Of a stretch of DNA of 44,211 nucleotides, positions 1 to 44,211 are shown piece after piece. Within the stretch, counting starts at the first letter, position 1; the number at the start of each line of letters is the position of its first letter. The notes under the pieces were generated by a model, which saw nothing but the letters and a program-made list of their open reading frames with translations, did not search any database and was not told the DNA's origin. Made by a program: the position numbers and the translations under genes. This DNA comes from Hyphomicrobiaceae bacterium (GTDB taxonomy: Bacteria > Pseudomonadota > Alphaproteobacteria > Rhizobiales > Xanthobacteraceae). The stretch is taken from assembly GCA_021324465.1 (NCBI GenBank), contig JAJPJB010000052.1:1-44211 (forward strand). The letters run 5' to 3'.

Positions 1-114
1 AGCCCGACCATGCTCGACGATCTGCGCGGCATGTTCCGCGACCTCGGCTTCGCCGAAGGTAGTCACAGCGAGCCGGGACATTTCGTGATCGAGAGGGCGT
101 TTGTCGAGCGCTGA
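1..114 (+). CDS. C-terminal end of an unidentified protein (partial)
   Basis: The frame is open from the first base and ends at TGA 112-114, giving 37 residues that finish ...GHFVIERAFVER. The codons are rich in third-position G/C, like the rest of the window, so this is very probably the 3' end of a real gene whose body lies to the left. The remaining residues are too few to name a family. It is convergent with the minus-strand kinase that follows. Confidence 0.6.
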   Translation, partial: SPTMLDDLRGMFRDLGFAEGSHSEPGHFVIERAFVER

Positions 115-316
115 TGCGCGCAGCCGCAGATTGCAAGGCCCTAATCGGCTTTGGATGTGGACGATTGGGGTGGAAACTACAGGCGCATCTGTACTGCAGC
201 GACCAATAGATCTGGATGGGGCGCGATGACAACCCGCTGCGCCCAGGTTGTGAACGGCATTCCCAAGCGCTTTCGAGCGCCACTGAGACATCGTGGGTGC
301 ATTCCCGCGGTTGAGA
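115..316. other. Intergenic space between convergent genes
   Basis: About 200 bases separate the stop of the partial gene from the stop of the minus-strand kinase. Short open frames cross it but none has a ribosome-binding site or a recognisable product. I see no strong terminator hairpin. Confidence 0.5.
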
Positions 317-1537
317 TCAGTCTGCTATCGGGAACCTCAGAACGAACTCTGTCCCGGGATCCCTGCGGAGTACTTGCAGATCGCCCTGCAACTGTTGTGT
401 GAATGCATTCACAAGGCGCATTCCCAGTCGCCGAGCCGATTTCAGATCAAACGTCGACGGCAGACCGACGCCCTCATCGCGCACCGATAGGGCCGCCTGG
501 CCATTTGAGGCACAGGACAAGGTCACCCAAACCCTGCATGGCTGTTCATTGTATGCATATTTGGCGGCGTTGGTGATCAGCTCATTGACCAGAAGAACGG
601 CAGGAATTGCGCGATCCGTCCGAATAACAACGCCCTGTTCGACCGTGACATCAACCCTGCATCCAGGCATGGAGTCTTCGATCGCCTTGCAAACATCAGC
701 CAAATAAGCACCGAGATCGAGTGTGCCGATCTTGTCGCTTCGGTATAACTGTTGGTGTGCGCGAGCGATCGCAGCTATACGACCTGCCGCGTGGTGGAGC
801 TCGCGTTTGACCTCATCGCTTTCGGATGCCGATGCGTGCAGCTGCAACATGGAAGCTACGATTTGAAGGCTATTGTTGACTCGGTGATTGACCTCTTTGC
901 TCAGCAATTGCTGTCGCTCGAGTGCTTCGCGAAGAGTTGCCTCGGCCCGTTGGCGCTCTATTGCCATGCCAAGAAGGTTCGCTACGCCGCGAAGAAATAC
1001 GATGTCGCTTTCGCTAAACTCGTCTTCTGACCGGCTATCGACCTCCAGTACGCCAAATACCGTATTTTCTCCCTCCAGAATTACATTCATAGCGCGTCGG
1101 ATGCCGTATTGGACAAGCAATTCGGGAGTTCGAAAGCGCTCTTCGATGTCCAAATGATTGGAGATTACGGCGCTGTTAGTGCGCAACGCATAACCGGCCG
1201 GCGAGGCCGTGTCGGCGCCGATGGTCGCGGTTCCAACGACACCTGGCCCCCATCCAACTCCTGCGCACACCAAAAAGCGGTTTTGCTCGGGAAGATATTT
1301 CAAGATTTTCACGAACTCCGCTTCCAGGCCCTCGGCGACCAACCGTGTCGCCTTATCCAGCAGTTCCGGCAAGGGAACTCCCTTAAGGGCAATTATCCCA
1401 AAGTCCGCCAGGAGCTTCTGCTGTCGTACTTTGAGCTTGAGCTTCTCGGGGGTCAGCTCAGGTTCTGTGCCATCAGGAGGCGTCTCCTCGACTGTGAATT
1501 CAGACGACTTCGGATCATAGGTTACCACGGAGACCAT
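317..1537 (-). CDS. GAF-domain sensor histidine kinase, HisKA_2 type
   Basis: 406 residues with no transmembrane segment or signal peptide, so a cytosolic sensor kinase. A GAF domain spans roughly residues 41-195 and probably binds a small ligand or cofactor. It is followed by a short helical linker and a HisKA_2-type dimerisation box, EVNHRVNNSLQ, with H218 as the predicted phospho-acceptor. The C-terminal ATPase domain shows the N-box (LLVNELITNAAKYA) and a DEGVGLP G-box. HisKA_2 and the related HWE kinases commonly signal to PhyR-like or stand-alone receivers in alphaproteobacteria; no partner lies next to it, so the target is unknown. The start is the ATG complementary to CAT 1535-1537. 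Confidence 0.88.
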   Translation of the reverse strand: MVSVVTYDPKSSEFTVEETPPDGTEPELTPEKLKLKVRQQKLLADFGIIALKGVPLPELLDKATRLVAEGLEAEFVKILKYLPEQNRFLVCAGVGWGPGVVGTATIGADTASPAGYALRTNSAVISNHLDIEERFRTPELLVQYGIRRAMNVILEGENTVFGVLEVDSRSEDEFSESDIVFLRGVANLLGMAIERQRAEATLREALERQQLLSKEVNHRVNNSLQIVASMLQLHASASESDEVKRELHHAAGRIAAIARAHQQLYRSDKIGTLDLGAYLADVCKAIEDSMPGCRVDVTVEQGVVIRTDRAIPAVLLVNELITNAAKYAYNEQPCRVWVTLSCASNGQAALSVRDEGVGLPSTFDLKSARRLGMRLVNAFTQQLQGDLQVLRRDPGTEFVLRFPIAD

Positions 1538-1812
1538 TTACTGCCTTTTGTGTTCGCGAACGCCGGATATGCATTCGCCAAACCTTCGCCCCCCTGCGTG
1601 CAAAACGCAACTCTTTGCAATGCTCTTTTTACGCCGTGTGCGGGCCGTTTTGCCGCCGCAAACGCAGCGCCGGTGCCGCGCGGGGGTACCAGGGACCTGG
1701 GCCTGGCAGGAACAACGCCCCTTCCGCTCGTCGAGTCTCCGACATATAGGCCGCCGCCGAGCCGGAAACTTGCCCGCCTTGCCGCAGGTGACCGACGTCC
1801 CGGCCTCGCCGA
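1538..1812. other. Intergenic region upstream of the GAF kinase
   Basis: About 275 bases between the L,D-transpeptidase stop and the kinase start, both on the minus strand. It must carry the kinase promoter, but I cannot point to a convincing -35/-10 pair. A 92-codon minus-strand frame crosses it; its Arg/Cys-rich translation looks non-coding. Confidence 0.4.
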
Positions 1813-2940
1813 TCATCGGAATGTCAGTTGTGGCTCGTGCGAAAGCGAGGTGGGCTTTAATCCGAGCCGGCCGCCGAAAAATCTGCTTGTCAGAGAACCA
1901 TCGTTATCGACCCAGGGAATGGGTGGCATTTGCGGCAACTGCGAGCCGGTCGGCGGCAGCACGATTGCAAGCGGTATGATACGGCCGGGATAGCGTGCGA
2001 GAAAGACTTTGTTCATGCCGCCGTCGAGCCCGCTGTAAATCGGCGCGACCGGCGCGTCGTCCTTGACCAATTGCGCATATTCGGCCTCGTCGGCGCGTTG
2101 CTTCGCGAGCGCGGCCCGCGCGATCCTCGGATTGACGACAAAAGCGGGGCAATTGCCGGTCGGATCGAATACGAGAGGTTGTGACGAATTCGGCGGCGGG
2201 TATCCATCGAACACATAATGGCGATTACATACATCCACCTTGGGCTCGAGATGCGTCGCTTCGAAATGATCGTTGCCGACCTTCAGCATCATCCAGAAGG
2301 GCAGGTGCGGACTATTCCGATGCCGCGCCAAATTCGCCGGCGTCAGGCGGAACGGATAGGCTTGGACCTGGAATGACGGTTGACCGCCGGCGAACGATTC
2401 GCGTGCCAGCGCGTAAATCTCGGCGATCTGCTCGTCGGTCATGGCATAGCAGCCGCTGGACCAGCAGCTGCCGTGGATCATGAGAAAGCTGCCGTCGCGG
2501 CCGTTTGCTTTGTCGAAGCTGTTGGGAAAGCCGGTATTGATGGCAAGATAGAATTCGGAATTCGGATTCAGCAGTGCGGGCGTGATTGTGTAGAAACCCT
2601 CGGGCGCCTGACGGTCGCCCTCATGCATCTTGGGCCCAAGGTCGCCCGACCACCGACAGATCGGATAAGTCTTGAGAAGCTGGAAATGGCCGCTTGCGTC
2701 CTGCTTCCAGAGTTCAAGCTCCGCTTCCTCCTTGAACACGCGCAGCAGGATGCGTGAATATCTGGGCATGTTCCTTTGGCGCAGCTGCGCGAGCAGCTCC
2801 GGCGACAGCGCCGGCGCCGATTTTGTCGGCAATTGATTGGCTGGCAGCGGATCGCCCTTTCTGCCGAGGCACGGCGTCAAGGCGCAGCCAAGAGCAGCCG
2901 CCGAAAGCACGAGCGCGCGGACCACTGTGGCGCCGATCAA
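1813..2940 (-). CDS. Exported L,D-transpeptidase (YkuD fold, YafK-like)
   Basis: 375 residues. A hydrophobic N-terminal segment (about residues 6-25) marks export to the periplasm. The catalytic L,D-transpeptidase signature HGSCWSSGCYAM is present, with H156 and nucleophile C164, preceded by YkuD-type features (PEGFYTITP, INTGFPNSFDK). YafK-type enzymes act on 3-3 cross-links or on the attachment of proteins to meso-diaminopimelate in peptidoglycan. The start is taken as TTG (complement of CAA 2938-2940) because GGGGGA sits 7 bases upstream; GTG at residue 6 is an alternative. The long C-terminal part beyond about residue 250 is variable in this family. It lies 133 bases downstream of murQ on the same strand, which fits a cell-wall theme. 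Confidence 0.85.
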   Translation of the reverse strand: MIGATVVRALVLSAAALGCALTPCLGRKGDPLPANQLPTKSAPALSPELLAQLRQRNMPRYSRILLRVFKEEAELELWKQDASGHFQLLKTYPICRWSGDLGPKMHEGDRQAPEGFYTITPALLNPNSEFYLAINTGFPNSFDKANGRDGSFLMIHGSCWSSGCYAMTDEQIAEIYALARESFAGGQPSFQVQAYPFRLTPANLARHRNSPHLPFWMMLKVGNDHFEATHLEPKVDVCNRHYVFDGYPPPNSSQPLVFDPTGNCPAFVVNPRIARAALAKQRADEAEYAQLVKDDAPVAPIYSGLDGGMNKVFLARYPGRIIPLAIVLPPTGSQLPQMPPIPWVDNDGSLTSRFFGGRLGLKPTSLSHEPQLTFR

Positions 2941-3073
2941 TGCTCTATCCCCCGACCGTAGGACCTTTCACATCCTATCCTATATCTGCAGCCGGGGGCC
3001 CCTCACCTTTGCCTCGTTCCAGATGCCCGCTTGCGAGCCATAGCCCGTCGGCGAATGCGCAAGGACCCGGCGC

Positions 3074-3979
3074 TCACTGCGGCGCGATCTCGGTCTGCGT
3101 GTCGGCAAGCTCCAGCGCCGCGCGCAGATTGCCGCCGGCCTGGTCGAGTAGCGCCGCGGCGCGTTCTTTGCTGCAGCCGTGCAGAAGCAGCATTGCCACT
3201 TTGATGTTCTGATCGGCGCGCTGCAGCGCGTCCTGAACATCTTCGCCGCTGCGGCCGCTGATCTTGCGCAGGATCGTCTCGCTGCGCATGACGAGCTTGG
3301 CGTTGATCGCCTGCACATCCACCATCAGGCCCTGATGCACGCGGCCGAGCCGGATCATGGTCAGCGTTGAAAGCAGATTGAGCGCGACGCGCTGCGCCGT
3401 GCCCGCCTTCATGCGCGTGGAGCCGGCAATCGGCTCGGCGCCGGTATCAAGCCAGATCGGATAGTCGGATTGCGTAAGAAGCGGCGTCGACTGATTGTTG
3501 GCAATGCCGATGGTGACAGCGCCGCGCTCCTTGGCGCCGCGCAGACAGGCGAGCGTGAACGGTGTCGTGCCGCTCGCCGCAACCGCAATCAGCACATCGG
3601 CCGATCCGATTGCGTGCTGTTGCACCAGGCGCGCCGCTTGTCCGATCTCGTCTTCGGCGCCTTCGGCCGAGCGCAACAGCGCCTCTTTGCCGCCGGCCAT
3701 CAGGAGGAGCAGGCGTTGCGGCGGCCAGTTGAAGGTCGGGATCAGTTCCGCGCCGTCCTGAACCGCCAACCGGCCCGACGTTCCGGCTCCCGCATAGACC
3801 AGCCGGCCGTCTTGGCGCAGGCGCGATTCGATCGCCGCCGCGGCGCGTTCGATCGCGCCCAGTGCCGGTCGCACCGCGGCGACGGCGGCCATCTGGCCCT
3901 CGATCAAAGCTTCCAGGATATCGCCCGGTTCCCAGAGATCGATATCGGAATAGCGTGGACTGGCGCGTTCGGTCTCCAT
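3074..3979 (-). CDS. murQ: N-acetylmuramic acid 6-phosphate etherase
   Basis: 301 residues, normal length for MurQ, a cytosolic enzyme that cleaves the lactyl ether of MurNAc-6-phosphate to give GlcNAc-6-phosphate and D-lactate during cell-wall recycling. The N-terminal SIS-domain motif GAGTSGRLAVQDGAE is clear. E78 aligns with the catalytic glutamate of the family (E. coli has ASECPPTFG at this point; here it is GAELIPTFNW). EPIAGSTRMKAGTAQRVALN, the MurQ/GckR family signature, is also present, and the C-terminus has the three-helix domain. It is transcribed divergently from the kinase-deaminase-nagA set, whose products would take GlcNAc-6-phosphate on to fructose-6-phosphate. Confidence 0.95.
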   Translation of the reverse strand: METERASPRYSDIDLWEPGDILEALIEGQMAAVAAVRPALGAIERAAAAIESRLRQDGRLVYAGAGTSGRLAVQDGAELIPTFNWPPQRLLLLMAGGKEALLRSAEGAEDEIGQAARLVQQHAIGSADVLIAVAASGTTPFTLACLRGAKERGAVTIGIANNQSTPLLTQSDYPIWLDTGAEPIAGSTRMKAGTAQRVALNLLSTLTMIRLGRVHQGLMVDVQAINAKLVMRSETILRKISGRSGEDVQDALQRADQNIKVAMLLLHGCSKERAAALLDQAGGNLRAALELADTQTEIAPQ

Positions 3980-3988
3980 GACCCTGTC

Positions 3989-4006
3989 CTGCAGACAATT
4001 CTGCAG
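3989..4006. promoter_or_regulatory. Palindrome in the murQ / sugar-kinase divergent region
   Basis: CTGCAGA (3989-3995), a CAAT spacer and TCTGCAG (4000-4006) form a perfect 7-base inverted repeat beginning 10 bases before the murQ start. It could be an operator for the divergent amino-sugar genes, or a small RNA hairpin in the murQ leader. No regulator gene is encoded beside it, so any binding protein would be encoded elsewhere. Confidence 0.4.
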
Positions 4007-4096
4007 CCAAGACTCAACGCCCCTCGCAGCCCGGCCATATTGCCATTATTTTGTTGTTGCAGCGAGATAGATCAATGCTTTCGGAGACAATCCGCG

Positions 4097-4987
4097 GTGG
4101 ATCAGGATCTCCTGCTTCTGGGAGTCGACGGCGGCGGCACCAATTGCCGCGCGCGCCTGTCCGCCATGTCCGGCACCGTGCTGGCGGATGCCGTTACCGG
4201 ACCGGCCAATCTGCGGCTTGGGCTTGAGCAGAGTTTTTCGTCGGTCATGGAAGCGGCGGCGCGATGCCTGACGCGTGCGGGAATGGGCGGGCGCGATTTC
4301 GCGCGCGTGGTCGCTTGTTTGGCGCTCGCCGGTGCCAGCGAGCCGAGCTATGCCGCCGCGGCCAAGGCCTATAAACACCCGTTTCACCGCGCCGTGATCA
4401 CGACTGACGCGCATGCGGCTTGCGTCGGCGCGCACGGCGATCGGGACGGCGGCATCATTGTCGCCGGCACCGGCTCGGTCGGCTGGGCGCTGGTCAACGG
4501 CGAGACCCATCGCGTGGGCGGCTGGGGACTGCCGCTCTCCGACGAGGGCAGCGGCGCCTGGCTCGGCAGCGAATTGCTCCGCCTGATCCTGTGGGCCCAT
4601 GATGGACGCGCTTCATGGACGCCGCTGCTGCGCAGCGCGTTTGCCGATTTCGGCGAGGATCCGCACGCGATTTTGCAATGGCTCGCGCAAGCGCGGCCCG
4701 GCGATCTCGGCGCCTTTGCGCCAAGGATCGTCGGTTTTGCCAATGAGGGCGATCAGGCCGGCGTCGAGCTCATGTCACTTGCCGCCAAAAATATCGACGC
4801 GATTGCGGCGCGCCTGATCAGTATCGGCGCGGATCGGCTGTCGCTGGTCGGCGGACTCGGCCCTTCGCTGCGGCCCTGGCTGTCGAGCGCCACGCAGCCG
4901 CATCTGGTGGAGCCCGAAGGCGATGCCCTGAGCGGGGCGCTGGCGCTGGCGCGCAAGGCGGCGCAAAGGCTGACGCGGGCTGCCTGA
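4097..4987 (+). CDS. BadF/BadG-family sugar kinase, probable N-acetylglucosamine kinase
   Basis: 296 residues from GTG 4097, chosen because GGAGA (4083-4087) lies 9 bases upstream and the protein then begins directly with the ATPase phosphate-1 motif LLGVDGGGTNCRARL. The open frame runs back to 3470, but that part overlaps murQ in antisense and is not credible. The second nucleotide-binding motif IIVAGTGSVGWAL and GWGLPLSDEGSGAWLG are typical of ROK-unrelated GlcNAc kinases of the BadF/BadG/BcrA/BcrD ATPase family. The likely reaction is ATP-dependent phosphorylation of GlcNAc (possibly glucosamine or MurNAc) at C6. Its stop shares one base with the start of the next gene (TGATG), implying translational coupling. 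Confidence 0.85.
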   Translation: MDQDLLLLGVDGGGTNCRARLSAMSGTVLADAVTGPANLRLGLEQSFSSVMEAAARCLTRAGMGGRDFARVVACLALAGASEPSYAAAAKAYKHPFHRAVITTDAHAACVGAHGDRDGGIIVAGTGSVGWALVNGETHRVGGWGLPLSDEGSGAWLGSELLRLILWAHDGRASWTPLLRSAFADFGEDPHAILQWLAQARPGDLGAFAPRIVGFANEGDQAGVELMSLAAKNIDAIAARLISIGADRLSLVGGLGPSLRPWLSSATQPHLVEPEGDALSGALALARKAAQRLTRAA

Positions 4988-6018
4988 TGGCCTCGGTCGC
5001 AGCGGGCATGCAAGAGGAATTGCAAGGATCACCGGAGGCGGTGCGCCGGCAGGCTTCGCTGCTGGCCGAGCCGATCGGCGCCCTGACCAAGCGTCTGCTC
5101 GTGCGTCGGCCGACCGTCATCGTGACTTGCGCCAGGGGCAGCTCCTCGCATGCCGGCAAATTCGCCAAGCATTTGTTTGAACGCCATCTCGGCATTCCGG
5201 TCGCCGCGGCCGCTCCCAGCATCGCCACCCAGTACCGCCGGGCTCTCGAGCTCGACGGCCAGCTATTCTTGAGCATTTCGCAGTCCGGCCGCAGCGACGA
5301 TCTGATCGAGACGACCATCATGGCGCGCAAGGCCGGCGCGCTCACCGCAGCGCTTGTCAACGATACCGAAAGCCCGCTTGCGCGTGCCGCCGAACTGGTT
5401 CTGCCGCTCTGCGCCGGGCCGGAGCTGAGCGTCGCGGCGACCAAGAGCTTCATCGCTTCGCTCGCCGCGCTGCTGCGCTTTGCCGCCGCGTGGACGGATG
5501 ATGCCGGGCTTGGCAAAGCCTGCGCGCGTCTGCCGGATCGCCTCGCGGCGGCCGCCGCGCTCGATTGGAGCGCCGCGCTGCGCCCGCTCGCCGCCGCAAA
5601 CAGCGTCGTGACCATCGGGCGCGGACCGACTTTTGCGATCGCCTGCGAAGCGGCGCTGAAGCTGAAAGAGACATGTGAGCTGCATGCCGAAGCGTTCAGT
5701 GCCGCCGAATTTCGCCACGGGCCCATTGCGCTGGTCGAGCCGACCTATCCGGTTCTGCTGTTCAATCCGAACGACGCGGCGGCGGCGGGTTTCCCGGATC
5801 TTGCCGATGATCTGCGGCGGATCGGCGGCTGCGTTTTGACGACGGAGCCGGCGGCGAAGGGAAGCGCTTCGCTGCCGACGCTTGCCGCCGATCATCCAGA
5901 TGCCGATGCGATCTGTCTCATTCGGTCATTTTATGGGCTCCTGGTAAGGCTCGCCGAGCGCCGCGGCACCGATGTCGACCGGCCGCGGCATCTGAAAAAG
6001 GTGACCCGCACCCGATGA
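4987..6018 (+). CDS. Double SIS-domain glucosamine-6-phosphate deaminase-like protein
   Basis: 343 residues with two SIS domains, resembling the isomerase half of GlmS and the NagB-II/AgaS group. Visible motifs are TCARGSSSHAGKFAKHLFE and SISQSGRSDDLIET in the first domain, GRGPTFAIACEAALKLKE in the second, and then HAEAFSAAEFRHGP, which includes the Glu/His region of GlmS-like enzymes. There is no glutaminase domain, so it cannot be a full GlmS. Placed between a GlcNAc kinase and nagA, the best assignment is the NagB-II type deaminase that turns GlcN-6-phosphate into fructose-6-phosphate and ammonia. It overlaps the upstream gene by one base and the downstream gene by four (ATGA). Confidence 0.87.
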   Translation: MASVAAGMQEELQGSPEAVRRQASLLAEPIGALTKRLLVRRPTVIVTCARGSSSHAGKFAKHLFERHLGIPVAAAAPSIATQYRRALELDGQLFLSISQSGRSDDLIETTIMARKAGALTAALVNDTESPLARAAELVLPLCAGPELSVAATKSFIASLAALLRFAAAWTDDAGLGKACARLPDRLAAAAALDWSAALRPLAAANSVVTIGRGPTFAIACEAALKLKETCELHAEAFSAAEFRHGPIALVEPTYPVLLFNPNDAAAAGFPDLADDLRRIGGCVLTTEPAAKGSASLPTLAADHPDADAICLIRSFYGLLVRLAERRGTDVDRPRHLKKVTRTR

Positions 6019-7163
6019 GCGAGATCGAGCACGCGGTTGCCGCACGAAGGCTGTTTGACGGCGAAATTCTGCACGACTGCGCCGCAGCGATCATCCGCGG
6101 CGAGCGGATCATCGATGTCGTATCCCGCAATCGGATTCCGTCGTCGTTGTCCGTTCACGCGCTGTCGGACAGTCTCTGGCTCGCGCCGGGCTTCATCGAC
6201 ATCCAGGTCAATGGCGGCGGTGACGTCCTGTTCAATGATGCGCCGACGCCGGAAACCATCCGCGCCATTGCGCAGGCGCATCGCCGCTTCGGCACGACGG
6301 GCCTGTTGCCGACGCTGATCAGCGACAGCCCGGCCAAAATGCAACGGGCCATTGCTGCGGTCGAGCACGCCGCGGCGACAGAGCCGGCGATCCTCGGCAT
6401 TCATCTGGAAGGTCCGTTCCTGTCGCCGCAAAAGGCCGGAGTGCATGATCCGCGCATGCTCAGACGGCCGACGAAAGATGACATCGCGCTGATCACGACC
6501 AAGCGCAGAAGCGCGACGCTGGTAACGCTCGCGCCCGAGCGGGTGGATGCGGACGTCATCGCCGCGCTTACCCGCGCCGGCATCCGTGTGGCGCTCGGCC
6601 ATTCCATGGCGACTTATGACGAGACCGTCGCGGCCATGGCGGAGGGGCTCGATGGCTTCACCCATCTGTTCAATGCCATGCGCCCGCTCGAGTCGCGCGA
6701 ACCCGGACCGATCGCCGCCGCGCTGGAATCGCAGGACGCTTGGTACGGCCTGATCGTCGATGGCATTCACGTCGCGCCGGCCATGTTGCGGCTTGCATTG
6801 CGCGGCTTGGGCCGTCCCATCCTGGTGACCGACGCCATGCCGCCAGTCGGCGGCGCGCGGGACACGTTCAGCCTCAACGGCGCAACGGTTACGGTGCGCG
6901 ACGGCCGCTGCGCGCGCGGCGACGGTACGCTTGCCGGAGCCTTTCTCGACATGGCGAGCGCAGTCCGCAATTGCGTGCGCCTGCTTGACGTGCCGCTCAC
7001 CGCCGCGCTGCGGTTTGCCTCGACGCATCCCGCTCAATTTCTCGGCCTCGGCGACAGGCTCGGCAGGCTGCTGCCGGGTTACCGCGCCGACATGATTGCG
7101 CTCGACCCGGGGCGCACGGAAGTTGCAGCGAGCTGGATTGCCGGGGTTGCTCAACACGCCTGA
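6015..7163 (+). CDS. nagA: N-acetylglucosamine-6-phosphate deacetylase
   Basis: 382 residues, standard NagA length, amidohydrolase superfamily. Landmarks are the metal-site region GFIDIQVNGGGD, GIHLEGPFLSPQKAGVHD with its metal-ligand glutamate, LGHSMATYDE, the substrate-binding stretch GFTHLFNAMRPLESREPG, and the catalytic aspartate in VTDAMPPVGG. It hydrolyses GlcNAc-6-phosphate to GlcN-6-phosphate plus acetate in the cytosol. It is the third gene of a translationally coupled set (ATGA overlap at 6015-6018) with the kinase and the SIS deaminase, and is probably cotranscribed with the acyl-CoA synthetase that begins 52 bases after its stop. Confidence 0.95.
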   Translation: MSEIEHAVAARRLFDGEILHDCAAAIIRGERIIDVVSRNRIPSSLSVHALSDSLWLAPGFIDIQVNGGGDVLFNDAPTPETIRAIAQAHRRFGTTGLLPTLISDSPAKMQRAIAAVEHAAATEPAILGIHLEGPFLSPQKAGVHDPRMLRRPTKDDIALITTKRRSATLVTLAPERVDADVIAALTRAGIRVALGHSMATYDETVAAMAEGLDGFTHLFNAMRPLESREPGPIAAALESQDAWYGLIVDGIHVAPAMLRLALRGLGRPILVTDAMPPVGGARDTFSLNGATVTVRDGRCARGDGTLAGAFLDMASAVRNCVRLLDVPLTAALRFASTHPAQFLGLGDRLGRLLPGYRADMIALDPGRTEVAASWIAGVAQHA

Positions 7164-7215
7164 TTGCGCGTGTTATGCTGACGCGGCTCTGTTTGCGAAA
7201 ACCCCGGGGACGGTC

Positions 7216-8760
7216 GTGAATTTGGCGCTGTGGCTTCTGCGAGCCGGTCAGTCTTTTCCGGATGCGCCTGCCGTCGGGCGCGGCGAGCGGATCCTCTACA
7301 GCTACGGCCAATTCGCCGAACGGGTCGCCCGCCTCGCCGGCAGCCTGCGCGGGCGGCTCGGCTTGGCGCCGGGCGACCGCGTCATGCTCGCGGCAAAGAA
7401 TTCGCCGGATTATCTCGACTTGCTCTATGCGATCTGGCACGCGGGCCTGGTTGCGGTCCCGGCCAATGCCAAATTGCACGGCGCGGAGCTCGGCTACATT
7501 CTTGACCATTCCGGCGCGCGCGTTTGCTTTGCCTCCGAGGGGCTTGATGCGCAGATCGCCTCGCACATGCCCAAAGGCGCCGAGCAGCTGATCACCGTCG
7601 GCAGTCATTATTATAGGCAGCTGCTGGCTGCCGATGCGCTTGCGATCGAGCCGCGCGCGGGCGATGATCTCGCCTGGCTGTTCTATACGTCGGGCACCAC
7701 CGGTCGGCCCAAGGGCGCGATGCTCACCCACCGCGTGCTCTCGGTCATGAGCCACGCCTATGCCGCTGAAGTCGATGCGATTGCACCGGGCGATCCGATC
7801 CTGCATGCCGCGCCGTTGAGTCACGGTTCGGGCCTGTATGTTGTGCCGCATGTGATGCGGGCAGGGGTGAATGTGGTGCCCGAGTCCGGTGCTTTCGCTC
7901 CGGATGAGATTTTCCATCTATTCCGCGCCTGGCCGCGCAGCTCGATGTTTGCCGCGCCGACCATGGTCAAGCGGCTGGTCGACCATCCCGGTGATTGCGA
8001 TCCGAGCAAGCTGCGCACCATCGTCTGGGGCGGCGCACCGATGTATGTCGAAGACACGATCAAGGCGCTCGATCGTTTCGGTCCGCGGCTCGCGCAGATT
8101 TATGGACAGGGAGAAAGCCCGATGACGATCACCACGCTCTCGCGCGCCGAGATCGGCGAGCGCGATCATCCGCGCTGGCGCGAGCGGCTGGCGACAGCCG
8201 GCCGTCCATTCGCCTGCGTTGACGTCATGATTGCAGACGCGCAAGACCGTGCCGCTCCGCGCGGCGAAGTCGGCGAAATTCTCTGCCGCGGCGACAGTGT
8301 GATGCCAGGCTATTGGCGCAATCCCGATGCAACGGCGGCGGCACTGCGCGGCGGTTGGCTGCATACCGGGGATCTCGGCGCCTTCGATGCGGAGGGCTAT
8401 CTCTCGCTGAAAGATCGCTCCAAGGATCTCATCATTTCCGGCGGCTCAAACATCTATCCGCGCGAGGTCGAAGAAGTGCTGCTCAAGCATCCCGCGGTGC
8501 GCGAGACCGCAGTGATCGGGCGCCCGGATCGTGAATGGGGCGAAATGGTCGTCGCCTTCGTGGTCGGCGATGTCGATGCAAGCGCGCTCGATGCGCTATG
8601 CCTTGCGCATATCGCGCGCTTCAAACGGCCAAAAGACTACGTTTTTCTCGACGCGCTGCCGAAGAACAATTACGGTAAAATTCTCAAGACGGAGCTGCGC
8701 GCGCTGGATGCCGAGCGAGCGCGAGAGCGATCGGGCGGTGCCGCGAAAAAATCGGCTTAG
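7216..8760 (+). CDS. AMP-dependent acyl-CoA synthetase / ligase
   Basis: 514 residues of the ANL adenylating superfamily. The P-loop-like motif LFYTSGTTGRPKGAMLTH, the A-site region IYGQGESPMTITTLS, the hinge region LHTGDLGAFDAEGYLSLKDR with the ribose-binding Asp, and the C-terminal catalytic lysine region PKNNYGKILKTELR are all intact. It activates a carboxylic acid to acyl-AMP and then acyl-CoA; the chain length cannot be read from sequence. The start is GTG 7216 with GGGGA just upstream; the frame extends 40 codons further into nagA but lacks a better site. The position after nagA may be incidental, or may serve acetate or lactate-derived acyl use. Confidence 0.85.
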   Translation: MNLALWLLRAGQSFPDAPAVGRGERILYSYGQFAERVARLAGSLRGRLGLAPGDRVMLAAKNSPDYLDLLYAIWHAGLVAVPANAKLHGAELGYILDHSGARVCFASEGLDAQIASHMPKGAEQLITVGSHYYRQLLAADALAIEPRAGDDLAWLFYTSGTTGRPKGAMLTHRVLSVMSHAYAAEVDAIAPGDPILHAAPLSHGSGLYVVPHVMRAGVNVVPESGAFAPDEIFHLFRAWPRSSMFAAPTMVKRLVDHPGDCDPSKLRTIVWGGAPMYVEDTIKALDRFGPRLAQIYGQGESPMTITTLSRAEIGERDHPRWRERLATAGRPFACVDVMIADAQDRAAPRGEVGEILCRGDSVMPGYWRNPDATAAALRGGWLHTGDLGAFDAEGYLSLKDRSKDLIISGGSNIYPREVEEVLLKHPAVRETAVIGRPDREWGEMVVAFVVGDVDASALDALCLAHIARFKRPKDYVFLDALPKNNYGKILKTELRALDAERARERSGGAAKKSA

Positions 8761-9000
8761 AGTGCATTCGGTTTCATGCGAGCGGAACGCGCTCCAGGAT
8801 GCATGCTCATAGATTCGTGACGCAATAGCCGCTTTGCTGCGAAAGCAGCCAAGGCGCCGCAGCTGCCGCCGGTAGCGTTTTCAGAATGCGCTTCCCGCCG
8901 CCATGCGACAACGAAACACAGCAACGCGGTACTCACGCGCGCCACATATAATTCCGTGGAAGTAATTCCGTGGAAGCCGTCATCCCTCGAAGAGGTCACA
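8761..9000. other. Intergenic region with degenerate repeat sequence
   Basis: Roughly 240 bases. The first 60 resemble a decayed copy of a rhizobial intergenic repeat (a GTGCATTCGGTTTCATGC-like block followed by GAGCGGAAC). The last part carries the 14-base tandem duplication described separately and must contain the promoter of the small secreted protein. No gene is seen. Confidence 0.4.
8949..8976 (+). repeat. 14-base tandem duplication upstream of a small secreted protein
   Basis: TAATTCCGTGGAAG occurs twice in direct tandem, at 8949-8962 and 8963-8976. Each unit contains the imperfect palindrome TTCCGTGGAA. The pair ends 24 bases before the predicted GTG start of the next gene, so it lies in the promoter or leader and could be a doubled protein-binding site. 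Confidence 0.75.
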
Positions 9001-9228
9001 GTGAAAAAGATAGCTCTTGCGGCGATCCTTTTCGCCGCTGCCGGTAGTGCGGCGATGGCCGCCAATTTCTGGGTGGTGCAGGATACTGCGAGTAAGAAAT
9101 GCGCGATCGTCGCGCAGGCGCAGAAGCCCAGCATTGCCGGCACGACAGTTATCGGTGAAGCCCATGCGACGCGGACCGAGGCGCAGAGTTCGCTGAACCG
9201 GACTCTGCGCTGCGGCGGCACCGAATAG
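9001..9228 (+). CDS. Small secreted hypothetical protein
   Basis: 75 residues from GTG 9001 (AGAGG lies upstream at the right spacing). The N-terminus is a textbook signal peptide: VKKI, then an Ala/Leu-rich core, then AMAA as a likely signal-peptidase I site. The mature part is about 55 residues, starts with NFWVVQDTASKKCAIV and ends in a TLRCGGTE tail, with two cysteines that could form a disulfide. I recognise the style of small periplasmic proteins common in Bradyrhizobium but no function. A frame extending to 8956 exists but would spoil the signal peptide. Confidence 0.7.
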   Translation: MKKIALAAILFAAAGSAAMAANFWVVQDTASKKCAIVAQAQKPSIAGTTVIGEAHATRTEAQSSLNRTLRCGGTE

Positions 9229-9290
9229 ATGCCGCGCTCGCCGCGGCGCTGTTGCGTCCTGCCGGAAGTCAAGTGACCAAATGACGTGTA

Positions 9291-10181
9291 TCACCCGCTC
9301 GCACCGAATTCCGCCGACAGCCGCGCGGCGGCGTCCTGCACGATCTTGGCGCGACTCTTGAGTACCTGGTTCGACAGCCGCCAGAACGGGCCGGAAATGC
9401 CGATTGCGCCGATCGTCTTGCCGGTGAAGTCGGCAACAGGCACCGCAACACAGTGCACTTCCAGATTGAACTCGCCGTCGTCATAGGCGACGCCGGTGCG
9501 CCTGATCTCCTCGATCTCGCGCATCAATACCGGAATTTGCGTGATCGACTTTTCGGTCGAGGGCTTCATGCCGGCGCGCTTGAGCAGGCGCGCGAGCTGA
9601 TCCGGCTGCATCGAGGCGAGGATCGCCTTGCCGAGCGCCGTGCAATGAGCCGGCCGGACCACGCCGACCCGATCGTTGAGCTGGAACGCGCCCGGGCCGC
9701 TGATGCGCGCAATCACCACGATGGCGTCGCCGACGCGCACGGCGAAATGACTGGTCTCGCCGGTCTTGCGCGCCAGGTCTTCCAGCACCGGCGTCGCCAC
9801 ATTGACCATCTCGACCTCGTCGAGGGCGCTCGCCGCAAGCGCGAACAGCGGCCGGCCGATGCGGTAGCGCTTGGTGTCCTGGTCTTGGCGGATATAGCCG
9901 AGCGCCACCATGGTCTTGGCCAAATGGAACGTCGTTGAATTGTGCAGGCCGACGCGCTTGCTCAGGTCGGCCAGGCCGATGCCTTGGCGATGTCGCGCGA
10001 TCTGTTCGAGAATGGCAAAGGCGCGGCCGAGCGATTGAATGCCGACACGCTGCCGGTCGCCGGACTTGTCGTCATGCTCAGGCGACGGTCTGACCAGGCG
10101 CGCGACCTTGGGACGCGGCGCAGCGTTCGGCCGATCGATTGTTGTTTCCTTGATTCGCGCGCGCAATGCCCGGCCTCCCAT
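9291..10181 (-). CDS. IclR-family transcriptional regulator
   Basis: 296 residues. After a 45-residue polar leader comes the winged helix-turn-helix of IclR proteins (SLGRAFAILEQIARHRQG, then LADLSKRVGLHNSTTFHLAK, about residues 48-105), and then the effector domain with the signatures RPAHCTALGKAILA and CVAVPVADFTGKTIGAIGIS. IclR proteins are dimeric repressors or activators of catabolic operons that respond to small carboxylic or aromatic ligands. It is divergent from the ThDP enzyme, 163 bases away, and is the obvious candidate regulator of that gene and of the MmgE/PrpD gene. The leader before the HTH is longer than usual; no other ATG lies before the domain. Confidence 0.92.
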   Translation of the reverse strand: MGGRALRARIKETTIDRPNAAPRPKVARLVRPSPEHDDKSGDRQRVGIQSLGRAFAILEQIARHRQGIGLADLSKRVGLHNSTTFHLAKTMVALGYIRQDQDTKRYRIGRPLFALAASALDEVEMVNVATPVLEDLARKTGETSHFAVRVGDAIVVIARISGPGAFQLNDRVGVVRPAHCTALGKAILASMQPDQLARLLKRAGMKPSTEKSITQIPVLMREIEEIRRTGVAYDDGEFNLEVHCVAVPVADFTGKTIGAIGISGPFWRLSNQVLKSRAKIVQDAAARLSAEFGASG

Positions 10182-10210
10182 GCGCTCTCGAACGGCGCTC
10201 GCGGCTTATA

Positions 10211-10241
10211 TCACAATATGAATTGACGTACACCATTGTGA
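10211..10241. promoter_or_regulatory. Candidate IclR operator with overlapping promoter
   Basis: TCACAAT (10211-10217) and ATTGTGA (10235-10241) form a perfect 7-base inverted repeat with a 17-base spacer, in the 163-base gap between the divergent IclR gene and the ThDP enzyme. A good -35 hexamer, TTGACG (10223-10228), lies inside the spacer and points rightward; the -10 (around 10246, TAGCCT) is weak, as for an activated promoter. The geometry suits a dimeric regulator gating the ThDP operon. Confidence 0.55.
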
Positions 10242-10344
10242 GACATAGCCTCCCGCTGCAGCCGCGCGGTCCGCCCGCCCGTGCAGGCGGCGTTGGCCGC
10301 GCAAAACAGCCAAAAATCGAAGCGGGAAACCGAAAGGCACGCCA

Positions 10345-12156
10345 ATGTCGGCCAGCAATGCCAGCAACACGCTCAACGGCGCTCAGGTCATTGTCGATTA
10401 TCTGATCCGGGAGAAGGTGCCGATGGTGTTCGGCCTGTGCGGCCACGGCAATATCCAGTTCATCGACGCGCTCTACGAGCGCAGGCACGATATCAAGACC
10501 GTCTCCGTCCATCATGAAAGCTGCGCCGGCTTCATGGCCGACGTCTATTATCGCGTGGCCGGCCGCCCGACCGCGACCTTCACCTCGTGCGGCCCGGGCT
10601 CGGCCAATCTGCCGATCTCGCTCGCCAATGCCTTTCTGGATTCGGTGCCGTTCATGGCGGTGACCGGCAACGTGCCGACCAGTCAATTCAATCGCGGTGC
10701 TTTCCAGGAGCTCTATCGCCACTATCAGGCCGATTTTCCTTTCACCGTGCGCTCCTATTGCAAGAGGGTGTTTCAGCTGACGCGCGGCGAAATGGTGCCG
10801 CTTGCGGTGCGCCAGGCCTGGAAAACCATGGTGACCGGCCGGCCCGGGCCGGTCGTGCTCGACGTGCCGTTCGACGTGTTTTTGGAATCCGCAGCCGAGG
10901 AGGCGCCGAAGCCCGAAGAATGGAGCGCCAATATTTCGAGCCGCTGCGGCGCCGATCCTGAAGGCGTCGTCAGAGCCGTCGACATGCTGCTCGAGGCCGA
11001 GCGGCCGGTGATCATTGTCGGGCAGGGCGTACGCTACGGCGGCGCCTGCGACGATCTCCGGCGGCTCGCCGAGCGTCTGCAAATTCCCGTTGCCGCTTCG
11101 GCGAGCGGCCTTGGCGCCATCGATGCGCACCACCCGCTGGCGCTCGGCCTCGTCGCGCGCGGCGGCCACTATCAGGCCAACCATGCCGCGCGTCAGGCCG
11201 ACATTCTGCTCGCGCTTGGCGTGCGTTTCGACGATCGCACTTCGAGCTCATGGATTCCCGGCTATTCCTTCACCATCCCGCCGACCAAGCTCATCCATGT
11301 CGATATCGATCCGGAAGAGATCGGTCGCAATTATCCGGTGGCGCTCGGGCTGATGGCGGATGTACGCACCTTCCTGCGTCAGGTTCTCGCCGAGCTCGAC
11401 CGCCGCTCCAATCTCAACATGCGTGCGGATGCGCGCAAGAAATGGCTCATGACGATCGACGGCTACCGCAGGGAATGGGACAAGCTGGTCGCGCCCGGCT
11501 TTTCCGACGATTCGACGCCGATCAATCCGCAGCGCGCCGCGGCCGAGATCGACAAGGGGCTGCCGCAAGACGCGATCCTGGTCAGCGATATCGGCGTGCA
11601 TCACAACTGGCTGCTCGGCTATTGCAAGCCGCGACGGCCGGACTCGCTGATCGGCTCGATGGGATTCGGTCCGATGGGCTTTGGCGTCGCCGGCGTGCTC
11701 GGTGCAAAATTCGCGGCACCCGATCGGCCCTGCGTCTCGGTCTGCGGCGACGGCGCCTTCTTCATGCATGCCAACGTGCTCGGCACCGCCGTCGAATACA
11801 ATCTGCCCGTGGTCTGGGTGGTGTGGAACAATTACGCCTATGCGTCGATCCGCGGCCTGCAGCGCGGCTATCTCAACGGCCGCGAGCTTGCCACCGACTT
11901 CCACCATCCGCTTACCGGCGAGCGCTACAATCCCGACTTCGCCGCCATGGCACGTTCCGCCGGCGTCGAGGGCGTGCGTATCGATCGTGCCGCCGATCTC
12001 GCCGAAGCGGTGCGCAAAGGCGTCGACGCCAATCGGCCCTATCTGATCGATGTCGATATCGCCGCCGACATCAATCCGGCCGGCGCCGGCGTCTGGGAAC
12101 TGCCCGGGCTCGGCCGCAGCAAGCCCTCGATCGGCACGCAATATCAGCCGGCGTAA
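10345..12156 (+). CDS. Thiamine-diphosphate-dependent decarboxylase/synthase (acetolactate synthase-like)
   Basis: 603 residues with the three-domain ThDP-enzyme fold. The N-terminal pyrimidine-binding domain holds the ThDP-activating glutamate E58 (VHHESCAGFMADVYYR), a GPGSANL motif and a conserved DS.PF.AVTGN segment. The central domain runs about 190-340. The C-terminal pyrophosphate-binding domain has the GDG...NN motif (G468-D469-G470 to N495-N496). Family members include acetolactate synthase large subunits, glyoxylate carboligase, sulfoacetaldehyde acetyltransferase and aryl-glyoxylate decarboxylases. No small regulatory subunit is present and the gene pairs with IclR and MmgE/PrpD genes, so a catabolic 2-oxo-acid enzyme is likelier than a biosynthetic one. 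The exact substrate is unknown. Confidence 0.85.
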   Translation: MSASNASNTLNGAQVIVDYLIREKVPMVFGLCGHGNIQFIDALYERRHDIKTVSVHHESCAGFMADVYYRVAGRPTATFTSCGPGSANLPISLANAFLDSVPFMAVTGNVPTSQFNRGAFQELYRHYQADFPFTVRSYCKRVFQLTRGEMVPLAVRQAWKTMVTGRPGPVVLDVPFDVFLESAAEEAPKPEEWSANISSRCGADPEGVVRAVDMLLEAERPVIIVGQGVRYGGACDDLRRLAERLQIPVAASASGLGAIDAHHPLALGLVARGGHYQANHAARQADILLALGVRFDDRTSSSWIPGYSFTIPPTKLIHVDIDPEEIGRNYPVALGLMADVRTFLRQVLAELDRRSNLNMRADARKKWLMTIDGYRREWDKLVAPGFSDDSTPINPQRAAAEIDKGLPQDAILVSDIGVHHNWLLGYCKPRRPDSLIGSMGFGPMGFGVAGVLGAKFAAPDRPCVSVCGDGAFFMHANVLGTAVEYNLPVVWVVWNNYAYASIRGLQRGYLNGRELATDFHHPLTGERYNPDFAAMARSAGVEGVRIDRAADLAEAVRKGVDANRPYLIDVDIAADINPAGAGVWELPGLGRSKPSIGTQYQPA

Positions 12157-12176
12157 CGGGTGATACTTAGCCTGAT

Positions 12177-12300
12177 ACATCTTCCGCTCGTTCCCGCGCA
12201 ACCGCCCGCAAGCGGGTATCCAGTGCTTTCTGAAAGGCGATCCGGGTCCCCGCTTTCGCGTCGCTTTCGCGAGGACGAGCGCGGCTTCGAGTCGAGGGAG
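12177..12300. repeat. Degenerate REP-like intergenic sequence
   Basis: The gap between the ThDP gene and the MmgE/PrpD gene holds GTTCCCGCGCAA, a CCCGCAAGCGGG hairpin, TATCCAGTGC and CTTTCGCG blocks. These resemble a decayed copy of the GTCATTCCCGCG-type palindromic repeat frequent in high-GC proteobacteria. It lies inside a probable operon and may affect the stability of the downstream message. Confidence 0.4.
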
Positions 12301-12307
12301 TGCGCAG

Positions 12308-13660
12308 ATGGCCGGTGAAACCAGAACGCTCGCGGAATTCGCCGCCACGCTGCGCTACGACGACATTCCCGCGCCGGTGATTGCCATCACCAAGCTCTGC
12401 CTGATCGATGCGGTGGCGGTGGCGCTGTTCGGCTCCAGCCTGCCGTGGGGCAGGAGCGTCGCCGACTTCGCGCGCCATATCGGCGGCAACGGCAAGGCCG
12501 CAAGCACGCTCTTGAGCCCGCAATTTTACCGCGCCAGCGCGCCGGCAGCGGCGCTCGCCAACGGCACCTTTGCCCATGCCTTCGAGTTCGACAATCTGCG
12601 CCAGCCGAGCGTCGGCGTGCATCCGGGCTCGACCGCATCGATCGCTGCGCTCGCAGTCGCCGAAGAGTGCGGCGCGTCCGGGCGTGATCTGATCACGGCG
12701 CTGGTCGCCGGCAATGAGTGCATGCTGCGCGCCGGGCTCGCTGCCAAGAGCTCAAGCGAGCTCCTCGGCTTTCACGCGCCCGGATTGACGGGCGTATTCG
12801 GTTCGGCGATTGCCGCAAGCCGGCTCCTAAACGGCGACGCGCACACCACCACGATGGCCATCGGCATCGGCGGCTCGCTCTGTTCGGGATTGCTCGCTTT
12901 CGCCAAGGCCGGCAATGGCGGCATGGTGAAGCGGCTGCATATGGGCCGCGCCGCCGAGGGCGGTGTCACCGCCGCTTATCTTGCGGCGCGCGGCTTCGAG
13001 GGACCGGACGTCGTGCTCGAAGGCAAGTTCGGCTATCTCGACGTCTACGCCCGCAGCGGCGACCCGGCGCTTCTGGTCGACGGCCTCGGCGCGCGATGGG
13101 AGAGCTTGAACATCTGGTTCAAGATGTTCCCCTGCCATATCAGCGCACAGGCGCCGGTGCGCGCCATTTTGCGGCTCAAGCGCGACCATCGCTTTGGCCC
13201 GGAGGATGTCGTCGCCGTGGAGATCGCGGTTTCGGACAAGGTGCTGTCGCATCACGCCGAGCGCGCGCCGCGCGATGTCGGCACCGCCCAATACAGCGTC
13301 CCATTCAGCGTCGCGCTCGCGCTGTTTCGCGACCCCGCCGATCCGCAGGCCTTTCTCGACGGCCCGAACCAAGATCCGAAGATTCTGGAGCTCTGCCGTA
13401 GGATCGCGCTGCGCCGCTATGATGGAGCGATCGCCGCGGGGCACAATGCAACCTGCCGGCTTGAGGTGACGCTGGCCGACGGCCGGAGGGTTTCCATCAG
13501 CCAAGCAGAATTCGCCGCGGACGACGAGCCGATCGAGCGACGGGTCGAGAACAAGTTCCACAGGCTGGCGGGCCGGCTTCCCGGCGATCGTGCCGCGGCG
13601 CTTTTGGCGCGGCTCAGGACGATCGAGAATCATAATATTGGAAAGCTTTTCTGCTTTTAG
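12308..13660 (+). CDS. MmgE/PrpD family protein
   Basis: 450 residues, usual length for the family, which includes 2-methylcitrate dehydratase, cis-aconitate decarboxylase and many uncharacterised catabolic enzymes. Visible family features are LCLIDAVAVALFGS near the N-terminus, NGTFAHAFEFDN (the conserved Ala-His..D region; in this family normally AxxxHxxDxDD, here somewhat divergent), VHPGSTASIAALA, GAAS-like repeats in the helical domain and WFKMFPCHISAQAPV, with the conserved K.yP.c. pattern of the C-terminal domain. The start is ATG 12308 with GGGAG upstream. It sits 151 bases after the ThDP gene on the same strand and probably belongs to the same IclR-controlled unit. Confidence 0.88.
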   Translation: MAGETRTLAEFAATLRYDDIPAPVIAITKLCLIDAVAVALFGSSLPWGRSVADFARHIGGNGKAASTLLSPQFYRASAPAAALANGTFAHAFEFDNLRQPSVGVHPGSTASIAALAVAEECGASGRDLITALVAGNECMLRAGLAAKSSSELLGFHAPGLTGVFGSAIAASRLLNGDAHTTTMAIGIGGSLCSGLLAFAKAGNGGMVKRLHMGRAAEGGVTAAYLAARGFEGPDVVLEGKFGYLDVYARSGDPALLVDGLGARWESLNIWFKMFPCHISAQAPVRAILRLKRDHRFGPEDVVAVEIAVSDKVLSHHAERAPRDVGTAQYSVPFSVALALFRDPADPQAFLDGPNQDPKILELCRRIALRRYDGAIAAGHNATCRLEVTLADGRRVSISQAEFAADDEPIERRVENKFHRLAGRLPGDRAAALLARLRTIENHNIGKLFCF

Positions 13661-13756
13661 AGCATTTTCCGGAAAAGTGGATACCGGTCTTCCGCAAGAA
13701 AATGCGACAAAACAAAAATCCTGGAGCGCTTTCCGATTCCATCGAATCGGAAAACG
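13659..13756. repeat. Rhizobial-type intergenic repeat element with a hairpin
   Basis: A block beginning AGAGCATTTTCCGGAAAAGT and containing AAAATGCGACAAAACAAAAATC followed by GGAGCG matches, as I remember it, a repeat family scattered between genes in Bradyrhizobium, Mesorhizobium and relatives. It ends in a near-perfect hairpin: TTTCCGATTC (13730-13739), loop CATC, GAATCGGAAA (13744-13753). It starts at the stop codon of the MmgE/PrpD gene and could double as its transcription terminator. Confidence 0.6.
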
Positions 13757-13860
13757 TCGAAGCGCAGCTCCCGACCGCAGCCGCGCGGTAGAATTGGCCG
13801 CACGGACAGAGGCGGTGCGTAAAACGCAAGGATGTGCGCAATCGCCAATGCTGGTTGCGC

Positions 13861-13910
13861 GCGGTGGTGCCGTCCCCGGCTTCAAGCGGTGGTGCCGTCC
13901 CCGGCTTCAA
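13861..13910 (+). repeat. Perfect 25-base tandem duplication
   Basis: Two identical 25-base units, 13861-13885 and 13886-13910, each reading GCGGTGGTGCCGTCCCCGGC followed by TTCAA. They lie in the 390-base non-coding gap before the FixJ-like regulator. 25 is not a multiple of three, which argues against coding. Confidence 0.85.
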
Positions 13911-14050
13911 TTTGTGCAACCTTTGCGTTAGGGTTGGCGCGGGCATCCGATGGACGGGGGTGGGCGGCGCAACCGACGGAGCCGCCAAACGAGGCGCTGA
14001 CCGAGGCTGCCAACTCACACAGCGAACTCCCACCGCCAACTTACACCGCT

Positions 14051-14704
14051 ATGCCTCAAGCAAACGAACAGACGAACGAATACAGGGGTGAGATTTTCGT
14101 CGTCGACGACGATACCGCCATTCGCGATCTCTTCGCGATGCTGTTTGGAAACCACGGCTATAAGGTGGTCGGCTTTGTCGACGGCGACGGCCTGCTGGCG
14201 GCGATGCGGTCGAACAGCCCGGCATGCATTCTTCTCGATGTCTACATTCCGGGCAAATCCGGCCTGGAGATCCTCAAGGAATTAAGCGTCCGCAATTGCC
14301 CGGCTCCTGTCCTGATCATTTCCGGCAAGGGCGACATTGCGATGGCGGTTGAAGCCATCAAGAGCGGCGCGTTCGATTTCATCGAAAAGCCGTTTCGCGG
14401 CTCGGATGTTGTCGCGCGCGTCAAAGCGGCCATTGCCGCGAACAGCCGGCGCAAGGCGGCAAGCAGCGCCGACGACGCAACGCGATTCTATTTTCCGGGC
14501 CGCGAACCGTTGACGGCGCGCGAACAGGACGTGCTGGCGCAACTCGTCAGTGGCGCCACCAACAAGGAGACCGGCCTGCATCTTGGCATCAGCTATCGCA
14601 CGGTGGAGATTCACCGCGCCCGTATCATGGAAAAGCTCGGCGCCAGAAGCGCGACTGATCTGATGCGTATCGTGCTCAGCGAGAACCGCTCGCCGCGGGC
14701 GTAG
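14051..14704 (+). CDS. FixJ/NarL-type two-component response regulator
   Basis: 217 residues. An N-terminal receiver (about 13-130) has the acidic pocket VVDDD (D19-D21), phospho-acceptor D63 (ILLDVYIPGKSG), S91 and K113 (FIEKPF). A C-terminal LuxR-type helix-turn-helix follows: LTAREQDVLAQLVSGATNKE, then ISYRTVEIHRARIMEKLG. This two-domain layout, with KPF at the receiver end, is FixJ/FixJ-like, so a DNA-binding transcriptional activator. The start is ATG 14051; the frame continues upstream through the tandem duplication and is not plausible there. It is convergent with the large membrane hybrid kinase, which could be its partner, although hybrid kinases usually need a separate phosphotransfer step. 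Confidence 0.9.
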   Translation: MPQANEQTNEYRGEIFVVDDDTAIRDLFAMLFGNHGYKVVGFVDGDGLLAAMRSNSPACILLDVYIPGKSGLEILKELSVRNCPAPVLIISGKGDIAMAVEAIKSGAFDFIEKPFRGSDVVARVKAAIAANSRRKAASSADDATRFYFPGREPLTAREQDVLAQLVSGATNKETGLHLGISYRTVEIHRARIMEKLGARSATDLMRIVLSENRSPRA

Positions 14705-14857
14705 AGCGTGAGGATTTGGGGTGTATCAGATCTCCCCGGCGCGTTTTGAAGAAGCAATTCCGCGCGGGGACATAGCCGAAGACCAGGAGGCGTTCACGTG
14801 GTCGCAATGCCTTGCTGATCGAATGGACAACTTCCTGAAAGTTCACGGTCGGATTCG

Positions 14858-17800
14858 CTACCTCACCGCCTGCGCCCCGCTGAGCGCCATGCGGATCATC
14901 TGCGCCAATTGCGCCTTGCGGTAGGGCTTCGGCAGAAGCAGCACGCCCGGATCAAGCCGGCCGTGATGCATGATGGCGTTTTCCGCGTAGCCCGACGTGA
15001 ACAGCACCTTGAGTTTGGGGCGCCGCCTGACTGCCTCGTCGGCGAGTTCCTTGCCGTTCATCGCTCCGGGCATCACAATATCCGTGAATAACAGATCGAT
15101 CACCGAATCGCTGTCGATCAGCGCGAGCGCCTCGCTGGCATTGGTCGCGGCAAGCGTTCTGTAGCCCAAGCCGCGCACCTGGGCGACAACGTAATTGCGC
15201 ACCAATGGGTCGTCCTCGACCGTAAGCACGGTTTCGTGGCCGCCGTCGATCGGCATGAGTGCGGCGCCGTCGAGCTCCTGCGGCGCCTCGCCGCCGGCGC
15301 GCGGCAAATACATCTTGATCGTCGTGCCGTGGCCTTCTTCGCTGTAGATCTTGATGTGCCCGCCGGACTGTTTGACGAAGCCATAGACCATGCTCAATCC
15401 GAGCCCGGTGCCCTTGCCGACCGCCTTGGTGGTGAAGAAGGGATCGAACACTTTGTCGATGATGCCGGGCGGGATACCGCAGCCATTGTCGCTGACCGCG
15501 ATCATCACATAGGGACCGGGCCGGACGTCGGCATTGACGCTGGCGTAGCCGTCGTCGAGCACGACGTCGGCGGTTTCGATGGTCAGCTTGCCACCGTTCA
15601 ACATGGCATCGCGGGCATTGATGGCGAGATTGAGCAACGCGGTGGTGAGCTGATTGGCATCGACCACCGCCAGCGACGCATCGTCATCGAGCATGGATTC
15701 GATTTCGATATTCTCGCCGAGCGTCGACCGCAACAGCCGTCCCACCTCGACCGCCAGTTCATTGATGTCGACTTCGCGCGGCGCCAGCGGCTGTCGGCGC
15801 GAAAATGCCAGGAGGTGGCGCGTCAGCTCGGCGCCGCGTTCGGCCGCCTCCTCGATCATCCGCGCAACCGCCGCCATGTCCGGGCGATCCGCGACGCCTT
15901 CCTTCAGGGTTTCGATCGTGCCGGTGATCACGGTGAGGATATTGTTGAAGTCATGCGCAATGCCGCCGGTCAGCTGGCCGACCGCTTCCATCTTCTGCGC
16001 CTGACGCAGCTGGCGTTCGGTCTCCTGTGCCTCGGTGAGATCGCGATAGACCACAACCGCGCCGGCGTCTTTGCCGTTGCTGCGAATTGGAGCGCCGGTG
16101 GTCAGCAGAGTGAACGGCTTCTCGTCATGGGCCGGGCGCACCACGATTTCGTAATTCTCGAAGGTCTGGCCGCGCAACGCCCTCACCAGCGGCCGCTGCT
16201 CGAGCGGCAGCGGCGTCACGCCGTCCGCCATGAAGATGAATTTATCCTTCGACCATTCGCGCAGGCCCATCCCCGTGACGATGCCCATCAGGCGCGCGGC
16301 GGCCGGGTTCGACAGAACGATATTGGCGTCCGGATCGGCCACCAGCACCGCGTCCCTCATGCTGTTGATCGTATTGTCGAGGATGCCGGCGATGCGGCTG
16401 CGCTCGGCGATCTCCCGCTCCAGCGCTTCGCGCGCTTTTCTCTGCTCGGTGATGTCGCGGACGATCTTGCAGGCGCCGATGACCTGGGTCGATGACAATC
16501 TGATCGGAGAAACGCTGAGCGAGACCGGGATCGGCTGGCCCTCTCTGTTCACGCGGACCGTCGCATGATGATCAACGAGTTCGCCGTTGCGCACGCGCTT
16601 CAAAATGCCGCGGATCTCGGCGCGACGGTCGTCGGGCACAATGATGTCGATGCTGCGGCCGAGCATATCGTCGGCGCTCCAGCCAAACAGCCGTACCGCG
16701 GCCGGATTCCAGCCGGTCACGATGCCGTCCAGCGTCATGGTGATGATCGCATCGACCGAAGATCGTACCGCGGCGCTGAACAGCCGTTCGCGCTCGGCCT
16801 GCCGCTCGAGCTCGGCGGCGGTGCGGCGGTGCTCCTCGGCTTCTCGCGTGAGCGAGGCGGTCGTGGATCTTACATCGCGCATCATGCGCTTGAATGCCTG
16901 CCCCAGCACGGCGATTTCGCCGCCGGCTTTTGGAAGCGCGGCTTCACCACCGCCCGGAAAGCTCTCCACCGCCTTGGTCATTTGCACCAAAGGCCGCGTC
17001 AGCGAGCGCGCGAGCAGGACGGCAAGCGCGGTCGCGCAGAGTATCGAGATGACGCCGACCAAGAGCGTCGATTTTCCGACCGCGGCGATGGGCGCCATCA
17101 CAACGGCGTGCGGCGTGGTCTCGATCACGGCAAGGCGCGGACCTCCCGCCAGATTGAGCGACTGCAAGCCGGCGAGAACTCGCTCGCCGCGGCCATCGTC
17201 GATCAGCGCGCTCTTTGCCTGGGCGGCGCCGAAGCTCGCGACGAGCGCGGGAAAGTCGTTTTGCCAGCGTTGCGGTTTGCCGAGATCCGCGGCGAATTCC
17301 TGCGACGAGTCTGGGTGGACCAGATAATTGCCGCGCGCGTCGACGACATAAATCTGGCTGCGCGGCTGCGGGTTTGCCGCAAGCTCGCGCAGGATCGGCC
17401 GCATGTCGACATTGATGATGACGATGCCGAACGGCTTTCGGTCCGGCGTGTCAATTCTTGTCGCCACGTAAAGTACGGGCACATGCGGGACCTGTATCAC
17501 CCCGTGCTCGTAGTTGAATTCAACGGGCGAGACGTAGATTTGATCGGGCGGCGTTGCGATCGCAGAACTGAAAAAGGGCCCATCTGATTTTTGCTGAAGC
17601 TCGTCGTCGGGAACGATGCGGATTGCGCCGTCGGGGCCGGAACGGTCGACGCGAACCAGCTCTCGGCCGTCGGCGGCGATGATGCGGAATTGATCATAGG
17701 TGGTCTTCGCGGAAAGCTCCGCGACAAGCCGCTCGGCGATGCGCTGCCGCCAGGCGGCTTCGCTCGTGCCGCCCTCGGGGTCGGTGCCGCCGGCGAGATT

Positions 17801-18037
17801 GGCGCGCATGATGCCGGCGATCGCGACGGCTCTCTGGAAGCCGACAATGTCTTCGCGCGCGCCGCGCACCGCCCCTTGCAGCATCTGCGCCAGCAGGCGC
17901 ACATGGGCGTCCATCCGTTCCGCAGCGCGCGGCAGCGCGATGGCGCGGATGTTGCTATAGGTCAGTAGCCCCACCGCAAGCGCCGTCAGCACGGCCAGCA
18001 CCACCATCGCCAGCGCCATACGGGTCGAGAGCTTCAT
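14858..18037 (-). CDS. Membrane-bound hybrid sensor histidine kinase (CACHE-HAMP-PAS-PAS-HisKA-HATPase-REC)
   Basis: 1059 residues from ATG 18037; a TTG 13 codons earlier is less likely. Transmembrane segments at about residues 6-28 and 326-348 flank a periplasmic double-CACHE-like sensor. A HAMP linker, two PAS domains and a HisKA box with H695 (GGIAHDFNNILTVI) follow. The HATPase shows NLAINARDAM, DNGCGIP and GKGTGLGLSM. The C-terminal receiver has D986 (LLFTDIVMPGAMNG). The HDFNN box marks the subfamily common in soil alphaproteobacteria. The periplasmic part should sense a small extracellular ligand. A FixJ-like regulator lies convergently next to it. Confidence 0.92.
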   Translation of the reverse strand: MKLSTRMALAMVVLAVLTALAVGLLTYSNIRAIALPRAAERMDAHVRLLAQMLQGAVRGAREDIVGFQRAVAIAGIMRANLAGGTDPEGGTSEAAWRQRIAERLVAELSAKTTYDQFRIIAADGRELVRVDRSGPDGAIRIVPDDELQQKSDGPFFSSAIATPPDQIYVSPVEFNYEHGVIQVPHVPVLYVATRIDTPDRKPFGIVIINVDMRPILRELAANPQPRSQIYVVDARGNYLVHPDSSQEFAADLGKPQRWQNDFPALVASFGAAQAKSALIDDGRGERVLAGLQSLNLAGGPRLAVIETTPHAVVMAPIAAVGKSTLLVGVISILCATALAVLLARSLTRPLVQMTKAVESFPGGGEAALPKAGGEIAVLGQAFKRMMRDVRSTTASLTREAEEHRRTAAELERQAERERLFSAAVRSSVDAIITMTLDGIVTGWNPAAVRLFGWSADDMLGRSIDIIVPDDRRAEIRGILKRVRNGELVDHHATVRVNREGQPIPVSLSVSPIRLSSTQVIGACKIVRDITEQRKAREALEREIAERSRIAGILDNTINSMRDAVLVADPDANIVLSNPAAARLMGIVTGMGLREWSKDKFIFMADGVTPLPLEQRPLVRALRGQTFENYEIVVRPAHDEKPFTLLTTGAPIRSNGKDAGAVVVYRDLTEAQETERQLRQAQKMEAVGQLTGGIAHDFNNILTVITGTIETLKEGVADRPDMAAVARMIEEAAERGAELTRHLLAFSRRQPLAPREVDINELAVEVGRLLRSTLGENIEIESMLDDDASLAVVDANQLTTALLNLAINARDAMLNGGKLTIETADVVLDDGYASVNADVRPGPYVMIAVSDNGCGIPPGIIDKVFDPFFTTKAVGKGTGLGLSMVYGFVKQSGGHIKIYSEEGHGTTIKMYLPRAGGEAPQELDGAALMPIDGGHETVLTVEDDPLVRNYVVAQVRGLGYRTLAATNASEALALIDSDSVIDLLFTDIVMPGAMNGKELADEAVRRRPKLKVLFTSGYAENAIMHHGRLDPGVLLLPKPYRKAQLAQMIRMALSGAQAVR

Positions 18038-18243
18038 CGCCGCGCTCGTGCGAAATGACGTCGGAACCCTGCGCAATTACTGTCGAAGCAAGATACAACT
18101 TCCGACTGTCTCGCCGTGCAAGCTAAATTATCGGCAGTCCCTGCAGGGCGCCAAGGCCCGGTTCTCAAATTTATTGGCATTCCCTCGGGCGCGTCCGTGG
18201 TCTGCATATCCAAAGGCCGCCGCGCTGGTTTATGGTTGGCCGC
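18038..18243. other. Divergent promoter region, hybrid kinase / alcohol dehydrogenase
   Basis: 206 bases between two divergent starts. It must contain promoters for both genes; I cannot assign convincing hexamers. No repeat or open frame of note. Confidence 0.4.
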
Positions 18244-19227
18244 ATGCATGCGATGACGCTGCAACACGTTGGCGAGCCGCTCGCCCTCGTCGAGCGGCCG
18301 GATCCCGAGCCCGGGCAAGGCGAGGTGAGGGTGAAGGTTGCCGCCTGCGGCGTCTGCCGCACCGACCTGCATGTGGTCGACGGCGAGCTGCCCAATCCAA
18401 AACTGCCGGTCGTGCCCGGCCACGAGATCGTCGGCCGCGTCGACCTCATCGGCTCGGGCGTTGCCGATCTGAAAGTCGGCATGCGTGTCGGCATTCCCTG
18501 GCTCGGTAGCACTTGCGGCGTGTGCCCTTACTGCCGTGCGGGCCGCGAAAATCTATGCGATCGGCCGCTGTTTACCGGCTATACGCGCGACGGCGGCTAT
18601 GCGAGCCACGTCGTCGCCGATGCGCGCTTTGTTGTCGCGCTGCCGGCAAGCGGCGACGACGTCGCGACCGCGCCTTTGCTGTGCGCCGGGCTGATCGGCT
18701 GGCGTTCGCTCAAGATCGCTGGCGACGGCAAGAGGATCGGCTTTTACGGCTTCGGCGCCGCCGCCCATATCATCGCGCAGGTTGCGGTTTGGCAGGGCCG
18801 CGACATCTACGCCTTCACGCGGCCGGGCGACACTGCGGCGCAAGCTTTCGCCAAAAAGCTTGGCGCGGTATGGGCGGGAGACGCGGATCAGACGCCGCCC
18901 GAGCCGCTCGATTGCGCCATCATCTATGCGCCGGTCGGCGCGCTGGTGCCGGCCGCGCTGCGCGCGGTGCGCAAAGGCGGGCGCGTGGTCTGCGCCGGGA
19001 TTCACATGAGCGACGTTCCGCGCTTTCCCTACAGTATTCTCTGGGAGGAGCGGGAGTTGAAATCGGTCGCCAATCTCACGCGGGCGGACGGCGTGGAGTT
19101 CTTTGACGTGGTGCCGCAGGTAAAGATCAAGACGCATACCGTGCCTTACCCGCTCAGCCGCGCCAACGAGGCTTTGTCGGACTTGCGAAACGGCCAACTG
19201 CAGGGCGCCGCAGTCTTGCTGCCGTGA
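18244..19227 (+). CDS. Zinc-dependent alcohol dehydrogenase (MDR superfamily)
   Basis: 327 residues from ATG 18244 (start MHAMTLQH, the usual form for this subfamily). Catalytic zinc ligands are C38 and H60-E61 ([18 protein letters not shown]). The structural zinc site has four cysteines, C91, C94, C97 and C105 ([15 protein letters not shown]). The cofactor-binding region [15 protein letters not shown] replaces the classic GxGxxG with GFGAAA, as in the LadR/AdhA-like zinc-binding dehydrogenases that prefer NADP(H) or short alcohols. The reaction is reversible alcohol/aldehyde oxidation. It is convergent with the APH/AAA gene, with only 3 bases between stops. Confidence 0.88.
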
Positions 19228-19230
19228 AAA

Positions 19231-20814
19231 TCACGACGAGACACGGCCTTGGCTGCGCCGAAGCAATTCGGCTCGCGCCTGGTCCAGCGTTTCTTCGGGC
19301 GAGCCTGACGCATCGATGATTTCCCAAGCTACATCGCCGATGGCGTAATCCTCCTGCCGGCGCGCGATAGTAGTGTCGGCGTCCGATGCATCGGGACCGC
19401 GTGATCCGACGCGGCTCAATCGCGTCGACAGATCGGCAACAAGAAACAATCCGTGAAAATCGGCGCCGCTGTCGATCGCCTTGGCCTCGATGGCCGCGCG
19501 CTGATGCGGCCTGGCGAAAACCGCGTCGACGATGACCGAATGACCGGCGCGCGCGACGCGCCCGGCCTTGTCGATCAACAGCGCGTAGACCTGCGCGGTG
19601 ATTTCGGGTCGATAGGCCTCGATCGGCAAACGCTCGTTTTCGGCGCTGCCATGCAGCGCCTTGCGCTCGACATCGGAGCGAAGTACCAGCGCTCCCGGCA
19701 GCGGTGCAAGCAAAGGCGCCAGCGCACGGGCCAGCACCGATTTTCCGGTGCCGGATAATCCGCCGGTGCAGACGATCATCGGTTTGTTCGGCTGCAGAAG
19801 CTTCAGCGCCAGCGCGAAATATTTTTGCGCCGACCGTGCCAGGGCATCTTTGTCTGCCGGTGCCGTGAGCGCGAGTTTTGCCGCTGTGACCTTGGCGCGG
19901 ATGGCGGCGCGCAGCGACATGAAAAACGGCAGGGCGGCAATGCCGTCGCAGTCCTCGACGCGGCGCGCCGCGGCAAAATACCCGTTCAGGACGATATTGG
20001 CGCTGCGCTCCAGGCCGCGCTCGACGAGATCCATCAAGAGAAAAGCGAGATCATAGAGCAGGTCGCCTGCGGCGAACGTCGGGTCGAATTCCAGCGCGTC
20101 GAAGGCAACAGGGTCGCCGTCGAGAACGGCGACATTGCCGAGATGAAGATCGCCGTGGCCGCGACGAATGAGTCCTAACCTGCCGCGCGCCACGAGCAGC
20201 GGGCGCAGCCGCGAGAGAGTCGCCAGCATTTTTTGTTGCAGCGCCGCGACGTCGCCGCGCGCAAACAGATCACCACGTGCGTCGAACGCGGCGGTGTTTT
20301 CGATGATGAACCCTTCGAGCGCGGCAATCCAGGCGCTCGGCTCGACCGGACTGGCGCGCTCATGCATCGCGGCAACGGCGATTGCGAGCTTGTGCGCCAG
20401 CGTGTCGTCCAGCTCGCCGCGCGCGGCGAGATGATCGAGCGTCGCGTTCTCGTCGAACCGCGCCATTTCCACCGCCCATTCCACCGGCTCACCGGCGCCG
20501 TCCAAGGCGAGCGCTCCATCCGCCTCGCGCGTGATCGGCACGATACGCCGATAGAGCTGCGGCGCGAAAGCGCGGTTGACCGCGAGCTCGGCCGCACAGG
20601 CGGCCTTGCGCTTGTCCAAGGTCGAATAATCGAGAAACGGATATCGCACCGCGCGCTTGATCTTGATCGCGCGGTCGCCGGCCAGAAACACGCTCGCCGC
20701 ATGGGTGTCGCAGCGCCGCACCTCGGCGACACCATAGGTCGCAGGATCGGCGAGCAGCTTTAACACGGCGGCTTGCGACCTGTGCATCGTGGGCGCGGAG
20801 TTGACGTCTGACAT
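19231..20814 (-). CDS. Fused aminoglycoside phosphotransferase-like kinase and AAA/P-loop kinase protein
   Basis: 527 residues with two parts. The N-terminal half has an APH/choline-kinase fold with the catalytic Brenner motif HGDLHLGN (220-227) and a downstream DALEFDP. The C-terminal half is a P-loop kinase of the Zeta-toxin/shikimate-kinase-like AAA_33 type with Walker A GGLSGTGKS (351-359). This fusion is a known conserved arrangement in proteobacteria (COG2187 plus COG0645) without a settled substrate; it is not evidence of aminoglycoside resistance. It is divergent from the MgtC gene. Confidence 0.87.
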   Translation of the reverse strand: MSDVNSAPTMHRSQAAVLKLLADPATYGVAEVRRCDTHAASVFLAGDRAIKIKRAVRYPFLDYSTLDKRKAACAAELAVNRAFAPQLYRRIVPITREADGALALDGAGEPVEWAVEMARFDENATLDHLAARGELDDTLAHKLAIAVAAMHERASPVEPSAWIAALEGFIIENTAAFDARGDLFARGDVAALQQKMLATLSRLRPLLVARGRLGLIRRGHGDLHLGNVAVLDGDPVAFDALEFDPTFAAGDLLYDLAFLLMDLVERGLERSANIVLNGYFAAARRVEDCDGIAALPFFMSLRAAIRAKVTAAKLALTAPADKDALARSAQKYFALALKLLQPNKPMIVCTGGLSGTGKSVLARALAPLLAPLPGALVLRSDVERKALHGSAENERLPIEAYRPEITAQVYALLIDKAGRVARAGHSVIVDAVFARPHQRAAIEAKAIDSGADFHGLFLVADLSTRLSRVGSRGPDASDADTTIARRQEDYAIGDVAWEIIDASGSPEETLDQARAELLRRSQGRVSS

Positions 20815-20929
20815 GGCGGAGAAACGCCCGCATGGATGAGATTACGAGGCCGCGTCCCGCGCTCGCTTGCGCCGCGGGACGGGTCCGATCGGCGGCGCAA
20901 CTCCACACCAAGTACCGCGTTTATTCAAC

Positions 20930-21676
20930 ATGGCGAACCCGTTTATTTCGTCGGCGCTGCTTGGCACCGCCATGCCGCTGCAACTGACCTGGCAGGATCT
21001 TGTCGTTCGTTTGGTATGCACGCTGATCGCCGGCGCGATCATCGGCTATGACCGCGGCGAGCGCGGCAAGGCGGCGGGACTGCGCACCACGATCCTGGTC
21101 TGCCTTGCGGCATCGGTGGCGATGCTGCAGATGAATTATCCGCTCACGCTGAGCGGCAAGGCGTCCGATTCGTTCATCACCAACGACCTGATGCGGCTGC
21201 CGCTCGGCATCTTGACCGGCGTCGGCTTCATCGGCGGCGGCGCGATCTTGCGCCGCGGCAGTCTTGTCATCGGCGTCACCACGGCGGCGACGCTGTGGTA
21301 CGTCACGGTGATCGGGCTGTGCTTCGGCGGCGGCCAGGTCCTGCTTGGTTGGGCGGCGACGGCAATCGGCTTTCTGGTGCTGCGGGGTCTACGTCGGCTG
21401 GAAAGCTATATGGCGGTGGAGCAGCACGCCCGTCTGCAGATCACGGTCGACGAGACCGGCCCCGGCGAACAGGAAATTCGCGACTGGCTCGCCAAAGGCG
21501 CGATCCGGGTGCGCAATATCGACCTCGCGAGCGGCGGCGGCTCGCGGACTTACACATTGAATGTGTTGAAGGTGCACGAGCCGCGCGCGGCAAGCGCCTG
21601 CGCGATGCCTGCTGCGGTCGAGCGATTGAGCCGGCGCCCGGGCGTTCGCGCGCTGGCATGGCAGGTGACGGACTGA
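20930..21676 (+). CDS. MgtC/SapB family membrane protein
   Basis: 248 residues. An N-terminal MgtC domain has four or so hydrophobic segments and the family motif GYDRGERGKAAGLRTTILVC, then LTGVGFIGGGAILRRG and GVTTAATLWYVTVIGLC. A soluble C-terminal ACT-like domain follows (from about residue 170). MgtC proteins sit in the inner membrane and are linked to growth at low magnesium and to control of the F-type ATP synthase or of membrane potential. The start is taken at ATG 20930; an alternative is the Met 14 codons later. It is divergent from the APH/AAA gene. Confidence 0.88.
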   Translation: MANPFISSALLGTAMPLQLTWQDLVVRLVCTLIAGAIIGYDRGERGKAAGLRTTILVCLAASVAMLQMNYPLTLSGKASDSFITNDLMRLPLGILTGVGFIGGGAILRRGSLVIGVTTAATLWYVTVIGLCFGGGQVLLGWAATAIGFLVLRGLRRLESYMAVEQHARLQITVDETGPGEQEIRDWLAKGAIRVRNIDLASGGGSRTYTLNVLKVHEPRAASACAMPAAVERLSRRPGVRALAWQVTD

Positions 21677-21684
21677 ACGTGCGG

Positions 21685-21894
21685 CTAGCTGCTTTCCTGC
21701 CCGGGCTCACCCGGCGCCTCGCCCTCGCCAGCCGTCCTGAATTGGTTTTCCACCTGGTCGGCGAGCCTGCCCCAGGCTTGCGCCATCTTGAGGAGGAACA
21801 GTCGGCGATTGGTATCCGAGACACGCCTGGCGATCTCAAGACAATTGGCGGCGTACAGCCGGTAACAAGCAGTATCCTCTTTACGCCCCGCCAT
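21685..21894 (-). CDS. Small conserved hypothetical protein (YR..A..CL / LL.MA..W family)
   Basis: 69 residues, helical and soluble. The pattern YRLYAANCLEIARRVSD, then RRLFLLKMAQAWGRLADQVE, is a recurrent small-protein family in Bradyrhizobium and relatives, often in many copies per genome and without known function. The end (GEGEAPGEPGQESS) is disordered. It is convergent with the MgtC gene, with 8 bases between stops. Confidence 0.75.
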   Translation of the reverse strand: MAGRKEDTACYRLYAANCLEIARRVSDTNRRLFLLKMAQAWGRLADQVENQFRTAGEGEAPGEPGQESS

Positions 21895-22302
21895 TGCCGG
21901 CGCCCCTAAGTGCCTCGATCTGTTAAAAAGATGCGGGGCTTGACTTGGTTCCTGTGGCGTTCCGCCGCCGGGCCGGATTTATCCACAGAAGCCGTCCGGA
22001 AAACCGGCTCCGGCAATGTTGTCCGGAACCTTCTTTGACCGACCGCGTTTGCGTCAAGGCACAAAGGCCGAGGTGGATCGTGAGGGGGAGTTCACGCCGA
22101 ATCGGGCGGCTTAGGCTGCGGGACTTGTTCCCGCTGGGCAGGTTCCATGCTGCGTCAAAGCGCCGCCGACGCTGGCTCCGGGCGCGGCGGCCGGCCGAGT
22201 CCACAACAGAACACCACCCGCTAACAGAACACTACGCGCTCGAGCGCCACATCCTCGATTACCGTATGCTCGACGGCGTGCGGCTGGGTTTCGGAGAGAT
22301 CT
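21895..22302. other. Long leader region of the poly-HAMP kinase
   Basis: 408 bases between the small hypothetical gene and the giant kinase, which are divergent. It contains an EcfG-like promoter at 22025-22049 and therefore possibly a 5' untranslated region of about 240 bases. GGAGA sits 6 bases before the kinase start. I see no convincing small gene in it. Confidence 0.5.
22025..22049 (+). promoter_or_regulatory. Candidate EcfG (general stress sigma factor) promoter
   Basis: GGAAC (22025-22029), a 16-base spacer and CGTT (22046-22049) match exactly the alphaproteobacterial EcfG consensus GGAAC-N16/17-CGTT. It reads rightward, about 250 bases before the poly-HAMP kinase. Such a 9-base match is expected by chance roughly once in a window this size on both strands, so the intergenic position and orientation carry much of the weight. 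Confidence 0.5.
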
Positions 22303-25300
22303 ATGCGGACCACTAGAACTGGTGCGCGTGCCGGACGGAACGGTACGCCGGTATCCCCGATTCCCCAGATTGCCAAGGCGGTGGCAAAACAGGCCCGGGA
22401 ATCGCTCAATGGCGACACTGATGCGCACGGCCTGACTGAGCTGTTGCACGCGCTGCGGGCGATGCGGGTCGGCGACTTCTCGGTGCGCATGTCCGGCGAC
22501 CGCGTCGGCATCATCGGCAAGATCGCCGATACATTTAATGACATCGTTGCCACCAATCAGCGCATGGCCCGCCAGCTCGAGCGGGTCGGCCAGGTGGTCG
22601 GCCGTGACGGTCGCACCCGCCAGCGCGTGCGCTTCGGCCTGTCCGACGGCGCCTGGGGTGAGATGGAGGCGAGCGTCAATTCGCTGATCGATGATCTGTT
22701 GTGGCCGACCACGGAGGTGACCCGCGCCATCGCCGCGGTGGCGCAGGGCGATCTGCTGCAGACCGTGCCGCTCGATGTCGACGGCCGGCGGCTCAAAGGT
22801 GAGTTCCTGCGCTCGGCCGAGATCGTCAACCGGATGATCAAGCAGCTCAATGTGTTCACGTCCGAGGTGACGCGCGTCGCGCGCGAGGTCGGCACCGAGG
22901 GCAAGCTTGGCGGCCAGGCCCAGGTCGGCGGCGTGACCGGCGTGTGGAAGGAGTTGACCGAATCGGTCAACTCGATGGCCTCCAACCTGACCGCGCAGGT
23001 CCGCAACATCGCCGAAGTGACCATCGCGGTCGCCAACGGCGACCTGTCGAAAAAGATCACCGTCGACGTGCGCGGCGAAATTCTGCAGCTCAAGGAAGCC
23101 ATCAATACGATGGTCGATCAGCTGCGCTCGTTTGCGTCGGAGGTGACGCGCGTCGCGCGCGAGGTCGGCACCGACGGCAAGCTCGGCGGCCAGGCCATCG
23201 TGCCCGGCGTTGCCGGCACCTGGAAGGATTTGACCGACTCGGTCAACGCCATGTGCGGCAACCTGACCGACCAGGTGCGCAACATCGCGCATGTGACCAC
23301 GGCCGTGGCGCGCGGCGACCTGTCGCGCAAGATCACCGTCGACGTGCGCGGCGAAATTTTGGAGCTGAAGGACACCATCAACACGATGGTGGACCAGCTC
23401 AATGCGTTTGCTTCGGAAGTCACGCGCGTCGCCCGCGAGGTCGGCACCGAAGGCAAGCTCGGCGGCCAGGCGCAGGTGCCGGGCGTCGCCGGCACCTGGA
23501 AGGACCTGACCGACAGCGTCAACTTCATGGCCGGCAACCTCACCGCGCAGGTGCGCAATATTGCCGACGTTGCCACCGCCATCGCCGGCGGCGACCTGTC
23601 GAAGAAGATCACGGTCAACGTCTCCGGCGAAATTCTGCAGCTCAAAGAAACCATCAACACGATGGTCGATCAGCTCAACGCCTTCGCCGGCGAGGTGACG
23701 CGGGTGGCGCGCGAGGTCGGCACCGAGGGCCGCCTGGGCGGCCAGGCCAATGTGCTCGGCGTCGCCGGTACCTGGAAGGACCTGACCGACTCGGTCAACT
23801 CGATGGCGTCGAACCTGACCGCGCAGGTCCGCAATATCGCCGAAGTGTCGACGGCCATCGCCAATGGCGACCTGTCGAAGAAAATCACCGTCGACGTGCG
23901 CGGCGAAATCCTCGAGCTGAAAGACACCATCAATACCATGGTCGACCAGCTCAATGCCTTCGCCGGCGAGGTGACGCGCGTCGCGCGCGAGGTCGGCACC
24001 GAAGGCAAGCTCGGCGGCCAAGCCATGGTGCGCGGCGTCGCCGGCACGTGGAAAGACTTGACCGACTCGGTCAACTCGATGGCTTCGAATCTGACCGGCC
24101 AGGTGCGCAACATCGCCGAGGTCGCCACCGCCGTGGCGCGCGGCGACCTCTCCCGCAAGATCACCGTCGACGTGCGCGGCGAGATTTTGGAGCTGAAGGA
24201 TACGCTCAACACAATGGTCGACCAGCTCAACGCGTTTGCCGCCGAGGTGACGCGCGTTGCGCGCGAGGTCGGCACCGAAGGCAAGCTCGGCGGCCAGGCG
24301 CAAGTGCCGGGCGTCGGCGGCACCTGGAAGGACCTGACCGACTCGGTCAATTCCATGGCGTCGAACCTCACCGCGCAGGTGCGCAATATCGCCGAAGTGT
24401 CGACCGCCATCGCCAACGGCGACCTGTCGAAGAAGATCACGGTCGACGTGCGCGGCGAGATCCTGCAGCTGAAGGAAACGCTGAACACGATGGTGGATCA
24501 GCTCAACCGCTTCGCCGGCGAGGTGACGCGTGTCGCGCGCGAGGTCGGCACCGAAGGCCGGCTCGGCGGTCAGGCCAACGTCCCGGGCGTCGCCGGTACC
24601 TGGAAGGATTTAACCGACAGCGTCAACTCGATGGCCGGCAATCTCACGGCGCAGGTGCGCAACATCGCCGAGGTCACCACCGCGGTGGCGCGCGGCGATC
24701 TCGGGCGCAAAATCACCGTCGACGTGAAGGGCGAAATTCTCGAGCTGAAGAACACCATCAATACGATGGTGGACCAGCTCAACGCCTTTGCCTCAGAAGT
24801 GACGCGCGTCGCGCGCGAGGTCGGCACCGAAGGCAAGCTCGGCGGCCAGGCGCAAGTGCCCGGCGTCGCCGGCACCTGGAAGGACCTCACCGACAATGTC
24901 AACTTCATGGCGTCGAACCTGACCGCACAGGTGCGCAACATCGCCGAGGTTGCGACCGCCATCGCCGGCGGCGACTTGTCGAAGAAGATTACCGTCGACG
25001 TACGCGGCGAAATGCTGCTGCTCAAAGACACGCTCAACACGATGGTCGAGCAGCTGCGCTCCTTTGCCGCCGAGGTGACGCGCGTGGCGCGCGAGGTCGG
25101 CACCGACGGCCGGCTCGGCGGTCAGGCGGTGGTGCCGGGCGTCGCCGGCACCTGGAAGGACCTCACCGACAACGTCAACCTGCTGGCGGCAAATCTCACC
25201 ACGCAGGTGCGCAATATCGCCGAAGTGACCACGGCCGTGGCGCGCGGCGACCTCAGCCGCAAGATCACCGTCGATGTGAAGGGCGAAATCCTCGAACTGA

Positions 25301-28300
25301 AGAACACCATCAATACAATGGTTGACCAGCTCAACGGCTTCGCCTCGGAAGTGACGCGCGTGGCGCGCGAGGTTGGCACCGAAGGTCTGCTCGGCGGCCA
25401 GGCGGTGGTGCCGGGCGTCGCCGGCACCTGGAAGGACCTGACCGACACCGTCAACGTGATGGCCGCCAACCTGACCGAACAGGTGCGCGGCATCGTCAAG
25501 GTGGTGACCGCCGTCGCCAACGGCGATCTCAAGCAGAACCTCGCGGTGAAATCCAAAGGCGAGGTGGCGGCGCTCGCCGAGACCATCAACAATATGACTG
25601 AGACGCTCGCGACCTTCGCCGACCAGGTGACCACGGTAGCCCGCGAAGTCGGCGTCGAAGGGCGGCTCGGCGGCCAGGCCAACGTGCCAGGCGCGGCCGG
25701 TACGTGGAAGGATTTGACCGGCAACGTCAACCTGCTCGCGGCGAATTTGACCACGCAGGTGCGCGCCATCGCCGAGGTGGCGACCGCGGTGACCAAGGGC
25801 GACCTGACGCGCTCGATTCAGGTGGATGCGCGCGGCGAGGTGGCCGAGCTTAAAGACAATATCAACACCATGATCGACAATTTGCGGCTCACCACCGACC
25901 GCAATACCGAACAGGATTGGCTGAAGACCAACCTCGCCCGCTTCACCAATATGTTGCAGGGCCAGCGCGACCTGACCACGGTCGGCCGCCTATTGCTCTC
26001 CGAACTCACGCCGCTGGTCAATGCGCAGCAGGGCGTCATCTATCAGATGGAAGGCGAGGAGCCGCAGGAGCGTCTCAATCTGCTCGCCGCCTATGCCGAT
26101 GACGAACCGGGCCGCCATCCGCAGATGCTGCGGCTTGGCGAGGGCCTGATCGGCCAGTGCGCGCTCGACAAGCGACGCCTGTTGATCAACGAGATTCCCG
26201 AGAACGTGGTGCCGATCTCGTCGGCTCTGTTCAAAGTGCCGCCGCGCAACATCATCGTGCTGCCGGTGCTGTTCGAAAATCAGGTCAAGGCGGTGATCGA
26301 GCTCGCCTCGGTCCACGAATTCACCGCGCTGCAGACCATGTTTCTCGAGCAGCTCACCTCGTCGATCGGCATCGTGCTCAACTCGATCGAAGCGACCATG
26401 CAGACCGAAGGCCTGCTCAAGCAGTCGCAGCAGCTGGCCGGAGAGTTGCAGGCGCAGCAGAAGGAGCTGCAGCAGACCAACGAACAGCTCGAACAGAAGG
26501 CGCAGCAGCTCGCCGAGCGCAACGTCGAAGTGGAGCGCAAGAACCAGGAAATCGAGCAGGCACGGCGCGCGCTCGAGGAAAAGGCCACCGAGCTGGCGCT
26601 GACCTCGAAGTACAAGTCGGAATTCCTGGCCAATATGTCGCACGAGCTGCGCACGCCGCTCAATTCGATCCTGATCTTGGGCCAGCAGCTCTCCGACAAT
26701 CCGGAAGGCAATCTGACCCCGAAACAGGTCGACTTCGCCCGCACCATTCACGGCGCCGGCACCGACCTGCTCAACCTCATCAGCGACATTTTGGACTTGT
26801 CGAAAATCGAGTCCGGCACCGTTACGGTCGATGCCGAAGAAGTGTTCTTCTCCAATCTGCTCGACATGGTGGCGCGGCCCTTCCGCCACGAGGCGGAGAC
26901 GCGGCAGTTGTCGTTCGAGGTTCACGTCGATCCCAATCTCGGCCGCACCATCACGACCGATACCAAGCGCTTGCAGCAGGTGCTCAAGAACCTCCTGTCG
27001 AACGCGTTCAAGTTCACCGCGCAGGGCGGCGTGCGCCTGACCGTGAATGCCGCCGCCGGCGGCTGGACCGCCGATCACCCGGTGCTGAGCCAGGCCTCGG
27101 CCGTGGTGTCCTTCGAAGTCACCGATACCGGCATCGGCATTCCGCAGGAGAAGCAGAAGATCATCTTCGAGGCGTTCCAGCAGGCCGACGCCTCGACCAG
27201 CCGCAAATATGGCGGCACCGGCCTCGGCCTGGCCATCAGCCGCGAACTGGCGAGCCTGTTAGGCGGCGAAATCCACCTGCGCAGCGCGCCGGGCCAGGGC
27301 TCGACCTTCACGCTCTATCTGCCGATCAAATATGCCGGTCCGAGTTCGCCGTTGCACGGCACGGCCGCAACGGCGGCCACCGGCGGCGCCGCGCAGCTGC
27401 CCGGCGTGCCTGTTGTACCGGAGCGTCCGGTCGAGCCGATCCCGGACGACCGGCTCGACATCCAGGCCGGCGACGCCATTCTCCTCATCGTCGAGGACGA
27501 CCCGCATTATGCCCGCATCCTGGTCGATCTCGCGCGCGACAAGGGCTTCAAGGCGCTGTTGGCGATGCGCGGCGACGATGCGCTCAATCTTGCCAAGCAA
27601 TATCAGCCGACCGCGGTCTCGCTCGACGTGTTCCTGCCCGACATGCTCGGCTGGAACGTGCTGAGCCAGCTCAAGCAGAACCCGCTGACGCGGCACATTC
27701 CGGTGCAGATCGTCTCGCTCGACGAGGACCGGCAGCACGGGCTCGCCCGCGGCGCCTTTGCCTTCGTCAATAAGCCGACCACGCGGGAGGGCATCGAGGA
27801 AGCGCTCTCGCGCATCAAGGAATTCGCCGAGCCGCGCAAGAGGCGCCTCCTGGTGGTCGAGGACAATGCCGTCGAGCAGATGAGCATCGACGAATTGCTT
27901 GGTCACGACGATATCGAGATCATCAACGTCGAGACCGGCGGCGAGGCGTTGACCGCGCTGCGCGAGACTCCATGCGATTGCGTCGTGCTGGATCTGCGCC
28001 TGCCGGACATGTCGGGCTTCGAAGTGCTCGAACGGATGCGCGCCGACAGCGCGCTTGCCGAAGTCCCGGTCGTTGTTTTTACCGGCCGCGAATTGTCGGC
28101 CGAAGAGGACGCGCAGCTGCACAGCATGGCGCGCAGCATCGTGGTCAAAGGCGTCGAATCGCCGGAGCGGCTGCTCGATGAGACCGCGCTGTTTTTGCAC
28201 CGCATTATCACCGATCTGCCGCCGGAAAAGCAGCAGATGCTGCAGCGACTCAATTCTTCGGACGAAGACCTGGTCGGCCGCACGGTTCTGCTCGTCGACG

Positions 28301-28644
28301 ACGATCCGCGCAACATTTTCGCGCTGTCGAGCGCGCTGGAGCGTCGCGGCATGAACGTGCTGACCGCAACTACCGGCGCCGAGGCGATTTCCATCATCAG
28401 GGAGACGCCGTCGCTTTCGATCGTGCTGATGGACATCATGATGCCGGAAATGGACGGCTATCAGACCATTGAGCAGATTCGCCGGGACAAGGCCCATCGC
28501 CGATTGCCGATCATCGCCTTGACTGCCAAGGCGATGAAGGGCGACCGCGAAAAGTGCCTGCAGGCCGGCGCCTCCGATTACCTTGCCAAGCCCGTCAATA
28601 CCGAACAGCTGCTCTCCGCATTGCGGATGTGGCTGCATCGCTGA
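22303..28644 (+). CDS. Giant cytosolic poly-HAMP hybrid histidine kinase (Nik1/group III-like) with three receivers
   Basis: 2113 residues with no transmembrane segment. Order: about 187 N-terminal residues with diverged HAMP-like units; eleven exact 92-residue HAMP repeats (188-1199); a GAF domain (about 1215-1365); a Gln/Glu-rich coiled coil (about 1370-1435); a HisKA box with H1447 ([17 protein letters not shown]); a HATPase with [19 protein letters not shown] and [10 protein letters not shown]; an Ala/Pro linker; and three receivers with phospho-acceptors D1775, D1897 and D2044. Nik1-type fungal kinases, about 1300 residues, use five or six such repeats to sense osmotic and oxidative stress or fungicides; bacterial homologues exist. 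Three receivers imply internal phosphorelay or sink behaviour. The start is ATG 22303 with GGAGA upstream. The downstream kinase follows 12 bases later. Confidence 0.93.
22864..25899 (+). repeat. Eleven tandem 276-base repeats encoding HAMP units
   Basis: Exactly 11 units of 276 bases with no insertion or deletion between them. Each encodes [17 protein letters not shown]..., a [11 protein letters not shown] block, an [12 protein letters not shown] block, a [16 protein letters not shown] block and [11 protein letters not shown]. Units 1-9 are close to identical at the protein level; units 10 and 11 are clearly diverged. Many stretches are also the same at base level, so recombination, and misassembly from short reads, are both possible. 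Confidence 0.97.
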
Positions 28645-28656
28645 GAGGCGGCGCCG

Positions 28657-30636
28657 ATGAACCAAGCAGCCGACGAGAAGTCCAACGAGACATCGTGCGA
28701 GAAGGCCGCCGATAGGCTCGGCGAGCGCGGCGATGAGGCGGACGGGAAGGTCAACGTCCTTCTGGTCGACGACCAGCCTGACAAGCTTCTCGCCTACGAG
28801 GTGATTCTCGGCCAGCTCGGCGAGAATCTGGTGAAGACGTCGTCGGCGCGCGAGGCGCTGCAGTTCCTGCTCAAGAACGACGTCGCCGTAGTGCTGATCG
28901 ATGTCTGCATGCCCGAGCTCGACGGGTTTCAGCTCGCGGCAATGATCCGCGATCATCCGCGCTTCGCCAAGACGGCGATCATCTTTATTTCGGCAATCCA
29001 CCTGACCGAGGTCGACCGGCTGCGCGGCTATGAGATGGGCGCAGTCGATTACGTGCCGGTCCCGGTCGTGCCCGAGGTGCTGCGTGCCAAGGTGCGGATC
29101 TTCTGCGAGCTGTTCCGCAAGACGCGCGCGCTCGAGCGGCTCAATTCGCAGCTCGAGCGCCGGGTCGTCGAGCGCACCGCCGAGCTCGAGGCCTCCAATC
29201 TGCGGGTCACGCAGAGCGAGCAGGGCAGAAGCCTGGCGCTTGCCGCCGGTCAAATGGGCTCCTGGGACTGGGATCTCCTCACCGATGAATGGAAATGGGA
29301 CGAAGGCCAGCACCGCATCTTCGGCGTCGATCCCGGCACGTTCAAAGTCAGCGCCGAAGGTCTGCGCGCGCTGATTCATCCGGACGATTGGCGCCGGCTC
29401 GAACAGGTCGCCCAAGGCATGACCGAGGGTGCGCGCACCTATCAGGCCGAGTTTCGCGTGCTGCGCCCAAATGGCCAAGTCCGCTGGTGCATCGGCAGCG
29501 CCGCGGCGAGCGTCGATGCATCGGGCAAGGTGGTGCGCGTCTCCGGCGTCACCATCGATGTCACCGATCGCAAGGAGGCCGTGGAGCGCCAAGTGCTGCT
29601 GGCGCGCGAGGTCGATCACCGCGCGCGCAATGCGCTTGCCGTGATCCAGTCGATCATCAGGCTGACGCGCGCCAAAACGGTGGAAGACTACGTGCAGGCG
29701 ATCGAAGGCCGCATCAAGGCGCTGGCGCGCGCGCATACGCTTCTCTCCGACTCGCGCTGGAACGGCGCCGATCTGGCGACGCTGGTCGCCGACGAGCTGG
29801 CGCCGTACCGCGCCGGCGACAAGATCCAATGCGTCGGTCCCGATATCTCGCTGCAGCCGGCGACCGCACAAGGCCTGGCGCTCGCGCTGCACGAGCTTGC
29901 CACCAACGCCGCCAAGCATGGCGCGCTGTCGTCGCCGAGCGGCAAGATCCGGCTCGTCTGGGAATTGCACCACGACGCCCTGATGCTGCACTGGGACGAG
30001 AGCGGCGGCCCCGCCATTGCGCCGCCGTCGGCCCGCAATTTCGGTCTCAAAGTCATTGTCGCCAGCATCGAGCAGCAGCTCGGCGGCCGCGCCGAGTTCG
30101 ACTGGAACCCGAAGGGGCTGCGCTGCGTTTTTTCGATTCCACGCAGCGAATTGACGAAGTCGCGCACCTTTAGCCTGGCGCGCAACGGCGTCAGCGGCAA
30201 CGGCGCCACGATCGACCTGAACCAGCAGGAGCGGCCGCGCGTGCTGCTGGTCGAAGACGAGGCGCTGGTCGCGATGATGATCGCCGAAACGCTTGCCGAT
30301 TTCGGCTTCCAAGTGCTGGGACCGCTGAGCACGGCATCGGAGGCCCTGGCAGCCGCGCGCGAGCGCCATCTCGACGCCGCCGTGCTCGACATCAACCTGG
30401 GTGACGGTCTTGTCTATACGGTGGCCGAGATTTTGGTGAAGCGCGGCGTTCCCTTCGTGTTCGTCACCGGTTACGACGCCGAGAGCGTCGATCCGCGTTT
30501 CGACGGCGCCCCGATCCTGCAGAAGCCGATCGAGCGCGATGCGCTGCGCAGGGTGTTTGTGCAGGAGCAGGAATCGCAGACCGTGCCGCAAGGCCGCGAC
30601 CTGCGTGGCCCCGATCACGCGGTCGCCGTCAACTGA
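28657..30636 (+). CDS. Receiver-PAS-HWE histidine kinase-receiver hybrid protein
   Basis: 659 residues, cytosolic. An N-terminal receiver (about 32-150) has D82 (VVLIDVCMPELDGF). A coiled-coil linker (about 155-200) leads to a PAS domain (about 200-315) with WDWDLLTDEW and a PAC-like IDVTDRKEAVE end. The HWE-type box EVDHRARNALAVIQSI has H321. The HATPase shows LALHELATNAAKHGALS, then the family WxE element (RLVWELHHDALMLHW). The C-terminal receiver (about 525-645) has D578 (AVLDINLGDG). It starts 12 bases after the poly-HAMP kinase stop with GAGAGG between, so the two are surely cotranscribed. The N-terminal receiver is a natural acceptor for phosphate from the upstream kinase; that link is inference. 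Confidence 0.92.
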   Translation: MNQAADEKSNETSCEKAADRLGERGDEADGKVNVLLVDDQPDKLLAYEVILGQLGENLVKTSSAREALQFLLKNDVAVVLIDVCMPELDGFQLAAMIRDHPRFAKTAIIFISAIHLTEVDRLRGYEMGAVDYVPVPVVPEVLRAKVRIFCELFRKTRALERLNSQLERRVVERTAELEASNLRVTQSEQGRSLALAAGQMGSWDWDLLTDEWKWDEGQHRIFGVDPGTFKVSAEGLRALIHPDDWRRLEQVAQGMTEGARTYQAEFRVLRPNGQVRWCIGSAAASVDASGKVVRVSGVTIDVTDRKEAVERQVLLAREVDHRARNALAVIQSIIRLTRAKTVEDYVQAIEGRIKALARAHTLLSDSRWNGADLATLVADELAPYRAGDKIQCVGPDISLQPATAQGLALALHELATNAAKHGALSSPSGKIRLVWELHHDALMLHWDESGGPAIAPPSARNFGLKVIVASIEQQLGGRAEFDWNPKGLRCVFSIPRSELTKSRTFSLARNGVSGNGATIDLNQQERPRVLLVEDEALVAMMIAETLADFGFQVLGPLSTASEALAAARERHLDAAVLDINLGDGLVYTVAEILVKRGVPFVFVTGYDAESVDPRFDGAPILQKPIERDALRRVFVQEQESQTVPQGRDLRGPDHAVAVN

Positions 30637-30749
30637 GCGGCACGATTGCGCGCTGCAACATTATCGTCCTCATTAGCCTTGCGTTCGAGCGCGTGTGCTT
30701 GCGCGTCGCAAACGCGACTCACGGGAGGACTTCAAAGACGCTTTACCGC

Positions 30750-30775
30750 GGAACCTGTTTGCCGACGTTCGAGTT
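30750..30775 (+). promoter_or_regulatory. Weak EcfG-like promoter upstream of the Crp/Fnr gene
   Basis: GGAAC (30750-30754), a 17-base spacer and AGTT (30772-30775), one mismatch from CGTT. It lies in the 242-base gap after the kinase operon and would give the Crp/Fnr gene a leader of about 95 bases. On its own this is weak; it is listed because neighbouring genes carry similar sites. Confidence 0.3.
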
Positions 30776-30878
30776 TCCATAGTCTAAAAGAAAATGAGGA
30801 TATTTTTTCACGTAGTCTTTGACGCCTCAGGCATCGCTTAACGATCATTCTCATCCCATCGTTTGAAGGTCAAAAGCC

Positions 30879-31610
30879 ATGCAGGTGCCCTGTTATGAAT
30901 GTGAATTGCGCTCATGCGGCTTGTTCAAGCGGATAACGCCCGATGAGCTCGGATCCATCAACGAGATCAAGCGCGAACACTTGGCCTTGCCGGCCGGCAG
31001 CGAGATCATTCGCGCGGGCGACGAATCTCCCGAACTTTACACGCTCTACGCCGGCTGGGCGTTCCGCTTCAAGATGCTGGCCGACGGGCGCCGGCAGATC
31101 CTGAATTTTCTTTTGCCCGGCGACCTGTGCGGGCTGCAGGCGGCCATGTTCGATGCCGCGCTCTACGGCATCGAGGCGCTGACCGATGTCGAAATCTGCG
31201 TACTGCCGCGCAGGAAAGTGTGGACGCTGTTCGATCAAAAGCCGGGTCTTGCCTTCGACGTCGCTTGGCTCGGCGCACATTCGAAGAGCCTGGTCGACGA
31301 GAATCTGACCAGCGTCGGCTGCCGCACGGCTGCAGAACGTGTCGCCGCCCTCATTGTCATGCTCTACAAGCGGCTGAAGCTTCTCGGCATGGTCGCCGCC
31401 GACAGCAGCTTCGAATTCCCGCTCACCCAGCAGCACATCGCCGATGCGCTGGGGCTTTCCCTGGTGCATACCAACAAAACGCTGGCGAAGCTCCGGCGCC
31501 TGGGCATGTTCAAATTGGCCAAGGGAAGGCTCACGCTTGCCAACCCGCGCGTGCTCGCACGCGTGGCGCTTTATTTCGACGAGGAAGTGCCGCAGCGGCC
31601 GCTGATTTGA
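30879..31610 (+). CDS. Crp/Fnr-family transcriptional regulator with a cysteine-rich N-terminus
   Basis: 243 residues. A cyclic-nucleotide-binding-like beta-roll (about 20-130) includes FLLPGDLCGLQAAMFD. A dimerisation helix follows, then a Crp-type winged helix-turn-helix (about 180-225: LTQQHIADALGLSLVHTNKTLAKL). The first 13 residues contain C5, C8 and C13 (CYECELRSC), and C84 lies in the beta-roll, an arrangement reminiscent of the four cysteines of FNR oxygen sensors, although spacing differs. It may be a redox- or Fe-S-responsive regulator, or only bear a vestigial motif. It follows the stress-kinase operon by 242 bases and may be its output or simply a neighbour. Confidence 0.88.
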   Translation: MQVPCYECELRSCGLFKRITPDELGSINEIKREHLALPAGSEIIRAGDESPELYTLYAGWAFRFKMLADGRRQILNFLLPGDLCGLQAAMFDAALYGIEALTDVEICVLPRRKVWTLFDQKPGLAFDVAWLGAHSKSLVDENLTSVGCRTAAERVAALIVMLYKRLKLLGMVAADSSFEFPLTQQHIADALGLSLVHTNKTLAKLRRLGMFKLAKGRLTLANPRVLARVALYFDEEVPQRPLI

Positions 31611-31667
31611 CGCCTGGTTGCCCGAGCAAAGATGGTCATTGCGAGGAGCCGAGCGCCTGCGCTCTAG

Positions 31668-31886
31668 GCGATTGCGGGAACTGGACGTTTCCCGTGCATC
31701 AGGCCAAGCTATTATGCCGGCAACGGAATCGCCTTTATCAACGATCCTGAATCCGCCCGGGCGACTTTCTTCGTCAAGCCTTCTACGCTGCCGGCCGAGG
31801 AGAAGAACGATTCGCAAGCCACGGTGGGCAACCAAGACTCGCCGCCTCGAGTCAAGGCCGGGAATCCGCGAAAGAGAGAGCGATGA
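31668..31886 (+). pseudogene. Possible truncated gene remnant overlapping the metallopeptidase start
   Basis: After TAG 31665-31667 a frame stays open for 72 codons to TGA 31884-31886, with G/C-rich third positions and a protein-like translation (YYAGNGIAFINDPESARATF, then FVKPSTLPAEEKNDSQ). No ATG opens it and no good start is visible. Its stop overlaps the next start as ATGA. The upstream edge is a degenerate GTCATTGCGAGGAG-type repeat (31633-31660). The likeliest reading is the C-terminal remnant of a gene cut off by repeat sequence; it may also be chance. Confidence 0.3.
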
Positions 31887-32992
31887 AGCTATTCAAGTGC
31901 CAGAATTGCGGGCAGTTGACCTATTTCGAAAATAATCATTGCGAAAAATGTGGCCGCCGCCTCGGCTTTCTCCCGGCGATCATGAATCTGTCGGCGCTCG
32001 AGCCGGATGGCGATCGCTCGCGCGGCACTTGGCGTGCGCTTGCGGTCGATAAGAAGCGCTATCGATTTTGCGCCAACGATGCCTACGATGTCTGCAATTG
32101 GATGATCGACGCGGATCTGCCCGAGGCGTTTTGCGTCGCCTGCCGGCATAACCGCACCATTCCAAACGTGAGCGTGCCGGACAATGTCGTCGCCTGGCGC
32201 AAGATCGAGCGCGCCAAGCACATGCTGTTTTACACCTTGATGAAGCTCAATCTGCCGCTCGATGAGAAGGACGCCGGCGGAAGCTTGCGGCTGCGTTTCG
32301 ATTTTCTCAAGAGCCCGCCGCATACCGAGGCGCCACGGGTGATGACCGGCCACGATAACGGCCTGATCACGCTCGCGCTGGAAGAGGCCGACGATGCCGA
32401 GCGGGAACGTCGTCGCACCATGATGCGCGAGCCGTACCGCACGCTGGTCGGCCATTTCCGCCATGAGGTCGGACATTATTATTGGGACTTGCTGGTGCGC
32501 GACGGCGGCCTGGTCGAAGCGAGCCGCAAAATCTTCGGCGATGAAACCGCCGATTACGACGCGGCGTTGACAGCCTATTATGCCAACGGCGCGCCGCCGG
32601 ATTGGCAGGACAATTACATCAGCGCCTATGCCACCGCGCATCCGTGGGAAGACTTTGCCGAGACCTGGGCGCACTATCTGCACATCGTTGATACACTGGA
32701 AATGGCGCGCGCCTTCGGCATGTATGTACATCCGCGGCTGGCGCGTCCGGGCGAGCTCGATGCCCAGGTCGATTTCGATCCCTATGCGGTGCGCGAACCA
32801 TCGTCCTTGATCGAGACCTGGGTGCCGCTGAGCAATGCGCTCAACAGCCTCAATCGCACCATGGGCCTGCCGGATCTCTATCCGTTCATCCTGTCGCCGC
32901 GGGTGATCGACAAGCTGAGCGCGATTCACCATCTCATTCACGGCAACAAGCTGCCGGAAAAGGTGCCGGTCGCGGCAGACTCGGTGGCTTAG
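31883..32992 (+). CDS. Putative zinc-binding metallopeptidase with N-terminal zinc ribbon
   Basis: 369 residues, soluble. An N-terminal zinc ribbon has CQNC (C6, C9) and CEKC (C20, C23), and more cysteines follow near residues 64-87 (FCANDAYDVC, FCVACRHN). The gluzincin-like motif HEVGH (H194, E195, H198) sits in GHFRHEVGHYYWDLLV, and a conserved HPWEDFAETWAHYLHIVDT region downstream may supply the third ligand. This matches the family annotated as putative zinc-binding metallopeptidase in proteobacteria, with unknown substrate. The start is ATG 31883 preceded by GAGAGAG. Confidence 0.87.
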   Translation: MKLFKCQNCGQLTYFENNHCEKCGRRLGFLPAIMNLSALEPDGDRSRGTWRALAVDKKRYRFCANDAYDVCNWMIDADLPEAFCVACRHNRTIPNVSVPDNVVAWRKIERAKHMLFYTLMKLNLPLDEKDAGGSLRLRFDFLKSPPHTEAPRVMTGHDNGLITLALEEADDAERERRRTMMREPYRTLVGHFRHEVGHYYWDLLVRDGGLVEASRKIFGDETADYDAALTAYYANGAPPDWQDNYISAYATAHPWEDFAETWAHYLHIVDTLEMARAFGMYVHPRLARPGELDAQVDFDPYAVREPSSLIETWVPLSNALNSLNRTMGLPDLYPFILSPRVIDKLSAIHHLIHGNKLPEKVPVAADSVA

Positions 32993-33081
32993 GGATATCC
33001 CTCATCGTCATCGCGAAGCGCGACGCGACGCAGCAAATCCGGCGCCGCTAATATTTGATTGCATCGCGTCGCGCGCACCGA

Positions 33082-33121
33082 CAAGCGGCCCGCACCGAAG
33101 GCTTCCGGCGCGGGCCGCTTG
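33082..33121. terminator. Bidirectional terminator-like hairpin
   Basis: CAAGCGGCCCGC (33082-33093) pairs perfectly with GCGGGCCGCTTG (33110-33121), and the intervening 16 bases can form an inner stem. It lies between the stops of two convergent genes (metallopeptidase and DUF1236). No long T-run follows on either side, so termination efficiency is uncertain. Confidence 0.6.
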
Positions 33122-33138
33122 CCTGACCTGCCGAACGG

Positions 33139-33951
33139 TTAAGCCAGGATAACGGCAACGATCTCGAAGGTGTTCGGATCGATGATCAGGATCCGGTCGC
33201 CGACGAGAACGTAATCGAAGCCGCGATATTGCGGCACGATCTGTACCACGTCATCCGGCAGCACCGCGACATGGACACTGCGCGGGATTCTGGCGCCCAC
33301 GGTCACATCGAAGTCGGGCTTGCCGGTGATACGCGCCGACGGGCTCTTGCCGATGATCGTGGAGATCCTGGTACGCTGATCCTGCGACAGCTGCACCGAG
33401 GCGCCGCGGCGCGCGCCGCCTTGCACGCTCGTGCCGCCTTGCACGCCACCTTGGGCATTCTCCTGCGTGCTCACGCCGGCTTTGCCGCGCTCGGTCTGCG
33501 CGCCGCGCTCATTGCGCTCGCCCTGGGCGCCCTTGAGTTCGGTGTTGCCCTTGGTCTGCGCACCCTTCTGGTGAAGGCCCTTCTCGCTGTCGGCACCCTT
33601 CGGCGCGTTCGTTTCGTTGGTGCCGCGCTGCGAGCTCATCTCGGCGGCGCCCTTTTGCGCACCCTGTTGCGCACCCTGCTGGCCGCCTTGGGCATTCTGA
33701 GCGCCGCGCTGGCCGTTGGAGCGTTCCGCTCCCTGCGCCGATCGCTCGTTCGACTGTGCGCCGCTTTGCCGGTGCAGCGTCGAGCTGCCACCGGCCGCAC
33801 CGCCGGTCGTGCCGCCCCGGTGCTCCTGTTGCGCACCCTGCGAGCTCATCGCACCGCCGCCGGGCTGGTTCTGCATGGTTTGTCCCGCGGCAACGGCGGT
33901 GAAACCGGCAACCGCGGCGGCCGCAACGGTTGTCATCAAGGTTTTTTTCAT
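33139..33951 (-). CDS. Secreted low-complexity protein with C-terminal DUF1236
   Basis: 270 residues. A clear signal peptide is present (MKKTLMTTVAAAAVAGFTAV, cleavage near AAG-Q). Residues 25-185 are low complexity, built from recurrent GAQ, KGAQ and RGAQ triplets with many Gln, Gly, Ser and Asn, and probably disordered. The C-terminal 80 residues hold the DUF1236 domain (IPRSVHVAVLPDDVVQIVPQ, then YRGFDYVLVGDRILIIDPNT). DUF1236 proteins are abundant in rhizobia, periplasmic or cell-surface, and of unknown function. An EcfG-like site upstream suggests stress control. Confidence 0.85.
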   Translation of the reverse strand: MKKTLMTTVAAAAVAGFTAVAAGQTMQNQPGGGAMSSQGAQQEHRGGTTGGAAGGSSTLHRQSGAQSNERSAQGAERSNGQRGAQNAQGGQQGAQQGAQKGAAEMSSQRGTNETNAPKGADSEKGLHQKGAQTKGNTELKGAQGERNERGAQTERGKAGVSTQENAQGGVQGGTSVQGGARRGASVQLSQDQRTRISTIIGKSPSARITGKPDFDVTVGARIPRSVHVAVLPDDVVQIVPQYRGFDYVLVGDRILIIDPNTFEIVAVILA

Positions 33952-34035
33952 TTGGCGTTCTCCTGTTCTCCCTCTCTGTGTCGCCGGCGCCCCGCGTCAA
34001 TGACGCGAGCCGATCCCGCGGCATACTCAACGCCA

Positions 34036-34060
34036 AACTCGTCTGCGACACTTGCGTTCC
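34036..34060 (-). promoter_or_regulatory. EcfG-like promoter for the DUF1236 gene
   Basis: On the minus strand GGAAC (34060-34056), a 16-base spacer and AGTT (34039-34036) match the EcfG consensus with one mismatch in the -10. It lies about 85 bases before the DUF1236 start. The -35 is part of the first unit of the 27-base tandem repeat. Confidence 0.35.
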
Positions 34061-34133
34061 ATTTGATGCCGCCAAAATTTGCGTTCCATTTGATGCCGCC
34101 AAAATTTGCGTTCCATTTGATGCCGCCAAAATT
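34054..34133 (+). repeat. Three tandem 27-base repeats
   Basis: Period-27 units start at 34054, 34081 and 34108, each beginning GCGTTCCATTTGATGCCGCC and ending AAAATTT; the last lacks the final T. On the minus strand each unit carries GGAACGC. There are no variable spacers, so this is not a CRISPR. It occupies the divergent region between the DUF1236 gene and csbD. Confidence 0.95.
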
Positions 34134-34216
34134 GTCTTCAAAATGTTTTCCGTGGGATCGACGCCTTTGTTTGTTCACGCGCAGTTCATTCGGCGCGCTC
34201 AGTGAGGGAACGGCGC

Positions 34217-34241
34217 GGAACCGAAACTTGCGCTCGCTGTT
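34217..34241 (+). promoter_or_regulatory. EcfG-like promoter for csbD
   Basis: GGAAC (34217-34221), a 16-base spacer and TGTT (34238-34241), one mismatch from the consensus. It is 45 bases upstream of the CsbD start, and CsbD-family genes are classic general-stress genes, so this is the best functionally supported of the EcfG-like sites here. Confidence 0.5.
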
Positions 34242-34285
34242 ATGTCCAAGACAGCAGAAAGACAGCAAATCGGAGTTGAACAGGC

Positions 34286-34486
34286 ATGGACTGGAATCGC
34301 ATTGAAGGAAATTGGAAAGAGGCAAAGGGCAAGATCAAACAAAAGTGGGGTCAGCTCACCGACGACGATCTTGCCCAAGTGAACGGCAGTCGCGAGCAGC
34401 TGGAAGGGAAAATCCAGCAACGCTACGGACTCGCCAAGGATTTGATTCGCAAGGACATCGATGACTGGCTGAAAACACAGCCTTAA
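34286..34486 (+). CDS. CsbD family general-stress protein
   Basis: 66 residues. The whole protein is the CsbD domain: MDWNRIEGNWKEAKGKIKQK, then WGQLTDDDL, GSREQLEGKIQQRYG and a D-W-L end. It is small, hydrophilic and helical. CsbD homologues are strongly induced by sigma-B in Bacillus and by the EcfG response in alphaproteobacteria; the molecular role is unknown. A palindromic hairpin (34513-34550) lies just after the gene. Confidence 0.93.
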   Translation: MDWNRIEGNWKEAKGKIKQKWGQLTDDDLAQVNGSREQLEGKIQQRYGLAKDLIRKDIDDWLKTQP

Positions 34487-34512
34487 ATCGCCAATGTGAG
34501 CGTGTGGAGCGT

Positions 34513-34550
34513 GCGGCGCGGCGATCAGCCCGGGCTTGTCTCCGCGCCGC
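34513..34550 (+). terminator. Terminator-like hairpin after csbD
   Basis: GCGGCGCGG (34513-34521) pairs with CCGCGCCGC (34542-34550). The 20-base loop contains the palindrome AGCCCGGGCT. It begins 27 bases after the csbD stop. There is no T-run, so it may work with Rho or as an mRNA 3' stabiliser. Confidence 0.45.
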
Positions 34551-34664
34551 GCGTGAAATAGGAAATAGGCGCAGCGCCGTCCTGTTGCCCCCTTGAGCCT
34601 TTGGCCATTCCCTGTTCTGTTGCGCGCCCGATTGATCATTCGCGCGAGGTGAGAGACCAGGGAC

Positions 34665-35399
34665 ATGGCCAAAACAAAGCGGAAAGAGACGACGTCTGCC
34701 GCGACCCATCGGCAAATCAAGGAGCAGTTGATCCTCGCCGGCAGAGTGCTGGTGGCGGAGGGGCAGGACGACTTCACCCGGGGGCATATTTCGTTCCGCC
34801 TGCCGGACGATCCCGGCCGCTTCTTCATGAAGGCGCACGGCATCGGGCTCGACGAGATCACGATGGCGAACATCCTCACCATCGATCTCGACGGCAATGT
34901 CGTCGCCGGCAAAGCGCGCCGCCACAGCGAGGTCTATATCCATTCCGAGATCCTTAAAGCGCGCCCCGACGTCAATTGCGTGATCCACACCCATCCGCCG
35001 TATTCCATCGCGCTGTCGGCGGGCGGAGGCAAGCTGCGAACCTATTCGCAGCCGGGCGCGCTGTTCTACGAGGCGCTTGGCATATATGCCGACACCATCA
35101 ATCTCATTCGCAGCGCCGCGATGGGCGCCGGTGTCGCCCGCGCACTGGGCCGCGGCCGGGGCGTGCTGCTGAAGAACCACGGCATCGTCGTCACCGGCGC
35201 CACCATCGCCGAAGCCGTGATCGGCGCCATCATGCTGGAGAACGGCGCCATGGTGCAGCTGCTCAGCGAGGCCGCCGGCGAGGCGGCGCCGGAATTTTCG
35301 CGCGAAGATATCGAGAAGCTCAAGCACGACATCAGCCGGCCGGAACAGTTCGACCTCAACTTCGATTATCTGGCGCGGCGGGTGAAAAGGCGGGGCTGA
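34665..35399 (+). CDS. Class II aldolase/adducin family protein
   Basis: 244 residues of the fuculose-phosphate aldolase-like fold. The zinc site is intact: H108 and H110 (CVIHTHPPYS) and H172 (LLKNHGIVVTG). E89 is a possible catalytic acid (RHSEVYIHSEI). FTRGHISFRLPDD corresponds to the phosphate/substrate loop. Members act as aldolases, epimerases or decarboxylases on sugar phosphates or hydroxy-acids; this subgroup, common in Bradyrhizobium, has no firm substrate. It appears to be monocistronic, and the metallo-hydrolase remnant is convergent with it. Confidence 0.85.
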   Translation: MAKTKRKETTSAATHRQIKEQLILAGRVLVAEGQDDFTRGHISFRLPDDPGRFFMKAHGIGLDEITMANILTIDLDGNVVAGKARRHSEVYIHSEILKARPDVNCVIHTHPPYSIALSAGGGKLRTYSQPGALFYEALGIYADTINLIRSAAMGAGVARALGRGRGVLLKNHGIVVTGATIAEAVIGAIMLENGAMVQLLSEAAGEAAPEFSREDIEKLKHDISRPEQFDLNFDYLARRVKRRG

Positions 35400-35468
35400 A
35401 CGGGCTGAAGACGCGCTGCGTTGCGGCCTCGCCGAAAGGCACCGGATTTCGCGCGGCCCCGCGAGGCA

Positions 35469-36474
35469 TTACAGGACTGCGAGATCGTGCCCGACGACGA
35501 TCTCGCCCTTGAATTTTTGCGCCGCCGCGGCGCGCCAGGTATCGTCGCTGATGCTGTCGATCGCCGGCGTCAGATGCGAGAGCACCAGCGTCTTGACGCC
35601 GGCTTCCTGGGCAATGCGGCCGACATCTTCGACCGGCGAATGGTCGGCATGCATATGCGCCATGTAGTCGTCGAATTTGACCGGACGTCCCTTGGCGATC
35701 TGCGCCTTGAGATAGTCGACCAGCGCCGGCAGATACATCGCCTCGTGCACCAGCACATCGGCGCCTTTCGCCAGCTGCGCGACCGCATCGAGCGGCGTCG
35801 TATCGCCGGAAAACGCGATCGAGCGGTCATGAAAATCGAAGCGGTAGCCGAGCGCCGGTTTGACCGGCGGATGCTGCACCACGGTCGCTGTGACTTTGAC
35901 ATTGTCGTCCTGCATGACCGGACCGGCCTGCGGCACTTCCGTGACGTCGATGGTCTCGAGAGGCTTCATCTTCAAATCTTCCGACCAGAAGTCGATCGTC
36001 GTGCGCATCGAGCGGATGTAGTCTGCCGTCATTTGCTTGAGCGGCGGCGGACCGTAGGCGCGGACCGACAGCGGCATTCCCTGCACCCAGCCGATCGACA
36101 GAAGCGGGCCGTATTCGACGTTGTGATCGAAGCGATGATGCGTGATGAAAATTCCGCGCAAGGCGTTGAATGACAGTCCGGCTTGCGCATAGCGATCGGT
36201 GGTGCCCAAAACCGCAGTCGAGCACATAGACCGCGCCGTTTGACAGCATCGCATGCGATGTCATCCGCCGCGTCCGTCCCGGAACCGGTCCGGCGCCGGT
36301 ACCGAGCAGAACGAGCTTGGTGCCTTTGGCGTCTTTCAACCCGGCTTGCGCCTGCGCGGCGGCCGCGGCTTGTGCGCGCGCCGGTGCCGGAATTGCGGCA
36401 ACTGCCGGCGCCGCGGCAAGGCTTGCGATGAGGCTGCGGCGCGAAAGGTTGAAACGCGACGTCGTGTCTTTCAT
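35469..36474 (-). pseudogene. Frameshifted Tat-exported metallo-beta-lactamase-fold hydrolase
   Basis: An intact gene would encode about 334 residues. The 5' part, from ATG 36474 with GGGAG upstream, gives a Tat signal peptide (SRRSLIASLAAAPAVAA) and a start-of-domain LVLLGTGAGPVPGRTRR ending VYVLDCGF. The remainder continues in another frame as GTTDRYAQAGLSFNALRGIF. The switch needs removal of one base in the run 36205-36211 (CCCAAAA). The metal motif expected as HxHxDH reads HHRFDH, so one histidine ligand is Arg. The C-terminal part (HSPVEDVGRIAQEAGVKTLV, then LSHL) is intact. The lost ligand plus frameshift point to a decaying gene, although the frameshift alone could be a sequencing error. 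Confidence 0.8.
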
Positions 36475-36682
36475 CAATATCTCCCTTTAAGTCCCGGCAG
36501 CGCGGGCGCCGTGACGGCAACTATAAGCGCGCCGGCGAATCTTGCAGAGATTTAATGTTTAGGCGCCGTTTATTTCACAGAATTAATCCGGCCGTCAGGT
36601 CGCTGTAAGACAGCTTCCCCAAATCTGTCCATCAATGGCTGCGTTTGCGGCCCGCAGGTCCCACCGATTGATGGAGTTTGAA
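36475..36682. other. Divergent promoter region, metallo-hydrolase remnant / DegP protease
   Basis: 208 bases, more A/T-rich than average around 36540-36590, as expected of promoters. I cannot assign a confident -35/-10 pair or a heat-shock site. Confidence 0.4.
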
Positions 36683-38224
36683 ATGACTCAAGGTACTCCC
36701 CCTGGCAAGCGCAAAGTCCTCTCGCCACGGCGCCTCATCCTGATGGCTTCGGTCGCCGCCGTCGGCGGCGCGCTGCTGTTGTCCGGACCGTTCGGCTACG
36801 GCCGCACGTCGTCTGCAGCATTCACCGCGCCGGCAGCTGCGGCCGATTCGATCGCGCAGCATCCGGCGGGCTTTGCCGATCTCGTCGCCAAAGTGAAGCC
36901 GGCGGTCATTTCGGTGCGTGTCAAAATTCCGGCGTCCGCCGCCCCGGCGATGATGCAGGACGACCAGGACAACGGCGATCAGCAACAAATCCCGATTCAG
37001 CCGGGCTCGCCATTCGACAAATTCTTCCGTCAGTTCGGCCAGCAATTTGGTATGCCGCAGCGCCACCAGATGATCACCGGCGAAGGCTCCGGCTTTTTCA
37101 TCTCGGCCGACGGCTATGCGGTGACCAATAATCACGTGGTCGACCACGCCAAATCGGTGCAGGTGACGACCGATGACGGCAAGATCTACACGGCCAAGGT
37201 GGTCGGCACCGATCCGAAGACCGATCTCGCGCTGATCAAGGTCGACGGCAAGAACGACTTTCCTTATGTGAAGTTTGCCGACAATCCGCCCAAGGTAGGC
37301 GACTGGGTGATCGCAGTCGGCAATCCGTTCGGGTTGGGCGGCACGGTGACCGCCGGTATTGTCTCGGCGCGCGGCCGCGACATCGGCGCCGGTCCCTACG
37401 ACGATTACGTGCAGATCGACGCGCCGATCAACAAGGGCAATTCGGGCGGTCCGGCCTTCGATGTCGACGGCAACGTTATCGGCGTCAACACGGCGATCTT
37501 CTCGCCGTCCGGCGGCTCGGTAGGCATCGGCTTCGACATTCCGGCTGAGACCGCGAAGCTCGTCGTGGCGCAGCTGAAGAAAGACGGCCATGTCACGCGC
37601 GGCTGGCTCGGCGTGCAGATCCAGCCGGTCACCGCCGGCATTGCCGACTCGCTCGGCCTGAAGAAGGCGCAAGGCGCCATCGTCGACGAGCCGCAGAAGG
37701 ACAGTCCGGCAGCAAAAGCCGGCATCCAGTCCGGCGATGTGATCACCGCGGTTGACGGCAATCAGGTCAAGGATGCGCGCGAGCTCGCCCGCACCATCGG
37801 CATGATGCCGCCGGACACCCAGGTGAAGCTCGACATTCTGCGCAACGGCCAGCAGAAGACCGTTTCGGTGACGCTGGCGCAGATGCCGACCGATCAGCAT
37901 GTCGCGAGCGCCAGAAGTGACAATGAGCAGACGGAAAGCGGCGTGCCGCATCTCGGCTTGCAAGTGGCGCCCGCAAGTGAAGTGGCCGGCGCCGGCGACA
38001 AGGGCGTCGTCGTGATCGCAGTCGACCCGGACGGCCCGGCCGCCGAGCAGGGTCTTGAGGCCGGCAACGTGATCCTCGACGTCGCGGGCAAGCCGGTCGC
38101 CAATGGCCGCGATGTGCGCAATGCGCTGGTTGCCGCCAAACAACGGGGCAAGCGCGACGTGCTGATGCGCGTGCAGATGGGCGACGCGACGCGCTTTGTC
38201 GCGGTGCCGCTCGGCAAGGCGTGA
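36683..38224 (+). CDS. degP: DegP/HtrA-type (Do family) periplasmic serine protease
   Basis: 513 residues from ATG 36683 (GGAG lies 7 bases upstream). An N-terminal membrane segment (about 17-36) serves as signal sequence or anchor. The trypsin-like domain has a complete triad: H151 (TNNHVVDHA), D181 (KTDLALIKV) and S254 (KGNSGGPAF). Two PDZ domains follow (about 300-385, starting GWLGVQIQPV, and about 425-510). It degrades or refolds damaged envelope proteins. A hairpin terminator lies about 75 bases after the stop. Among paralogues it resembles the DegP/DegQ/MucD group. Confidence 0.93.
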   Translation: MTQGTPPGKRKVLSPRRLILMASVAAVGGALLLSGPFGYGRTSSAAFTAPAAAADSIAQHPAGFADLVAKVKPAVISVRVKIPASAAPAMMQDDQDNGDQQQIPIQPGSPFDKFFRQFGQQFGMPQRHQMITGEGSGFFISADGYAVTNNHVVDHAKSVQVTTDDGKIYTAKVVGTDPKTDLALIKVDGKNDFPYVKFADNPPKVGDWVIAVGNPFGLGGTVTAGIVSARGRDIGAGPYDDYVQIDAPINKGNSGGPAFDVDGNVIGVNTAIFSPSGGSVGIGFDIPAETAKLVVAQLKKDGHVTRGWLGVQIQPVTAGIADSLGLKKAQGAIVDEPQKDSPAAKAGIQSGDVITAVDGNQVKDARELARTIGMMPPDTQVKLDILRNGQQKTVSVTLAQMPTDQHVASARSDNEQTESGVPHLGLQVAPASEVAGAGDKGVVVIAVDPDGPAAEQGLEAGNVILDVAGKPVANGRDVRNALVAAKQRGKRDVLMRVQMGDATRFVAVPLGKA

Positions 38225-38300
38225 CGCGGTAGCGCACGAGTAGTGGCCGAGTCTGGCGGCGACACCCCAGTCTCCAGGTCGACGCCGCAGATCGGTCCGG

Positions 38301-38327
38301 TGAGGACGGGTTGTTCGCCCGTCCTCA
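38301..38327 (+). terminator. Terminator hairpin after degP
   Basis: TGAGGACGGG (38301-38310), loop TTGTTCG, CCCGTCCTCA (38318-38327): a perfect 10-base stem followed by TTCG. It sits 76 bases after the degP stop and well before the next gene start. Confidence 0.65.
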
Positions 38328-38470
38328 TTCGCTTGCGGCCAAATCGAGTTCCGCCACCGAACGAATTCCGGACCCGGCCGTTGGTGCACTGGCCGATGCG
38401 CTGCGCCGCCATAATGCGAACATCTGGCCGATCCACGCAGGGGGCCGACACCGATTCCGAGGAGGTATTC

Positions 38471-38773
38471 ATGGATGTCGCACGGACTTTGATCCTGCCC
38501 GCAGTCTTGGCGTCATGTCTTGCCGCCGGCGCGGCTGCTGCACAAAATTCGCAGACGCCCAACTCCGCGTCGAATCCCTCGTCGCTTTCGGCGACCGCCG
38601 CGCAGACCATGGACGACGTCTCGAAATGGACGCGCAAACAGTGGAGCGCGGCGAAGGCCAAATGGGCGCAGGAAAAAAACAAGTGGAACGGCTGCCAAGA
38701 CCAGGCCAAGGCGCAGAATCTGGCCGGCCGCAGAAGCTGGCAATTCCTCTATGACTGCATGACGAAGGGCTGA
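38471..38773 (+). CDS. Small exported hypothetical protein
   Basis: 100 residues from ATG 38471, set by the strong site GAGGAGG just upstream. The signal peptide (MDVARTLILPAVLASCLAAG, cleavage near AAA-Q) is followed by a Ser/Asn-rich linker, and then a Trp/Lys-rich segment (VSKWTRKQWSAAKAKWAQEK) with a C-terminal pair of cysteines (GCQD, YDCMTKG). The periodic Trp/Lys part looks like an amphipathic helix. No family recognised. The frame extends upstream to 38243 without good start signals. Confidence 0.72.
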   Translation: MDVARTLILPAVLASCLAAGAAAAQNSQTPNSASNPSSLSATAAQTMDDVSKWTRKQWSAAKAKWAQEKNKWNGCQDQAKAQNLAGRRSWQFLYDCMTKG

Positions 38774-38892
38774 TGCGGCGCCCAGGGTGGCACGATCGAC
38801 CGCACCCTTGTCACCGCCCGAGGCCCCGCACTTGCGCGATTTGCCCACGCGGTGAAGCCGCGCAATGCGGCGCCTCCTCCGGGTGACTTCGG

Positions 38893-39507
38893 CTACAGCA
38901 TTCCCGGCCGAAACAGATTGCGCCGGCTGATGATCTTGCCGGAGACCATGAAGATGCCGTCGCCGGTATAGTGCAGCGTCCGCGGATATTTCGGCCTCCG
39001 CGCCACATGCGCCTTGACGACTTCGAAGATGAAAAAGTTGTAGCGGTCGATCAGCCGGCCGTCGGCGAGCCTGCATTCGAAATTGGCGTGGCATTGCGCA
39101 ATCAGCGGTGCTTTGACTTTTTCGGCCGCCGCGGCGGTCAGCCCGAATTTCTCGAACTTGTCGACCTCGGCTCCCGTGCAATTGCCGATGCCGACCACCG
39201 TATCGGTCAAAGCCGTGGTCGGCACATTGATCACGCATTCCTTGCTGCGCCGGATGAGCTCAAAACTATGGTTGCCGCCGGCGATGACACAGCCGACCAG
39301 CGATGGCGTGAAGTCCATCACCGTGTGCCAGCCCATCGTCATAATGTTGCGCTCGCCACGGTGCTGCGATGAGACTAGGACAATGGGCCCGGGCTCGATA
39401 TAGCGCCGCACATCGGCAACCGGGAAATCGATTTTGCCGATCACCGCCGCCGGCTTGGCCAAGACGCTTTTAGCCAAGACGCTTTTAGTCATGACGCCTT
39501 TAGCCAT
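38893..39507 (-). CDS. Flavin reductase family protein (FMN-binding split barrel)
   Basis: 204 residues. The flavin-reductase fold is seen as PIVLVSSQHRGERNIMTMGW, TPSLVGCVIAGGNHSFELIR and ECVINVPTTALTD, then HYTGDGIFMVSGKII at the C-terminus. Family members bind FMN and use NAD(P)H to reduce free flavin for a partner oxygenase, or act alone; the partner is not obvious here. The N-terminus is odd: it consists of a five-residue repeat (MAKGV MTKSV LAKSV LAKPA) encoded by 15-base tandem repeats, so translation may begin at Met1 (39507) or Met6 (39492). Confidence 0.85.
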   Translation of the reverse strand: MAKGVMTKSVLAKSVLAKPAAVIGKIDFPVADVRRYIEPGPIVLVSSQHRGERNIMTMGWHTVMDFTPSLVGCVIAGGNHSFELIRRSKECVINVPTTALTDTVVGIGNCTGAEVDKFEKFGLTAAAAEKVKAPLIAQCHANFECRLADGRLIDRYNFFIFEVVKAHVARRPKYPRTLHYTGDGIFMVSGKIISRRNLFRPGML

Positions 39508-39510
39508 GAC
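39461..39510 (-). repeat. 15-base tandem repeats across the flavin-reductase start
   Basis: Units at 39461-39475 and 39476-39490 (AAGACGCTTTTAGCC and AAGACGCTTTTAGTC), 39491-39505 (ATGACGCCTTTAGCC) and a partial unit to 39510. Two of the units supply a CAT, that is an ATG on the coding strand, so the repeat itself generates alternative start codons. Confidence 0.9.
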
Positions 39511-39546
39511 GGCGCGTCCGAGCGCGTCGGCGATCGCGTCCTGTCG

Positions 39547-39945
39547 TCATGTCGAGCATTTCTTGAAGAATTTGAAGATGTCGGGCGCCTGCATCCACAT
39601 GACCTGATAGGTGAGACCGCCCTTGTCGGTGATCCATTTCTGGATATCCGGCGGATAATCCTTCCATAGCTGGGGCGTGATGAAGGGCGGGAACGCCTGG
39701 TGGAATCCAAACGTCGCTTGCGGGGTCACGCAAATGCTCTTGCGCGGGAAATAGCCGACCAGCGCGGTGCAGGCGGACAGGCACGGTCCGGCGACACGCA
39801 CGGTAGCACCCTCGGCCGCAAGCTTCTGCCATTTCATTTCATAGGCGACCAGGAGCCCGCCGTAATCGCTCGTAATGACGACCGTTTCGGCGCGCGCCGT
39901 CGCGCTCGCGAGCAATGCCAGAACGGCCGCGATCCAACATCTCAT
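39547..39945 (-). CDS. Periplasmic ClpP/COG3904-like hypothetical protein
   Basis: 132 residues from ATG 39945, with GGGGAG upstream and a clear signal peptide (MRCWIAAVLALLASATARAE). The mature region has VRVAGPCLSACTALVGYFPR, then ICVTPQATFGFHQAF and a YPPDIQKWI segment. This resembles the alphaproteobacterial COG3904 proteins, whose C-LSACT-type segment corresponds to the serine nucleophile loop of ClpP-fold proteases and whose FGFH histidine may complete a dyad. Function unproven. It may be cotranscribed with the flavin reductase, 39 bases downstream. Confidence 0.72.
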   Translation of the reverse strand: MRCWIAAVLALLASATARAETVVITSDYGGLLVAYEMKWQKLAAEGATVRVAGPCLSACTALVGYFPRKSICVTPQATFGFHQAFPPFITPQLWKDYPPDIQKWITDKGGLTYQVMWMQAPDIFKFFKKCST

Positions 39946-40436
39946 GAACCAGCTCCCCCTGCCGCAATGGATCGAACTTACCACAGATTTTTGCGATGCA
40001 ATGCAGCTGACCCACATGCATTCCGGCCGCGCTGATAGTGTGACTTGACGGCGATCATTTGACGATGTCGCCTGCGCAAGACGCTGTGCTCGCTGATGCG
40101 GCGAAGCGCCGACCGCAAGACCGGCGAGAGCCTGCCGGCCGCTCGTCGGATCGACGCGGCGTCAGCGGCCTATATTCGTCGAGTTCCCGGTCGTTTGCGG
40201 CGCAACTATGCTGCGCTGCGCCGAGCATTTTGCGGCGCACGATTGCCTTCTTGCACCGAATGTTGGCAGGGTCCAAAGAGTCGGATTAGGCACCTAAGCG
40301 CAACCTGCCGAATTGCCCCAAGTGCAGCGACGTGCCGGCGCGCAGCTATCGCCGCGGGCAATAGACCGCCGGCACGCGTGGACCAAGCTTCGTCTCTGGC
40401 AAACGGCGCTTAGCGCAAAGTGAAGGGAGAGAGTCC
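39946..40436. other. Gene-poor stretch
   Basis: About 490 bases between divergent genes. Several overlapping Arg-rich frames exist but none has a start signal or protein-like composition. The right end must contain the promoter of the 64-residue gene; I see no convincing hexamers or repeats. Confidence 0.45.
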
Positions 40437-40631
40437 ATGGCCAGTCCGCAGCAACCACCCAAACCATCCGACACTGCCACGTCGCGTGGATCGAATGAAA
40501 TTGTGAAGCTCATCCGCAAGCTGCGCTGGATCGGGATGGATGAGGAGGCGCAGAAGCTGCAGACCGAACTGACGCGGCGGGAGACGGCGGCGGCCGACTG
40601 CGTGATCGCGACGCCGCGCGAGACCGACTGA
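40437..40631 (+). CDS. Small hypothetical protein
   Basis: 64 residues from ATG 40437, with GGGAGAGAG just upstream. A disordered N-terminus (MASPQQPPKPSDTATSRG) is followed by a basic amphipathic helix (NEIVKLIRKLRWIGMDEEAQ, then KLQTELTRR). One cysteine near the end. No family recognised, but the ribosome site and the following small gene support reality. Confidence 0.6.
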   Translation: MASPQQPPKPSDTATSRGSNEIVKLIRKLRWIGMDEEAQKLQTELTRRETAAADCVIATPRETD

Positions 40632-40710
40632 TCGGCGGCCCTTCATCGGAGGCACCTCGGAGAGGAACGAAAGATTCGGAGGCAAGTGCGCCGTCAACGG
40701 AGGAAGTGCG

Positions 40711-40800
40711 ATGACAGCCATCATGGCCTTGGGCTTTCTGGCCGCGTGCTGGGTGCTGGTGCTTTGGGGCTCGATCTACTTCAACAAGAACGTGCTGTGA
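40711..40800 (+). CDS. 29-residue single-span membrane microprotein
   Basis: ATG 40711 to TGA 40800 encodes 29 residues: a hydrophobic span beginning MTAIMALGFLAACWVLVLWG and ending IYFNKNVL. An excellent Shine-Dalgarno sequence, GGAGGAAG (40699-40706), lies 7 bases upstream, and the preceding small gene ends 79 bases earlier, so the two may share a message. One transmembrane helix with a positively charged C-terminal tail resembles the small subunits or regulators of membrane complexes (CydX- or KdpF-like in size, not in sequence). No partner can be named. Confidence 0.65.
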   Translation: MTAIMALGFLAACWVLVLWGSIYFNKNVL

Positions 40801-40916
40801 GCGGCGTCAGCCGTCGGAATCCGGCGTCGCGGTAGGATAGTTTGCTCATTCCCGCGAAAGCGCGAAGCCGGCAGCGGGTCTGCGCTTTGGCGGGGAGAAG
40901 CGGATCCTGGTTCAAT
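40801..40916. repeat. Degenerate REP-like sequence between convergent genes
   Basis: A CATTCCCGCGAAAGCGCG block and a related GCGCTTTGGCGGGGAGAA block in inverted orientation resemble a decayed palindromic intergenic repeat. Located between the microprotein and dctM stops, it may act as a terminator. Confidence 0.4.
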
Positions 40917-42197
40917 TCACCGCCCGTGTCCGATCAGCGCCAGTGAGATTGCCGGCACGTAAGTGATCGCGAGCAGCGCCGCGAAATTGACGACTACAAA
41001 CGGCAGCACGCCGCGATAGATCGTGCCGATCGGCACGTTGAAGATGGCGCGCGCGGCGAACAGGTTGAGGCCGAACGGCGGCATGTAGAGGCCGATCGAC
41101 AGATTCACCGCCATGATGATGCCGAAGTGCAGCGCGCTGACGCCGGCGGCTTCGACCACCGGCAAGAGCAGCGGCGTGAGAATCAGGATCGCCGCCGGCG
41201 GCTCCAAAAAGCTTCCGGCGACCAGCAGGAGCGCATTGACGAACAGCAGCGTCTGCCAATGCGGCAGCGCCATGGCGCTCACCGTATTGATGAGGTCTTG
41301 CGGAATGCCGCTCGTCGTCATCAGCCAGGAATAGACGCCGGCACCGGTGACAATGATCAGGATCTGCGCGATCAGAGCGCTCGAAGACACCAGGATTTCC
41401 CACAGCTCCGCCGGACCGACCTCGCGATAGACGAACATCGCGACGAACAGCGAATAGACCACCGCCACGCCGGCGGCTTCGGTCGGCGTGAACACGCCGC
41501 CATAGATGCCGCCGAAGATCACGACGATGGTGCCGATCGCCCAGCTCGCCTCCTTGGTCGAGGCCCAAATATTCCTCCAGCGCGCCGGCGCCGAGAGTGG
41601 CACCGTTTTGATCTTGGCATAGACCAGCACATAGGCGGCGTCGACAAGGCCGATCAAAATGCTCGGCAGGATGCCGGCGGTGAAAAGCTTTATCGCGGAG
41701 ACCTGCGCGGTCATGGCGTAAAGGATCATCGAGATCGACGGCGGGATGATCACCGCGACCGCGCCGGACGAGGTGATCAGGCTGACCGCGAAGCGTTCCG
41801 AATAGCCGTGCTTGGTCAGCGAGGGAAACAGCAACCGGCCGATTGCGACCACGGTGCCGACGGAGGTATGCGCCATCGCGCCGAACAGCTCGGAAGAGGC
41901 GACCGTGGTGACGGCGAGCGAGCCGCGCACGCCGCCGACGATCGAGACCACCCAGTTGACAACGCGAACGGCGATGCCGCCGCGGCCCATGATCTCGCCG
42001 GCCAGCACAAAGAACGGCACCGCCAGCAGCGGAAAATTGTCCAGGCTGCCGAACATATTGGTCTGGATCGCCTGCAGCGGCACATGCGCCACGAACAGAA
42101 CCGCCGCAAGCGATGTGAGCAGCAGCACGACGAAGATTGGCAGGCCGAGAACGAGCAGGACCGCAGGCAGGATGAAATAGACGGACGCCGCCAGCAT
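40917..42197 (-). CDS. dctM: TRAP transporter large permease subunit DctM
   Basis: 426 residues with about twelve hydrophobic helices. Family landmarks include FFVLAGEIMGRGGIAVRVVN, SSGAVAVIIPPSISMILYA, GGIYGGVFTPTEAAGVAVVY and GLYMPPFGLNLF. It is the ion-coupled (usually sodium) channel half of a tripartite ATP-independent periplasmic transporter. The start ATG 42197 lies one base after the dctQ stop, so an upstream in-frame extension into dctQ is rejected. Third gene of a dctP-dctQ-dctM operon. Confidence 0.95.
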   Translation of the reverse strand: MLAASVYFILPAVLLVLGLPIFVVLLLTSLAAVLFVAHVPLQAIQTNMFGSLDNFPLLAVPFFVLAGEIMGRGGIAVRVVNWVVSIVGGVRGSLAVTTVASSELFGAMAHTSVGTVVAIGRLLFPSLTKHGYSERFAVSLITSSGAVAVIIPPSISMILYAMTAQVSAIKLFTAGILPSILIGLVDAAYVLVYAKIKTVPLSAPARWRNIWASTKEASWAIGTIVVIFGGIYGGVFTPTEAAGVAVVYSLFVAMFVYREVGPAELWEILVSSSALIAQILIIVTGAGVYSWLMTTSGIPQDLINTVSAMALPHWQTLLFVNALLLVAGSFLEPPAAILILTPLLLPVVEAAGVSALHFGIIMAVNLSIGLYMPPFGLNLFAARAIFNVPIGTIYRGVLPFVVVNFAALLAITYVPAISLALIGHGR

Positions 42198-42198
42198 T

Positions 42199-42729
42199 TC
42201 AGGGCCCGGAGCCGACGCCCGGATCGCGGCTGGCAATCACGTCGTGGCGCACGCCCTGCAGGCAGAGCCGCACCGCGATCAGAACCGCCATCAGCACAAG
42301 GCCGAGCGGCAGCGCGGCCTGCGGAATGACCAGCGGAATATTGGCGGCATCGCTGCGTTGATCGAATTCGGCGAGCATGGTCACTACCGGCCAGGCGAAG
42401 ACTGCAAGCGCGATGCAGGTCGCGATAGTGGCAAGGTCGGAAAGGATCTCGAAGGCGATGCGGGCACGCGTCGGCAGCAGCGAAACCAGCACGTCCATTC
42501 GTATGTGGCGCCCGGCCCAGCCGACCGGCCCGGCGGCAAGGAAGACGCAGCCGATCATCAGAAACAGCATGGCTTCCTCGGCCCAGGACAGCGACACACT
42601 GAGAAAATAGCGGCCGATGATGTTGGCAAAGTTGATGGCGACGCTTGCGATCAGCATCAGCGCCGACGCAATGCGCAGCAGAGCCATCAGGACTGAGGCG
42701 CTGCGCCGCAAAAATTCGCGCGCGCGCAT
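42199..42729 (-). CDS. dctQ: TRAP transporter small permease subunit DctQ
   Basis: 176 residues from ATG 42729 (GGGAA upstream on the coding strand). Four transmembrane helices and the DctQ signature region NIIGRYFLSVSLSWAEEAML, followed by GRHIRMDVLVSLLP. It forms the membrane complex with DctM. The frame extends 74 codons upstream, but that part is Arg-rich and non-membrane. 148 bases separate it from dctP. Confidence 0.93.
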   Translation of the reverse strand: MRAREFLRRSASVLMALLRIASALMLIASVAINFANIIGRYFLSVSLSWAEEAMLFLMIGCVFLAAGPVGWAGRHIRMDVLVSLLPTRARIAFEILSDLATIATCIALAVFAWPVVTMLAEFDQRSDAANIPLVIPQAALPLGLVLMAVLIAVRLCLQGVRHDVIASRDPGVGSGP

Positions 42730-42877
42730 TCTTATTTCCCGTCGCCGTGATGAGGTGCTCGGCCGCGAGCGCCGCGCCGCCAATGGCGACGGCCCGAGCG
42801 CCGGGGCCCCATTCGGCGCGGGCCGCTTGGCGGCCGCCTCAGAAGAGGGACCACACCATGTTGCAAGGCGCCGGCTT

Positions 42878-43888
42878 TCAATTCTTCGCCGCTGCGGCGC
42901 GGACCATTTGCAGCATCTCATGCACCGCCGGCTGATCCTTGGTGACGGCATCGCCGACCGGATCGAGCAGCGTCTTCATCTGCTTGAGGTCTTCGGCGGA
43001 GAGCCGGTGCACGGTGCCGCCGAGCGCGGTCCAGTCGCCCTCGAGCTTCTTGGTGAAATCGGTTTCCCATTGTTGCGTCTTGGCCTCGATCGCCGCGCCG
43101 GAATCGATAACGATCTTCTGCAGGTCGGCCGGCAGCGTGTCGAGCCACGGCTTCGACACAACCGCGATGGAAATAATGAACGTGTCGTTGGTCACGGTGA
43201 CGACCTTGAGCAGGTCGTTCATCTTGAAGGCGACGAAGACTGACAGCCCCGAGATCGTGCCGTCGATCGTGCCCTGATCGAGCGCCGGCACGACTTCGGA
43301 CAGCGGCATGCCGATGCCGGTGGCGCCGAGCTTGGCCATTTTCTGGCGCTCCATCTCGGTGCCGTTGATGCGCAATTTCTTGCCCTGGAAGTCGGCAAGT
43401 TTCAGGATTGCATTCTTGGCGCCGTAGTTCGAGGCGCCGAGATCCTCGGTGGCGATGCCCACCATGCGTTTTGGCGCGGCGAGCTCGAACATCGCTTTTT
43501 TCACTGTCGGATCGTGCACGGTCGCCGCCGCATTGGCCTCGTCGCGAAACAGCATCGGGGTAGAGAACACGCCAAAGCGCGGATCGACGCCGACAAAGAA
43601 ATCGACGGGGCCGACATAGCCCTGGATGTTGCCAAGCTGCACGCCCTCGATCTCGCGCGGAATCGGGCCGAGCTGGCTCGCCGGATAGATCTGCACCTCG
43701 ATGCGGCCGCCGGACGCCCTTTCGACTTCGTCCTTGTAGAATTTTATGAACTGATGCTGCGTCTCGTTGATGGTCGCGGTGCCGACCTTCATCACGAAAT
43801 CGGCGGCGTTCGCGGGCGGGGCGATCAGGCAAGCAAGCGCGGCGGCCGCGCCAAGCGCGCCGGCGCGAAATATTTTCGTGACAGACAT
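42878..43888 (-). CDS. dctP: TRAP transporter solute-binding protein DctP
   Basis: 336 residues from ATG 43888 (GAGGGG 6 bases upstream; the ATG at 43894 is too close to it). The signal peptide ends near PPANAADF. The mature protein has the DctP-family features PASQLGPIPREIEGVQLGNI, KLRINGTEMERQKMAKLGAT, PLSEVVPALDQGTIDGT and SKPWLDTLP. The conserved arginine expected to bind a substrate carboxylate is in KLRINGTE. The substrate is probably an organic acid; the nearby IclR/ThDP/MmgE genes are too far away to be linked with confidence. Confidence 0.95.
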   Translation of the reverse strand: MSVTKIFRAGALGAAAALACLIAPPANAADFVMKVGTATINETQHQFIKFYKDEVERASGGRIEVQIYPASQLGPIPREIEGVQLGNIQGYVGPVDFFVGVDPRFGVFSTPMLFRDEANAAATVHDPTVKKAMFELAAPKRMVGIATEDLGASNYGAKNAILKLADFQGKKLRINGTEMERQKMAKLGATGIGMPLSEVVPALDQGTIDGTISGLSVFVAFKMNDLLKVVTVTNDTFIISIAVVSKPWLDTLPADLQKIVIDSGAAIEAKTQQWETDFTKKLEGDWTALGGTVHRLSAEDLKQMKTLLDPVGDAVTKDQPAVHEMLQMVRAAAAKN

Positions 43889-43948
43889 GTCCATCCCCTC
43901 TGGTCGTTTCCCCGCGGTTGCACGTCTTGGGCGCGCGTTATCCCGCCG

Positions 43949-43976
43949 ACTATAAAGGGCGGGCGGGGATTGCCAA
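43949..43976 (-). promoter_or_regulatory. Probable sigma-70 promoter of dctPQM
   Basis: On the minus strand TTGGCA (43976-43971), a 16-base spacer and TATAGT (43954-43949): each hexamer is close to consensus. Transcription would start near 43942, leaving about 55 bases of leader before dctP. Confidence 0.6.
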
Positions 43977-44083
43977 GGCGCGTAGCAACGCGAGGCGGAC
44001 AAAGCCCATGTTCCTCGCGCTGAGGGCTCCATGGCGCGCCCGCGCCGCGCCGGCAATCGCGCAATCGTGAAGTCACTTCCGTG

Positions 44084-44112
44084 TTGACAATGGTCACTGA
44101 TTACGTTACATA
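44084..44112 (+). promoter_or_regulatory. Strong sigma-70 promoter reading out of the window
   Basis: TTGACA (44084-44089), a 17-base spacer and TACATA (44107-44112): a perfect -35 and a near-consensus -10 at ideal spacing. The surrounding GTCAC repeats (44072-44076 and 44093-44097) could be part of an operator. The start point is predicted near 44119. Confidence 0.7.
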
Positions 44113-44118
44113 CGCCGC

Positions 44119-44211
44119 AGCCCGCTCACGGAAGGGACGCTTTCGCGAGGCGTTCGTGAAGGTGGAGCGGGTGCGGTGCCCGCGCGCGGTCTCGCAAGCC
44201 GCTCCCGGGCG
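44119..44211 (+). other. Highly structured leader or small RNA (incomplete)
   Basis: Immediately after the predicted start, CCCGCTC (44121-44127) pairs with GAGCGGG (44165-44171), enclosing CACG/CGTG and ACGC/GCGT stems. A second stem, GCCCG (44178-44182) with CGGGC (44206-44210), encloses GCGG/CCGC. It is a good candidate for a small RNA or riboswitch-like leader of a gene beyond the window. I do not recognise it as a known class. Confidence 0.3.

Follow-up and report, generated by a model that had tools for sequence, protein, structure and literature searches.

Poly-HAMP histidine kinases have been described in myxobacteria and in fungi, where they mediate fungicide action. What is sensed by long HAMP chains, and why many modules should be needed, is unsettled in both bacteria and fungi. 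In the published account of the myxobacterial proteins (PMC7643160), AskB and AskA of Myxococcus xanthus and Amb07 of Sorangium cellulosum show 11, 6 and 9 repeated partial domain matches, respectively, which were found with SMART and overlap HAMP domains (in AskB, as pairs); this suggests that the three proteins have about as many repeat units as SMART matches. AskA carries a receiver named Rec3 and so has at least three receivers. The askC gene lies immediately 3' of askB in M. xanthus and encodes a hybrid kinase with a receiver, with which Rec3 of AskA interacts in a two-hybrid assay, and AskC binds ambruticin. The same account reports that the Ask kinases influence the response of M. xanthus to glycerol and that AskB bound PmrpC DNA in vitro (PMC7643160).

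Here we describe a poly-HAMP kinase in a window of 44,211 nucleotides, which is the whole stretch of DNA analysed (contig JAJPJB010000052.1 of assembly GCA_021324465.1, from a Hyphomicrobiaceae bacterium). The features of the locus are given in Table 1.

Domain architecture of the kinase and its HAMP array

The kinase is encoded by a single ORF with an ATG start. Pfam recognised 11 HAMP (PF00672) and 11 HAMP_2 (PF18947) stretches in it, along with three Response_reg stretches. No membrane segment was found in the kinase, as the highest mean hydropathy over 19 residues was 1.51, located inside the GAF domain, and the usual threshold for a membrane segment is 1.6. The phospho-acceptor His and the Asp and Lys of all three receivers are kept in all 65 aligned proteins, among them the window kinase. 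With a HAMP array, no transmembrane segment, and HisKA, HATPase and receiver domains that carry these residues, the protein has the features of the soluble poly-HAMP hybrid class, and its input must be cytoplasmic. The only full-length match to the protein in its own genome is itself, and its nearest named relatives are from Xanthobacteraceae MAGs. In the predicted model of the region from the GAF domain to the kinase (pLDDT 75.6), the fold matches listed were led by kinase cores such as GacS and RetS and gave no pointer to a GAF ligand.

Table 1. Features of the poly-HAMP kinase locus, in positions of the window
Feature	Position	Strand	Details	Evidence
Sigma-EcfG type promoter-like site	22025..22049	+	GGAAC-N16-CGTT	Motif match
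Poly-HAMP hybrid histidine kinase	22303..28644	+	2113 aa	ORF, Pfam
Degenerate N-terminal HAMP stretch	22429..22866	+	Residues 43-188; putatively about three HAMPs	Unit HMM, Pfam, 9trk alignment
Eleven 92-residue units	22867..25902	+	Residues 189-1200, the final few extending into the linker; probably two HAMPs per unit	TRF, Pfam, anchors, alignments
GAF domain	25966..26379	+	Residues 1222-1359	Pfam GAF_2; predicted model m5fc7df8b66ba
Coiled coil linking GAF and HisKA	26380..26610	+	Residues 1360-1436	Single long helix in model; homologue identity
HisKA	26614..26817	+	Residues 1438-1505 (Pfam match); phospho-acceptor His1447	Pfam, conserved residue
HATPase_c	26959..27327	+	Residues 1553-1675	Pfam
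Receiver 1	27481..27822	+	Asp1775, Lys1824; bounds approximate	Pfam, conserved residues
Receiver 2	27847..28197	+	Asp1897, Lys1949; bounds approximate	Pfam, conserved residues
Receiver 3	28285..28623	+	Residues 1995-2107; Asp2044, Lys2096	Pfam, conserved residues
Partner gene, receiver-PAS-HWE kinase-receiver	28657..30636	+	659 aa; 12 bp 3' of kinase	Pfam

A tandem array with a period of 276 bp and 10.7 copies was detected by TRF at 22862-25810. Eleven VT(R/T)VAREVG anchors occur at residues 189, 281 and so on to 1109, and all gaps between them are exactly 92 residues. The units are 60-91% identical to one another as protein and 64-87% as DNA, with the last two the most divergent, and a unit HMM found a twelfth, degenerate unit preceding the eleven. 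In this degenerate stretch Pfam HAMP_2 scores above, and HAMP below, the curated cut-off. An initial annotation had described eleven exact 92-residue units followed by GAF, a coiled coil, HisKA, HATPase and three receivers, with no membrane segment. The spacing is indeed exact, but the sequences of the units are not, and the degenerate unit has to be added upstream; the remaining domains and the lack of a membrane segment were borne out by Pfam, the model and the hydropathy, which supports the annotation's view of a soluble, Nik1-like bacterial poly-HAMP kinase with a GAF domain and cytoplasmic input.

Each 92-residue unit is probably two HAMPs, a reading drawn from the unit length, the known size of HAMP domains and what has been published about divergent HAMPs. 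When one unit was tested by halves, Pfam HAMP recognised the second half and missed the first, and profile comparison of the unit halves against each other gave a weak match (probability 4.9, E 0.008). As described in PMC3570549, the DExG motif marks canonical membrane-associated HAMPs, and the poly-HAMP connector has a single Gly and no DExG; in alignments read by eye, both halves of the unit have a connector of this poly-HAMP type. If residues 43-188 are counted, the chain would hold about 25 HAMPs in total. An AlphaFold model of the N-terminal array had a mean pLDDT of 52, with only the helix-loop rhythm usable, and a fold search of the PDB gave no match at E <= 0.001. Pfam matches to SpoIIID, HTH_6 and GatB also occur in the array; no stretch passes alone, and DNA-binding domains were rejected.

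A conserved downstream partner and a promoter-like site

The kinase is followed by a conserved partner gene which the initial annotation overlooked. Taking the longest same-strand ORF beginning -60 to +500 bp from the end of the kinase, a gene with an N-terminal receiver was found in 113 of the 118 loci having enough downstream sequence, with its start offset by -59 to +208 bp. The five exceptions are L218-L220, in whose kinases no HAMP unit was found, and L217 and L229; when scanned, the downstream protein of L229 was CheR and that of L217 matched no family. A scan of ten downstream proteins showed eight to be kinases that begin with a receiver. Their kinase module is HWE in three (L060, L050 and L057) and HATPase_c in five (L067, L197, L208, L210 and L213), four of which have HisKA. 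As the kinase module varies and the receiver is retained, the N-terminal receiver is the constant part of the partner. A loose pattern for a FATGUY-like motif, which is a receiver motif, matched 54 of 118 partners, the window partner being cut by the locus end. The commonest cluster of other neighbours occurs in 23 of 112 loci, excluding clusters that overlap the pair or are antisense to it.

The GGAAC-N16-CGTT site upstream of the kinase fits the sigma-EcfG1 motif published for R. etli (PMC3892343). The window has one more site with a spacer of 16-17, at 30104 on the + strand, which lies within the partner gene; the - strand has none. Across the homologous loci, GGAAC-N15-18-CGTT was found in 25 of 91 upstream regions (the 800 bp preceding the first unit), compared with a mean of 1.0 and a maximum of 3 in 50 rounds of shuffling that kept dinucleotides approximately, and with 29 of 1712 control tiles of mixed coding and non-coding DNA. 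The better control is a scan of spacings from 8 to 27, in which the motif was found in 22 of the 91 regions at spacer 16, in 3 at 17 and in at most 4 at any other; the peak at 16 is beyond what base composition explains. The strict motif is absent from 66 regions, many of them Bradyrhizobium, and relaxing one base in CGTT raises the count to 47 of 91, compared with 4-17 of 91 for individual other spacers. On the reverse strand the motif occurs in 11 of 91 regions, also peaking at spacer 16 (10 of 91), and these sites perhaps serve divergent stress genes. The genome that encodes the kinase has 74 sites of the motif, fewer than the 126 of its backward control.

This genome encodes PhyR (362.8 bits, the cut-off being 240), and two GGAAC/CGTT motifs adjoin the PhyR gene. 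PhyR is usually activated by HWE/HisKA2 kinases (PMC6599016, PMC12148442). In Sphingomonas melonis, the orphan hybrid kinase #1746 is EcfG-dependent and EcfG motifs cluster within the first 100 bp (PMC6599016); the site in the window lies 253 bp before the ATG.

A proposed two-kinase module

The anatomy, the conserved residues, the gene pairing and the promoter motif, all observed directly, together with the conservation pattern reported below, are consistent with an AskB/AskC-like two-kinase module that is tied to the alphaproteobacterial general stress response and has feedback on its operon, a reading which we hold to be reasonably probable. The soluble and presumably dimeric poly-HAMP kinase would pair with the downstream receiver-PAS-HWE kinase. 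The HAMP chain would act as a rod, the state of which would be relayed through the GAF domain and the coiled coil to HisKA, and phosphate would then be passed on to the three receivers within the kinase as well as to the receiver at the N-terminus of the partner. From there the HWE module of the partner could feed the general stress network (PhyR-type targets), and induction of the operon by sigma-EcfG would supply the feedback. Some partners, including those of the fairly close loci L067 and L197, have a kinase module other than HWE, so the link from HWE to PhyR cannot be universal.

By analogy with the fungi, osmotic sensing by the kinase is plausible. For a possible osmotic or oxidative input, the sigma-EcfG-type motif and the trehalose genes next to the pair on two Rhizobium plasmids are indirect evidence. 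In its full form this would make the kinase a Nik1-style osmosensor, in which the array itself senses osmolarity, crowding or ionic change, and the soluble poly-HAMP layout common to fungal Nik1 is in keeping with it. So is the presence of treZ and malQ after the kinase/partner pair on two Rhizobium plasmids, given that sigma-EcfG controls trehalose genes in S. melonis (PMC6599016), and so is the altered glycerol response associated with the Ask kinases (PMC7643160). However, there is no trehalose gene among 11 window proteins scanned with Pfam, and treZ is absent from the other annotated plasmid neighbourhoods of the pair; an osmosensor of the Nik1 style is possible, if rather doubtful.

Conservation of the array

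In 65 twelve-unit proteins, each unit is closest to the same-position unit of other species in 73-100% of species pairs, depending on the position. Units that occupy the same position in different species share 93% identity on average, whereas units 2-10 inside one array share 84% with one another. Mean identity to the window kinase among 64 homologues is 94-96% for the eleven units, 95% for the coiled coil, 93% for HisKA and 83% for HATPase. It is 76-79% for the receivers, where the bounds taken for receivers 1 and 2 are some 20 residues out, and falls to 76% for the degenerate N-terminal HAMP stretch, 66% for GAF and 12% for the N-terminal tail. Among eight pairs of sequences, dN/dS is lowest in the eleven units (0.03-0.08) and in the coiled coil plus HisKA (0.03-0.09) and highest in GAF (0.17-0.49); HATPase gives 0.06-0.25, the receivers give 0.09-0.23 and the N-terminal HAMP stretch gives 0.11-0.28. 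Synonymous differences in these pairs are 0.35-0.57, those of the array (0.36-0.43) being somewhat lower than in most other regions (0.35-0.57). In fifteen ten-unit arrays, the first unit and the last two best match the first and last two of the window, and the inner units mostly lose register.

The pattern of identity and dN/dS indicates that the array is maintained by selection position by position and that GAF is freest to change; by these measures conservation of the eleven units equals that of the kinase core, and no domain is less conserved than GAF. Both the positional identity of units across species and the parity of array and kinase core, with GAF lowest, look new, and no earlier report of positional conservation, of the alphaproteobacterial pairing or of the EcfG-type motif was found in the open-licence literature. 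We infer a sensing or tuning role for the array, rather than that of a spacer. A bolder form of this, which we offer as speculation and think unlikely as a whole, is that the array senses directly in the cytoplasm by means of individually specialised units, with each of the 12 positions under its own selection; it would be a position-coded, graded mechanical rod which reports osmolarity, crowding or ions and, with the partner, both feeds and is fed by the stress response.

The GAF domain could instead be the only sensor, with the HAMP array serving passively, as a spacer or a rod for dimerisation. Many GAF domains bind small ligands, and the one in this kinase changes fastest of the domains, as ligand sensors can. 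A passive spacer is, however, unlikely to match the constraint on the kinase core, or to keep unit identity by position, and the array precedes the GAF domain, where it is unneeded for connecting GAF to the kinase, all of which makes this explanation improbable. It has also been proposed for AskB that such an array binds DNA, and the window kinase might then act at promoters; the M. xanthus authors also met SpoIIID and HTH_6 matches in AskA and AskB, and AskB bound PmrpC DNA (PMC7643160). As the best stretches of these matches in the window fall within HAMP units and none passes alone, they are probably helix look-alikes, and we consider DNA binding by the array very unlikely.

Unit number across homologues

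Twelve units and three receivers were found in 65 of 94 full-length homologous kinases, a sample which includes the best 80 of 518 contig loci, is thereby biased to close relatives, and consists of loci that share ancestry and are not independent. The count drew on 125 loci (L001, L009-L012, L038-L117 and L195-L234), from which end-cut or duplicate ones were dropped to leave 94, the window's own included. The rest have 10 units with two receivers (n=8) or three (n=7), 9 with three (n=3), 7 with three (n=3), 8 with two (n=2), and 11, 5 and 4 with three receivers (n=1 each), and three kinases without any HAMP unit are other hybrid kinases. Eleven plasmid records, counted separately, have 12 units in three cases, 11 in one, 10 in four and 9 in three. 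The numbers of repeats and receivers, which had initially been taken for unusually high and the array for expanded, are therefore the commonest form among these homologues and quite ordinary; AskB, which is already characterised, would have about 11 units and thus probably the same repeat number (PMC7643160).

Among the best 80 of 518 contig loci, the full-length genes whose arrays fall short of 12 units (L046, L053, L077, L087 and L091) are all MAG-derived, and their short arrays may be assembly losses. The 9-unit forms on complete plasmids (L237, L238 and L243) argue that some shorter arrays are real. Expansion or contraction of a poly-HAMP tract has been described in one case, MXAN_6735, between two Myxococcus species (PMC4603909). 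That the repeat number of the window kinase is itself an accident of assembly is hardly credible, for although the source genome is a 107-contig draft and numerous homologous contigs terminate within the array, the longest exact repeat in the kinase gene is 50 bp, 12 units are also present in finished records (the complete chromosome L057 and the complete plasmids L235, L236 and L244), and the units of the twelve-unit homologues correspond by position.

Matches to the C-terminal 924 residues (E <= 1e-120) were found in 30 of 387 class, 101 of 397 phylum and 35 of 297 order genomes, and whole-protein matches (E <= 1e-100) in 25 of 61 genomes, each count including the kinase's own genome; the C-terminal matches include short proteins without units, so the genome counts are upper bounds for the poly-HAMP family. 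In numerous phylum matches the open frame spans only some 1000-1400 residues, and those checked had no HAMP unit. The family offers natural arrays, most of them with 7 to 12 units, together with position-specific conservation, a regular partner and a likely promoter, in genetically tractable rhizobia and relatives. It thereby makes the question of sensor or spacer directly testable.

Comparison with known systems

No named alphaproteobacterial member of the poly-HAMP kinases was found in a search of the open-licence literature. The PDB entries 9trk and 9trj ("histidine kinase, Gcn4p") are short constructs of 356 and 264 residues made as GCN4 fusions, and chain residues 44-327 of 9trk align with window residues 37-320 (E 3e-113); these entries are solved pieces of a close relative of the window kinase. 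The fungal group III kinases (Nik1/Os-1, Bos1 and TcsC) share its cytoplasmic poly-HAMP hybrid kinase layout, but are not known to carry a GAF domain and have one receiver. They are described as having five to six HAMP repeats (PMC3418262), against eleven and one degenerate unit in the window kinase, which falls outside that range, and as fungal-specific (PMC11253588), acting on the HOG pathway, whereas the window kinase is bacterial. The tri-HAMP protein Aer2 of Pseudomonas aeruginosa also has concatenated HAMPs in a soluble receptor, and there is a weak sequence match to its structure 3vol (E 0.0008). It differs in having three plus two HAMPs, a PAS domain and a chemoreceptor output instead of a kinase, as described in PMC3570549.

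AskA and AskB of M. xanthus and Amb07 of S. cellulosum are, like the window kinase, soluble proteins with a long poly-HAMP region, a histidine kinase and several receivers. In the AskB-AskC pair, as in the window, a poly-HAMP kinase is directly followed by a receiver-bearing kinase, a likeness drawn from the published description (PMC7643160). The Ask kinases and Amb07 differ in that they belong to another phylum, and the signals (ambruticin and glycerol) and partners (MrpC and FruA) given for them are myxobacterial (PMC7643160). The window kinase belongs to the already known soluble poly-HAMP hybrid kinases.

Variant arrays and partner genes at homologous loci

Two of the homologous poly-HAMP kinase loci, L053 and L221, which belong to two different genomes, carry arrays of nine units, and both are without inner units 5-7 of the 12 counted in the window (the degenerate N-terminal unit included). 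The shared absence of these units may reflect either repeated contraction of the array or their loss in assembly. At a further locus, L229, a 10-unit poly-HAMP kinase is followed by a gene for a CheR methyltransferase in place of the usual receiver kinase.

Gene neighbourhood of the kinase pair

The features flanking the poly-HAMP kinase and its receiver-PAS-HWE partner in the window are listed below.

Features of the window outside the kinase pair
Feature	Position	Strand	Description
Second hybrid kinase	14858-18076	-	Cache-type sensor, weak HAMP, PAS, HisKA, HATPase, receiver; 5' of pair
Two-domain protein	19231-20814	-	APH-type kinase domain and AAA_33 P-loop domain in a single protein; 5' of pair
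Crp/Fnr-type regulator	30879-31610	+	Closest NCBIfam models FnrL and FixK, both below cut-off; 3' of pair
Zinc-ribbon gene	31883-32992	+	Zinc ribbon and putative zinc metallopeptidase (Peptidase_Mx) in a single gene; 3' of pair
Perfect tandem repeat	13861-13910		25 bp, 2 copies
Perfect tandem repeat	34052-34133		27 bp, 3 copies

The kinase pair is also found on plasmids. On two from Rhizobium (L236 and L244), it is followed by the trehalose/glycogen genes treZ and malQ; on plasmids of Azospirillum and Novosphingobium (L239 and L240), the genes next to the pair are a short one of hypothetical product and two of the DUF5985 family.
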